64,000 nucleotides of DNA from Asterochloris sp. CNOR1 (lineage: Eukaryota > Chlorophyta > Trebouxiophyceae > Trebouxiales > Trebouxiaceae). The position numbers and the translations under genes are program-made. The notes under the pieces were generated by a model. It was not told the origin of the DNA. It did not search any database and saw nothing but the letters and a program-made list of their open reading frames with translations. This document shows, piece by piece, positions 1-64,000 of the stretch. Position 1 is the stretch's first letter. Each line of letters starts with the position of its first letter. The DNA lies in assembly GCA_963969365.1 (NCBI GenBank), contig OZ017749.1, forward strand, positions 2,046,001-2,110,000. Direction: 5' to 3'.

Positions 1-454
1 GGACAATCACTGGAAGACATGAGCCCCTCCTCCCCTGGAATTTGGCAACTTTGGTGCACTCACCTACCCATATAACAGGTCACATCCTCTGCTCACCTCA
101 ATGTCCTTGAAGCTGATGCGTGATGGCTGTGACACAGCTGCTGACGCCTGAGCACTCAGCTTGGCCTGGTCCGCCTCCTCCTGGTTTCTCTGCAGGACAG
201 TGAGAGCTGTGGGCCTGCTGGAGCCAAGGCCCTCTGTGAGCGGAATGCCAGCTTCCACAACACACCTTCTGTGCCTTTGCTGCAGCCAGTGCCTCCTCCT
301 ATTCCTGCTTCGTGATGCAGTTGCTGTCTGGGTCTTTTTTAGCGTCTGTCAGGAGGTCCCACCCCTTGCAATTAATTTTGCGCAGCTTCATGTGCGCTAC
401 GAAGTGTCCCCGCAGGTCACTGAAGTGGTGGCAGGCAGGGCAGCGGAATGGCAT
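1..454 (-). CDS. Small C2H2-like zinc-finger protein, N-terminal part (truncated by window edge)
   Basis: The ATG at 454 sits in a strong initiation context (CCACCATGCC). It opens a short exon with a CPAC...H...H...C pattern (two cysteines two residues apart, then histidines at spacings 8 and 3), suggesting a zinc finger. A second convincing exon lies between about 200 and 97 and is rich in Gln, Glu, Ala and Lys (it contains QRNQEEADQAKLS). It ends at a consensus donor GTGAGC at 96-91, so the gene continues beyond position 1. The junction between the two parts is unresolved: straight reading of exon 1 meets an in-frame TAG at about 298, followed immediately by a coding-looking stretch (EEALAAAKAQK). 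I do not recognise the family. A pseudogene is possible. Confidence 0.45.
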
Positions 455-1150
455 GGTGGCCAGTGAAACCGGGGTGCCGGTCAGGAGGGAAGCTCATTGA
501 CTTTCCTTTTGCATACTTCAAATCAATCATCACTCAGCAAGTCTAGGTGGGGCATAAGCACCATGAGTGAGCTCTGCCGCGAAGCAGCCCTTTAAGTTTC
601 ACGCCTTGTCGCAGGGTGTTACATGGCTTACTTTAGGTCGAAGTCACTCAGGGAGGCCATGTTAGCTATCCTGGAAAGTGAGATCTGCGCTCTACCTGCT
701 AGGCTTGCCTGCATCGGCAGAGCCGAAGACAACGGCTGCTTTCAGGGAGAGCAGCCAGCAAAGTGTCTTTGTTGGGCTGCAGGGGTTAATCTGCAGGGTG
801 TGCTGGTCCAGGACGCTTTCACGACTAGTGTATGCTCTAACGCCTGAGCATCTGTTGGTGTTGTGATCTGCAGAGCTGAGGCAGAGGAGCTGCCTGTTGG
901 GCCAGGCAGCCTTTGGAGGCATGCTCCAGGCCCGGGAGGGGGGGGGGTGTCAGGGCTGCAGAGCTTTGTATATTGTACAGCAGCAAGCAGCACTCCTCGC
1001 AGGCAGTGTTGTTCAGGGCACCGCAATAAGGAGTCAGCACTGCCTTTCCTGAAGCTGCGCCATCCTTTCCAATGCATGGGAGGCTTTGACTCACACTTCC
1101 TGCTGAAGCTTAACTACTGCAAACCTTCATGAGGAGAACTGCAAACTGCT
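455..1150. other. Intergenic stretch, no gene recognised
   Basis: No exon with convincing coding character and flanking splice sites was seen on either strand. It contains a run of ten G at about 940-950. It should hold the promoter of the minus-strand zinc-finger gene starting at 454 and the 3' end of the F-box gene. A possible last F-box exon lies at roughly 1160-1245 on the minus strand. Confidence 0.4.
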
Positions 1151-1330
1151 TGGTGCTAAAGTCTCTCATGTAAACTATCATGTCTGAGTGTGAGGGGGCC
1201 ATCCAATCCGGCAAAGCGGGGCAAGAAAAGGGAGGCGGCCCTGATGCCAACGGCAATGTGATGCACGCACACAGGTCTGTAGCTGTAACAAAACATGCCC
1301 AACATTCACAGCAGCAGAGCTGGCAAAGGG

Positions 1331-2701
1331 TCACTGTGGCAGCTGGCCACTCCAGTGGGCAGCCGGGCAGCATGTCGGGGAGCAGATGACGACAAAGGTG
1401 GCAGGCAGGAGGCGCTGCAGCTCGTGACAGCAGCAGTGGCAGGCCTTGTCAAAGCTGTCTGCATCGTAGTCATTTTCTGGGCCCGGCAACACCCCGACGT
1501 CCAGCACGCTGAGCTGCCTTAGCTGCTGCAGGGGCGGGCCCTTTGGAAACAAGTTTGCCAGAGTGGGCTCCAGTGGCTGGGGTATTTGTTGCTGCTCTGC
1601 TGCCAACTCAAGCTCCTTCAGGCTCTCTGGGAGGGACAGCACAATTTCCTCCACCCTTTGGAAGCCGCACACCATCGACAATGACTGAAGGTTGCTGCAG
1701 GCCAGGGTGAAGGACTCAGTACTTGCGCTTCAGAAGGTAGCTACACCCACGGAAGCAGGCGAGAAACCAGCAGCTGCACAAGAGCCCGCACAATACACAG
1801 GCACCAGACCCGCACCCACTTGCAGTTTGACGGTCAGTGGGCAGCTTGTCGTTGTATGCCGTCACAAAAACCATTTCGCACCGTGCAGAGCTCATAGCCA
1901 GAAGCAAGGCGTTGGAGCCTGCCGGCAGGTTGGGTTGTGCGGCAGAGCGCAACCTGGCAACATCTTGCTGCACTGCATGCCTGGCCTGTGGCAATCTGCA
2001 ATGGCAGCACCTGACCTGAAAAATGGCAGCCACTCTGTTGCAGGGCGCACTTGCGCCTTGGCGCTGAAGATGTAGGGCATCTCCAGTATCTGGAGGGCCT
2101 CTGGGTGCTTCAGCAGGCCCAGGACGCCGGTGTGCTGCTGGCCGCTGCGTGAGCGAAGTTGGTACGCGTGCATCGGTTTGTAGCGGCTGCTGGTCCCGCA
2201 GAAGAGGCACATGACTTCGTCGCATGGCTGATCTGCAGTGGAACAGGGGCGGCTGGTCACAAAAACCCTTGACATGCTAGTGCTAGTGCTCAGGCACTGC
2301 CAGAGAGCCACCACCAGAAGACCAGCTGACCTCCAGGCAAGTTGTTGTGCACAGATCAGATGGTGAGGCTCACTTCTTTCAAGTCGGAGGTAGCTCACAG
2401 GCACAGTGAGACTGCCTGCCAGGCCAGCTTCCAACAGCCGCTGAAGCTCCTCCAGGCTGTGGATGGTGTGCTTGGCATTGATGCAGGTAGGCAGGCACCG
2501 GGCAAAGGCGCGGCACACAAGGACAAGCTGGCGCCACTCCTTCGGGGTGGCCGCATGTGTGCCAGCAGGGTCCATCTTGGACAGAACGTGGCACAGCAAG
2601 TCATCTGGCAGATCTGTCAGCTGCATGCCCCTCGCTGCTGGGTGGCAGCCCATGCCTGCAGAGTTGCCACAGCAGCTTGAGCCCTGTGCTATGCAGGGCA
2701 T
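1331..2701 (-). CDS. F-box / leucine-rich-repeat protein
   Basis: A predicted substrate-recognition subunit of an SCF ubiquitin ligase. The ATG is at 2701, with a second in-frame ATG 25 codons later. Exon 1 (2701-2374) carries an F-box: MQLTDLPDDLLCHVLSKM, then a WRQLVLVCRAFA segment. Exon 2 (2232-2051) joins in phase and holds a Cys pair (CLFC) and an LKHPEALQILEMP stretch. Exon 3 (1967 to about 1810) and exon 4 (about 1690-1395) contain leucine-rich segments (VLSLPESLKELELAAEQQ, LQQLRQLSVLDVGVLPG) typical of plant F-box/LRR proteins. The exon 3 donor is uncertain because phase requires a GTCTGG site. The 3' end is not fixed; one more small exon near 1245-1160 ending in TAG is possible. The target cannot be inferred. 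Confidence 0.7.
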
Positions 2702-3322
2702 GTGGCATTGGGGTCTTCGAGTGCATTGTCAGGCAGTGCAGGCGGCTGTTGCATCTTATGTGCGGGTCAATCCTGGAAAGGTTGAGCTCTTCACCTGGCC
2801 CTCAAAGTGATAGACAATGACTGTCTGTGTGTCAATCTGATGGCTTGCTGACGCGTGCTCAGCTGGACATGAGCATTCTTTGAAAGTATCTTTCAGAGGT
2901 AGCAGCCAGGACAAGCCAACAGCTACATGTGCTGATCAGAGTCAATAAAGCTCTGACGTGCAGCAGCTTTCCAGTGAGAAACTATGTTAGGTCATCCATT
3001 CAGATTCAGAGTCCCGTTCATGTTTGCTGTTCTCAGTCAGAGTCTTTTGCAATTCGCAGCAGCGAGCCGACAGCAGAATACGAAGCAATTGTTCTGATCA
3101 TGATCGATGTGTGACTTGCTCATTTGATCAAGCAATGTTGGCTCTTACAATGTGGCAGCACAACAGACTGCGCATGCATCCTTGTCACAACACGGGGGCC
3201 AGCCCGTCATGCGCAAGAGCCACTGTCAACCACTGGACCCCCCCATCTGAGCCTGCTGAGGTCCGTTCTGTTGTGCAACATGTCCAGCCTTGCACGGGCT
3301 GTCCAGTGCACATACCGTGCAG
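2702..3322. other. Region between F-box and SirB1-like genes; first exon(s) of the latter probably here
   Basis: The F-box gene starts at 2701 on the minus strand and the next gene runs on the plus strand, so the promoters diverge from here. The first recognised exon of the plus-strand gene (3323) begins after an acceptor, so at least one 5' exon with the start codon and any transit peptide should lie in this interval. I could not choose it: ATGs near 3133 and 3279 are candidates. Confidence 0.35.
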
Positions 3323-5473
3323 GTCCAGCAACTCGCCCGGAAGCTCCTGTGTGAGCATGTGCGGCCTGACAAGCCAGACCAGCAGATCAGCCTGAGCAAA
3401 GCATGTATGCTAATTGCTCTCGAGGAAGAGGCAGCAGCACAGGCTGAGGCCATCAGGAGGGGCAGGCAGGCACTCAACCCCTGGCTCGATGTGAGCTGCC
3501 GGACCTCTGGCGTGTCCTGCCATCACAGGCTCTGCGCTGCTCTGTCACAGCCTCAACTTGGCTGCTGCTGCAGGCACTTGCTGCTTCCAGCCCACAGCAC
3601 GCCGCCCGAGCAGCTCGAGAGATCTCTTTCAAGGTGGTCAACGCGTGAGTGGCTCCAGCGTGCAGCACCTGTGCTGCACTCAGGTGCCAGCCCTTGCTGA
3701 CTGACACTGCTCACTGTCAGACGTAACTCTGCAGACTCAGCCCATGTCTGTGTACCTTGAGCACTGGCACTGCTGCAGAGATCTGGGCACAGCTGCCACA
3801 TGGAGCCTCAGGAGGCTGGATGCTTTGGCAGGGGAGATCCGCACAGCGCTGGACCTGAATGGAACAGTCAATTCTGGCAGCGGCCAGGCCGGCGAGCCAA
3901 GCAGAAAGCAGACGTGGCAGGCAGGGCCCCAGCCTGGCAGCACAGACCAGGAGGCCCCACAGAGCGAGGAGCAGAATGGACCCATATTGAGTGGCCCTGA
4001 TGCAAACAACACCAACATCCGTCAGAATGCTGAACTGTTGGAAGGGCAGCCAGCCAATCAGGCTCACTCTCAGTCTCATGATGCCGCGGCACCGCCCTTG
4101 AACTGCACAGTGCCGGGCATGGACAAGGCCTCACATGAGGTCCCCCCCAGGTTGTCTGCCCCCCTACGACCCTTCAACATACGCAGCCTGGAGGCAGTGA
4201 ACAGGGTCCTGTATGAGCAGCACGGCTTCAAGCGCACAGACCGGCATGGGCAGCCATCGTAAGTTTGTGCCTCACTTCAGCCCCAGGCTATGGGTTAAAG
4301 TCACCCTTGCTCAGCCTGCAGCCTGACATTCAGCTTGTGCATCAGCACTGCCTGTGCCCATGATGCCCACCAGGCTCAGTGCTCTCCGCATGCAGGGCAT
4401 CCTACTTCAGCAAGGTGCTGGAGAATGGCACGGGATCGGCAGCAGCCCTGGCCATCCTGTACATGGAAGTCTGCCAGCGCCTGGCTCTCCCCATGGTGCG
4501 CATCAAGGAGCCCTCTGCCAGCATGCCCTTGCTGCTCAATTGATAACGGTAATGGAACCACACCCTGTGCTTGCAGTCGTCAGGAAGCTATCAAGAGGAC
4601 CAATCACCTGCCCACTGCATGCAGTTACCTTGATTTGCCTGCTGCAGGCCTGCAGGGTGCTGGAGGATGGGCACCAGTTTGTTCTGTGGCCAGCCGGTCA
4701 GCAGGACAGACTCACTGTGGGTGGCCAGCAGTGTGTGATTGACCCCTATGGCAAGGGCTGCCTGCACACAGCAGCTGAGGTGAGCGCCACTGATGCTCTG
4801 CTACCGACTACAGCATGCCTGGGCTCTGTGTGTGCATCAAAGACTAGATCAACATCTGGACCGCACCAAAGGTGCAGCACAGACCAGATCAACCTCTGAA
4901 GCATGTCCTGTGTGCAAGTGCAGATCACAGAGCTCTTTGAGCTGGGGAGCGATGTTTCGCAGCTGCTGCAGCCTGCGTCTGCCCGTGACATCTTGGCAGC
5001 GCTGCTGAGCTCGCTGCGAGATGCCCACTGGGCTGCAGCCTTGGGTAAGCAAGGCTTTACATGTAGGGTGCCTCAGCTTGTGTGGCAACTATCAATTGTC
5101 CTGAGCAGAAGGGCACACCTGTATCACTCAACCACACCGTCCTGCTGTTGCAGGCTGCGCAGCGGAGCCAGCGCTGATGACACCAATCAGCCTGGCCACA
5201 GCCCTCGGCAATGGGGTGACTCCCAAGCCTGGGTACAGCATGATGCGTGCTGTGGCAGCTGCCGAGAGGAGGGCGTTCATGCAGCCCGAATTGGAAGACG
5301 TTCAGCTGGAGTACGGCCTCTTGCTGTACTTTGCCGGTTGCTTTGACGAGGCTTGGCTGCAACTTGAAGCTGTTGCAGAACAGCAAAGCAGAGATGGTGA
5401 GATTGCAGAGCTTGCTGATCTGAAGGTGCTTCTGCAGAAGTGTCAGCTCATGCTTGATTTGCGACAGTGGTGA
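3323..5473 (+). CDS. SirB1/transglutaminase-like domain protein with TPR-type tail (5' exon unresolved)
   Basis: Seven in-phase exons: 3323-3490, 3574-3644, 3779-4258, 4396-4495, 4648-4779, 4924-5044 and 5154-5473 (TGA). The start of the first is an acceptor, so an upstream exon is missing from the model. The order matches the SirB1 N-terminal/transglutaminase-like family of bacteria and plastids. A helical repeat (SLSKACMLIALEEE, LRRLDALAGEIRTAL) comes first, then NIRSLEAVNRVLYEQHGF, then the core (YFSKVLENGTGSAAALAIL, RLALPM). Next is a long segment including VLEDGHQFVLWP and VIDPYGKG, and finally a C-terminal TPR-like tail (LEYGLLLYFAGCFDEAWLQL). The catalytic Cys of true transglutaminases is not evident. 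A low-complexity Gln/Pro/Asn insert lies in exon 3. Plant relatives are plastid proteins of unclear function. Confidence 0.75.
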
Positions 5474-5543
5474 GAAACTTGTCTTGTTCTAGGCTTCATC
5501 TCAGACAGGAAAGGCAAAGGGTTCACTCATGACAAGAACGGCG

Positions 5544-8500
5544 TCAGGGCACATCTGCCAGTGCCTTCAGCCCCTCCTCCAGGCAAAATGCCCAGTGCAT
5601 ATGATGTGTACCACCTAGCAAGATAGATGACAGGTTGTCAGACATCAAGATTCTGTTCAAGGCTTATTGCAAGGAGGCACACCTTGGCAGTAGACTACAT
5701 ATGGAGGCCTGATGGGCCCGTCTGCGGTCAGCTCAGACGTGCTGCCATCTATGAAGGTACCATCTGCAAAGATGACCTCGTCGGCATAGCCTGGAGTGAC
5801 TCCTGCACCAGCACAGCAAATGTCCTGGAGCTCCCTGGCAATGTAAGCACATGCCGCTCATACATAGACTGCAGGCGGCCTGCTTCATCGCAGATGCCTT
5901 GCTGCCCCCTGGAGGAGGCAAGCAGTGCAAGGCTGTCAGGCTGGCCCAGCAGGACTCTACCTGGCCATGCATGGTAGCAAACTGCTGCACAGCAAGCCAC
6001 CATCACCAGCCTGCTCACCAGGGTCTTGCCGCACTTTGGGACCCACAGGGCAGCAGCGCGGCACAGCCAAGCAGCATTGCTTCCTCAGCAGTCTGCTCAC
6101 CCGGCTCTGGCCGCACGTAGGACCCAACAGGGCAGCACTGCTGGACGGCACGGCAGAAGGCAACCATACGCTGCTGGCTGCCCATCTCGACAGCAGTGAT
6201 GAAGCTGTGGGTGGGCGGCATGCCTGCGGCGGGCAGGCACTTGAGGCCTGCCCGTGACAGCACCTCCGCCACAAGGCGGCCACCTTTCAGAGCTTCACCT
6301 ACCATCTGGGGGGCCAGAAATAGTCCTGCAGCAGCCAAGGGACAGGTCGCTGGATGTGTGAGCATGTGCAGGTGTAACGCAGCGAGCGACTGTGCAGGGC
6401 ATGACAGTGCTTGAGAGCTTATCTGTCCTGACGGGCAGCACAGATGCGGTTGCTTAAAAGCTGTGAAACTCTGCTGGAAGCTCTGGCGTGCCTGAGGCGG
6501 CCTGCTTTGCTACCGGGTAGCACTGGCAGACCTGATGTCGGGCAGCCCCACGATCTCACAAAGCCCTGTTGTTTTCCCAGCTGGCCCAATTGGGCCTAAA
6601 GCTGCTGCAATGGCCGTACAGCTAAAGACCCCCCAGCCCCAGCATCCCCAGTTGGCCCCACTGGGCCTCCCTGCATCCTCGTCTGCAGTTGACAAAAAGC
6701 CACCGCCCGGCTACCTTTCCACAATCTGCTGGTTGGATGGCACGTGCCAGTCTCGTGCAACCTGAGCTGGCCCCACTGGGCCTTCCTTACCCTGTGTCAT
6801 CAAGCGCAAAGCCTCTCCGCTAACTGCCCCTGCATCAAGGCCCACCCCGGGTGCGGTCAGCCGTGCCTGAACTGCTGCCACCAGGTCTGCTCTCCCAGCC
6901 ACGTAGCCGCCGCTGGGGGCAATTGTGCCTCCAGGATTCTTGATGAGGGAGCCCATGCACAGGTCAGCGCCCACCTGCACAACAGGGTCACACCTGGTGG
7001 GGACTTGACAGGGGACTTGAATGCCTGGCACCATAAGAGAGATGCACATCTACATCGTGGAGGAGCTGCCAGCATGCCTAAAAGCACAGCCATGCGCCAG
7101 TCAGCATCACAGTACTTCTCTGGCTGAGGGTCTGAAGCATTGAAATGAACACAGTGCTACGCTTGAAGTTTCGAGCTGAATCACAGGCATCTCCATGAGC
7201 CACCATGCAGGGATCATGGCAAGAAGAGGGGTTGGTCACGCTGGCAGACGCACTGCACAGGGCTCTCTCTCCGCTGTGAACTCGCCATAGCAGTTGTCCA
7301 CAGTCACAATGCATGCAGGGTTCTGGGCTTTGACAGCCTGCACCGCTGCATCGATTTCGTCAAGGTCCAGCGTGGGGCGCAGAGCATAGCCACAGGAACG
7401 CTGAATGTGGGCAACCTTGGTGCCTGCACACGCAACATCCAGCTTGGTAAGAAGTTTTCTGCCTTGGCAGGAGCCCTGACTTAGCCATGGAAATTTGGGA
7501 CTGTGCAAGAGCCAGGCCTGTCAGGGGCTGATCATGGCGCACTACAGCAGCTGGCTTGCTGCCAGACTTGCACGCACCCCTTGGGTGAAGGGTGTCAGAA
7601 ATTGTGCAATAGTTGCTGTGTGGTGGGGTTTGAAGACATGCTATTACAAAGCCTCACGTGTATATCGGCCATCCGTGTGCTATGCTCACCAATAGGAACC
7701 TTTTGTGCAGGGGCTGCTGAACAAGTTCCAGCCAGCTGGGGCTTGAAGGCACATGCCCAGGGTCTCATGCGCACTTGCCAGCTGCCTGACACCTCAGCGC
7801 CAACAGGCAGCAGTCACAATCGGGGGTTGAACACCATTGTCGATGGCAGCATGAATCTGGCATGTCCCTAAGGGCTTTGCATGACCCCCAACATCAAAGC
7901 AAGACCATGCCAGTGCTGACTTGGAGTGATGGCCTGGTGAAGGGCTGGCCAGTCCAGCAGGCCAGCCTCTGTGAGGGGGAGGTCCCGGTAGTGCATGCCC
8001 CATTCTCGCAGACTGCCATGCCCTGGCATTCCCCTAGCTCCAAACACCTCTTCCAGTGTGTCGTATGGCCTGCAGTGCATCCACCTGGTTTAGTGGCCAC
8101 CTTGTGTGAACAGCCAATGTGCCATGAGAGCAGGTAGGCTCAACAGGCTGCTGTGAAGAGCAGCAGATGGGGTCCCTTCAAAGAAATAATTTGCAGTCCA
8201 GCAGCATCTGCCAGACTGACAGGCAGAGACTGCCTGTGTCGTAGGCCTGCCACCTGGCCTGGCACAGACACAGATTGGTGAAGGGGGAAGAGTTGTGTCA
8301 GCAACACAGCACCAGGAAGCCATGTCAGGAGCTAGCTGCACAGGGCGCCTACCCACTTGCCCGCCACAGACACAACCTCATCTCCTGGCCTCAGCACAGC
8401 ATACAGGGCTGCCGCTATGGCATGAGTGCCAGAAACAAACTGGATGCGGGCGAGGGCAGCCTCTGCGCCCATAGTTGCGGCGTATATCTGTTGCAGGCAC

Positions 8501-9218
8501 AAGGCTGGCGAAAGTCAGTGCCGTCAGTTTCCCATGAAGACAGTGTGCTTTCAGGGCGCCGACTATGCACTTGGGCGCCAACAATGCAGTGTGGCACGGG
8601 AGCAGTGAGCCCGCGCGCTGCAATGCAGCAGATCGCAGTGCAGGTAGGGAGTCACCTCATCCAGTGCTTCTCGTCCCAGGTCTCCATGGCCATAGCCTGT
8701 TGATCCTGTATTGGCAGGCAGCGAGGCCTTGTGACTAGCAGTTGACAGCTTTACAGCAGAGATGCTGATGCACAGCTGAATCTCAGTGGCTGTGGGCAGA
8801 CCTGAGCATTAGATGTAAAACATAGAGCTGGGCCTCAGGCATTGCGCACTGGACTGACCTGCAAAGTGATGGGGACCAAGCCGCTGCTGGCGCATGGCTG
8901 CCTGCACCCTGCGCAGGTTGAGCCCTACCAGATGGTCAATCTCAGCAAAGATGGGTTGAAGGTCTGCAAGCGCCTGAGATACCTGTACATAGCCGAGGCA
9001 GATCTATGATTTGCTCTGAACCTCAGCTGGCCATCAGAACTGGAAACGCACCAATTGCACTTCATTGGCAATAACCGGAACCGGCTCAGCCTGATAAAGG
9101 TCAGCGCCTGGGGCCTGCATTGGCGGCGTGAAAGGTGTCTGGGCCCAGCGAGACCTGTTGGCAGACCTACGCTCCCCCTTGGCAATGCAAAGCTGCCGGG
9201 CAGGTGCGTGACTGCCAT
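5544..9218 (-). CDS. Methionine gamma-lyase / aluminium-resistance family PLP enzyme
   Basis: A PLP-dependent Cys/Met-metabolism enzyme of the YnbB/aluminium-resistance family, close to plant and bacterial methionine gamma-lyase-like proteins. Exons that join in phase: 8705-8656, 8487-8357, 8069-7921, 7423-7254, 6974-6791, 6325-6101, 5802 to about 5683, and 5614-5544 (TGA). An upstream exon near 8975-8859 (DLQPIFAEIDHLVGLNLRRV) precedes them. Diagnostic segments: GYGHGDLGREALDE, VSGTHAIAAALYAVLRPGDE, KPYDTLEEVFGARGMPGHGS, RSCGYALRPTLDLDEID, VDNCYGEF, and GSLIKNPGGTIAPSGGYVAG, whose Lys (codon 6941-6939) should bind PLP. The final exon ends GTHHMHWAFCLEEGL. The ATG at 9218 opens an Arg/Ser/Leu-rich leader that could target a plastid or mitochondrion, but the join of that leader to the next exon is not resolved. 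Confidence 0.88.
6012..6145. repeat. Tandem duplication of an exon end with its donor in the lyase gene
   Basis: On the minus strand the exon end (TGCTGCCCTGTTGGGTCC through the donor GTGAGCAG at 6100) reappears about 88 bp downstream in the intron (CTGCTGCCCTGTGGGTCCC through GTGAGCAGG at about 6012). Both donors are intact. Confidence 0.75.
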
Positions 9219-9295
9219 GGCAGCGGATCGGCATGCGGCTGCAACGTTGACCAAGGGTTTGCAAGATGACCTACAGCTACTGATCTGCCTGCATC
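9219..9295. promoter_or_regulatory. Compact bidirectional promoter between lyase and mS26-like genes
   Basis: The lyase start (9218, minus) and the first mS26-like ATG (9296, plus) are only 77 bp apart, so both 5' untranslated regions and core promoters must overlap here. I see no TATA box. If the mS26-like protein starts at the downstream ATG (9332), the gap is 113 bp. Confidence 0.5.
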
Positions 9296-10686
9296 ATGCA
9301 CAGGATGCAGCACAACACGCCGAGATGTAGCATGGCCCTCAGGATGTGGCAGTCTGCAGCCTGCCAGCAGCCCTTGCAATCCCTGCTGGCACAGTGGCAG
9401 CAGCCCATCACCACCAGCTGCCTGCTGCAAGCTGATGCTGCACCACAGGCAGCCAACACATCTGAGCAGGCAGAGAGCCCTATTGAGGCCACCCGCACCT
9501 CCACCAATGCTTCCCAGGCAGAGCACAATTGTGCCATGCACCAGCTGCGCCAGGAGTGGAAGCTGCGCTTCCAGAGGCGGGCGGAGAGCATGCGCCAGCA
9601 GCAGACTGCCCAGCAGGCCAAGCAAGAGCATGAGCAGGCCAGGTCGCGTGAGCGCAAGGCTGTCCGCCGCAGCCTGAAGCAGCAGATTGCGGCAGAACAG
9701 CAGCGCCTGCACAGCGAGCGCTTGGTGGGTCTGGTGGCTTGGTGGAGGCATGCGAAGCGGGGCATTGCGGCAGGGCAGCAACGTCAGGGCATTGACTGCA
9801 AATGGGGGGTGCTTAGTATTCAGACTGCCTGTTGTTGGGGACTTGCAAGCCGCGTGGTCTTTCATGAAGCCCTCAGATTGCTGAGGAGCAGCAGAGCCTG
9901 CACGCCACTGGAGCATTGCCTGAGGCAGCCATTACTGCAGAGGCCTCTGCTGCCAGCTTGCTGCGACACACTGCTGGACTTGCTGCCCTGCAGGCAGCAG
10001 AGACTGCTGCAGCTGCTGAGTGGAGGCAGGCTCAGGACACTGTGTATGCAGCCCTGCAGTATCAGAGGTGAGTTGTGGCGCCTTCAACAGTGAGGCAAGC
10101 TGGTACTCTGTCAGGAATGCACCTGGGTGGCCCTGCAACTGCACTGTGTGCACCTTGTTCTCTGAAATCGGCTTGGCCCATTGCCTCCAGCGGTCTGACA
10201 TCCAGCTGATGTCAGGTGGACTCCTTATCTGTTTTCCTCTTGCCCAACCATGGGCTGCTCACACAGATTGGAACGCGCCTGACATCACCTCATAGGAGAA
10301 TAGCTGCTGGAGCCCTGTGCAAGCTGCCAAATATCACTGTTCACTGCAGGCGAGCCCAGCTGCTGGAAGAATCGCGGCATTGGATAACTCGGGAAGCACT
10401 GGATGCCCGCATAGAGGAGGCCCTGGACGGCCCCCTGAAGCTGTGGAGTGAGGTCAATACGTTGGACGACAGCATCCTTGCGCCTCCAGACAGTCCGCAG
10501 GCTGTGGCCGACTCAGGCCACCAACAGCAGAGGCAGCGCCAACAGGAGGAAGAGGGTGATTTGGACGAGGGCCTCATGGTCAACATCATAAACGACACTG
10601 TGGGCCTGCCATACTACAAGCTCAAGGGTGCCAACCTGAAACAGGCACAAATGCTGAAGGAGCTAGGGGCTGCTGAGTTGACATAA
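9296..10686 (+). CDS. mS26-like mitochondrial small-subunit ribosomal protein
   Basis: Three exons, 9296-9724, 9877-10067 and 10350-10686 (TAA), join in phase to give 318 residues from the first ATG. The N-terminus (MALRMWQSAACQQPL at the second or third ATG) looks like a mitochondrial presequence. The centre is a very long charged helix: LRQEWKLRFQRRAESM, then RSRERKAVRRSLKQQI, then Ala/Glu/Gln-rich exon 2. Exon 3 holds QLLEESRHWITREALDARI followed by EEALDGPLKLW. This resembles the conserved end of animal mS26 (a helix followed by an ITRENLEARVEAALD-type motif), which is the basis of the call. The tail GLPYYKLKGANLKQAQ is an algal extension. Another coiled-coil organellar protein remains possible. 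Confidence 0.6.
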
Positions 10687-10805
10687 CGGCAGCAGCTGAA
10701 GAAGGCCAATCAGTAATTGTTCAGTGGCAAAGACAATTGTCTCTGGGCATGCCTCCAGCTTGTGCCTGAGCACGCAACTGAACTGCATGCCTTGGCCACA
10801 GGAGA

Positions 10806-11391
10806 TCACTTCACTATGGGCAGACCCTTGCCCTCCCAACCCTGGTAGCCCTCGCTGAAATGAGCCAGATTCTTAAAGTCAGGGGAGAGCAGGTTGATTG
10901 CCTTTTCTGCCCGCTTCCCCATCTTGCATGCCACAAAGATGGGGGCATCCTTGTCTGGGAACTGCTGTGCCACCTGCTCTGTGAAGCCAGAGTTGGCCAC
11001 TAGGCCTGCATGAGCGGCAGCAGGTCCTGACACCATGATTCCACAGGCAAAACTGTAACTTGTAACATGAGCTGCAAAAGTCACCATCAGGGGAGGCATT
11101 CAGCACCGGCACATTGATAGCGCCCGGGGCATGGCCCGCCTCAAATTCTCCTGTGGTCCTGCAGTACAACAGACACTCCTGCACACCATCTTCTCCTGGC
11201 AGGCATACAGTCATTGTCTTGCAGTGGCAGCCTCACCGCACATCAAGATACTTCCAGCCATTCTGCATGCGCTTCTGTGCCTCCTCTGCTGATATGATCT
11301 CAATTTGGCCAGCCATCACACGCAAGCCGCCCACGCTAGCAAAGGTGCGGAGCTGCACCCTGCAGGATGTCTGGATCATCACATCAAGCAT
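10806..11391 (-). CDS. Single-domain rhodanese (thiosulfate sulfurtransferase, plant STR16-type)
   Basis: Three exons, 11391-11237, 11158-11085 and 11026-10806 (TGA), join perfectly in phase to give 149 residues. The ATG at 11391 is the first in frame after a stop codon. The leader has Arg, Ser and Thr but few acids, consistent with plastid or mitochondrial import. Domain landmarks in order: EIISAEEAQKRMQNGWKYLDVR (split here for length: EIISAEEAQKRM then NGWKYLDVR), TTGEFEAGHAPGAINVPV, then FVACKMGKRAEKA, whose Cys (codon 10928-10926) is the catalytic residue that carries the persulfide, and finally SEGYQGWEGKGLPIV. The active-site loop CKMGKR matches small plant sulfurtransferases. It lies head-to-head with the ACT-domain gene. 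Confidence 0.9.
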
Positions 11392-11868
11392 TGGCAATCA
11401 GGGCCCATGCAAGGATCTGGCCCACCTCCTGTATGCAGACGCAAACAATCTGCACTGTGGGGTCCCAGAAGCCAGCCTAAAAGCAGGCTGGTGCTGCATT
11501 GGCCACAGTGTGAGAGAATGGTTGTTGTGAAACCCTCCTCACCTCCTTGCGGGGCAGGGGCACGGTCTTGGGCTGCTTGGGAAGACGTGAGAGAACTTTC
11601 GGTGTCTCTCACACCTCCCAACACATTATACTGGAATTCATTAAACAGATTTGTGCATCTGTCGCGAACAATCTGGCACCATTCAGCTTCTGATCGGCAG
11701 GTAGCCAACCAGCAGTTCATTGGCACCATGCATCTGGGGGTTCATGCAAACAGTAGCATCATACCAATCAGCAATGTTGCACATCTGAAGCCCCATCAGG
11801 CAAGACAGGCTGCCTGTCATGTACATTGGGCACAGCCTGCACTGCAGCACAAAGCATCTTGGCTGCAC

Positions 11869-13891
11869 ATGCCGTCAGCTCATGCTCACGAAGTTGCAGC
11901 ACGAGCAGCAGCCCTGGAGCAAGCACATTCTAGTGCTGACGGCGACACAGATGATGAGTTTCACTGCTTCGCCACATTGGATCTTGACCCTGTGGCAGAA
12001 GGCGAATACGTGAGCTGCTATGCTGCTTAACAGTGTACACAGCCTAGTTGGCCTCCTGCCCTGATGGGTGTCTCAGACTTGCGTGGCACTGGTGCAGTGC
12101 ATGCCAGGAGAGGTCACAGTGGACAACAGGAGCAATCCCCAGTTCACAATCCTGTCCATAGAGGTCAAGGACTACCCTGGGTGAGTTCGAGTGAGCCTGC
12201 GCCCAGCTGTGGAGTAGCATCTGCTGCACAGGCAGCACGTCCGCAGCCATCGAGCTGCTTGTGCCTGCTTCAGTCCCTGCATGCTCTGACTCGGTCTGCT
12301 GCGTGCAGGCTCTTGCGAGTGGTGGCCTGGGTGATCAACGGCTTGGAGCTGCTGGTGGAAAATGCGCGGTGGGAGTCTTCTGGGACTGGCTAAGCCTTGG
12401 CCCTGCTGGCAGCCTGCCATGCAGTGAAGAACAGCACGTGATTTGCTTCTGTAGAGCTAGTGCCTTGGCCTGAGGGGCCCGGAGTCAGGTTGAATCATGT
12501 GGCTCAGATGATAGAGGTCTAAGCCCCGTCCATGCATGCTGCTGCTGCTGCAATGCAGGCTACAGACTGACAAGGAAGGCATCGCACGCAACACATTCTG
12601 GCTGGCAGACTACCGCGGGAGAAAGCTGCCTGATGACAAGGCTGAGCTGGTAGCGGAGAGAGTTGCTGACTTTGTGGTCTACTGCACTCCCTCAGATGAC
12701 TCTGTGAAGGCCCAACGTTTCTGCAGTGGGCCCATCACGGTGGGTGGGCTGCCTGTGCGACTGCTGAGGGGGTCTTGGCCATCAGTTTCTGTAGGAAACC
12801 TCTCACAGCCGACTGCCTCTTCCTTCCCTCAGAAAGAGGGCATGCAGGCCAGCAGGGCTGCTGCTGTGGCGGGCACAGTTGACAGGCACAACCCCTTGCT
12901 ACGCAGTGAACGCGTGGAGGGTGCCGCAAGGTCCTCATTGCATAAACACCTGCCCAAAGTGTTGCCTGCAGTTGCACATTTTCTTTGAGGGGAATCAGGC
13001 TGGATATGCCCTGCACCCAGCACAGCAGAGAGGGGTACAGGCTGTGGTCCTCCTTGGCAAATGGAATGTCGAACGTGGAGGGAGAGCCATTTGACTGTAG
13101 GTGGACAACAAGGAGCACAAGGACTTCACAGTGGTCACTGTGTCAGGGGAGAGTGGCTTCCAGCGGCGGCAGGGCTTCCTGCTGGAGATTGCCTCTGCTC
13201 TCACAGGCTTGGGCGTGTCCATTCACGAGGCTGTAATCCAGGTGGGTCTGTGCCCCGACTGATTCTGGCCGTTTGAGCAGGCTGCTGAGCTGCCTTGCCA
13301 CGGCTTAGCTGAAAAGCTTGGTGCTTGCCATCCATAAATGTCAAACAGGTGAGATGAAGCCCCACCTCCTGACCTGACATTTCTTGGTGCCTGAGCAGGC
13401 TGCTAGCTCTGCCTGCTGCGCTGTAAGGGGGTGTCCATCCATACATGGGGCTGTCTGTCTGCCCATGGGGCTGTCAATCAGGAATTGAGTGTCCACACCA
13501 CTTGTGCTTGGTGCCGGAGCAAGCTGCTGGGCTGTCCACCCCAAGAGCCAGTGGCTTTGCTGCTGCCTTTGCCGCTGCCTTTGTCGCGCCTGCTGTGGCC
13601 TGAGCGGTAGCCTGTGCTGCAGCAACAGCCCTTGCGTGCCTGCCACCTGTGCAGGGGTGCAGCAGCTGCGGGGGACCAGAAATGGTGTCAGACCAGCATC
13701 ATGACTTTGGAAGCAAGGGGCGAATATTCAAGTTCTGGGTCACTGACCGGCAGGCCCAGAAGCTAGACTACAGCCGCAGCAGTTCCCTGTTATACACACT
13801 GGCACTCTTAATTGGCAAGAGTAACATGCCCCTGCGCCCACCGGGAAGCAATCTTACAGTACAGGATGGCACCGCTGTGGAGTCGTTCTGA
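11869..13891 (+). CDS. Plastid-type tandem ACT-domain protein (ACR family)
   Basis: Exons 11869-12009, 12077-12180, 12309-12368, 12559-12739, 13101-13241 and 13655-13891 (TGA) join in phase to give 287 residues from the ATG at 11869. The frame is open upstream to an acceptor near 11847, so an additional 5' exon with a transit peptide is likely. Two ACT modules are visible. The first begins VTVDNRSNPQFTILSIEVKD and continues LLRVVAWVINGLELL, with RNTFWLADYRGRKLPD at its end. The second begins VDNKEHKDFTVVTVSG and continues FLLEIASALTGLGVSIHEA. The C-terminus FKFWVTDRQAQKLDYSR is also family-typical. Such proteins bind amino acids and are thought to act as sensors in chloroplasts. A short FQRRQ insertion lies within the second module. 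Confidence 0.9.
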
Positions 13892-14258
13892 AGCAGAGGC
13901 CTGCCTGCCCTGCTGTGGACTTCAGCAGGGTCGCGCTGTGCAGATAGGGGTGTGTAGCAGTCAGAACAAGGTACAAAGCGCCTGTGAAGGTAGTGTGCAG
14001 ACAAATGTTCCACCAGTACTGTTTCAATTGTCTGCCTGCTGCTGCTGCTGCCAGTCTTTCAGTCAAAGAATTTGCAGAGCTGACTAGATCAAAGCTCCTC
14101 TTAGGAGGTCTTTTTCACGATACTATTTTTCAGAGCTGGCCTCTGGTGGACTGGACGCTGTCTTACATACCTGCAGCAGAGGGACAAAAGTATGATAATC
14201 AGGGGCTGGTTGTAAAACATAAGGACAATCTTGCAGCCGCTGACCTGCCCGACCAATC
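13892..14258. other. Convergent 3' region between ACT-domain and acyltransferase genes
   Basis: Both genes end here, transcribed towards each other. The last acyltransferase exon I can recognise ends at a possible donor near 14258 (GGCAG|GTCAGC). Its true stop codon, either in read-through (stop at 14199) or in a further small exon, should be in this interval. Nothing else was recognised. Confidence 0.4.
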
Positions 14259-17200
14259 CACGTGAAGTCCGTTGCGCTTGCAGGCTTGTTGCTCTGTGAT
14301 GCCATGTTGGCTGAGCTCAGCATTAAGTTTGTTGGCCATCAGCTCCCTCACGTTGTTGGCATACAACGCTGGAGAGCTACGCTCCTCTGCAGTGCAGCAA
14401 AGCACAAAGGTGTCATGGAGGCTCTTCAACAGATGATGCAGGAGAACAGCCAGTCATGCAGTTGGCTCTTGCGCTGCTGGCAAACAGCCAGGCATGCACT
14501 TGCAGCTGGCACAGTGCCCACACGAAGCCCTAAAACATCTGCTGAGCCCCAAGATGCCGAGCACAGCACACCTTCTGAAGGGACGTAGGGCTCCAGGATG
14601 TCCATTTCCAGGTGATTCACAAACTGGGTGCACATCCTGAAAAAGTGCCAGGGGGTGTAAACAATGCCCCAGCCAAGGTTCAGGTGCCTGGCCTTGTACC
14701 TCAGTAGCACAGGTAACACTGGCTGCCCAGAGACAAAGGCACCTGCAGCCACACAGGCTGCCTGTGAGCCAGGCAGTGCTGCAGAGGGGATTGTGCAGGC
14801 AGGTGACGGCAAGCATGCGGCTGCACTCACCTGTTGAGAACTTGAGGAGGCAGTGCCTGTGCTTGGTGGTTGCCTCTGGTGCCACAATGAACAGAGGGTA
14901 CCTGGACAGGCAGGATGAGGGTGTCAGAGGCTGAATCACTTAGGCCCACATCGGAGCAGCCACAGGTCGCAGGACCACATGCAGCCCAGTGTGCTGGCAC
15001 TTGCACCCCACCTCAAGGCACAGACCCACTTTGCAGGAATGGGTCAGGCTGATATACCACGCATGGGGATGCACCAGCCCGTGGTTTCCACTACCAACTG
15101 CATGTGGGGACGCACCAAGCATAACGACCCCAGGGCAGTCCATCTGTGCCAGCCTGCTACACACCACAGCTGACAGGCACAGTCTGGGTTGTTGCAGCCA
15201 GCTGTAGCTGAGAGCTCAGCCACAGGGCCCATGCAGTGGTGCACACACCTGGGATCAGCAGCCCGCTCCCCAATACGCAGTGTGGTGTTCCCGGAGACGC
15301 TGTGCTTGTTGTGCATGTCTGTGGTGCCCTTGCGCTCAACAAACAAGAACTGGAGGGCACGCGTAAATGTTCCAAAGAACGGGAGGTCGGCAACAGAGGC
15401 CTGCAGCAACGAGATGGCACTCAGAGCCCAAGCACGCATCACTGCAAAAGATCATGGGGACGAACAAGGCAGGTACTGCAAAGCGCTGGGGGCAGGGGCT
15501 GCCAGCAGCAAACGCAAAGCAATCAATTGCTGTGCTCTGCTGGGCCTACGACATAGTTTCATCATCGCTCAGCCAGCAGCAGCACTCGCACTGCAGATGC
15601 TCACGTCTGCCATGATGCAGGGCACAAAAGTGGAGCCAATGAGCCACCATGTCAGGCACAGGGACCGCAAGCTGCAGCGCTGACGCAGATGCTGACCTGG
15701 GCCACCCCGCAGGGTGCCACGACTCAGCCCATGAGCTGGTGTGTCCGGCGCAGGGGCTGCCAACAGCATGGACACACACCAGATGTTCACCTTGGCTGCC
15801 GGCAGGACGCAAGGGCTGTCAAAGATATGTACACAGTGCTTACCCTGGCCACCCCACAGGGCGCAGAAGTGGACCCAATAAGCCAGTGCACAGATGCAAG
15901 GGCCACCAGCAGCATGCACACACCCCTGTCGCTGACCTCGGCAACCAGCAGGACGCACAAGTTGAAGGTGCCATTGTGTCAGGCGCAGCGGGTGCCACAC
16001 ACCCCGGAAGCTTACCTTGGCCACCCCACAGGGTGCAAAGATGGAGCCAATGACGATGCCGTCCAGGTAAGACACATGGTTGAAGCAGATGATGGCTCGC
16101 AGGCGCTCGGCTGCAGCCACGTGGTGCCATCCATGCACCTTGAAGCTGAAGAAGTTGAGGCCCACAGTCAGCAGGAGCAGCGCCCAGAACCTGCAGACAG
16201 CAAGAGGCAGCTCGTCTGGATGGGATGCCTGCAAAGCGGTGTCCAGCACGTGTGGGGCAAGGGCAGGCTGCCTCTGCATGCTGAGTCTGTTCCGCCATGC
16301 CCCTGCAGTATGTGAGCAGGGTGTGGGGCAATCACTTGAAAGCCTGTGTCAGAAGGCTGGACTCAGGGCATTGCATGATGTCAGCTTGCAAGCAGACATC
16401 ATGCCTGGCTGTCCACGGCGCTGTACTTGAGAAGAAGACAAGAAACGGGAGAGATCTTGCTGTCAGGCATGGGAGATTAGAGATAGCACTGAGACATGTC
16501 AACATTTCAGGCTCACTTCATGAGCAGGCCTGCTGCTGCGACAGAAGCAGCTCAGCAGTGCCATAGCGATGTCTTGGGGTGCACTTGAACAACAACTGAG
16601 TTGCCAGGCATGAACAGCAAACTTGAGCACACACAAGCGCAACGTGCATGTCACAAGTAAAGCCAGTGAGCCTACTTGACGTCTGCAGGAGCATGGACTC
16701 ACTGGAGGAAGGGGCGCACAATGGCTGCACGCCAGAAAGGCATGGGTTGGTTGATGGGCAGCCCTACGATGAGGACGCGGGTGACCCCCCAGACCATCAT
16801 GAGGATGATGACTGCAATGACAGCCTTGATGGCCAGCCAGGGCAGGCCGATCACCATCTTGAAGACCTCATAGGACGTGACAGGGCTGTCCACGTCAAGG
16901 AAGGGGCAGTCCTGCACAGAACAGAGGGCTGGTTGGGGGGGTAGCCTCCTGCAACGTGAGCATGTGCAAGAGTCCTTTCATAGTGCTTGATGGGAGTCCT
17001 GAGAGGTGGGCCGTCCTGCAGCAAGGAGGTCCAGCCAGCGCAAGGCAGTCGTGCTGACGTATGTCAATGCCCATCGTGACATGCATTGCTGATGCCAAGT
17101 GAGCACTCCGGCTCAGGGGAAGTGGGGCCCATTAGGCCATGCCGCCGGAAGTGTGCTTGACCCTCCCTATGTGTGTGGTCGCGCACTGGTGCTGGCCGTC

Positions 17201-17979
17201 AGCAGCAAAATGGCACAAAGCTGCTCTTTGCGCAGGAATGCCTGCTGCTACAGCAGCAAGAATGGACAGCAATGGCAGCTGCTTGAGATATCACTGCACA
17301 CTGCATGCTCAGTGCCGGCCCTCTCTGCTTGCAGGAAGGCAAGAGTTGGCGGGTGCCTGCCCATTGCAAAATGTGCTGGCTGACCCTTCACCCTCACCCT
17401 CAAGATTTGCTGCCTACTGCTTCTGATGAAGAGGCCAGGCAGGCACACACCTGTAAGGCCAGACGTGGGCTGCTCAACACAGCAGAGAGCAGGCCCTGCA
17501 CTGTTCAGTGGCTTGGCTGGACGACAGCTCTCAGCATCTGACATGCCCTGTCATGCTCCAAGGCGAGAGGGCATTCGGCTCACTGTCAGAAGGTGGCGCA
17601 GCTCCTCCCCCTGAGCATTGTAGCTGTACTGCTTGACGGCCTTGCCAGGCGGACCGCCTGCCGCGCCAGGCAGGGGGTCCGCTTGCCCCTGCAGCGTCCC
17701 GGCGGAGGGTGTCCGCTGATGCCGCAAGTCTGCGTCATGCGTGTGGTGTGCGTCCTTTGCCTCTGGTGCAGTGTGTGCATGTACTTGCACGGGAGCTGCG
17801 TGCCGCCCATGCTGGCCCTGCTGGTGGTGCTGGAAAGGGTCGAGCGCTCCGTTCTCATGGGCACTGCTGTCGGGGGCGTTGACCAGCCTGAGGAGACGCT
17901 GGTCGTCTGAGACCAGGCCCCATGTGCCGTCGTCTCTACAAGTGATCAGCTGGGTGGACTGCAGCGGGCTGGCCTTCAT
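14199..17979 (-). CDS. Lysophospholipid acyltransferase (LPEAT/LPCAT-like, PlsC family)
   Basis: Re-esterifies lysophospholipids with acyl-CoA at the ER. Exons: 17979-17584, 16911-16703, 16190-16016, 15400-15249, 14901-14831, 14742-14572, and 14386 to about 14258. All of them join in phase. Exon 1 encodes a hydrophilic, His/Gln/Ala-rich N-terminus. Exon 2 has a long hydrophobic helix (GLPWLAIKAVIAVIILMMVW). Exon 3 has the catalytic motif NHVSYLDG (HX4D; His codon 16078-16076, Asp 16063-16061). Exon 4 carries FFGTFTRALQFLFVER, exon 5 the glycerol-phosphate-binding equivalent VAPEATT, exon 6 TPWHFFRMCTQFVNHLE, and exon 7 ALYANNVRELMA. No EF-hands were found. The C-terminal end is unresolved. 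The long intron between exons 3 and 4 contains repeated copies of the exon 3 end. Confidence 0.88.
15600..16060. repeat. Degenerate tandem copies of an exon end and its donor site inside the acyltransferase intron
   Basis: The true exon 3 end (minus strand, about 16055-16012, GGGGTGGCCAAG then GTAAGC) is followed in the intron by related blocks at about 15885-15841, 15738-15690 and 15648-15605. Each block ends in a GT dinucleotide in a donor-like context (GTAAGC, GTCAGC, GTGAGC). All are recognisable from the plus-strand words CCACCCCACAGGG and GGAGCCAATGA or variants of them. Confidence 0.7.
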
Positions 17980-18715
17980 GCTGACTGCATGAATCCTGGC
18001 TCAACTTGATGAAAACCTGCATTCAAAGACCAGGCTTGAGCTACCCTAAGCTGCCAGTGGCCAGGCACATGCAGTGGTGTAAAGCTGGCCTCCCCTTGCC
18101 TGACCTGCAATGAACTCTGTCATCCTGCCACAGCTGACATGATTTGAGGTACTCTTTGAGACTGTCTAAGGTACACCTTTCACCGTCTGCTTGAAGCCAT
18201 GATGCCGCTGTCCGACCTCGTCCTGTTGCCAAGGTTACGTGAAGCAGTTCTGGTTCGCAAAGATCTGGACAGAGCTGGCGAGCTCGGGAGCTGGCGCAGG
18301 TTTCGATCAAGTGTTGGTGCAAGCGCTGTTTGCAAGAAGGGAAAAGTTACATGCACATGCACCTGTTCAGGTTGCACACACAGGAGACTGCTGTGAGGGG
18401 CACTCGCAGCTCAGTTCACGCACTGAGGGGCAGTCGATCATAACATATGAACACGGTGACAACCGGAACTGGTGACTCTACGAAAATTCCTTTGCATCGC
18501 TCACTGCCTGGAGGCACACAGCTGCAGACCTGCCAGACTTGGCAGCAAGGAGCAGGCTCAGGAGTGCGGTGCGTCCCTGCCATGCAGTGCTGTGATTTCA
18601 GTGTTCACTTGTCATTCACTATCCCCTCAGGTTGGCAGATGATTTTCAGAAAATTGTGCATTACCTCAGATCTCAGGAACATATTGTTGATATTATCTGG
18701 TGGACACCATCCAAT
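17980..18715. other. Intergenic region upstream of the acyltransferase gene
   Basis: Only short open frames without splice-consistent partners or recognisable motifs are present on either strand. It should contain the acyltransferase promoter near 17980-18200. Nothing else could be supported. Confidence 0.4.
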
Positions 18716-18717
18716 TC

Positions 18718-19192
18718 TGCTCTTGGAGGACCTGTGGCGCAATGGTAGCGCACTTGACTCCAGATCAAGGGGTTGCGTGTTCGATTCATCATTTCGATTT
18801 CGAGATTCACGTCGGGTTCAAGTCCACACCACCTAGATCCGGTACAACGCCAAATCACTTTTTGCCAGCAGCACCTCTCCCTCCCCTGTTGAAGAGCCGT
18901 TGACGGAAAAAAAACCAAGACCCTGCTGGCTGGCAATTTCGATGTAGTGTTGTCAACAGCAACTCAGCCCCTTGTTTCTTCCTCTGTTGAAGGGCTGCTG
19001 ACGAAGGAGCCGTGGGCCTGCTGGCCGTCATTTGCTTCGTCTGCCGCAACTAAAGAGCAGTTTTCGATGTGAACCAAATTGAGTGGCCTTGTACCGGATC
19101 TAGGTGCGACCCATTGATCTGGGGAGTCAAGTAGTTGCTTCCCTGGAAGGAAATGCGCTACCATTGCGCCACAGGTCTTCCAAAAACGAAAC
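18718..19192. mobile_element. Palindromic element with tRNA-Trp-derived heads in inverted orientation (SINE- or MITE-like)
   Basis: A plus-strand head at 18728 and a minus-strand head starting near 19178 both begin GACCTGTGGCGCAATGGTAG. Each is followed by CCTAGATCCGGTACAA with one mismatch in 20 positions overall (18832-18851 and 19104-19085). Between them are two direct repeats of about 60 bp (about 18878-18940 and 18973-19034), sharing CTGTTGAAG, GACG and CCTGCTGGC. The minus-strand head carries about 22 extra bases between its A box and anticodon region. No open reading frame for a transposase is present, so it would be non-autonomous. Target-site duplications were not evident. Confidence 0.55.
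18728..18820 (+). tRNA. tRNA-Trp (CCA)-like sequence with an insertion in the T arm; probable pseudogene or SINE head
   Basis: The acceptor strand GGACCTG (18728-18734) pairs with CGGGTTC (18813-18819). The D arm has GCGC...GCGC around AATGGTA, matching an A box. The anticodon stem-loop TTGA-CTCCAGA-TCAA places anticodon CCA. The T arm starts GCGTG-TTCGATT, but the matching CACGT lies about 21 nt further on because of an inserted stretch that partly repeats TTCGATT. A plain tRNA would need this stretch removed. It sits at one end of a larger palindromic element, so it is more likely a tRNA-derived repeat than a working gene. Confidence 0.5.
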
Positions 19193-20130
19193 ATGAAGTG
19201 GATTGGCCAAATTTTGCGACTTATAATTGAACGACCACCGACAGGATCTGGCCACAGCCGAACAGCAGTGCAGCCAGTGGCATCCAGGCCTCTGCTGGAG
19301 TGGTCCTGCCTGCTGAAAGGAGAGCAATTTTGGCAATGAAAGACAGCTTAAGCTGGAAACATACCTGTGTGTAAGCTTGTTCATGGCAATCCCTCAGCTC
19401 AGTCGAGTCACCAGAGTTCTCTAATACATCTGCAGAGGGCTGCATGTGTTGCATCAAGCCTCTAAACAGCTACAGCCCGTTGTGCTCAGTGGCACTTATA
19501 ATGGCCTTTGCAGAGCCCGGACGCCACTTGGGAAGGATGAGGTGGACAGTATCTGCTGCAGGTGGCGCGTCTCATATATATATCAAGCTGGTGAGTTTGC
19601 ATCATACCGGGTTGTGCACCCTTGCTTGAAAGGATCACAGCAAGGCAATCTGCGGGATGCAACACAATGTGGAGCAATTGTGGGGCAGGCCTTGTCCTGC
19701 AAGCATCTCAGCAGCCACATATTTATTGGTGTAGGCCCTTGCAAAGCTCCCTTTGACGGAAAGTTGATTGCAGAGAGTGGCTTTGCTATTGTTTACGCAT
19801 GCAGGCCTGCATCATCTGAGTAAGGTCTCCAAGTGTGTGTTGTCTAGCCATATGTTGCACAAGCTGCCAGCCATCAGCTGGTGATGGCAGCCACTTTCCA
19901 GCAGCCTGCTACCTGGCATCACCTGCTGTCCTGTTTGCACACAGTCTCAGCTCTGCACGCAATTCATGGATGGTGCTCTCTCAAAGGTGCAAGCAATGCC
20001 TTTTGTCAGAGGGCAAGGCAGGAAAATTACATTACAAGTAATCCCGACAGAGCAGCTGCATGGCTCACATGGCGTCAGCAGAAATAGTTTGAGGCAGCTG
20101 TGATCAGTTTCAATGCAGTTCAACAGGTGT
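19193..20130. other. Intergenic region downstream of the DEG9-like gene
   Basis: No recognisable exon was found. A plus-strand open frame at about 19446-19823 has no family resemblance and no supporting splice sites. A short TATATATATA run occurs near 19574-19583. Confidence 0.35.
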
Positions 20131-23100
20131 TTATTGCTCCAGGACAGGCTGCAGATTTTCTGATCTGTCCTTGGGGATGCAGTGCTGCGCCAGAATGGCT
20201 GGCGTGGCTGCTTGCGCTGCTTTCCTGTTCAAAATGATCATGTTGTTCAAAGAGAGGCTGAGGCGAACATATTGCTTATCACACTCCTCAACTCTGCTGA
20301 CCAGGTCTTCAAGGTTGTAAATCTTGTGGCCATTGACAGCCTCCACCTCTGTGTTGACGAAGTCTTCATATCCCAGGCTGATGTCGGAAGCCAGCACCTG
20401 CAGCAGACAAGGCATCGAGTCAGAACACTTGACCGTAACACTGAACTTGACATTGCCTAGTAAACAGAGCTGACTTTGCAGGCCAGCACCTGCACCATGA
20501 GTTGCAGCTCATGAGACAGACAGCGCCTGCTGAGACATCAATCAGGCACACAGGCTCTGCCAGCCATAGCAAGTCGGGCTCAGGTGTGCGACTGCAATGT
20601 GTTACAGCTGCTCAGACACACATAGACTCTGCTACAGCAAGCAAGCAAACGCAGGTGTCAGAAGGCAGCTTCTGCAATTGGTTCTGCGCAGGTCAGACAG
20701 GTGCAGACAGCCAGACATGGCCCATAAATGATCGCTGCCCTGGGTGAGCAGGAGCCCCTGCTGCTTGCAGTGCACATTGATGCCTGTCAGCTGCTGCAGG
20801 ATGCTTTCTGCAATGCTGCTGCACAGCAAGGGGGCATTCTTGCAGCGGGCCAGTGTGCTAGCTCCGCAGCTGCAATGTCCCAGCTCACCTGTCCCAGCAG
20901 CACAAACTGCTGTTTCCGCTGGCTGGGCATTTTGTGCATCATTTCGTATATGAGGCGGACAGGGGCGTCAAAGGTGTATTCGGCGCCATACTCACTCTTG
21001 AGGTAGGGAACAGTGAGCTGCAGGGCAGAAAGAAAGGCAGACTTCAGCGCTTGAAAACCTGCAGTGCTTGAGTCGGAAACTGGCGACGCAGTACTTGCTG
21101 GTCAGGTAAGATAAGGTGAGATGCAGGAGAAATGGAAGAGTGGCTTCAGATGCCTGCTGGCAGCTGGTGTGTAGGTGTGGGGCAATTGTGACATGCACCT
21201 ACCGCCCAGCATCGCCACACATGCTGCCAGAAACTAGCGGAGTTGCACCTACCAGCCCCCATCAGGGCTACAAAGGCTGCGAGACTACACTGGGCTGCAC
21301 CAACAGACCCACCTGTGTGAACACGAGGCCACCCAGAATGAAGAATGGTGGCGGCTGTCCCTGTATGTGCACAGGCACCATGCGGGCGGGGACTTGCAGC
21401 TTGACCTTGGCTTTCCTAGCCTTGCCCGCCGTCATCACTGTGAGCTCTGCCTGCAGTGCAAGACGGCATGGGCTTGCTTTTTGAAACACTCTAAAGGGAG
21501 CAGGGCCAGTCATGGCAATGGCAGCCAGATCATGCCTGCATTAGCCAGTGCAGTGACAACTTGAAGTGCCATGAGGCAGCTTATGTCAGATGTGCAACAC
21601 GCACCACAGGACTCAGTGTCGAGAGTTTGGCCTCTGCCCTCGAGCACTCACACGGCTGGGGGTTTCTGCCAGCGGACAAAAAGTGATAAAGGCTGCTGGG
21701 ACCCTCCCAGCTTTGACAAGAAACAGCAACCCCTGTGGTGAGAGTCGCACCTCATCGCCAGTGTACTTCCGGCTGACAAGGTAGGAGAAGCTGATGCGCT
21801 CCCCCGACCTAAAAGGCACAGTGCCATCGTTGGCAATGTCGGTGCCATTAAAGGCCAGGAGGATATCGCCTGTGGCCAACACCTGATTGACGGGGGCGGT
21901 AGGCTCCACGCGCCGCACACGCACACCCTTCTGACCAGCCTGCGCAGCAGGGCAGGCACAGCATGTCAGAAGATGGGCACAAACACGCCTGGGCGCAGGC
22001 GCACACCCAAGATGCTTGGGTCCCAGGCCCAGTGTGAGAGGCAGACATGGCACTTTCGAAGGCTGAGCGCCAACAGGGCAGGCATGGCACATGGCAACCA
22101 GCAGTGTACATGGAGTCAAGCACTGAGCGCCAGTAGAGCAGCTGATCCTTGAAAGGCTGAGTGCCAGTAGGGACAGGCCTCCTCCTGCCGAATCTGAATC
22201 GAAGTACTGGGCAGACCTGCGCCTCTTGGGGCCAGGCTCACCTTCATGCCCATGCTGGCTCGCATGTGGGGATTTTCCATCTTCTGCCAAGACAGGCCAA
22301 GGCACGGAAAGCCTGCACCCACACAGTACTGCAGCTCATCTGCAGCACCTGGCGGGATGTGCACTGTGCTGGACTTCAGGAGGTCCGTTGCCACAGTCTG
22401 CATCAAGCCTGCCCACTCTCTGAATGCCAGCCCATCTGCAGCAGCTGGCACAGGCTGATTGTGGCCCACAACCTGCCGGTTCACCTGTGTAGCGTCCATT
22501 CCGATCATAATCTGTGAGAAAGTGCTCAATGACTTCCACAGGCACCAGGTAACCAATACCCTCAGCATTCTCATCCTGCAAGGGAAGTTGTTTGTCATGC
22601 AATGCGTCATGCCTACCCAGAACAGGGAATGTGCATCAACATCACAGAGCAACAGACCTTGAGGGATTGGAAGGCAATGCCACAGCAGTCCCGGTCGGCA
22701 TTGAAGGCTGGGCCACCAGAGTTGCCGCCTGCACGCCACACAGCAGCCCTCAGATCAAGGCAGGTGACAGCAACATCTGCACGAACGCCTTGGCCAGCAT
22801 TCAGATGTATCAGGCTTGAGCATGACTGGAAGGGTGCTGGCATCAGGTGTGCCCGCGTGGTGCATGCTCAACCATGGTCCAGGGAAAAGCGCAGCTGGGA
22901 TGGTACAGCTGCTCGAGTGCACGAGCTGCTTGCCCACTGCGGCACAGCAGCCCTGAGGCTGGGTGTTGACAAAAGGAGAGGCACGAGTATGGTTGGCAGA
23001 TCAGCCAGCACAGCTGCACATCAGATTTGCTGACCAACAGCAGAACATCAACTCACTGTTGATGGCTGCGTCAATCTGCACTCCCAGCAGCTCTGCAGCG

Positions 23101-24832
23101 CCGTGCACATAAGCTGTGACCTGCAGCAGGCTCGTGCTCAGAGCATCTCTGAGCAGCATCGACCAGGAGGCCTGAGCTTCGGTGCCACACACAAGCGTGT
23201 TGAGGCAGTGCATTGGCTCGTTCAACAGTTAAGAGCAGCAGGAAGCGGTGCACTGGGTCTCAGCCCAGCTCGCACAACAGCTCACAGCAAAGCAGCACAG
23301 TGCGTGCAATGTTCTTGTTGAATGTAGAAACATACCTCAATTCTGCTGACGACGCCAGACGTCACAGATATCGTGTCACCACCAATGGGAAACCCCACCA
23401 CGGTCACAGGGTCTTGCAGGACAGGCAGCCTGCCGAAGCGTACTGGGTGCAGGTCTTTCCAGAACTCATCGACCTCCACAGTCAGCAGGGCTGCAGGACA
23501 TGGCATTTGCTGTGACAGCTTGACTGGTCTGCTTGGCTCTCAAGGCACGCACAGTCAGCAGGGCTGTTCGGAGGGTCATCAGCTCCAAGAGCTGAACGCC
23601 TTGACCATACATGCAACGGTGTGCTTGGCTTCATGGCAGTTGCAGTGTGGCACAGAGAACAGCTGCAAGCCCCTGCAGGGTTCACCGATGTCGCACTCTG
23701 CTCCAACCGCCAGCACCTTCGCCACATATTTGCTTTCGCTTCCTCGCCGCCGCACCTTGACCTGTACAGGGAGAGCAGCAGGAAAATGGAGCCTCTGCGG
23801 CAGAGCAGCAGAGACGTGCCCTGCAGCGTGAACAACAGACCTGTGCAACATGTGATGCCAGCGGTACATGTGAACGGCGCCAGATGCCCGCCTGCAATGG
23901 GCTGTTGCATCCCACCTGTGTGAAGTGGTCGACAGAGTGGGCATTGGTCAGGATGCGTCGATGCCCAGGGATGGCGAACCCACTGCTGGTGGACGAATAT
24001 TGCCGCCTGCGCTGCCAGGGCAGTGAGAAATTGGGCTCGCTGTGCACACAGAACACCTGCAGGCGGGTGGTGCCATCAGGCCGCAGGGTGGACCATGCTC
24101 AGCACAGCGTCAGGTTAGTTGGCGTCCCCTGGACTCAGGACAGGGTGAGGTCAAGCGGAGGGAACTTGAAGGACGTGTATCCCAGCCAGTGCGGAGCTCA
24201 GCAATCTGTTTGGCCACTGCAGGCTCAGCCCTTGGCTCCAAGTGACGCCACCGTGCCGAGCATCTATGCCAGGCAGTGGTGCCAGGCAATGTTCACTGCC
24301 TTCAGCAGAGACAGGCAAGCACCTTGAGCACTGAGTCCATCATGTGCTCAGACACACTGGTCCTGGCACTGAAGGCTGCCAGGGCTTCTGCGGGGTCCAC
24401 CAGGGGCAAACCAAGCCCCTCAAAGTTCATGTCTACTTCTGGCACGCCTCCAACGGCCTTGGCTGTCTCAGCCACATCCTCGCTCCAGGGAGCTCTGCGT
24501 TTGCGCTGGGGCTCCTCTGGGGGGATGCCTCCTGCAGTGCAGAAGGTGGACAGTGTGCTGAAACTTACCACAGGGCTATCAAAGCTCTTGCTGGGCGGTG
24601 GTGTTGGTGCTGTACACAAGGGCCTGGGCATCGTATCTCATTGCTTGTGTGCAGTTTGGTTGCAAGTTGCTGTGCTGTGCTTGGATGCAAATTACTTGCC
24701 TGCAGCCTCTGCCCTGCCACGCCGCCTGCCTGTGTTGGCTGCTACAGTGGCCTCCTCTGGGCGCTCACTAGATGCCTCTGCCTTGGCGGCTGCCTGCAAG
24801 CACGGGAGCAGCTTTGCTATCACTGCCTGCAT
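20131..24832 (-). CDS. DEG9: DEG9-type HtrA serine protease with PDZ domains
   Basis: A trypsin-like HtrA protease closest to plant DEG9, a nuclear/nucleolar family member. The first exon starts at the ATG at 24832 and includes [12 protein letters not shown], a basic stretch fitting nuclear import. The next exon holds [11 protein letters not shown]. Catalytic triad: His in [11 protein letters not shown] (codon 23938-23936), Asp in GAECDI joined to [11 protein letters not shown] (codon 23692-23690), and Ser in GGNSGGPAF (codon 22720-22718). Other matches are [66 protein letters not shown] and [19 protein letters not shown]. The C-terminal module is [20 protein letters not shown], then [14 protein letters not shown], with stop TAA at 20131. 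About a dozen exons; most boundaries are approximate, and the first intron may use a GC donor. The gene extends about 4.7 kb. Confidence 0.88.
22055..22185. repeat. Short degenerate tandem repeat in a DEG9 intron
   Basis: Three related blocks on the plus strand carry the word GCTGAGCGCCAACAGGGCAGG or close variants (about 22058, 22122 and 22157). It looks like an intronic minisatellite with no coding role. Confidence 0.5.
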
Positions 24833-25185
24833 TGCTAATGGTGGTTTAGCGCAACTTGGCACAGGCCTACTAATTCACGGAGGGGGGACCTGCCTGAGAT
24901 CTGAGAGAGCTCTTGATGTTCTTGCCCATTTGCTGTGTCAGATTTAGTTGGCAGCAGCAGTTTTCAACCGCAACTGATGTTAGAAATTGGCATTACACTC
25001 AGATCGCAGTTGCCTCGGGCTGCAGAAGTTTGAGTAATGAAAGTCAACTTGTAACTCGGCAGGCCTCTCACCCCTGCCCCGTTTTGGAGGTGCAAATTGT
25101 TCCGCTGTCGTGTGAATCCTGATTGACAATGCAGAGCAGATGACTTGGCTTGAGCCCATCCCCAGGTCTCCCGCACAGGACTGTC
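24833..25185. promoter_or_regulatory. Divergent intergenic region between DEG9 and EMC2
   Basis: The 353 bp between the divergent starts at 24832 (minus) and 25186 (plus) should hold both promoters and 5' untranslated regions. No TATA box or other named element was recognised. Confidence 0.4.
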
Positions 25186-27257
25186 ATGGCAGGAACCGCA
25201 GACCCTCACAGGCTCAAGGAGCTAGAGCAGCTGCGGGAGGAGCTGCATGAAGCAGGCAGCCATGCATCTGCAGGCAGCTTGCAGCAGTACCTGCAACTGG
25301 TGAGAGCGTGTGTAGCAGTCTCAAGCATAGCCAGGGGCCGGTCTGCATTACAAACATTCATCCTGGCCGGCTACTGCAGGTCAGGGAATTGCGGATTCGA
25401 GACTCAGAGGATGTGGCACTCTCTGGCAACCAGCTGCTGACAAAGCATGCTGGCAAGCTAAGTGAAGAGAACTGTGAGTGCTGCTATTGTGGCTGTTGCA
25501 CAAGTTGTTGCTGACTTCGAGGCTCATCATGTACATCCAACTTGGGTTGCCAGGGTTGGCACATGACTTTCAGGGGGTCACTAGCTCTGCTGAGGCCTCC
25601 GATGTGCTGCGCAGATTGGCTCCTGCATGAGCAGGTGGCTGTGGCTGCCATGGATGTGCACGCCATCTCTGTGGCCCACAACTTGGTCACAGCAGTAGTA
25701 AATAAGTACCCAAAGAGTGCCAGGGCAGCCCGATTGAAGGTGCGCCACACCTATGCTTTGACTGGCAGTGCCACCCACAGCGCTGCTGCTGGCTTGAACC
25801 CACGCTGGCGTGCCTCAAACCTGCATTTGACAATATTGCACTACACTAATGTTTCTGCATGGAGCAGATCACTGCCTGAGGGCTTGCGCAAGCGGGGCAG
25901 AGCACTGACTGACGGCTGCATGTGCTTGGCGTGCAGTCAATGTACCATGAGGCCAAAGGGGAGCTCACACAGGCCGCTGAGCTGCACAGGCTGCTGCTGG
26001 AGGACGACCCTCAAAATCTCCAGGCTGTCAAGCGCCAGGTGGGCAAATGGGCCTAGATGCCTGTCAGTCTGCTTCTCAGGGTGTACAGTCTAAACATGTT
26101 GAGGCTGTCAAGCACCAAGTATTCAGATCCAGCACAACAGCAGCGACGGAAGCCAGCAGCAGGAGGCAGGGCAGGAGCAGCGTTCCGGTGGTAGGCACTG
26201 CACCGGATCTGGGGCCAGTGACTGTGTGTGGTGTGGGGGTGATCATGCATTTGTTGGCTTTGTGGCTGACAGGTCTGCAGCATCATGTCTGGGGGAGGGG
26301 CCAACTGCCCATTGCTGCAATTTGACAACGTGCTGCAGATGCGTCAGCTCTCCCTGCTGCTCGTGCAGGTAGCACTGGCCAAGGCCAGTGGCAAGCCTGG
26401 AGCCGCCATTGACCTGCTGAGGCGCCACGTGGACGTCTACATGACTGACAGGGAGGCCTGGGAGGAGCTGGCAGAATTATATGTGCAGGTGGGCTGTAGG
26501 GTACACGTCGTGGCCATGTGCTGGCAGCATCTTGGGCGATCAAGTGACAGCTCAGGGGGCGCTGCTTGGCGGCACTGCTGTAGGTTACATGCTGTGCATC
26601 TGGCTGGCAGCTCTGACCGCATTGCACCTGCAGGTGGCTTCTCTGACGCCTGCAGGCGGCTGCTTGTGGTTGCTTGACTCATGCAGTCTTGTTGCGGGTG
26701 GCTGCAACCACCATGCCGATCTCACCTGCACTTGTTCACCTGTTTTGCTGCAGTCTTGGCTGCCAGCTTTGACACGGATTCATGTTGCCTGGTGCTCTGC
26801 AGGGTGGCCTCTATGTGCAAGCTGCGCACTGCTATGAGGAGCTGCTGCTGCACAGCCCTTCCCACATCCCCTTCTATGTTCAATACGCAGACATCATGTA
26901 CACACTGGGGAGCCATTACATGAAAACCGCCCGGCAGTACTATACAGCTGCGATTGAAATGAGCCAGGGCAGCAACCTACGGGCCCTCTATGGCCTGACG
27001 GCCTGCGCAGCACAGATGAGTGGACAGAAGGTGGGTGCTGGTGCAGCCAACATCCTGAAATTTGCCTCACGGGCGTCGCCTCTTGCAAGCCCAAGTCTGA
27101 AGCGGTACTTGGGGCGCTGCAGGTGCGCAATGGCCCTGATGATGCAGGCACAGCTCAGCTTGCGGCAGCAACCATCATCAGGCTTTACCAGGAGGAGAAT
27201 CCCGAGATGCTGCCCATGGTCAAAGCCCTGCTGGCATCACAAGGGCTGCAGACTTGA
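25186..27257 (+). CDS. EMC2: ER membrane protein complex subunit 2 (EMC2)
   Basis: Cytosolic TPR subunit of the EMC insertase. Seven exons, 25186-25299, 25380-25473, 25615-25739, 25937-26038, 26369-26488, 26803-27030 and 27123-27257 (TGA), join in phase to 305 residues, close to the roughly 300 of animal EMC2. Landmarks: YWLLHEQVAVAAMDVHAI, HEAKGELTQAAELHRLLLED, AIDLLRRHVDVYMTDREAW then EELAELY, YVQAAHCYEELLLHSP then YVQYADIMYTLG, and ARQYYTAAIEMS. These are the signature helices of the family. The start lies in a good context (GTCATGGCA). It ends tail-to-tail with MORN3, 139 bp from that gene's stop. Confidence 0.93.
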
Positions 27258-27396
27258 CAGTTCAATTACTTTGCTAGCTCAAATCTCTAAAAACTTTCAA
27301 GAAGTTGGGCAGGTGGTGCGTGAGCCATGCTGTCGACGAAGACTGTCTGCTGCTGGTGTCCAAAGAGGGCTGCATTGGCTGGCGGCAATGTGCTGC

Positions 27397-28642
27397 TCAG
27401 TAGTACACCAGCTTCGGCAGCTCCTCCTCAGCAGAGCGCAGGACTTCTTGAGCATTCTGCAGCTTGAGGGCTGGCATGTGGCTGTCAGCTGCAGGGTCCA
27501 GCTCGCTGTATGTCCCACACTTGGCCACATCCTCCTGCCAGGTGCCCTCATAGACCTTGCGCCGCGTGGTGTAATAGTGCACGCCGTGGCCATTCTTCAT
27601 GTCATTGGCCCACTCCCCCTCATATACATCCCCATTGCCGTATGTCATCTTGCCCTTGCCAGACCTGCAGGCCTGGGGAACACAGGCTGGCGGCCAGGGC
27701 GCAGAACAGAGCTGGTGGGCAGCTGTTGTGCTCCCGGTAGAGGGAGAGGCAGGTGCTGGTAAGCAGAGCAAGCAATGGTGGCGGAGGAGCGCAAAGCAGC
27801 AGCAGGTGCATGAAGTGTGCAACGGCAACTCCCACCTGTTATCGTTCTCCCACTGGCCGTTGTACACATCGGGCCCAAAGTGATCAGGGAGCCTGCCGCC
27901 ATACAACTGCTGGCCCTCCCCATGGCGCATGCTTTCCTGCCACTGCCCCTCATACACGTTGCCAACGTCATTGTAGTGCAGGCCCCGGCCCTGCACAGGG
28001 GGTTTCGGTGCAGCGGTAGCCCTGTGGTGCCTGGCATTGGCTGCAGGCTGCTGGCTCTCAAGCCAAGCAATAGCCTGTGAGCGCTCTCGGGCATGACCGT
28101 CAAGCGCCATTGCCAGCAAGCATGCAAGCAGCAACATGAACACCCTGTGAATGCTGTGCATGCCAGCTGTGCGCTCACATGAAACCTGTCATGTGCCCAT
28201 TCACCGCTGTATCGCACGCGGTGCCTGCCATTGTCGTACAGCCACAGGATGCCCATGCCGTGCCGCTTGCCGCCCTCCCAGCTGCCTTCATATTTGTCGC
28301 CGTTGGGATACACCAAGCAGCCTTTGCCTGTAGAAAATGCAGAGATCAACTGTGCAGTGCCACACACACACACGGAATGTAACATGCTAGGGATTTGACC
28401 CACCTTCTTGCTTGTTGTTGCTCCAGCTGCCAGTGTATCGCTCTCCAGACGGCAGGTGAATGGCAGAACGTTCCCCGTTACGCTCTGCCTGCAAGGGCAG
28501 CAGATGGTGAGAACATGCTTCAAGCTGAGCGCTGAATCTTGCCAGCCACAGCCACCTTCTTTGCTCTCACTGTCCAGCTGCCAGAGAGCCGCCCCAGAGT
28601 GCTAGCATGCTTTTCAGGCGAGTCGGGTGCTGCCCCTGGCAT
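27397..28642 (-). CDS. MORN3: MORN repeat-containing protein 3 (MORN3-like)
   Basis: Five exons, 28642-28571, 28488-28404, 28327-28179, 27990-27836 and 27664-27397 (TGA), join in phase to 242 residues, nearly the length of vertebrate MORN3 (about 240). It has consecutive MORN units: LPSGERYTGSW, YPNGDKYEGSWEGGKRHGMG, RYSGEWAHD, GNVYEGQWQESMRHGEGQ, DVYNGQWENDNRSGKG, GDVYEGEWANDMKNGHG and KVYEGTWQEDVAKCGTY. The last unit plus the alpha-helical tail is characteristic of MORN3, which in animals is associated with sperm and cilia. In an alga it may mark a flagellar or cytoskeletal role, but that is inference. Confidence 0.9.
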
Positions 28643-28759
28643 GGCTCGTTAGGGTCCTTACGGCTCGACCTGGACCTGCTCAGCAGTCGGTAAGGCGAAA
28701 CTGACAATTGAGGTCCCCAGCTGGGGTCTGCAGACCGTAGCTTATTCTGGGGCTGCCTG

Positions 28760-28767
28760 TATAAAAG
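28760..28767 (+). promoter_or_regulatory. TATA box candidate (TATAAAAG)
   Basis: TATAAAAG lies 47 bp upstream of the ATG at 28814 on the plus strand and within the divergent interval between MORN3 (start 28642) and the possible small gene. Spacing is suitable for a short 5' untranslated region. Confidence 0.4.
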
Positions 28768-28813
28768 ACCAAAGGGAAGACTGTGCACGGAGGACAGAAG
28801 GGGTCGAAAGCAG

Positions 28814-29059
28814 ATGCAATGGCCAATTCAGGACATGCCATTCCAGCAGGCCAAGGTTGTTATCTTGGCAACAGCAGGTTCAGCTGGGGTACTCTTGGTT
28901 CACCTGTTTCAACAGCCTCACACAGGCAGGGCGCAGTCAGTGCACACGATCATCCAAGCAGCAGCTAGGCTGGCAGCATATGCAAGCAGGAATGCCAGGG
29001 CGCTGCAGCAGGCCATGAAAACGGCCCCTGGCCAAGCTTTGAACCTGGCACAGGACTAG
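28814..29059 (+). CDS. Possible intronless 81-residue protein
   Basis: An open frame of 81 codons ends in TAG at 29057-29059. A TATAAAAG motif lies upstream (28760) and a TGTAA polyadenylation-like motif follows about 20 bp after the stop (29078). A hydrophobic stretch (VVILATAGSAGVLLVHLF) is followed by an amphipathic, Ala/Arg-rich helix (AAARLAAYASRNARAL). This could fit a small membrane subunit of an organelle complex, but I recognise no family. No introns, unlike every other gene here. It may be spurious. Confidence 0.35.
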   Translation: MQWPIQDMPFQQAKVVILATAGSAGVLLVHLFQQPHTGRAQSVHTIIQAAARLAAYASRNARALQQAMKTAPGQALNLAQD

Positions 29060-29082
29060 CATGGGCAAGCACCGTTCTGTAA

Positions 29083-29458
29083 GCAGCACACCACCACGCT
29101 GCACATAATTGAAGGGAATGCTCTGCCAGCTCCCACCCCTTCTTCCAGCCAGGATGATTAAAAAACTTAGTAGTGGCACAGCTCAGACTTGCTCAGCCAC
29201 CGTCAGTCAAAAGTGCTGCAGCATGGCAGCATGGGCCTGCCAAAAGAAGTGCGCCTTACAAAACCCAACAGGCTGCATTTCCACCTTGCTTGCCCAGCGG
29301 CCCGCTATGTCAGCATCAATCGAGGCTAAGGATGGCTCTCTTTGGGACCCTGTGAGACCTCAGCCCCGTTCTGACCGGATTGCAGCTTCACACAGCACAA
29401 AGTGGAGCAAGACAAGAAGACAGAATACAGCACAATTTCTTCAGAGTCCGGTTCTTCC
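29083..29458. other. Region upstream of the bromodomain gene
   Basis: It should hold the promoter and 5' untranslated region of the gene starting at 29459. Open frames here (for example 29109-29462) have no recognisable content. Confidence 0.35.
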
Positions 29459-32400
29459 ATGAAATTGACTATCAAGCTCCCTCTCGCAGCACAGGGAGCA
29501 GAAAAGAAGCGCAAGCGGCCGGATGAGCAGCAGTACCCCGGAGCAGCTCCAGCTGATGAGCCCCACAAGAAGGCCAGGCCTGCACCAGAGGTGGCCCAGA
29601 GGCCTCTCCAGGGGACCCCAGGCTCAGCAGGGCCCAGGAAGCTGCTCATCAAGCCATTCGGGGCTGGCCTGCAGCGAGAAGGGAGCCAGGTCTCTGTGAA
29701 CAAACGGACGGCCACCCCCCAGACAGTGCTGAAGCAGGTGGAGGCCTGACTTGGGGCATGATTGCTGGAAGGAGAGGCCCGAGCTGCAGTCCTCAGTGGC
29801 AGCCCACTCTGCTGTGTCAACTTGCTTCCATCACCAAAGTCTGGTGTGCAGGGCTCACAACAGCTGTCTGGCCGCTCCCCACTCGATGGCAAGTCCTCCG
29901 AGAAGCCTTACCTCAAGATCAAGCTGCCTACCGTCAAGCCTGAGCCCAAGATGGTCCCCCAGGCCAAGCCGCGGCCAAAAATCAAGCTGCCGCCGCCGCC
30001 ACAGCGCCTGGGGGTCAAGTCAGAGGGCAAGCCAGAGGTCAAGTCAGAGACCAAGCTCAGGATCAGGGGCTTTGGAGCTTCTCTGCCGTCTGCACCCGAC
30101 CCCCAGGTCAGCTGCACGATTGATCACATGCATAACACCTCGTTCCCTGCCCTGGCAGACTGCACCACATGCAGGCCTTACAAGACATGCTTCTTGATGC
30201 TGCCCCGCATGAGCTTGAAGTTTGCCAGGGCGGCAGCAGAGGCGTCAGCTGTCGCATCTGCAGGCCTGCGACTTGCAGCTGTGGCCTGCCCTGAGCCTTC
30301 CTAGCCTGCCCTGCGCTGCTTTGACACTGCCTTTCTTGGCCGCCCTCATCAGGCCATAGACAGCTCCTGCCAGGCTCAAGGCCTCAATGCTGACTGCTGC
30401 GCAAGGCATTGCCATTCCTCGCTTCTTCTCGCTTGTTGTCGCAGGCGCCGCTTCCCTTGACAATGCTGCTCTGTCTCCCCTTTCTGCCATGCTCTGTCCA
30501 GGCCTGGCTGCCATACGCCTGCCCTGCCTTGCACACCCTCCTTCCGCATTGCAGGCGCAGCGCGCGGTCGAGCTGCCCCAGCTGCCAGCGGCAGCAGCAC
30601 CAGGCCCCCTGCCTGCAGCGCAGCCCCAGGCCAGCGCGCGGCCAGCTGCCTCAGGCCTTACCGGACTGTCAGGAGACACTGTGTCAGAGGCTGTCAGTGC
30701 GCCCACGTCCACTGCCACCCCTGGCACAGCAGGAGGCACGGCGGCAGCAGCGCAGGCAGCAGCCGCCAGGGTGGGTTGCTGGGAATTGTCTGTGCAGTGG
30801 CTGTCTCTTACACGTGCACATTGCTCAACCACTTCAGCAGAACTTCACTTCACCAGCTCGAGCACTGAAGGTCACTCGTCTCTTGGAGCATGAAAGCAGG
30901 TACCTATGACTCAAATGCAAGGAATGCACTTTGTGCAGACTGGCAGGCCTTCACCAATGGTGGCGACTAAGCCTTGGTTGGCCCTCATTGAGCACATCTC
31001 TGGTGGCCAGCATGTGAACGAGGCAGCTGCGCAATGGGTTTTGGCTCAGCACATTCCTGGTGGCCTGCAGGTGCATCAGGCAGATGGCGGTGGCCCCTCC
31101 GTGCAGCAGCTGCAGAAGGTGCTTGAGAATGTCCAGGCCAAGGACAAGGCCAACATCTTCAGGGACCCTGTCACGGAGAAGATTGTAAGCCTCAATGCAC
31201 CTGCAGCTGTGACGACCTCAAAGCAGCAGGTTCCCCATGCTGCTTGTTCAGAGGAGGAGGCCAATGCTCTGGCAAGGGGCCAAACCTTCCACGACTGTGG
31301 CATGTCTGCAGCTGCTTGCCCCCTCAGCTCCTTGCTCAAGAGGTACACTGATCAGATAGAGTGCTCTGCCCTGATGCCAGGGTCCAGATTTTGTGCCATG
31401 CACCGCAGAGTCATGAGCTGCACGCCTAGAGCTGCAGCAGGACACTTGACTGGGCAGTCACCTGTGCAGTGGAGCGACAGACTGGTGCAGACAGAGGGCT
31501 GCGTCCACCTCAGGGAGCCATCCTCCAGGGCTGCACCCACCAGGCTGCTGCACAGCTCACCAGACGGATGCATGGCTGTCAGGCAGTAAGACTGTCTTGG
31601 TGCCCGCCAGCAGAACAAAGCTGGTGTGCCCTGTGCAGGCGCCTGGGTACTTCAGTGTGATACAGAATCCCATGGACTTCAAGACCATGCGGCAAAAGCT
31701 GACGCGAGGCGAGTACCAGAGCTGGGACGCTCTGCAGGTGGGCTTTGCCGGGGCGCACTGAGCACTGCTATACCGCGGTGCTTTGTGCAACATCTCGTGG
31801 TATGTGCCCGCTGCACAGCTCGCAATGTCTGGCAGCAGCCTGTGACTTACTCACCACAGGCAGCTATACGCATGTTGCTGTGACCAGGCCAGCAGGCGCT
31901 CAGGTGTTTGAGTCCCTTGTACCCTGCAAAGCTCACAATGACAGGGCTCTTATTCACATGATGACACCACCCTGGCACCCTGCAAGCTCACCATGAAGGG
32001 GCCTTTCACTCAGAAGCTGTTTGCACCCGTTATCCCTGCCAAGCTCAGCATGACAGGCCACTCAACCCACAAGTCAACTGCACTCATGCCCTTGCAAAGC
32101 TCACTGCGGTGGGGTACTGAACTCAAGCACCAACTGCACCCGGGCACCCTTTGAAGCCCAGCTCAGGGTGCCTGCCTTGCTGCAGGGTGATCTGGACCTC
32201 ATCTTCCAGAACGCCATGACCTACAATGCCCCTGAGCTGCATGTTCACAAGCTGGCCAAGGAGCTGAAAGAGCTGGCGCGTTCAAGGGTGGATCTGGGCC
32301 GCCAGGGCATCACAGACCTCAGGTAGGTCTGCACTGCTGCCCCGGCCTGCACTGCTGGTCTGCAGGGATGCCTGGCCTGCAGAGCAGCTGTGGGCGGCGG

Positions 32401-35358
32401 CATGGCTTGACTCTCTCCGCGGATGGCCCCACCACCTGCCCCGAAGTGAGGAGGGGAGGGACTGACAATGTACCTTCTTGGGCTGGATCACTGTTTGCTG
32501 CCTGATATGCTGCCAGTACATAGCTTGCTGCCCAGCCGCCAGTCATCTCAACCAGATTTGCGGTGCTGCGTGCCCCACCAGGGGCTCCTGCTTTGCAGTC
32601 CATCCCACAAAGGGTTGTGATTGGCCCAGGCACCTGCCTGGCCCAAAAGGGAGACTCAATCGCACAGACATTTTCTCAAGATGCCAGGCTGAAGCCTCTG
32701 GGATGCGACAAGACCTGCCATACACGGCCCAACTTCTGGCTGTTGCTGAGGAAGTGCTCATGACTGCATGCAACTGCTGTGCAGGGGGCGAAGAACAGGG
32801 CCACCCCGGGTGCAGAACTCGACTGCCCATGCTGCAAACCAGGCTGACGCCAAGCGTGCAAGAAATCAGGCCAGGTAGACTTGCACCTTTCTCTTTTCCA
32901 CCATGTGACCGACCTGCAGTTCACACATGATGGCAGGCTTGTCCAGAAGGTGTCTGCTCAGCACCATGGGGACAGCTCGTGCTGCCAGCCTGACAGCCAC
33001 CAGATCTGCCTGCAACCAGACAGAATGGCCTGCATCCCTCCTGCCTATGCGATGCAATCCTGGCTGACATGACCAGGGTTCAGTGTCCTGTCTCGCCGAA
33101 CGTCCCGAGCTTTCTGCTTTTGACTGGACTGTGGCTGGTGCGAGATGCCATGCCTGGCCCTATGAGGGCATGTAGCATGAAATTTTTATGGTCGTTGGAT
33201 GGGCTGTCTCCTGCATGCCACCAGCTGGCCATCGCATATTGACACTTGAGCGTCTCGTCTGAGCCTCAGGCCCTGCGCAGTGCCTGCATGCTTGGGACAT
33301 TGGGTGTCTGCAGATGCGCCAAATATGCAGCCAGCATGCCTCTATCCTGGCACCAAAGGCTGTATGGTGTGCTGCCAGACACTGAGCTTTGTCCTGGACA
33401 TGCCGTGTGGCAAGCAGCAGGCCTGCTGTCCTGAGCTGCGCTGTGGGGGAGAGGCAGTAACATGGCCCTGCTGCAAATGAGTGGCAGTGGGCTAAGTCCT
33501 GAACACACTAAGCACCTTTGCTGCAGGTCACCAGAGCCCTCCTGCAGGCACTTTACAGTGGGCATGGGCTGACAGCACCCCATGTCTGTCTTGCAGGGAG
33601 GAGAAGGCGCAGGAAAAGTCGAGGAAGAAGGCTGAGCGGCAGGCAGCCGGCGGGGGTTACGTGCGCCACTCTGTGGCCGCAGTGGACATGGCTGCCTATG
33701 GGCATGCAGGGCGCAAGGGAGACTATGTGGGCTGCCAACAGCTAGCTTTGGTAAGCTTTTGGGCATGTTGTTGATAATTCGAGACGTGCGGTGTACGTCG
33801 ATGCAAGACACGACTCTCGTCTGCTGTGCAAACAACTTGCTGCTGCTGCTGGTTGTTTGGGAGTCACTCTCTAGAAGTCCCTCACATGGCCTGACTGCTG
33901 CCGTCTGATCAAGTTGCAGGGCTGTATTGCTGCTGCCAGTGACATCTTTATTGGGCTACTCCCAGAGGTGCTCAAACCCATCTCTGTCCTGAGAAATTTA
34001 GCCCAACATGATGCCCTGCTCTGCTGCAGGATGAGCCGGGCATCAGGTCCCTGTACCGGCAGCGCTACAACAATCCTGTCTGCAAGCAGTGGCGTGGCCT
34101 GGCAGACGGCATGAGTCCGGAGGGAGTAATCTTTGGGCACGGCAGGCAAGTACCTGCAGACAGCAGCATATTTTGAGAGTTGCACGCGGATGTGCAGCCC
34201 TGCTGCCTCGGTGTGCCTGCGCACAGATGCTGGTATGCCAATGAGCTCAATGCTGTTGAGTGGTCCCATCAGCATGGTGCACAACAGCAGTTCCCTGCAA
34301 GGCCTGCATGCGAGTTTTGGTGCTCCTGGCAGGTCTCCTATGCACATCTCTCCACTGTACAAAGTCACAATCATATGCTTCTGCAGGGCTCTTGTCAGCG
34401 CTCACGCCAGCATCCGCACAGACAGCTATGCTCGCAGCCTGTCGCACTTTGGGGGTGGCCTGCGCGAGCGCATGCGGAAGAGGGTGCTGGCCAAGGCTGC
34501 GCAGTGCCTGCCGGGGGCGAGCGTCAGTCGCCTGGCCATGCTGAGGGAGGAGCACGGCGTCAGCCTGCCTGGACCAGTGTCCCTGCCCCCGCCACCGGCT
34601 CCGCACGTGCAGCCGCAGGCAGGGACTGGCACCCCAACTCCACAGGCACTGGCCAGCATGGTGACTCTCTGGATTTGGCAGCATGCACTTCCCAGCACTG
34701 CACCTGACCAATTGAGAGATCAGTCTGCTCAGGCCAGCATAGCGCTTTGGACGTGGCAGCACGAAGTGTTGGTGGCAAACCTGGGCCAGCTGATGCTCTG
34801 CTGCTTCATGTTGGCCGCTGGCAGCTGCCTCCATATCAGAAGGCGCTGATGCTTCAAGAGTGCTGCTGGCCCGCCATGAGGCAAGGCATGCTTGTCCAGG
34901 GAGGCTTTGTCACCCTATCGGCGATGCTGCAGGTGACTTTGAGCAGTGGGCAGGGCGGGAACAAGCGCCCAGGATCAACTGGCAACCTAGGTGCGCAGGC
35001 ATCTGCAGGGTCAGTGGCAGGGGCGGTCTCAAAGAGCAGCATGGCAGGCAATAGCACGCCTGTGGCCCGTCCGCCAGGCAATGGGGCTCTGCCAGCATTT
35101 CAGACCCAGCAGCGGCCCGCCCAAACTGCCAGTTCTGGTCCCGTGGGAGGGTGGTCGCAGCAGCGTCAGCAGCCTGGCAGCACCCAGAGCACAGCTTCCC
35201 CATATGTACAGGTCAGTGCCCCGCAGCAGCAGCCCGGCTATGGCGTCATTTCAGCCCCCATGTACTTTTCCGCAGCCCAGGCGCCAGTCTTTAGTCAGGC
35301 CCAGGCCTATGGCGTGCCCACATCCATGCCTGTTGCTTCTGTGCCTGCTTTGAACTGA
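29459..35358 (+). CDS. BRD7/BRD9-like bromodomain protein (chromatin-remodelling subunit candidate)
   Basis: Ten exons in phase: 29459-29737, 29852-30106, 30555-30770, 31071-31184, 31639-31737, 32186-32322, 33597-33750, 34030-34145, 34387-34660 and 34933-35358 (TGA), giving 689 residues. The N-terminus is basic and disordered with repeated KIKLP-type motifs (MKLTIKLPL, LKIKLPTVKPEPK, PKIKLPPPP). The bromodomain lies at about residues 255-345: LQKVLENVQAKDKANIF, APGYFSVIQNPMDF, and then DLIFQNAMTYN, whose final Asn should contact acetyl-lysine. After it come RSLYRQRYNNP and SAHASIRTDSYARSLSHFG, which are typical of plant BRD1/2/13 proteins of SWI/SNF complexes. The C-terminus is Gln/Ser/Pro-rich. 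Intron 8 appears to use a GC donor (AG|GCAAGT). Confidence 0.9.
31900..32175. repeat. Degenerate tandem repeat in intron 5 of the bromodomain gene
   Basis: Four to five related blocks of about 60-75 bp contain CCCTGCAAAGCTCAC followed by an ATGACAGGG-like word, at about 31920, 31978, 32035 and 32090, with a weaker copy near 32150. This is a plain intronic minisatellite; no coding potential was recognised. Confidence 0.55.
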
Positions 35359-35783
35359 GATGTATGCCTTCCCCCTGTGGCCCAATCTATTCCCTGTTGC
35401 TGAACTGTTTCAGTGCCACCATGTTGTGCCTTGGTGGATGTGCTTGCCCTGAGTGAAGCACTTGCAAAGCAAAGATACTGAAAGCCAGTGGATTTATTCA
35501 TACAGCATATTCAAGGGAGGGCAGGGATCAAGCATGCATTTTGTAACCCAAGAACATAAAAAAGGGCCAGGGATGTGTACGTGTAAAAGTGCAGGCCTGA
35601 GTGACGGGGGCTGACTTTGTTCAATAAAGGACCTGGTGACCGCTAAGTGAAGTCGATGGACTGGACGTTGGTCACTGCCAGCCAAAAAGGGCAGCATGCT
35701 GTCATGAAGTGGGGACTTCAGTCATGCGCTGTGGGCTAGATGTTGGCAACTTGGCTCACTGGCGTGAGGGAGAAGCTGTCTGC
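35359..35783 (+). other. 3' untranslated/terminator region of the bromodomain gene
   Basis: TGTAA motifs at 35542 and 35582, about 185-225 bp after the stop, fit the polyadenylation signal used by many green algae. No gene was recognised here. Confidence 0.45.
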
Positions 35784-36107
35784 TCACCTGCATGCCAACA
35801 GCATACTTCTGTCAATGCGCTGGACGATGAACAGCAGAGAAGGAATGTACGTGCTGGCCATCAGCCCTGGCAAGCATTGAGACCACAGCAGTATCCCACC
35901 AGGAAGGTCATGTGTAGGTGTCCCCTGTGCACTGCTTGCAGCAGATCTCAATGCTGAGGCGGCTGCGTTCGACACAGCACCCACACTCCTGCGGCGGTCT
36001 GAGATGAACAGCTCAGCGTCTTCCCTGGCATACTGAGTGCCTGGTGTCAATGCTCCAGCACTCTCCTGTTGGAGTGCACTCACAGCCTGCAACAGAACAA
36101 ACAACAT
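35784..36107 (-). other. Candidate terminal exon of the receptor cyclase gene
   Basis: A minus-strand open frame follows a good acceptor (TTGCAG at about 36085). It includes LTPGTQYAREDAELFISDRR then RSVGAVSNAAASALRSAAS, similar in composition to the cyclase tail. It could be the last exon of that gene or belong to a separate small gene. No splice partner could be proven. Confidence 0.35.
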
Positions 36108-39100
36108 CCATGTTTGGCTGTGCCAGGATCACTGCGCACCAACAACCTGCACTGAAAGCAGAAATGGTGAGCAGATGCACAAGATTAGTGATGGAGATTC
36201 TGACAGAACCAGCACAGGCGTTCTGTAGTAGCGCGCACACCATGGGCAGCATATGCTGGATGGTGTCACAGGTCTGGCAGTGGATGCGCTGAAGTTGTGC
36301 ACCACCATTTGGCATTGCCCAAGAGACATCTTGCGCAGCAAGTGCCTTCACCACACTTCTGGTGGCTGTGAACTACATTACTGGCCAATAGCGCTGTTGC
36401 ATTAGACTGCTCCTTGCAGAGGCAGTGTTGTTTCTGAGGCAGCTGCGCATGAACATTCAGCTCCGTCCTTTGGCACCATTTGACCAGCAAAAAGAGCTGT
36501 TGAGCTCATCTAGAGACAAGCATAGGACCTTGTCAGAGAGCCAAGATGACTCTGAGGTGGCTGCGCACAAAGGCATTCTCAGCGCAGCCCTGTGAAAGCA
36601 ACCTTGCAAAGCAGCTCAACCTGAGGGTGACATGTAGCCCGTGGTTGTTGTGCATGCAGAAAGTGAGCCTGGAAGCTGCTTGCTGGGTAGCCAGATTCAC
36701 TAGCAATCAGACTCACTGGGGAGCCAATGTTGACTCTGAGTCGGCTGCGCAAAAAGGAGCTGTCAACAGACACCCCCCCAGCTACTGCTGGACTGGAGCC
36801 AGGCGGCGGCCGCAGCATGCTGGGTAGAGAGCAGGGGCTCTGATCAGGGGACGCTCCTGAGTGCCCCGCGCGGGGGACTGCAATGGGACTAGAGCTCAAG
36901 CTGGTGCGCCGAGGGTCAGCGCTCAAGCTGGTTCGGCGTGCGCTCGTGCCGTCCCTGCTGGCTGCTGCCGCGGTGGGGGAAGCCCTGGCCCCCTGCCCTG
37001 CCGCTGCAGGGCTGCCGCTGTCAGAGGACTGCCTGCTGCGGTCCAGCGACCGCCTGTGCAGGCCAGGGCGGCCAGCAGCCGGGGGGGTCCCAGCCTGGCT
37101 GCTGCTGCTGCGGTCGGAGCGTCCACTCCCGCCACGCTGGCTGCTGCGGAGGGGCTGCTCTGAGGCATCAATTGTCGCCCGCGCACTGCGAGGTGCCCCC
37201 GGCGGCTGCGGCTGCAGGCTCTCGCCGCGAGGGGAGGCCACAGAGTCGCTGGTCAGGCGACCAGACAGGGTGGTCTGCCCCGGCGGTGGCTGGGGTCCCC
37301 GCAGTGCCTGGGAGAGGCCCCCCTCGCTGCTGTCCCCCGTGCTCCTCAACTGGCCAGGGGCGGCCTGCCCCAGGGTCTGCCGGCCCTGGTACTGCGTCGC
37401 TGCAGCCTGAGCCGGGGGGCTCTGTGAGAGTGCCTCAGAGGCCCTGAGCTCCCCCGCAGGGGAGTCGGGGATGACCAGGAAGGTGCTGGTGCTGTGACCC
37501 GTGTCCAGGGGACGTGGGTGGGATGGTGGCTGGCCTCGCAAGCCCATGACCTGGGACTGCCGCTGGCGCTGCTCAGCCATGTCAAAGTCCACGCTGCGCT
37601 TGCGGCTGGCGCGGTAGCCTGCAGAGCCAAGGCATGCATGCGCTCAAGCAGTGATAGCCACAAAAGTGTGAGTGCTGCACCACACTTTTGGGGGTGGACG
37701 CCATGTTGCCCCTTGCTGGAGCCAGCTGACAAGAAAGCGGCCTCAGAAAGTTGGCCGTAGGTGCCGGTCACATGATTCAGAGCCTATCCTGCTTCCATGG
37801 GTTCGGTCCCTCTGCCGTGCAGTCAGCAGCAACAAGTCAGTGACGGGCTGTGCGTCAGCTCGGGTCCCTGCACACCGCATCTTTGGGAAGCACTGTGGCC
37901 CTTGCGTTTGCGGAGCCAGGTAGCAGTGCATCTGTGCAGAAGCATCCCCCCGAGGTCGCCCTCTGTGCCCTGTCTCCCACAGCAGCTGCGTCATGCCTGG
38001 CCCGATGTGCTGCGCTGCTCCACAGGCCCCTGGGGCGCCCGCAGTGGGGGGGTTGCATGCTGTGGTGTTCCCCTGCCCTTGCTGCCCTGCGCGGCAAGTT
38101 CCTGCCGCCAGGCACAGGTCAGGTCCAGGTCACCAGGGACAGGTCAGATCCAGGTCGCAAATGAGCTGCCCCCCACGCATTTTGGAGCTCACCGAGCTTC
38201 CAGGGCTGGGCATTGCGCCCGCCCTCATCCAGCGCCCGCCCAGGGCTGCCAGGTGTGGACCTGCTGCTGGCCACAAGGCTGGCGGCCCCTCCACCGTCGG
38301 GGTGCACCGGGGAGGTGCTGGCAGAGGCGAGAGACACTGCATCAGAGGTGTTGTCCCGCAGCTGGGCAGCCGAGGGGGATAACCCGCTCATGCGCGAGTG
38401 CAGGCGCTTGAAGGCCGTCGGCGTCTCTGCTGCAGCACAGTTGGGGGCCGGGGGCATGTCAGAACAGCAGGGCCTCCCCCGTCTGGCAGTGTGCAGGAGG
38501 CAGCCCCCATGCAGCGACATCAGTACTGGAGACATGCCTGCCTCTTGTGGAAGGACAGCCCTTAAAGACCGACAAAATCTTGGCTGCGGTGCAGGTGGGG
38601 CCCGCAGCGTCTCAGCGCGGCTCCAGCTGGGCAGCACTTGAAGCTGTTTCAGTCAGCAAGGCCTCAAGGATCCACCCCAAGCAAGCTGAGGCAGACTGCC
38701 CTGCCTCCAGCTGATTGGGCAGTCACAGTGCGCCAAACATTGCTTGGCACACAGGGCATGGTTCAGGTGTCCCTCACTGCCAGCCGGCTGCGGAGGGCTC
38801 CTGACCAGGGGTGTGCCACCGGCAGGCAAGGTGAGACGGGTGCTGCCAGGCAGAGGAATGAGCCAACCCCGAAGGTGTCACCAGTGCTGCGTCGGCTGGG
38901 GACGCTCTTGGGCGTCTCCTCCCCCTCGCTGGCAGAGCGGGGCCCGCCCTGGCCCGGCAGGGGGATGCGCAGGGGCGGAGGCGCGCGGCTGGTGTAGCTG
39001 GCCCCGCTGTCCTGGGACGTCACCGACCCTGCAGGCAGGGTGGAAGTCGCCCCGCGGCAGCCAGTCCCACTGTTGGGGGGTGACTATGCAGTACTGCACT

Positions 39101-42100
39101 GTCAAAGAGACAGGCAGGGCACACGGGCAACCCTGCAGAGCACACTTACAAAGCACATCACAGTGCCCCTGTCATGTTCTTTAGCAGCATGCACTGCATG
39201 AATTCCCTGCCTGACAGGCAGCTGCGATGGCAAGATAGGCAGCGTCCATCCGTGAGAGGGCTGGCGCTAAGATGGCCTGTCAACCTTAAGAGAGAGCAGC
39301 AGCCAGGCAGATCACAGCAACCTGGTGTCACGCACCTTGGCTCTCCTCTCGTGGCAGAGCTCCAAAGGTGGCTCGCCGCACATGGGGCTGGCGCTGCACC
39401 TGCTTGGCCACCGCGGCTGCCATTGCCCCCAGAGGGGAGGGATGGTACCCTGGCGCAGCACTGTTGTGCGTCCTGCATCACAGAAAGGGTGTTCAGACCT
39501 GCAATGGTCGAGGCCAGATGTTCATGCCCCGCAGCGCATACTGCTGTGCAATTGTCCCTTTGTCTGCAAGCATGTGTTGTGCAACTGTGTCCCAAGACCT
39601 CATCTATATTACGAATGGCTCATGACTTGGAAGATCAAGGAGTCAGACTGTGACGGTCAATCACAATGTTCATCTCAATGGGACATGGGGGTTCAATGGG
39701 AGGTCAGGTGTGATGCCAGTCTGGGAGCACAGCCTACCCTTGCACTGCCCTGGGCCACTGATCACAGGAGTGGCCGTGCCATCAACCCACACACAACCGC
39801 ACTTCTGGAGGAGCAGCCAGTCCTTGTACTCACTCAGCCAGGCAGGGCTGCCCACCTCGTGATCTCAAGGGTAGAGTTGTGGGAGGCCTCTGACCCTCGT
39901 GGGCCCACACTCGAGCTGGTCCGCAGGGCTGCAGTGTCGCTGGTGGGGCCCCGCTTCATGCTGCTGCGGCTGGAGCTGTGGCTACCAAGGCCGCCCAGGG
40001 TCGCACTCAAGAAGCCTGCGCGCAAGAGAGGGCAGAGTGGAATGGTCACGCTACAGTGGCAAGAGGATAGCTGGCATAACAATACGGGCCCCAGCAGCAG
40101 GGCTGCTTACCCAACCCACTCACACCAGGAGAGCTGCATGCAAGCAGACTCTGTGGCTGGGGGCTGTGAGCAGGCTTTCCAGGCCTACCAGCTATGGCAA
40201 GACAGCAGTGGAGAGGGTGGTGCTGCGGCCCTGAGGCCCTGAGGCCCTGAGACAGCATTGCAGCTCGAGGCAGAGACAAGTAAGTGGCGCTTCTGTGCAG
40301 GCACACCTGACAAGAATGGAAGACGTGGGACTGCAGCGGAAATTTGCCGGCGCATCAAACCTGGTCAGCCTGCCAGATGTGAGAGCAACCCCAGGGCTTG
40401 GTCTGAGTGTGCAGCGTACCTGAGAAGCGCTTGCTTTGCAGGCGCGCCAGTATCATCAGGCTGCGGGGGCTGTCTCCCCCTGAAGCAAAGCTGGCGCCCA
40501 GACGGATCTTCTTGGGCGCGTCGGGGGCAACACGGATGGCAGCGCTGGGCGGGTCAAAACGCCGCGCTGCCAGGGTGCTGGTGGCAGCCTGAAAGATCTG
40601 CTTGGGGTCTGTCAGGCCCTGCAGGCCATCAGTGGAGGTCCTCAGTATCTGTTCTGACAACAGAGGCAGCACACAGCAGAGGCAAGGGTGGGTTCCGAGC
40701 TTTCAGCCTTGATCATAAGCGTCAATCCCAACATCATGAGCGTCGGTCAAGCCTGACAGGTTAGTACTGGCCAGGATCACTTTTGGCCACAGGCAGAGAT
40801 AGCACACCGCCAGACCCGCAACAGGATCTGGCCCATCATGGATCTGGAGACAGATTTGCTTGACAACAACGACAATGACAAAGCTGCCAGAGTAAGCTCA
40901 GGCTAGGAGGTCTCAAACAAGGAACCCAAATAGACACACCCCGTCCACCTTGTGAGGGCGAGCAGAACATGTGCCCACACCTCTTGAGCAGAGAGTGCAC
41001 AAGATGTGCACCCTGTGCCTACCTTGAGAAGAAATTGCCCCAAGTAGGAGATTTCTATGCACTCCCCCACAGAGCTGCCTCCCAGTGTGCCCTCGCGGCC
41101 CAGCTGCAGCAGAGCCAGGCTGTCCTCCTTGATCCACTGCAGCTCATCCCCAAAGCCCTGGCACCCCTCCAGCAGCACCTGCCCGGGCTGGGCCAGTGCC
41201 GACACACGAGCAGCCAGGTTGGGGAGGTTGCCATAGTAGTCAGCACGACCTGCAAGTAGAGAGGGACGCAGTGACTTACTTGGGAGTGGAAGTTGCACGG
41301 CCAAGAGGGGCCAGCCTGGCCTTTGCAGGCCCCAGGGGCAGATGGACCTTTGCCAGCAGATCATGCAGTGACTTGTTGGAGCAGTAGAGGACAGCCAGAT
41401 GGTGCCACAGGACTCAGGTGCCCGGCGATCTTACCGGCATGCCATCGAGTTGCTTGGGGCACAGAACACAACACTCTCGGCTGCCAAGGCTTTCCAATAC
41501 AAGCTGGCAGGGGACACGCAGTGCATCACTGGGCAATCTGGAGCTGGGCAGTGCTACAGCTCAAGTTTGTGGTGCAGACCATGCTAGGAATGCCCTGCAG
41601 GCCTGCCATGCAGAACTGGTTACAACTGCCTAGCTGCGTTGCCACAGCAACCCACTGCTTGCTAAGAAATATGATTCTGTGGCGCGCTACGACGGTCATT
41701 GAGGCTGGGGCAGCCCTCCTGCCTCCGTACCAAGGCCTGCACCAGCAGCCTGGGCACGTGCTCCAGCACAAAAGTCGCCCCCCACCTGTGTTCAGGGGCT
41801 TTCGGTAGTCAGGCCGGCCATAGGCCATGCCCATGCGCACGCGCAGCCCGCGCCAGATGGTGTGCCCTGAGGCGGCATCATGCACCTCCCCGCAGGCGAG
41901 CCAGCTCAGCACCTCCTCCGGCCAGGGCAGATGCAGCAGCTCCTTCTGCAGCACTGAGCAGAAGCGCACCGCCTCCTCCAGCTGCCTGCATGCATGGGGG
42001 CCGCCGACTGAGCAGGCCTGGCAGCATGCTGACAACAGCTCTCTCTCTGGCACCAAGCAGGAGCGCGATGCCGTTGCAGCCACCTGCAAGGAGAATACAG

Positions 42101-45100
42101 CAGCTTGTTGGCTTGAAGAGTGGGGGCAGGGCTGGTAGCAAGTGCCCCCTCTGCAGCCCCAGACAGGAGCGTGCAGCATCCTGAAGTTGCTTGCAAAGAG
42201 GAAGCAGCTCACGGGCTGAACAGGCTGGACCCGGTGCAGGGCCGCCTTTGACACCACCTGAGCTCTGTGCGACTTTGTCACCATGTGCAACTCAGGCTGG
42301 GCCAACAAGGACATAAACTGGCACTGGCACAGAGTACTGGGTGCCTGGTATCTGCCAGGTGGCATGACTGCTGTGACGATGAGCCTCACAGGAGATCGCT
42401 GCTTGCTTAGCACCTGCCTGGCCAGCACCAGCCCAGCATCTCAGGCAGCCACGCAATGCATCCATGGTAAACGCCCGTCCTGCTGTTTCACATATGCAAG
42501 GTGTGCTCACCTGAAGGCAAGGGTGAACTTCCCAGACTCTGGCTCCTTGCACTCATATCCCCCAAAGCAGGGCAGCAGCTTGCGCAGGAGCTTGCTGTAC
42601 TTGCCGACGGCCACATTGTAGGCTGTGATGGTGTTGATGATATCATCATCGCTCACTGGGCTGTCTGCATGCTCCTTCTCATATACTTCATCTGGCTTGT
42701 CCACCTGCAGCAGTCGAGGCAGGCTTGATGGCATCTGGCCATTCCGACCTCACATCCCCATTGACTGCACAACAGATGCAGCTGGAGTAGCAGGATGCCT
42801 CTGAGGACTTGCTGCACATTCCAAGCAGATCAGCTTGTCTGCTGGCAGCAGCATTGCATAGGTCTGTACAGCTTGTCAAATTGCTGGAGATGCCAGTTGC
42901 CTTGCATCTTCATGCAAAGGGGATTGCATCCGTCTTCCCTTCTTGGATGAACACGTTGAGTTTCCACTCAGAGCTTTGGGCCCTGCCCCATTTGACGCCA
43001 TGCACAATGAAGGCGCGCACCCTATGTGGTTGTCTGCTGCTGTTGCCTCAGTGCATGTCGATGCTGTTTCCTTCCGCAAGGCAGCCCCTTGCTTACCTTG
43101 ACAAAGGCAATGGCCATGTTATGCTCTGGGTCAGGGCTGTCACGGAAGCCCGGCTCCACCATGCGCAGCGTCAGGGGCGGATCGAAGTCGCGCTTGGCCA
43201 GCAGGGAGGGCATGGCCTCCATGAGCAGGATGGGCTGCGTGAAGTCCTCGTCTATCACGTGCACCCCCAGGCTGATGATCTGCAGGGGGAAAATAAGAGC
43301 AGGGCTTGCAACTGTAGAGGTCTGCCGGGAGCTGGGGGTCCAGCCTAGCCAATGATCTGCAGGGGGGCCTGCAGGGCATGCCCTGAGAGAGGCGCTTCCT
43401 GTAAGCAGCATGGGTAAGAGGTCTGTTTGTCTGCGCTGCTATCAGTCTGCAGTGCAAAGCACAAAACAGAGGGCAGATCTGAAAGCCTTGCCAGCAGCAG
43501 CTGCCTCAAGCCCAGCAGGTCATGTGGAGGGGGCCCAGGCCAGCGCTCTTCCAAGAGGAAGCAGATCCAAGCAGCAAACAGCATACTGCCGGCACCAGCT
43601 GTCTCTGGCTGTCTTGTAGCTGATGGACGGCAGGGGATGCAGACCAGGACGAAGGCCTCACGCTTTAGGAGTATGGCCTCTGCGAACAGCAGCCGTTGCA
43701 CAGTGCTTGCAGTTTTATTATGCTATGCGACGCTCAGGTCGCTTTCAAGATGATTTTCAGACTAGAGATGGCTTCTGACGCAGCGAAGTGGACGGCAAAC
43801 ATGAGGCCAGCAACCTCACATGCAGCACAATCTGAGAACTGGCATTGGTTGCGGCTGCCAGATAAGCCAGCGATCTCAGCAGTGCAAGGAGATTGAGATG
43901 GGAGGCCTCCCTCCCTCAACAGCAGGTGCACAATGCAGGCCGCTGCTCCTCATGTGCTGCGCCTGACTGACCTGGCACTGCCCAGGAATCTGGTCCTGCA
44001 TGGATTGCCAGGCGGTCTCGCTGAGCACCACCTGGCCGCCATGAATGACATTGCACAGGTGCTTCACAAACTGCTCCCCAGCGCCCGAGTAATCGTAAAA
44101 GTCTGTGTGGCGCGCCCGATTCGGGATCGTGACCGTCACCTGGCTGCAGGCAGGAGTAAGGAAGCTGCACGCTCAAGAGGAATGCTGGCAGTGAGCAGAG
44201 CTTTTGCTGACTGGCAGCCTGTCTGAAGGAGCACAGGCAGCATGACTGCAGAACAGGCATGTCTGAGCAGGGCACTGGTTCTTGCAGGCAGGCTGGTCCT
44301 GAGACCAGCGGCCACTGCATGTGAACTGCACCAGCTGGTGATGACTGCGCCTCATGTCCCCCAGTAGACTGCAGCCTGTGTCCCGCTTGTCACCGTTGAC
44401 ACGCAGCCTCGTGCCATTCAGCTCGATGGCATGCAGGAATGGTCCTTACATGTATTCGTCTGTCTCGTGCACAGCCATGGCCACGCGTGGTCCCTTCCAC
44501 AGGGGCCGCCCGTCCGGCATGTCCTGCTGCCCCCCAGACACCTCATGGGCTGCCGCCGGCCAGTGTGCATACAGAATGGAGGTCTGCCCGGCATGGCAGA
44601 AGCGCACCGCATCCACTGTGTGGCTGAAGGCCACCACAAAGCGCCCCTGCGGGGCGGAAGGCACACAGGCAGGTGAGAGAAGGCTGCCAGGAAGGAAGTG
44701 CTGACTGCTTGCTGCAGTGGCACGTGCCCCAGCAGTGTGTTGTTGCCTTGTTGCCCCGCACGCCAGGTGGCGACCATGGCTGTCCCAGTGAGGCACAACA
44801 TATTGTGTCCGCCACACAGCTCGTGACTTCCTTGGTGTTGCAGACTGCCAATCTCTGTTCACCTGCTCAGCCACCTTGAAGATGTAGCCCCTGAACTGCA
44901 TGGCCACCACAGCGACCACCTCATACAGCTTCTTGAATGCCGGCTCCGGCACGACAATCCCCTCTCCCACAGCTATGCGCAGGGCGACAAAGGTCAGCAG
45001 GCCGCGTGCACCCCCGCCACCCTGCAGGCGCGGCAGGGGCGGGGGCACAATGTTGAGCCCCCACCCCCTCTCCAGCAGGACCAGCTTGCGCGGAGCCTCG

Positions 45101-48100
45101 AACTTGCGGTGCAGGGGCTTGCCCATCTGGTAGCTGACCTGCAGTCAGGGGTCAATCATGCAATTCATTCTTCATGGGGCAGAGTAAGGGGCAGGCAGCG
45201 GCTGACCTTCAGGCTAACAGTACTGCCTACCGATAGTCAGAAGGTCACTGGGGCTGCCAGCTGCAGGCATGATCATCATTCCAGTGACCAGGGTCCGTGC
45301 ACGCCGAAGCCCAGGCTCAGTATGACTGCGCAGCTGTCAGATCTATTGTGCAGTCCTACTTGCAGAAGGACTACATGTGAGAGGGACCCCATGTGGAAGC
45401 CCGCAGCACGCAGCAGGCGGGCCAGGCCAGTGACTGGCAGCATCGCCCAGCAATTGCCCTGCACAGGCCGCTGCATCAGCATTCCCTCCCAGCACAGCAG
45501 CCATGCTCACCTGGTAGATCCAGGTGGGCTGCGGCGAGTTCTCCAGGCGGAACAGCCCAATCTGCTCCACTGTGGGGAAGCCAGCACCTGCCATGTTCTG
45601 CCGCAGCTGCCCCCAGGCCTCATGGGTGATCAGGATCTGGCCCCCGGAGGCTGCGTCACCCACCTCCTGCGCAATTTTGAATCCAGGGCCCACAAAGATG
45701 CGGTGCTTGGTCAACATGTGCAGCCTGCAGCAGGACAGGTACTGCTGCAAGGTAAGGTTGCTGCTGGCTGCACACAGCCAAGTGCAGGCCAGGGCTGCTG
45801 CATGGGTGCTGCCCATTGAGTCTCCCGTGGGCATGCAGATAAACTGCAAGGATGCCTCAAAGCTGCAGTCAGCCACACCTGCATATGCTGACTGGCAGCA
45901 TGCTCAGCTCAGACAGGAGCGAGCCAGCAGAGTACCGCTGTGACTGGACAGTGCTGCACACACAATGGGTGGCAGCCTGGTGTGGGCAGGCACCTGACAC
46001 AGCCTTGCCTACCTGTTGGTGACAGTGCCCTCTGGCGCCCAGTGCAGCCCCATGCGCACGCGAGGCCCCCTGAAGACAATGTCCCCATGCGGACCCACCA
46101 CCTGCACAGTGGAGCAGGCTTTGTGCACTTTGGCACACAGCGACCAGCCAGAAAATTCACGTGGAAGCAAAGCTCAGCAGCCATAGGCATTAGGTAGCTG
46201 CAGCCTTTGGGCAAAGCCAACATGAGCTTGCCAGGGACAGGCCTCCAGGCAGCAGTGCCTGCCTGCCCAGGCCCCTCCCGCCCAGGCAGGCACAACTGGC
46301 CAGCCCTGCAGCACAAAGCCTCTGCAGAAAGGCACGTGCGGCACCCCACGCACAAGTGGCCACACAAAGAGACCTGACAGCACTCACCTTCCCGCAGGAT
46401 GGCAGCCGCAGCACATCGCGCGGCCACTGCACCTCAAGCAGCTTGTACTGCGTCTCCAGAGCGAAGGCCACAGCATCTGCAATGTTCATGAAGGCCACAT
46501 GGAAGGAGTCGCCCTCCGTATTGATCTCATAGCCGCTGTACTTTGCAATACCCTCGCGCATGGTCTGCAGGCACGCAGTACACAACTGCTTGGTGGGCAG
46601 CTGGGCACAGCATTGTCCCTGGTCTGCAGGGATGCAGCCCCTGTGTGTGCTGCTGGGACTGAAAGGGAGATTGATGCTCAGGTTGACTGTCTGGCCAGGC
46701 AGCCAGTATGATGTGTGAGCTGCATCGAAGCAGCTATGACTGTGCGCTGAGCAGTGCTCCAGTGGCTGCCAACAGAAACTCTACTTCAAGCCTCCAAACG
46801 CCCATCCCACGAGCAGCCAGGCAGTACTCACTGTGTTGTGAATCTCAATAACCTTCTTAAAGGCGACTGGGTTCTTAGCTGCCTGAGGCGTCGAATCCTG
46901 CAACATAGACACATGACCCTGAAAAAACAGCAGCTGCACAGGAGGACTGCATCTTGAGCAGCAGATGCGTCACTGGCAACATGCCACCCCACAGCGGATG
47001 GCGTTGCCACTGCCTGGGTCTAGGAGGTGTGGGCCGCCACCTCAGATCTGGCCCTTGCAGAGGCTCTGCTGCCTTTTGCTGGTCCTGAACCAGCACCTTG
47101 GCACCCACCTGCAGGTCTGTGATGAGGATGGCCACCTCTCGCCTGTTGCGGAACTCGGCCATCTGACTCTTCAGGGGGTCCCCCGTCACATTGACCAGGC
47201 CATACATGAGCGCCTTGAGCATCTTGGCCTGCGCCCGCTGCGCCTGCTCAGCCTCCTGCTTCACAATGATCCTGCGGGGGTGCCAGGCCTGGGCGTCAGC
47301 TATCATGCAGGATGTGTGGGGAAGTGGCTTGGGCAATGGTGAAAGCCAGCAGCAGCAACAGTGGCTTTCCCTGAGCAGTAGTGGGGCTGCCGTCCAGCAG
47401 GCAAGAACATGGGTGCTGCCGGCGGCGCCAGTGCCAAAGGCAGAGTATCTGGGCAGTGAGGGATGCCAAGGTTGGTGACGCACCGCGCTGCATGCTATGC
47501 GAGCGAACTGCTGAGCCCTTTGCAGCAGGTGCCCAGCGCCATGAGCAACCTGGCAAAGGGCCCTTGTGCAACTGCCCCACGCTGCACAGCCTCCAGCAAG
47601 CAGGCACATCTACAGGCAGCAGATGGGCACTGCACAGCCTGTCAGGCTGGGCAGCAACCTCACCTGCGCCTGGCGATGAGCAGCATCAGCAGCAGCACGA
47701 TGATGCTGCACAGTCCAATGGCCGCCAGCACCACCACCGCCACCAACACATTGTAGGTGCTCTTGTCCTCCACCACAACTGTGCCAAAAGGCGGCGCGGT
47801 TGCAGCCAGCGCATGTACACTCTCCACAGCTGGGCTGGGGGCATCCTGTGATGCGGCCAGCCTGAAGAGCTGGCGCACCATACTCCGCAGACAGCGTTTG
47901 ACACGCTGCTGGGCCTGTGGGCAGCCTGCAGGACTTGTGCACAGCTGTGCGCTCCCGCTGCTGGTGCTGAGCGAGCTGCTTTCTGGATTCCAAAGACGCA
48001 GGCTGCCAGCCTCAGCCGTGCGCCGTGTGCTCCTGCTGCTGGCTTCAGGCGAAAGAACTCCTGGGTCCCGCAGTGACACGCTTCCTTGGACTGGGCGCAG

Positions 48101-48456
48101 GCTGCAGGACCAGCTGCTCAGCACTGTGCACGCCTGCTGCTGGCTCTGAGTCAGGGGGCTTCTAGGTCCCACAGTCTCATGCTGAGGGGCACAGCAGTGC
48201 CACAGGGCGCTGCTGCACCCCTCAGCAGGTGTTCACTGATACACCAGCTGAGCGACACTTCAGCTGTGGTTGCTGGCCAGGCAGGAGACGCTGCTGCGGC
48301 TGTGCCTCTGCTCTGCAGGCCAGGCTCAGCTGCCAGTGTCAGCCGCTTGCCGCCAAACAGGCAACAACCGCAAGGAGAGCTCCCTGCTGAGCTGAGTGAC
48401 ACCGGCTCCCCAGCCTTTCTGCAGCTCTGTATAGTGGAACTGATGCCAGACAACAA
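35784..48456 (-). CDS. Giant single-pass receptor cyclase with three tandem class III cyclase homology domains
   Basis: In transcription order: a poorly resolved ectodomain (about 48456-47830), one transmembrane helix (VLVAVVVLAAIGLCSIIVLL, near 47740-47670), a juxtamembrane helix, then three cyclase domains. Domain 1 (about 47275-45514) has AILITDLQ joined to DSTPQAAK, and YEINTEGDSFHVAF, giving both metal-binding Asp. It reads GPGFKIAQEVGDAASGGQIL where Asn and Arg of the transition-state loop belong. Domain 2 (about 45139-43970) lacks all of them (LLTFVALRI, FKVAEQGRFVVAF, GAGEQFVKHLC). Domain 3 (about 43280-41031) has lost the metal Asp (MAIAFVKV, KEPESGKFTLAF) but keeps Lys (YECK), Asp (ADYYG) and PNLAARV. 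A Ser/Pro/Arg-rich tail follows, at least to 36.7 kb and perhaps to 35784. The start codon and last exon are not fixed. Nucleotide specificity and ligand are inference. Confidence 0.75.
35950..36760. repeat. Repeated copies of a short exon start near the cyclase 3' end
   Basis: On the minus strand the sequence GCGCAGCCGACTCAGAGTC (about 36750), which encodes RSRLRV, recurs in weaker form near 36565 (GCGCAGCCACCTCAGAGTC), 36450 (GCGCAGCTGCCTCAGAAAC) and 35965 (CGCAGCCGCCTCAGCATT). The first three contain a CGCAG acceptor-like site. They look like diverged duplications of one acceptor/exon-start segment. Confidence 0.5.
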
Positions 48457-49369
48457 TCAAGTCTGCAGCGCAGCACACATCTCTTCTAAGTGACATGATG
48501 TTAAATTATGTCACCAATGATGGGGTGCGAGAGCCTTCAGCTCCGGTCAATGCCACAATGGGCACAACATTCAGATGCGCAAGTCAGCTTCAGGGTTGGC
48601 ACAAACCTGTTAGGCACCAGATTGCGAAATCATCAACCTCATCATGTTGACATCGCCCGCTGTGTGAACAAAGGCACACAAAATTCCAAGAAGGCAAGTG
48701 GCGTTGACTGCATGGCTGATTGAGAAGGGTGCGGCAGCTGTCTTTGCAATCCGAGTTCTCTGGTGGATAGGTGGAAGGCCACCAGCTTCAAAGGGGATCA
48801 CAAAAGCTTCTTCATGAGAAGGGCATGACTGCAGTGGCGGTCATGCCCAGTTTGCAGCTTTTCAAGCAGACCACAGAGTGACAGCTGCAGGAGCTGCAGA
48901 GCCATCGATGCATTGGCGCTGGCGACTTCCAGACTTGAGTGACTGCTTTAGAGATTGTCAAAGTGGGACAAGTCTCTATACACTCCACACATGACACACA
49001 TGTTCAAGCTGTTGCTCATCAGACTGCTGATGCCCCTGTCACAGCCTCAGTTCCTTGCATGGAGATCAGCAGTGTGCGTGCAATGCTGTATGATTGACTT
49101 AGCACTCAAGGAAGATTGCCCTCTGCGCATCAGCAGTGCAGGTGGTCACAGCGCATCCTGACTGTCACCATATTGTATGCAATCCCTGGCACTTAGCCGG
49201 TTGGTTTGTGTGCATAAAACAGCATACAAAATTCCTGACTGCTCTATATTCAGAAATGCCATGAAAGCGACTGGACTGAGCACTGGGTTGCAGACAGAGG
49301 CATCCATTCATAAACGCTGCTGGAACTGATAGGCTGCAGGAGATCTTGCATGACCTCCAACAATGCACT
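48457..49369. other. Interval between the receptor cyclase and the HECT ligase
   Basis: Both flanking genes are on the minus strand. The cyclase start codon and signal peptide should lie here or just downstream, but I found no convincing ATG with a hydrophobic leader. A hydrophobic frame near 48720-48620 (CLLGILCAFVHTAG) lacks an upstream ATG. The rest shows nothing recognisable. Confidence 0.35.
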
Positions 49370-52300
49370 TCATCCAAATCCAAAACCCTCCGACCCCTCG
49401 TGGATCGCCACCTGCAGCAGGAGTGCCACAAGTCAATGCTATGGACATGAGCAGCTTGTGAAGACAAGCCTCACTACATCTTCAGACACCCACCTTTAGC
49501 AGCCTCAGCGCAGGCTGCCTGCCGGGCACTGGCCTGGGCAGGCTGTTCACGGCTGCAGGCGGCCTGCTGCTCCCAGCCAATGACAAATTTGTGCCAGGGC
49601 AGTCAGTGGTCTGGTCAGGTAGCTCAAGCAGCATGCACAATGAAGCCCAGCGCAGGGCGTTCGCACCATGAGCCTGTCCTTGAGAAGCTCCTTGGTCTCA
49701 TACTCCAGCATATCCAGCTGGTTGAAGCAGGTGTGAGCGCTGGGAAGGCGGTCCTGAGGGCCGTAGGCCTTGTGCACCTGGAACTTCTGCGGCCCAGAGA
49801 TGCCCTGCAGCACAGCCAGTGGCTCAGCAACGATCATGGCGGCCAGACAGCAGCACACGCATCGCGAAGCAGCCAGGCCAGGCCTCTGCGTGTTTGCATC
49901 TCAGCAGGGGTTAGCAAGGGCCCATACCGGTCAGAGCGGCATGCAGTGCATGGCAAGCAAGCTTGAAAATAGTGAGAGCCGTCTAGGCCGATGTGTACCC
50001 ACCTGCAGAGCCTTGAAGCCCTCCAAGGGCACCTTGGAAGTGCCTGTCACAAACTGGACCAGCAGGGCCAAGTCTTCCTTGTCCAGGTCACGCACAAGCT
50101 CCCAGAACCTGCATGGCAAAAAGGTAGCTCTGTCGGGCATGGCACCCAGTCCAGTGTGGCAGACATGCAGGGTGACATCATGATGGAGTCTCAGGATAGT
50201 GCAGACAGCAGGATCGCAGCCCACAATGCAGAAGACATGACTCCACTTGAACATGCCAAGCAGACAGAGCTTCAAGGTGCAGGAGCCAGCTTTGGAGTCA
50301 GGCCACAGCAGCTGAGGTGTGCCAGATATTATGCGGCCACATACTGCCACCAGTGGAATTGCACAGCGGGCTTGCAGCAGAACGCACCACTGGATCTGAC
50401 GACTGGCAGCAGTGTAGCCACTGTACTCAGTGTTGGCCCGCAGGTCATCAATGTCTATCTCTGGCAGGCCAGAGATCATGAGCTCCAGCTCATGGTCATT
50501 GAAAATATCAATCAGCTCCTGCAGGGTAACAACTTCCCGTAAGAGCTTGCCTCTGATCCAGCAGGCTGGCCCCCTTGCACATCCTCCAGGGCAATGCAAG
50601 CAGACAGCAACAAAGGGGAAGCTGCAGGTAAAGTATCTCATTATGCCCTGCTCAGAAAGGCAGCGAGCTGCAAAGGAGCCTAGGTTGGCTGCCTCCCTCT
50701 CACAGTGATACAGTGACATGCGGGTAGATATAAGTGGGCTCCTGAAGCGGGGCCCACTACGCTTGACAAACTTGTGTTGGTTGACTGCACTGAGATGTGC
50801 AGCCATACAAGTCAGCCAGTGAAACCTAGCAGCAGTGAGTGTCCTCAAAGTCTGTGGCAGGTGTATGGCAGGCAGCAGTGATTGCTGCCTAGTGGGCAGG
50901 GCCTGCTGTGGCACACCTTGGGGGCAAGGTCCCGGAACCCTTGGAGGAAGGCATTGATCTGTGCCTTGATGGCAGTAGTCATGCGATGCCGGGCCACCAG
51001 ATTGACATACTCCCTCTTGTTCTCCTCAGTGACCCTGCAGGGGCAGCTGGCACTTTCAGACCCTGACAGTGCAAGTGCCTGATGCTGGACGGGGAGAAAA
51101 GGCTTGTGTCCTCTGTTAATCTTGCCGCTGCTGACTTGCATGCATGCTCAATGCCACAGAGTCACCTGCTGTTCCTCATGCAATGACCTGAGTGGCCGTC
51201 CTACCAGTTAATGCAACGCTTTGAATGCACAAGTTGCCGAAGCCCATTGGCTTTTCCTAACATTGCACAGACAATGCTGCCTGCCACAATGGGCCAGACC
51301 ACTGCATCGACACCTGGCGATTGCCTGATGTCCCAGGTCCACACTCCTCTGCTCACATTGGCAAGAGGCTGTAGCAAGCAGCTCATAACAGACCTGTCCA
51401 AAAGACACTGTGCTGTGTTGCAAAGGATGCCTCCTCTTCAGCGAGAGGCATGGCTTGCAGCCAGCACTCACTTCAAGTTCTGACCACCAGGCTTAAGCTC
51501 AACCAGCTCTTTCTTGCCAAAGTAGTCGGTCTCCTCTGTGAAGGTCAGGTCCAGGACATCGGTGATGTCGTTTTGTAGCATCCAGCGCAGGTTCTTGTGG
51601 TACTCAGGGTCCACAGCCTCGATGTCCTGCATCACAGGAGATAGCAGATCAGCAAAGGTCAACACTGAACACTGTGGAGACACAGCTGCCAGGTGCACAC
51701 AGAGAGGCCTGATTGCGCACAGGGTCTTCTCATGTGAAGGACCTCCCATGACAGCCTGATTGACACAGCTTGGGCAGGACCTGTGCTGAAGGCCTGCTGA
51801 GTGCTGCCCACAGGTGCAGCCAATGACGAAGCCTTGCTGACTCCGGACTATCACTGACCTCCTGAGACAGGGAGGTGCCTACCATACTCAGCACACTTCT
51901 ACCAGATCAGGCACTCATCTGAAAAATTCCTATTCATCTACTTGTGCAAAACATCTGCCCCTTCATATGCTCAGAGCAGCTGCAGGTGACGTCAAGCGGC
52001 TCACTCAAGGCCCACCTCATAAGTGAGATCCATGCCCAGCATGTGCTTGTAGAAGCTGCGTGTGAAGTAGGCATCAATGAGCTGCCCGTCGTACAGCGCC
52101 TTGCCAATAATCCTGCCCACAAACTTGAAGAAGTCCAGGTGATTGGTGCCACGGGCCTCATCATTCTGAACCACAGAGTTGGGGTTGGGCTGGAAGGTGG
52201 TGCCGTGCTCGGGCATGTGCACAAACAGGCTGAAGTTGGGGTTGAAGATCTCCCGGGCCATGACCTGCAGCAGAGGAGGCGGAGTGTGCTGGAAAGTTTG

Positions 52301-55300
52301 CAGCTGCAGAGCAAGGCTGCTGGGCACTGCATTCAGCAAGCTGCAGCAGCCACCACAGAAGGCGAGGCACAAATATACAAGCAAGGGAGTTGGGATTTCC
52401 TCTTTGCTGGAGGTTGCCACTTGCCGGAAGATGCCCCTGCTGCTGCAATGTGATCACAGCGGGCTTGCAAAGGGTGTACATCTTGGGATGCCAAGGGCGA
52501 AAGCAACATCCCAGGCGGGGCACACCAGCCCCCAACTAACCTCAGGCTACAACGCAAACACATAACCAGCGGACCTGGTACCACTCCCTGGACACGCCGC
52601 CTGCATCAATGCCCTCCTCGCCCTGGAACTGCACACTCAGCTTCATGCGCATCTCGTCTGGCGTCCTGCAGCAGGCAGGGCATGGCTGTCAGACAATGCG
52701 CATGCTGTTGCAGCCAGCACTACCAGGATGCATTGTATACAATATGGCCTGAGAGGCTGACAAGGATCAAACAGCAGCTGTAACCTTCCTTTGGTAGAAC
52801 AGCCCAGCTCAGCTAGCACAATGCCAGCCATGCCTGTAGCACTTGTCACCCGAAGGTTGTGCCGACAAGCAGCCTCCTTAATGGCAACAGCATGACCGGC
52901 AAACCATGTGGTCCAGACCACACCCAACCTCTGTGGGCTAATGCCCACATCAAGTAGGCTTTTTTCACCCTGTATGCGGGCAATGTACAGACTGCAGATG
53001 CAGCACAGCTGTCCGCAGGCAGCACAGCTCTTCACAAGATGCACAGTCGAGCATCATAAATTGGGGTAGCCAGCAGGCTTGTCAGCAGGCACCCTGGCCA
53101 GCCCAGGTGTATATCACTTCATGCAAAGCGGATTGAAAGCCTGTTCTTGATGTCAAACCAGGCTCAGACAACGAGATATGCTCAGATCATGCTGTCACAG
53201 TGCTGCTGGCATGCACCCCAGCTCAAGTGCATCTCACCTCATGCGCAGCTGGTGGAAACTGTCCTCGAAGACGTGGTCCCTTCGCACAGCGATGCGCAGG
53301 GTGCCATAGTGGCGATGCTCGTCGCCCGAGGAGCGGATGCGCGTGCGGAAGAAGGTGCGCTTGTTGTCAAAATCGATCAGGCGGGGCACCTTCAACAGGG
53401 GGGTCATTGAGGACTCCAGCAGGCTGGAGTTGTGCCGGAGCAGGGTATTCAGCAGGCGCCTGTGCTTCTCAGCAAACCTGCAGCACAATTGCAGCGGGCT
53501 GGGGTCAACAGCAGCCCAACAGCAGCCCATGTAAAGGTCTCCTGTCGCCCGTGGTTCCCCCAACCCCCCAGTAGAGACAGCACACAGAGGGAGGCTTTAC
53601 AGGCCTGCAGGGCAGCGTGCACGCAGAGCCCATAGGCGCAAAGCTGTCAGGCACCTGTCCAGCATTCAGCCACTGGCCCTCAACGCACAGCACTGCAGCA
53701 AGCCGCCAGTGGCCTCACAGCACACAGTCACTGACAGGAATGCCGTCAGTCACCTCAGAAAGGACAGCCTGGGCTCATTGGCAGACAGGGCTCAATGCCA
53801 CAGCCAGCCACCTGTACAAGGCCAATGTTAGGTCATTGGCAGGCAGCGCTGAGTGCTACTGTCACTCACCTGAGGAAGGGCAACCTGGGGTCAGCCTGCG
53901 CCTGTGCAGGCGGCCCGTTTGGGCCGCCATGCGCTGACTGCCGGCTGCTGCTGGGGCCAGAGACATCCATAGAGGCCGCGAAAGGCAGGGCGCTGAGGTC
54001 CATGGAGACCTGGCGGGACACAGCATTGTCCAACGGCGGCTGGTGGGCTGTGCAGACATCGCACAGCACAAAGAAAGCCTCCACAAGGGGTATGACCTGC
54101 AGCACACAGCATCAATGTCCAGCTGGTGGGGGTCGCAGATGGGTTGTTTACACCCAGTAGATAGCACTTCACCTAAGACATGACCTCCCACCCACACTTT
54201 CAAGTCAGCAGCATGTCTGCTGCATAGCTTAGAGCTGGCCGGCCGCTTCCAGGCCGCCCCCATCAGCAGGTGCAAGCATCACACAGCCCATCGACTGCCA
54301 GGCCAGGTGTAATGGGTTTGCTCAAGCTGCCCTCAATGGCAAGGCAAGAGGCAGGAATGTATCAGGCTGTGCACCTGTGCAGCACCAGGCGGCAAGATCT
54401 TGGCGGCAGCAGATGCCTCAATCTGCGGCACAGCCTGCTTGCCCAGCCCCTGCTCGATCTTGCCGATGCAGGCGCTGAGCGCGTCCCACAGGCCCTCCAA
54501 CTCTCGTGACATAGCCTCTGTCAGCCCCGCATCCTGGGGCCAGGTGTCGGGCCTTGAGCCTGGCAGCACCTGCAGCACATGGCATCTGTCGTTGATGCTT
54601 GAGGCTGACTTGATGTATGAACACGAACACATCAGGTAGCTTAAAAGAGATATGCAGCAGAGATAAAGTTGCTGCAGGAGGTCCAGGTGAAGTGCACAGC
54701 CAGCTTGAAGCATTGCTGCTTGACATTGCACATGATAATGGGTGCTGTGCTCACTGACAAGCCGGCGGCACAGGCCAGCTCTTGGCCAGTCAAACAGCTT
54801 ACATTATTGGCCGACTTGGGCTTGGGAGGGTTGACCAGCGAGGACACCGCCTGCAGCACCCGCAGGACCAGAGACCCAACAGAGGACACGTCCCCAGCAA
54901 TGCTGGCGCTGCTCTCCAGGTTGCTCTCCATGAGCTGGTGCAGCTCCACGACAGCAGCCATCTGCAGCCTGCAGGCAACCCATACTCTATCAATGGCAGA
55001 GGGGGGAGGGAAGGGACTAAGAAGGCCATGGAGCAGCTCCACGAGAGAATGCCTCTTTGATCGTGTATGCAGCATGCAAGCCACACAAAGGTTGCATTAG
55101 CAGCACACCGAGGCCCTCAGCACCACACAGAAGCCGTGTGGTCTACAGCATTTTGTCGCTAGTGCTGCTGCTGTGGCACTGATGCACTGGGCAGGTGGCT
55201 CACTAGGTCAGCTGCAACTGCAGCTCCAGCAGCATGAGCTGTGGCACTGATGCAGGGAGCAGGTGGCTTACTGGGTCAGCTGCGACTGCAGCTCCAGCAG

Positions 55301-58300
55301 CATGAGCTGCTTGTGTTGCGGGCCCAGCTCCACCAGCAGGCGGATGATGCTGCCCAGTCGGTTCTGCGCGCCCAGGGATATGCCCTCCTGCCCCAGCAGG
55401 CGTGGCAGCTGCCGCAGCAGGTCACCTGGCAGCTCATTGATGTGTTGCCGCGGGTCTTCTGCAGCAAGGCGCACTGCAGATGAGCCACATGGCAGGCGAA
55501 GCGGAAACAGCCTATGATGCGACAGCAGTGAGCCGGCCCACAATCTACAACATAAGGCAGAAGCTGACGCCATTCACATGCCCACATGCAGCTGCACTCA
55601 GAAGTGGAGATGCCTGGGACATGCTTGCCTGGGTCGCTCTCAAACTCCTGTACCAGCGAGAGGGCGTTGCTGGGCCCAGCTTCTGAGCTGCTGCCCGGCT
55701 GATGGCCACCCTGAATAGCAGCCGCAGCCGGAGGAGACTGCCCTGAGCTGGAATCAGCCCTCCCTGAGGTACCTGCTGCGCCCTCCTGAGCAGCTGGCAC
55801 AGCAGCAGCACTGGCGGCGGTGGCCTCCGAGGCACCGCCGCCGGCCACTTTTGCTGCTGGTGACTGCGCAGCCTCCCCTGCAGCCTCTTGCTGCTTTGCC
55901 TTCACCTCTTCCTCAGCCTTCCGCTTGGCCTCGGCCTGGGCTTCCTCCTGGTCCAGGTGGGACTGCCTGGCTGCCTGCAAACCCCAAAGGTTGCAGTGGC
56001 AGGGCAGCAAGGGGATGGCTTTCGACTAAAAGTCTTCCTTTTAGGTCGGTGGGTGTGCTCAGCTGCCTGCACATCACAGGGCAGCAGCAGTCGACCACAG
56101 CAAAAGCTTGGCCTCTGCCTCCTTTCCCTCCTTTCAGGAGCCTTTCGCATCAGACCAGTATACCTTTCGTGGAGTACACCCTGCATGCAGCAGGGTGTTA
56201 AACGGCAACATAACCTGCGCTGTGCATGTTGCCACCTGGGGCATTGCTGATCAGCCTACAGAACTGGTATAGCATTGAAGCTTGCAGCAGCCAGCACAAC
56301 CTGCTCTGCATGACTCTGCCTGAACCCCAGAAAGCCTGCGCAGCACATACAGCACACAGTAGCCACCCAAAGCTGCGCTCTGCACCTCTTAGCAGCACAG
56401 CCTGCTCTGTACGCCAGGTGTCGATACATGAGCTGGACACAGCTGGCTGCAGGACAATGGAGAGCCTGCAATGCCTACCGGCAAGCGCTCCAGCTACTGG
56501 TGGCCCTGGCTTATGTAGTTAGCTGATGCAGTGTGCAACCCAGTAAGAGGCAGAGTGCAGAGCAGTCAGTGGCAATCGACCTTTTCAGCCAGCACAACTT
56601 GAGGCAGCACAACCCAACAAAGTCCACCAGCACGCGGTGCAGCTGCTGGGGGCGCTTCAAACACAGCTCCATTCATCACATGTCTGCTGTATGGACTGCC
56701 TACCTGCAACCGTTCCAGCTGCTGGTGGCGCTGGATGATGTAGCCCTTGGCGCTGACCAGCACGCTCTCCACGACCGACAGGGCGAGCTCCAGGTGAGTG
56801 TTGCTGCGCCGGCAGATGTCCTGGGAGGGGATGCTGAGCAGTACCTCCAGAGCCTTCATGGTGGAACGTTGGTCCTGGTCCACTGCCATTGCCTTACCCT
56901 TCTTGTCCTGCAGCAGAGGGTGTGACTGTCCTGAGACTGTGCTTGGGGGCTGCAGGGCAGTTATACTGACTTGTCCTCTTAGTCCTTCACGAGAGTCTGT
57001 GAATAGGCAGCAGCTCAGCCCCAATGGACCACAGGTCCTCATCTGCTGCCACAACCTCCTCCTTGTTGCCCTGGGGAGGCGAAGCAGATTGCTGGGCCAA
57101 ACAGCAGCAGAGGCCACCCACTACGAAGGTCAGTACACAAGAGAGAGACACACAGAAACTCAGGAACACTCAAGGCACAGAGATGCAGAGGTGCGGCTCA
57201 CTGAATGGGCGGCGATCTTGTACAGCATCCTGGCGATCGAAGACCAGCCATCCAAAATCCAGGACAGACGCAGGCTGACCAAGCACGCCAGCTGTGTCAA
57301 GGCAAGCTATACATGAATGTTCACCATGAGGCCAGCAATCTGGTGCACCAGCTGCTCCAGCTGGGGCACTTCCAGGTCCACCAGGTGCCGCGCAACATCC
57401 ATGCGGTGCCGCGTCAGGTGGTGCATGTAGTCCAGCACCTGCCGTGTGGCCGCCGGCTGCACCTGGTAGACCTCTGGCTGGGTGATGTCCAGCAGTTGCA
57501 GGTTACTGGCGGTTTCTGCACCCTGCATGACTACGTCCTGGGGCGCCTGCACAGTTGCCACATCCCTTTAGTTGCTGCCAGACAGAGCGCCATTGAGCTG
57601 CTGCTTGAAGTTCATGGCAGCATTTTTGCAGCTGCATGCCAGGGCATGTGCCACCCCATCTCATGCGGCCCCAGATGGTTGTGTGAATGTGGTGCACAAC
57701 ACAACTCAGGGCAGTGAGTGCTCCTGCGGGCACCCTAACCTGCGCCAAACCACAGCTTGTGCATCAAGCCGAGTACCAATCCCACCTGGAGGGCGTCGTC
57801 AAGAGACGCAGGGCCAGCTGGTGCCTCCTGGGACTGCTCAGGAGGCTCGCTGCGCTCCTGAGCCTGTGAGTCTGGCCTGAGCATGGCCATCAGTATACGG
57901 AACAGCTGTGCTCTCGTCTCTGAGTGCACACACAGATTTGATAGCACCCTCTGCAGGTGCTGCTTGGCTGGAGCATCTCTGAGGCGCATCAGCTGGCACA
58001 GAACCAGCAGTGCCTCTGAGTCCGCCTGCACCACAACATTGACACTGCAAGATGATCAAGAACGCAAAAGCTCAAGTGTAGGCTGACATGGCCACACAAA
58101 GCAGGCTGACGATGGGGATGAGGGCAAGTTCATGAAATTGGATTTGCTGGCAATGCTTGATACAGAAGGAGGCCCACATATGTGCAAGGCACAGCCCGTG
58201 TAGAGACAAGTGCTGCAGCCCATCAACCTCACCCTTGCGGGCCCCTCAGAGGGCCTGACCAGCAGAGGGCCAGGCTTGTCCGTGACAGCCTGGCTGCCGC

Positions 58301-61300
58301 CAGCTGGGCGCCAGCGTGACCCGCCCGCAATGGCTCTGATGTGCTGCTGCCCAGCCCCGCCGCGCCCCAGGAGGGCATTGCGCATGGCAGTGGTGCCCAT
58401 GCTGCCCATGGCACCCATGGTGGCAAAGTGGGGAGGTGGGGGCCTGCACGCCATGGCAGATAGCCGCACTTAGGGGGAATGCTGGCCAGGTGGTGCCTAC
58501 ATGGTGAGGCAGGCAGGTAGGATTGGGTCTGACGCATGACTTCCAGGAATTGCAGGCAGGTGGTGCAAAGCCAGACATACTGACTAGTCTAAGCTGGACA
58601 GCTAGATGGCCAGTGACACTGTGACAGGTCAGTCCAGAGGCTGCACTGTGGTGCTGCAACAGGCGCACGACAGTGCTTGCGACAGGCAATGTTGAATGAT
58701 TTTTTGCAGGCAGGCTCCCACCTGAAGGCAGCCCCCCTGCTCAGCACCCTGTTCCTGAGTTCCTGAGCTTCAGCCAGCTGCGCAGGTGGCAGCGTGTTGA
58801 TCAGGTCGTCATCAGCTGTGAGTAGCACCTCCTCACGCACATCTGCTGGGAAGGTGGCCAGCACGGTGGCCAGGTCCATCTCAGCAGCGCCACCAGATGC
58901 GATGGCAGCTGCACCAGCTGCCGCCCCACCCTGCACAATGAGCAAGCATTGTCAGCAATGTGGGCTCCGCTTCAGCAGTAGGCGGTGTCGACCATCCCTG
59001 CTGTGCCGACAGCTGCCTCAATTGCGGCCTTGCCCTGCATGATCTGCATGCCTTGATGGCAATTTGGTCCAGTCAGCTGTGCCATCAGCCACTGGCTGCA
59101 GCACAGGCACATGTACTGTAGATGCCCAACTGCAAGTGGCAGCCTCAGTGGCAACCGTAGGCTTGCTGGAGCAGCTTGCTGGAGCAACCTGCTGGCTTGA
59201 CAATGGCAGGCTTGCTTGCTGTGCCGGCCCAGGACATACATCTGCTGGACTCAGCAGACACTGCAGAAGGTGCCCTGCTGCGCACCTGCTGAGCAGCTGC
59301 CTGCTGCCGCTGGCGCTCGCGAGCACGCTCGCGCTGCCGACGTTCGCGGCGCTGCTGGTCAATGACCTCACTCCTGATGTCCTCAGGGAGTGCCGCCAAG
59401 AATTCAGGGTCGATCACATCACCGTCCTCTGTTGCTTCACCGGTGGCTGCCTCTCCTGCCTGAGGTGCAGGGGTCGCCTGCTGCCCAGCAGAAGCGGGAG
59501 CTGGCTGGCTGCCAGACGGTCCCGCTGAGTCTGCAGCACAAGTGTAGGACGCCGAGTGATGCTAGCTGAGGACTGCCAACTGTCCAGACATAGGTGCAGC
59601 AGAGGACCACACCTGGCACGCTGTGGGGCCATTTAAGGGAAACAGCTCGCACCCATCATCCACAAGGGAGCAAGCAGCGGAAAATCACCCAGTCAGATGC
59701 TGTGGTGAACCAAGCTGTCACATCTGCTCACTCCATACCAAATACTCATGGTCAGGCACAGCTCACCAGGAGCTGCAACAGCAGCAGCTGGCTGCTCCGA
59801 CACAGGCTCGCCGGGGGGCTGGACTGCAGCACGCAGCTGGGCCTGCGAAGCTGGCTGCGCAGCTGTCTGCCCCACAGGCTCTGCTGCTGCAGGCGCCGCA
59901 GGTGCAGCGGCAGGTCTGCTCTCCTCTGGGTTGTAGATGGCGCCGTGAGCTGCCAGCACCTGCAGGTGAGGATACACATTGTACAGGCTGCTCAATGAGA
60001 AGACCACCACCTACTGCACCCCATTATTTGTATGTAGCCACCACATGAAGCAACATTTTAGGACCCTCCTCATCCAGCACCCTGGGAGCGGCTGCTACAG
60101 GGAGTCACACACCTCAGATCTGAGTTCTGCTGGAAGAGCCTCCAAGAAGGCAGGGTCAATGCCGACTGCCTCAGCAGCCTGCACCATCCCGGGGTCGAGA
60201 CCCCCACCGCTGATCTCCATAGGCTCATTTTCAGCCCCTTGCTGTGCATCCTGCTGCAGATGGCCCATAGCACCAGATGGAAGAGCAAAGTCCTGCAGAG
60301 AGGCTCCCAGTCCGTCAGCCTGACTGCTGCACAGTAGTAGTCCTACTGAGGCACAGCACTGTATGCCATCTTGCTGTTCAGAGGCTGCAGCAGAATGATG
60401 TCGAACAGTCAAGCACAAAAGAGGCTCAGCTCAGGCATCTCCAGACGACCCTGTCCTGTTCTCAGCAGCAGCAAAGTCAGGGCAGAACAGCATCATCCAG
60501 TAAGACAGAGTAAGGCTCGTCTCAGTGGCCTTTGACTCAAGGCTTCTCCTGTGACAGCGGGGTGACCCAGGCAGCAGACACCTCACCTCAGGCGGCTCTG
60601 GCTCAAGGCTCCCCTCATCTTCGCTCATGTCCTCAGCATCATCCATCTCCTCATCGCTGCCCATGTCCTGCGCCTCCCCAGGGTGTACCTCTGCTGCCGG
60701 AGGAGCCTGTTGCTGCAAGACAGTCAGCTGATGCTCAGCGTGTGCTGCATGAACAGCACGCCAATGCTGCTTGTGCAGCAACAAGATGTGCCACCAGCAG
60801 GGCGTCATCGCATCTGGCAAGCAGTAGGCAAGCAAGCTCAACTCACAAAGCAGGGGACACCCCTGACAGCCATTACCTGCGGGGCTGCGTGTTCCAGGCT
60901 GGACATAGCAGCCTGCATGGCTGAGCCAAAGAGGTCACTAGTGATGAGAGGTGCCCTCCCAGGCTGCCCAGCCGGGTCTGGCACCTGCCCCAGCCCTGCT
61001 GAGTGCGTCTGGCCTGCGGCCAAAGCTGCAGGCGGAGCGCTGCTGCCCACAACAGCTCCTGCACCAGTGCACAGGGAGTCATTGGTCAGTGAGGTGAAGG
61101 GTGTCCACACCGAGACAGTGCAGCACAGAAAATGCTGCTTGCAAGCCGTGCCACACGCAGAGCACTTTTGCCCAACACATTCGCAAAATTGCTGAGCAAA
61201 GAGTGAATCGTCTCCCGCAAGCCCACCTGCTGGCGGCATGCTTCTGCCCAGCGCAGCCCGCAGCTGCACCTCAGCAGCAGGCTGCTGGGCCTGTGGCGTG

Positions 61301-64000
61301 GCAGTGACATCAGTGCCTGCAGCAGGTGCCTGGCTCTGCTGCTGCTGGGCTGCTGGCTCCTGCTGCTGCTGACCTGCGCTAGGGGAGGCTGCCTGTGGCG
61401 CTGCCGCCGCCTCAGAACTGGGCGCCCCACCAGTCAGCGCATCGGCCAGCTGCCGCAGGCGGTCCCGAGTTTGCTGGAGGGCAGCAACAGCTGGCTCGGC
61501 ACGAAGTGCAGCTCCACCCCCTGGGGCAGCAGCATTGCCGGCCGCACCTGCCAAAGCAGGAGCACCCTCCTGGGCAGGCTGCTGAGGGCGGCCTGTGTGC
61601 AGAAGGTCCAGCAGTTGCTGCTCCAGATCACCTGCATGCAGCGCTCCCTTCACATGGCGCTCGTGTCTTGCATCGTGCATCATCTTACTGCCATGCTGAA
61701 GCTCTGTGCGCATGCTCACCAAGCACATAACCAACAGCTGTGCCGCCCATGGCTTGTATCTCGTCGTTCCAGATGCGCGGTGCGCCTCTGGGATCCTGCG
61801 AACCTGGCGCCCCACCACCAAGGCCCTCAAAGGACCAATCCAAAAGTGACCCTGCAAGTGCACAGCAGTGCTTCAAAGCAGCTCTGCTCCTGGAAACAGG
61901 CTGGTCTGCGACAGTGAGCGTCCAGTTTACAAGCTGGGGGCTACCATTTAGGTTCTGGCAAGGCTGGCCTACAGCACATGCAAGGCGTCAAACACATTCA
62001 CACGGCCTGTCTGGTGCTTACCTAGGCCGGCAGCACCTCGTGACCCGTTGACAGCCGCAGGGATCAGGCCAGCAGCTTCTGCTGAGAGGAGCTGGGCTGC
62101 CTGGCCAGCAATGCGGCGCAGCCCCAGAGCATCCATGCCAAGGGGCTGCCCCATGAGGAAGGCCTGCTGATGGGTGTGGCCACGTGGCACAGCTGCTCCT
62201 GCCTCGGCCACTGCTGGTGCCTGACTGCGTCTGAGCAGGCTGCAGGCACATGGGTTCAACTGAGTCACAGGCCCATGCTGCACAGGTCAGAAGCACTTAC
62301 AGCCTTCAAGCTCTGCTCCGGGCCCCAGCATAGGGTGCTTCTTCTGAGCAGACAACTGAAAGCTCAGCAGAGCTGCCGTGATGGCGACATAAAGCAGAGC
62401 TGCATGCGATTGGTGAATTGTGCATGGCTTGCGGACTGCTGCTGCCTTCCTTGCTACTTGTACACCCCACTGCCTGGACATGCAGCACCTCCTCTTGGCC
62501 TAGGTCCAGCCCACCTGTGCTGAGATGAGCGAGGGGAGGCGCCTGCCAGAGCGCTGACAGGATGGGCGCCGTCCCGTGTGCCGCGGGTCTGCATGATGCG
62601 GCGGCGCCGATCCTGCAGGGAGCGCGGTCCATCCTCAGGCATGCCGCCAATGAGCTGCTGAAACCTCTGTATATGCAAGGCAGCAAGGGACAGCATTGAT
62701 GGGCAGAGGGCTCAAAGCATGGTATGCACAGCAGGTCAAACACTGCTAGCAGCACGCCTCAGCGGCAGCAGTAGCCTGAAGCTGGGCTGCGAGAGCCCAA
62801 GGCATCAGAGACAGAAGGCCTACAAAGGTGAGGAGGTGCTCGGTCCCTCAGGCAGCTGATGCGAGGCTGCAAGGAGGTGCTACTGGTCTGCACCCTCACC
62901 ACAGCCTGCACAAGATCTGGATACCCTACCAAATGGGAAGCTAGGGCTGCAATGGGATTTGCGTTTACCTCCACCTCATCCTCAATGGCTGCCTGCTCAT
63001 AGGCATCACTCATCTGATCTTCGTCCTCCTGCAGCAGCCATCAAGATGGTCTTCCTTCCTGGATGTCAAATGCTCAAAGACAGCATGCTGATGCCTGCAG
63101 CAACCTGTCCAGAAGTGGATAGTCTGTGCAGCCAAGTAAACGGCACGCCAGCAGCCTCACCCCACATAGCAATAATCTTCACGGCAGCGAATGGAAAGAG
63201 GCATGTAGGGCAGCATCTGCTCTGCGGCCAGCAGCTCTGATAAGCACAATGTTCTGTAGCGGCAGATGGGCACAAGCTGTGCATGCAGCACTGCCCTCCT
63301 GCCAGGAGCTTCACAGAGACAGAGTGCAGCTCGTAGACTCACATACACGTCAGCATCCTCCTCATCTGAGTAGCTGGGCCCCTCGCCATCCTCATAGTCA
63401 TCCTCAGCACCCTCACTCTCAGCCTCAGAATCCTCGTCAGGCTCCTCCTCATCTTCACCCTCTGGGTCTGCAGCAGGAAACCTAGCAGGCTGAGGCAAGT
63501 GTCAGTGAGGCAAACTGTGAGGCACAGCACAAGCACATGACTACAGTGTGCTTTTGCGCTGGGGTGGTGGAGCTGACATGTCGTGGAAAGCAGAAGCAGG
63601 TTGTGAGGCTGGAGTGAGAAGCCTTCACATCCAGTCAGGTCGTGGCACTTACAGACAGTGTCAAGCAGAAGCAGGCCAACAGGCAATGTTGAAGGACCGG
63701 GTGCTACTACTGCGGGCAGCAAAGTGAGGGGCAGAATGAAGCCAGGGCACAGCCGATGCAACAGGAACAGAAACAAGCAGGCAGGCTTCGTGGACTTACG
63801 TCCTTCATGCATGCCATCCTCGTGGCCGCCAATGCCCACGCCACCTTGAAGTTCTTGCATGAGCATGTCAAATTGGGGCCCCAGGTCTCCAGGATGGGGC
63901 AGGCCAGCGGCATCAGCATCCAGCTGCAAGTACATCCCACACGTTGGCCTGTTGAGGATGTGGCCACGCAACATGTCGACATGTGAATCCAGTGTGCAGC
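49370..64000 (-). CDS. UPL1/UPL2-like HECT E3 ubiquitin ligase (5' end outside window)
   Basis: C-terminal part of a giant HECT ligase. From the right edge: Asp/Gly-rich segment ([13 protein letters not shown]), acidic region (63480-63330, [18 protein letters not shown]), and Ala/Gln-rich linkers. A second acidic block (60710-60590) follows. DUF4414-type helices come next: [33 protein letters not shown] and [17 protein letters not shown]. Then come armadillo-like helices (58.0-54.4 kb) and the HECT domain. HECT landmarks: [20 protein letters not shown] (53.4 kb), [20 protein letters not shown] (52.1 kb), [20 protein letters not shown] (51.5 kb), [20 protein letters not shown] (50.5 kb), [13 protein letters not shown] (50.0 kb), and [14 protein letters not shown] with the catalytic Cys at 49729-49727. 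The last exon (49411-49370) reads [13 protein letters not shown], the plant UPL1/2 ending. More than 20 exons; inner boundaries are approximate. Confidence 0.92.
53745..53900. repeat. Duplicated exon-end segment in a HECT-gene intron
   Basis: The exon end near 53866-53900 (plus-strand reading CTGAGGAAGGGCAACCTGGG) is matched by CTCAGAAAGGACAGCCTGGG at about 53754. Both are next to a GT donor dinucleotide in the minus-strand reading. The offset is about 117 bp. Confidence 0.6.
55173..55312. repeat. Tandem duplication of an exon end with its donor in the HECT gene
   Basis: Two copies of about 69 bp are nearly identical (55173-55241 and 55242-55310), each starting TGGCACTGATGCA on the plus strand. 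Reading the minus strand, the first copy met ends the exon (GCAGCTGACCCA then GTAAGCC). The second lies in the intron and also ends at a possible donor (GTGAGCC). Confidence 0.8.

Follow-up and report, generated by a model that had tools for sequence, protein, structure and literature searches.

A gene on the minus strand of the window (the 64,000-nucleotide stretch of Asterochloris sp. CNOR1 DNA analysed here) encodes one transmembrane (TM) helix and three class III cyclase domains, D1, D2 and D3, over which the catalytic residues are divided. We consider it likely that the product is a single-pass, membrane-anchored class III cyclase from a family of leucine-rich repeat (LRR)–TM–C1–C2 proteins, in which D1 and D3 would form a composite site resembling a C1/C2 pair, while an inserted D2 would be inert.

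The spliced model (47925–39834, minus strand) is an in silico one and comprises 15 exons without a stop or frame break, with a GC3 of 0.787 (Table 1). Pfam searches with single-exon open reading frames were almost empty, and matches required spliced domain sequences; D3 scored below the Pfam cut-off and D2 had no PF00211 match. The 932-residue model, incomplete at its 5′ end, contains one strong hydrophobic helix, and just one further segment exceeds 1.6, a weak stretch (1.69) within D2. An LRR ectodomain attached to the TM exon was rejected, as no LRR-like motif was found upstream of the helix in 51400–47650. About 1.4 kb is available for an ectodomain, without LRR; the start is not fixed, and ectodomains of other types are possible. 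The original prediction called this gene a receptor, a designation left unsupported by the search, which found no ectodomain and no detectable LRR. On the favoured reading, the gene is a family member whose LRR portion was lost or never present.

Table 1. Exons of the cyclase gene and the catalytic positions they carry, in window coordinates.
Feature	Position	Strand	Evidence
First exon, single TM helix VLVAVVVLAAIGLCSIIVLLLMLLIARRR	47664..47925	-	Kyte-Doolittle up to 3.19; donor GTGAGG; phase matches next exon
First exon, in-frame Met MVRQLF...; 5′ boundary and start codon uncertain	47664..47925	-	
Juxtamembrane stretch and first metal Asp of D1 (ILITDLQ)	47109..47271	-	Alignment to GRESAG4 IFTDIES
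D1 exon DSTPQAAKNPVAFKKVIEIHNT	46832..46897	-	
D1 exon, second metal Asp (TEGDSF), Asn at purine-Lys position	46388..46564	-	
D1 exon	46013..46101	-	
D1 exon RIFVGPGFKIAQEV; Ile, Lys and Glu at purine-Asp, Asn and Arg positions	45511..45724	-	
D1 end and D2 start; TFVALRI with Ala for metal Asp 1; YIFKVAEQ with retained Lys and with Gln for metal Asp 2	44863..45138	-	
D2 exon	44450..44646	-	
D2 exon; FYDYSG, purine Asp kept; Gln and His in place of Asn and Arg	43972..44143	-	
D2 end and D3 start; AIAFVK, Lys at metal Asp 1 of D3	43097..43279	-	
D3 exon YECKEPESGKF; retains purine Lys, Ser in place of metal Asp 2	42511..42704	-	
D3 exon	41786..41985	-	
D3 exon ADYYGNLPNLAAR; retains purine Asp, Asn and Arg	41023..41249	-	
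D3 C-terminus GLTDPKQIFQ, after phosphate-binding Lys position	40420..40618	-	Alignment to GRESAG4 GVSDPVKMYQ
Last exon, Ser-rich tail and stop	39834..40015	-	Splice phase and stop; without homology support

Alignment to solved class III cyclases revealed that each domain retains only part of the catalytic set: D1 the two metal Asp, D2 the purine Lys and Asp, and D3 the purine Lys/Asp, the Asn, the Arg and the phosphate-binding Lys. For D1 (both metal Asp, no Asn/Arg) and D3 (no metal Asp, purine Lys/Asp and Asn/Arg present), comparison with the GRESAG4 structures confirmed the residue pattern previously read from the sequence. Likeness to solved cyclases lies mainly in the first half of D1 and the second half of D3 (Z against the first and second half of 1fx2: 21.0 and 10.2 for D1; 7.3 and 23.9 for D3). 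Each of these two domains is thus conserved mainly in the half that a C1/C2 pair needs, which supports the C1/C2-like reading. Complementary residues, a single modelled chain and half-domain conservation all uphold the predicted D1–D3 site, whereas the terms receptor and three-domain origin attached to it are not supported.

From this pattern we infer a head-to-tail association of D1 with D3, in the simplest case inside a single chain, that gives one working site. D1, as the C1-like partner, would supply the two metal-binding Asp, and D3, as the C2-like partner, the Lys/Asp that selects the purine, the Asn/Arg of the transition state and the phosphate-binding Lys. The purine Lys/Asp pair in D3 predicts ATP as the substrate and cAMP as the probable product. 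D2, situated between the two, would be a catalytically inert pseudo-cyclase, and the D1/D2/D3 chain would be a test case for the role of an extra dead cyclase domain.

The same genome contains at least 13 further matching loci. Ten of these paralogs were modelled, all with C1 followed by C2, and are read best as LRR–TM–C1–C2 proteins with the look of plant-type leucine-rich-repeat receptors. Spliced alignment of an entire paralog with one query misplaced the second domain, and domain-wise queries were used, partly in restricted regions. The complementary residue pattern recurs in 8 of the 10; in the remaining two (C16a and C16b) the Asp, the Asn and the Arg are missing from C2 as well, which shows that probably inactive sites are tolerated in the family. 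The similar residue Glu replaces the purine Asp in C1 of eight of the ten paralogs, which makes the loss of this Asp less clear-cut there than in D1 of the window gene, and C12 still has the Asn in C1. Half-domain scores of the paralog C2 domains were mixed, with no second-half preference in C13 and C9 and barely any in C17. Like D3, the C2-type domains of C17 and C8a score below the Pfam cut-off, which may be why the pairing has been missed. Ordinary cyclases of the genome provided a thin control of seven motif-scanned loci; at one (L041), the second metal Asp and the Asn/Arg motif are on the same strand with 0.9 kb between them, and the first metal Asp was not found.

The window gene shares the family pattern of C1 then C2 with a complementary split, and its D1 groups with the paralog C1 domains in the tree (support 99/97). 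Three-domain paralogs were rejected for the eight whose gaps were scanned, as no third cyclase domain was found in any of them. The original prediction placed the origin of the split in a three-domain receptor and not in a two-domain protein; the occurrence of the split in two-domain paralogs, the position of D1 and the failure to find a third domain in the scanned gaps speak against this, and the three-domain arrangement appears to have come later. D2 is probably a duplicated C2-type domain inserted between D1 and D3; none of its placements was rejected in five tests (AU p 0.066 to 0.447), which made no decision among D2 as sister of D1, as sister of D3 or within C1. The branches of the window domains are long (D1 1.44, D3 1.37, D2 2.59), and relaxed constraint could account for this.

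Class III cyclases are commonly dimers, and the site might lie between chains, with D1 paired to D3 of a second copy or to C2 of an LRR-receptor paralog and the window protein acting as a partner subunit. The paralogs offer the same kind of C1/C2 domains and no ectodomain is visible in the window gene, both in keeping with such an arrangement; however, a full complementary pair is already present within one chain, and we regard this alternative as unlikely. It also seems quite unlikely that the gene is a decaying pseudo-enzyme producing no cyclic nucleotide, its ectodomain lost, one domain dead and the others drifting. The absent LRR part, the inactivity of D2 as judged by its residues, the long branches and the degenerate C2 of two paralogs would fit such decay, but the uninterrupted 15-exon frame and its GC3 argue against it, as does the retention of those residues that a C1/C2 site needs. 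Moreover, among the nine intact pairs modelled, the window gene alone has Lys at the purine position, where the rest have Gln.

In another, distinctly improbable scheme, D2 would be a C2-type decoy that rivals D3 for D1. Since D2 has the purine Lys and Asp but lacks Asn/Arg, a D1–D2 pair would hold ATP without turnover, a D1–D3 pair would yield cAMP, and partner switching within the chain would serve as on/off control; the family would then be plant-type LRR receptor cyclases with a C1/C2 split independent of animals. A fusion of two adjacent genes by mistaken splicing is highly improbable: the introns and ends of the model were picked by hand and by homology, but the D1/D2 and D2/D3 junctions each fall within one exon that is homologous to the flanking domains on either side, and the paralogs too carry C1 and C2 in tandem on the same strand.

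The cyclase domains show sequence kinship with the Trypanosoma brucei receptor-type adenylate cyclases GRESAG4.1 and 4.3. The top solved-structure matches were 1fx4 for D1 (E = 1.1e-13) and D2 (E = 0.016) and 1fx2 for D3 (E = 5.3e-12), and two paralog domains likewise matched GRESAG4 4.1/4.3 best (1fx2, 1fx4). In GRESAG4 a single cyclase domain holds the whole catalytic set and acts as a homodimer, whereas in the window gene the residues are shared out between two domains that flank a third. GRESAG4 further bears a large extracellular ligand-binding domain; in the window gene, the start of which is not fixed, no ectodomain is visible.

In mammalian transmembrane adenylyl cyclases, the metal Asp reside in C1 and the Lys, Asp, Asn, Arg and Lys in C2, a division mirrored by the two metal Asp of D1 and the Lys, Asp, Asn and Arg of D3. 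The window gene differs from them in its three cyclase domains and in having a single TM helix where they have two bundles of six. The accessible text of one article describes the mammalian enzymes as C1/C2 pseudoheterodimers with catalytic residues spread over both domains of one chain (PMC9552081). None of their chains was among the PDB single-sequence matches up to E = 10 for D1, D2, D3 and two paralog domains, which makes the algal split look independent of the mammalian one. A C1/C2 split on a trypanosome-type rather than an animal-type cyclase would render the emergence of such pairs comparable over two apparent origins.

According to the accessible text of a 2010 survey of 101 genomes, LRR and cyclase occur in one gene in fungi only; the fungal enzymes comprise LRR, PP2C and cyclase domains, their cyclase domains grouped with those of Leishmania and T. 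cruzi, and the survey calls Candida Cyr1p cytoplasmic (PMC2939053). For the three window domains, Pfam gave no match to PP2C or Ras-association (RA), the domains expected beside the cyclase in an enzyme of the Cyr1 type. The accessible text of the literature searched yielded no case of an algal LRR-cyclase or a three-domain cyclase, nor did that of three algal genome papers (PMC12712428, PMC6652019, PMC11126685). The algal paralogs resemble fungal Cyr1 in that a single gene combines LRR with a class III cyclase, which the window gene, lacking LRR, does not, and differ from Cyr1 in the TM helix that separates their LRR from the cyclase part and in their split C1/C2 pair. These paralogs appear to break the fungi-only rule of the survey, and their LRR–TM–C1–C2 architecture would couple plant-style ectodomains of a green alga to the production of cyclic nucleotides.

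The splitting of catalytic residues between two of the three cyclase domains of the window gene is real. Residue positions in D1, D2 and D3 were set by alignment to paralogs from the same genome and to 1fx2 and 1fx4, the solved structures of the Trypanosoma brucei receptor-type adenylate cyclases (GRESAG4); which aligned positions count as catalytic is taken from general knowledge of class III cyclases. As originally observed, D1 holds both metal Asp, with Lys and Glu at the Asn and Arg positions, and D3 lacks the metal pair (Lys and Ser instead) and has the purine Lys and Asp together with Asn and Arg. Over the seven positions, the residues kept in D1 thus coincide exactly with the C1 set and those in D3 with the C2 set, whereas the purine pair is all that D2 retains. 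Both domain junctions lie within single exons, which places the three domains in one modelled chain unless both junction exons were misread.

Catalytic residues and half-domain Z scores of the window domains
Domain	Metal Asp 1	Purine Lys	Metal Asp 2	Purine Asp	Asn	Arg	Phosphate Lys/Arg	Z, first half	Z, second half
D1	D	N	D	I	K	E	E	21.0	10.2
D2	A	K	Q	D	Q	H	D	1.0	8.4
D3	K	K	S	D	N	R	K	7.3	23.9

For the half-domain scores, the window domains were cut just before the glycine-arginine stretch of the second half and scored against parts of 1fx2 with 500 shuffles. Such a pattern is to be expected where, of two possible sites, a single one is maintained. Taken with the residue sets, it makes it likely that D1 and D3 are a C1/C2-like pair. 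This part of the original interpretation is supported; its evolutionary part is not.

The genome (56.4 Mb, 21 contigs) gave 31 exon-level matches to PF00504, the chlorophyll a/b-binding family, which together with the abundance of introns suggest a green alga. Querying it with the window protein and paralog pieces revealed at least 13 further loci at E ≤ 0.01. Eleven of the 13 were fetched, and both domains were modelled in ten (C14a, C14b, C16a, C16b, C12, C8a, C8b, C13, C17 and C9); the eleventh, C3:3669k, yielded C1 only. All ten C1 domains retain the metal Asp pair and have lost the purine Lys, purine Asp and Arg; eight have Glu in place of the purine Asp, and one (C12) keeps the Asn. In C2, Asp, Asn and Arg are present and the second metal Asp is gone in 8/10; the first is absent in C12 and C14a, the only two aligned with some confidence there. 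The purine Lys position is Gln in all eight intact paralog C2 domains and Lys in the window gene alone, so family members may not all select the same substrate. C16a and C16b also lack Asp, Asn and Arg in C2, which makes them probably inactive, as pseudo-cyclase receptors. Paralog domains were divided less precisely, by length alone; in these, the first half of C1 outscored the second in 10/10 (23.2–30.2 versus 3.2–20.3). C2 was less clear: the second half was higher in 8/10, in C17 by only 0.3, and not higher in C13 and C9.

In a tree of 23 domains, D1 groups with the ten paralog C1 domains at 99/97 support; D2 and D3 are placed opposite the C1s, D2 without a firm position. HMMs built from the paralog C1 and C2 sets, window sequences excluded, found no third cyclase domain above the inclusion threshold in the C1–C2 gaps of eight paralogs (C14a, C14b, C12, C8a, C8b, C13, C17 and C9; ORF pieces of at least 20 residues, three sense frames). 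The same HMMs detect D2 at 1.5e-10 and 1.6e-07. Since these gaps span 1.1–3.2 kb, compared with 3.1 kb in the window, length alone is still compatible with a middle domain in the longest. As a genome query, D2 matched no gene but its own at E ≤ 0.1, the next-best match being the D3 exon (E = 0.083). By both searches, D2 is peculiar to the window gene among the genes examined. The grouping of D1 and the gap scan argue against the proposal that the split arose in a three-domain receptor; tentatively, a duplicated C2 is the likeliest source of D2.

A HECT ubiquitin ligase gene, with its stop read at about 49370, lies upstream of the window gene, and both are encoded on the minus strand. The model of the window gene, built by three-frame reading and exon joining, comprised 13 exons, then 15 including the 3′ end; counted from its first codon it encodes 932 residues and closes with a single terminal stop. 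The 5′ edge of the first exon and the start codon are provisional. Each of the 14 introns is bounded by GT..AG, and their phases are consistent; GC content is 78.7% at codon third positions and 58.6% in introns. Support for exon 14 comes from a weak GRESAG4 alignment, and for the last exon from splice phase and stop only.

Coordinates of features in the window and at paralog loci
Feature	Position	Strand	Remarks
HECT ubiquitin ligase gene, end	49370-52453	-	Multi-exon; PF00632 in 4/4 ORFs tested; HECT part only
Apparent diverged repeats, about three of roughly 100 bases	47925-48232	-	By eye, upstream of TM exon; none reported by Tandem Repeats Finder
D1–D2 junction exon	45138-44863	-	
D2–D3 junction exon	43279-43097	-	
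Loci L051 and L038	C8:280001-296000	+	Look like LRR ectodomain-TM-C1-C2 receptor cyclases, as do C14, C3, C12 and C16 loci
Paralogs with intact-looking C1 and degenerate C2 (loci L032; L033/L034)	C16:1278001-1288000; C16:1320001-1340000		C2 sequences RASYCGPVVSRAAH, RASYTGLMARRAAQ

Plant-type LRR motifs (LTGxIP and similar) were counted upstream of six paralogs, over 1.4 kb only for C16a. The sense strand held 10 in C8b, 6 in C14b, 4 in C3, 3 in C16b, 1 in C12 and 0 in C16a, the antisense strand none in 6/6; a hydrophobic stretch lies close to C1 in all six. Pfam was run on four C8b ORFs and on 5 of 11 listed ORFs, two from C14b and one each from C3, C12 and C16b. LRR families scored above cut-off in 2/4 C8b and 2/2 C14b ORFs and below it in one C3 ORF; one C12 and one C16b ORF had no LRR match. 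Read by eye, C8b opens with a signal-peptide-like segment, followed by an LRR cap and repeats and then by a TM helix, with a direct splice into C1. The window gene showed none of the LRR motifs in 51400-47650, and we therefore do not retain the term receptor for it.

GRESAG4 cyclases are the nearest solved relatives of the window domains and of the paralog domains tested, and no mammalian adenylyl cyclase appeared among solved-structure matches up to E = 10. The arrangement would thus work like mammalian C1/C2 but, by these tests of sequence kinship, lies outside that family. Searches of a literature that covers few subscription journals turned up no account of an LRR-TM-C1-C2 or three-domain cyclase. 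A survey from 2010 (PMC2939053) reports that, across 101 eukaryotic genomes, fungi alone combine LRR with PF00211, a rule that the putative algal LRR–cyclase genes appear to contradict. The two-domain LRR receptor cyclase family deserves no less interest than the window gene itself.
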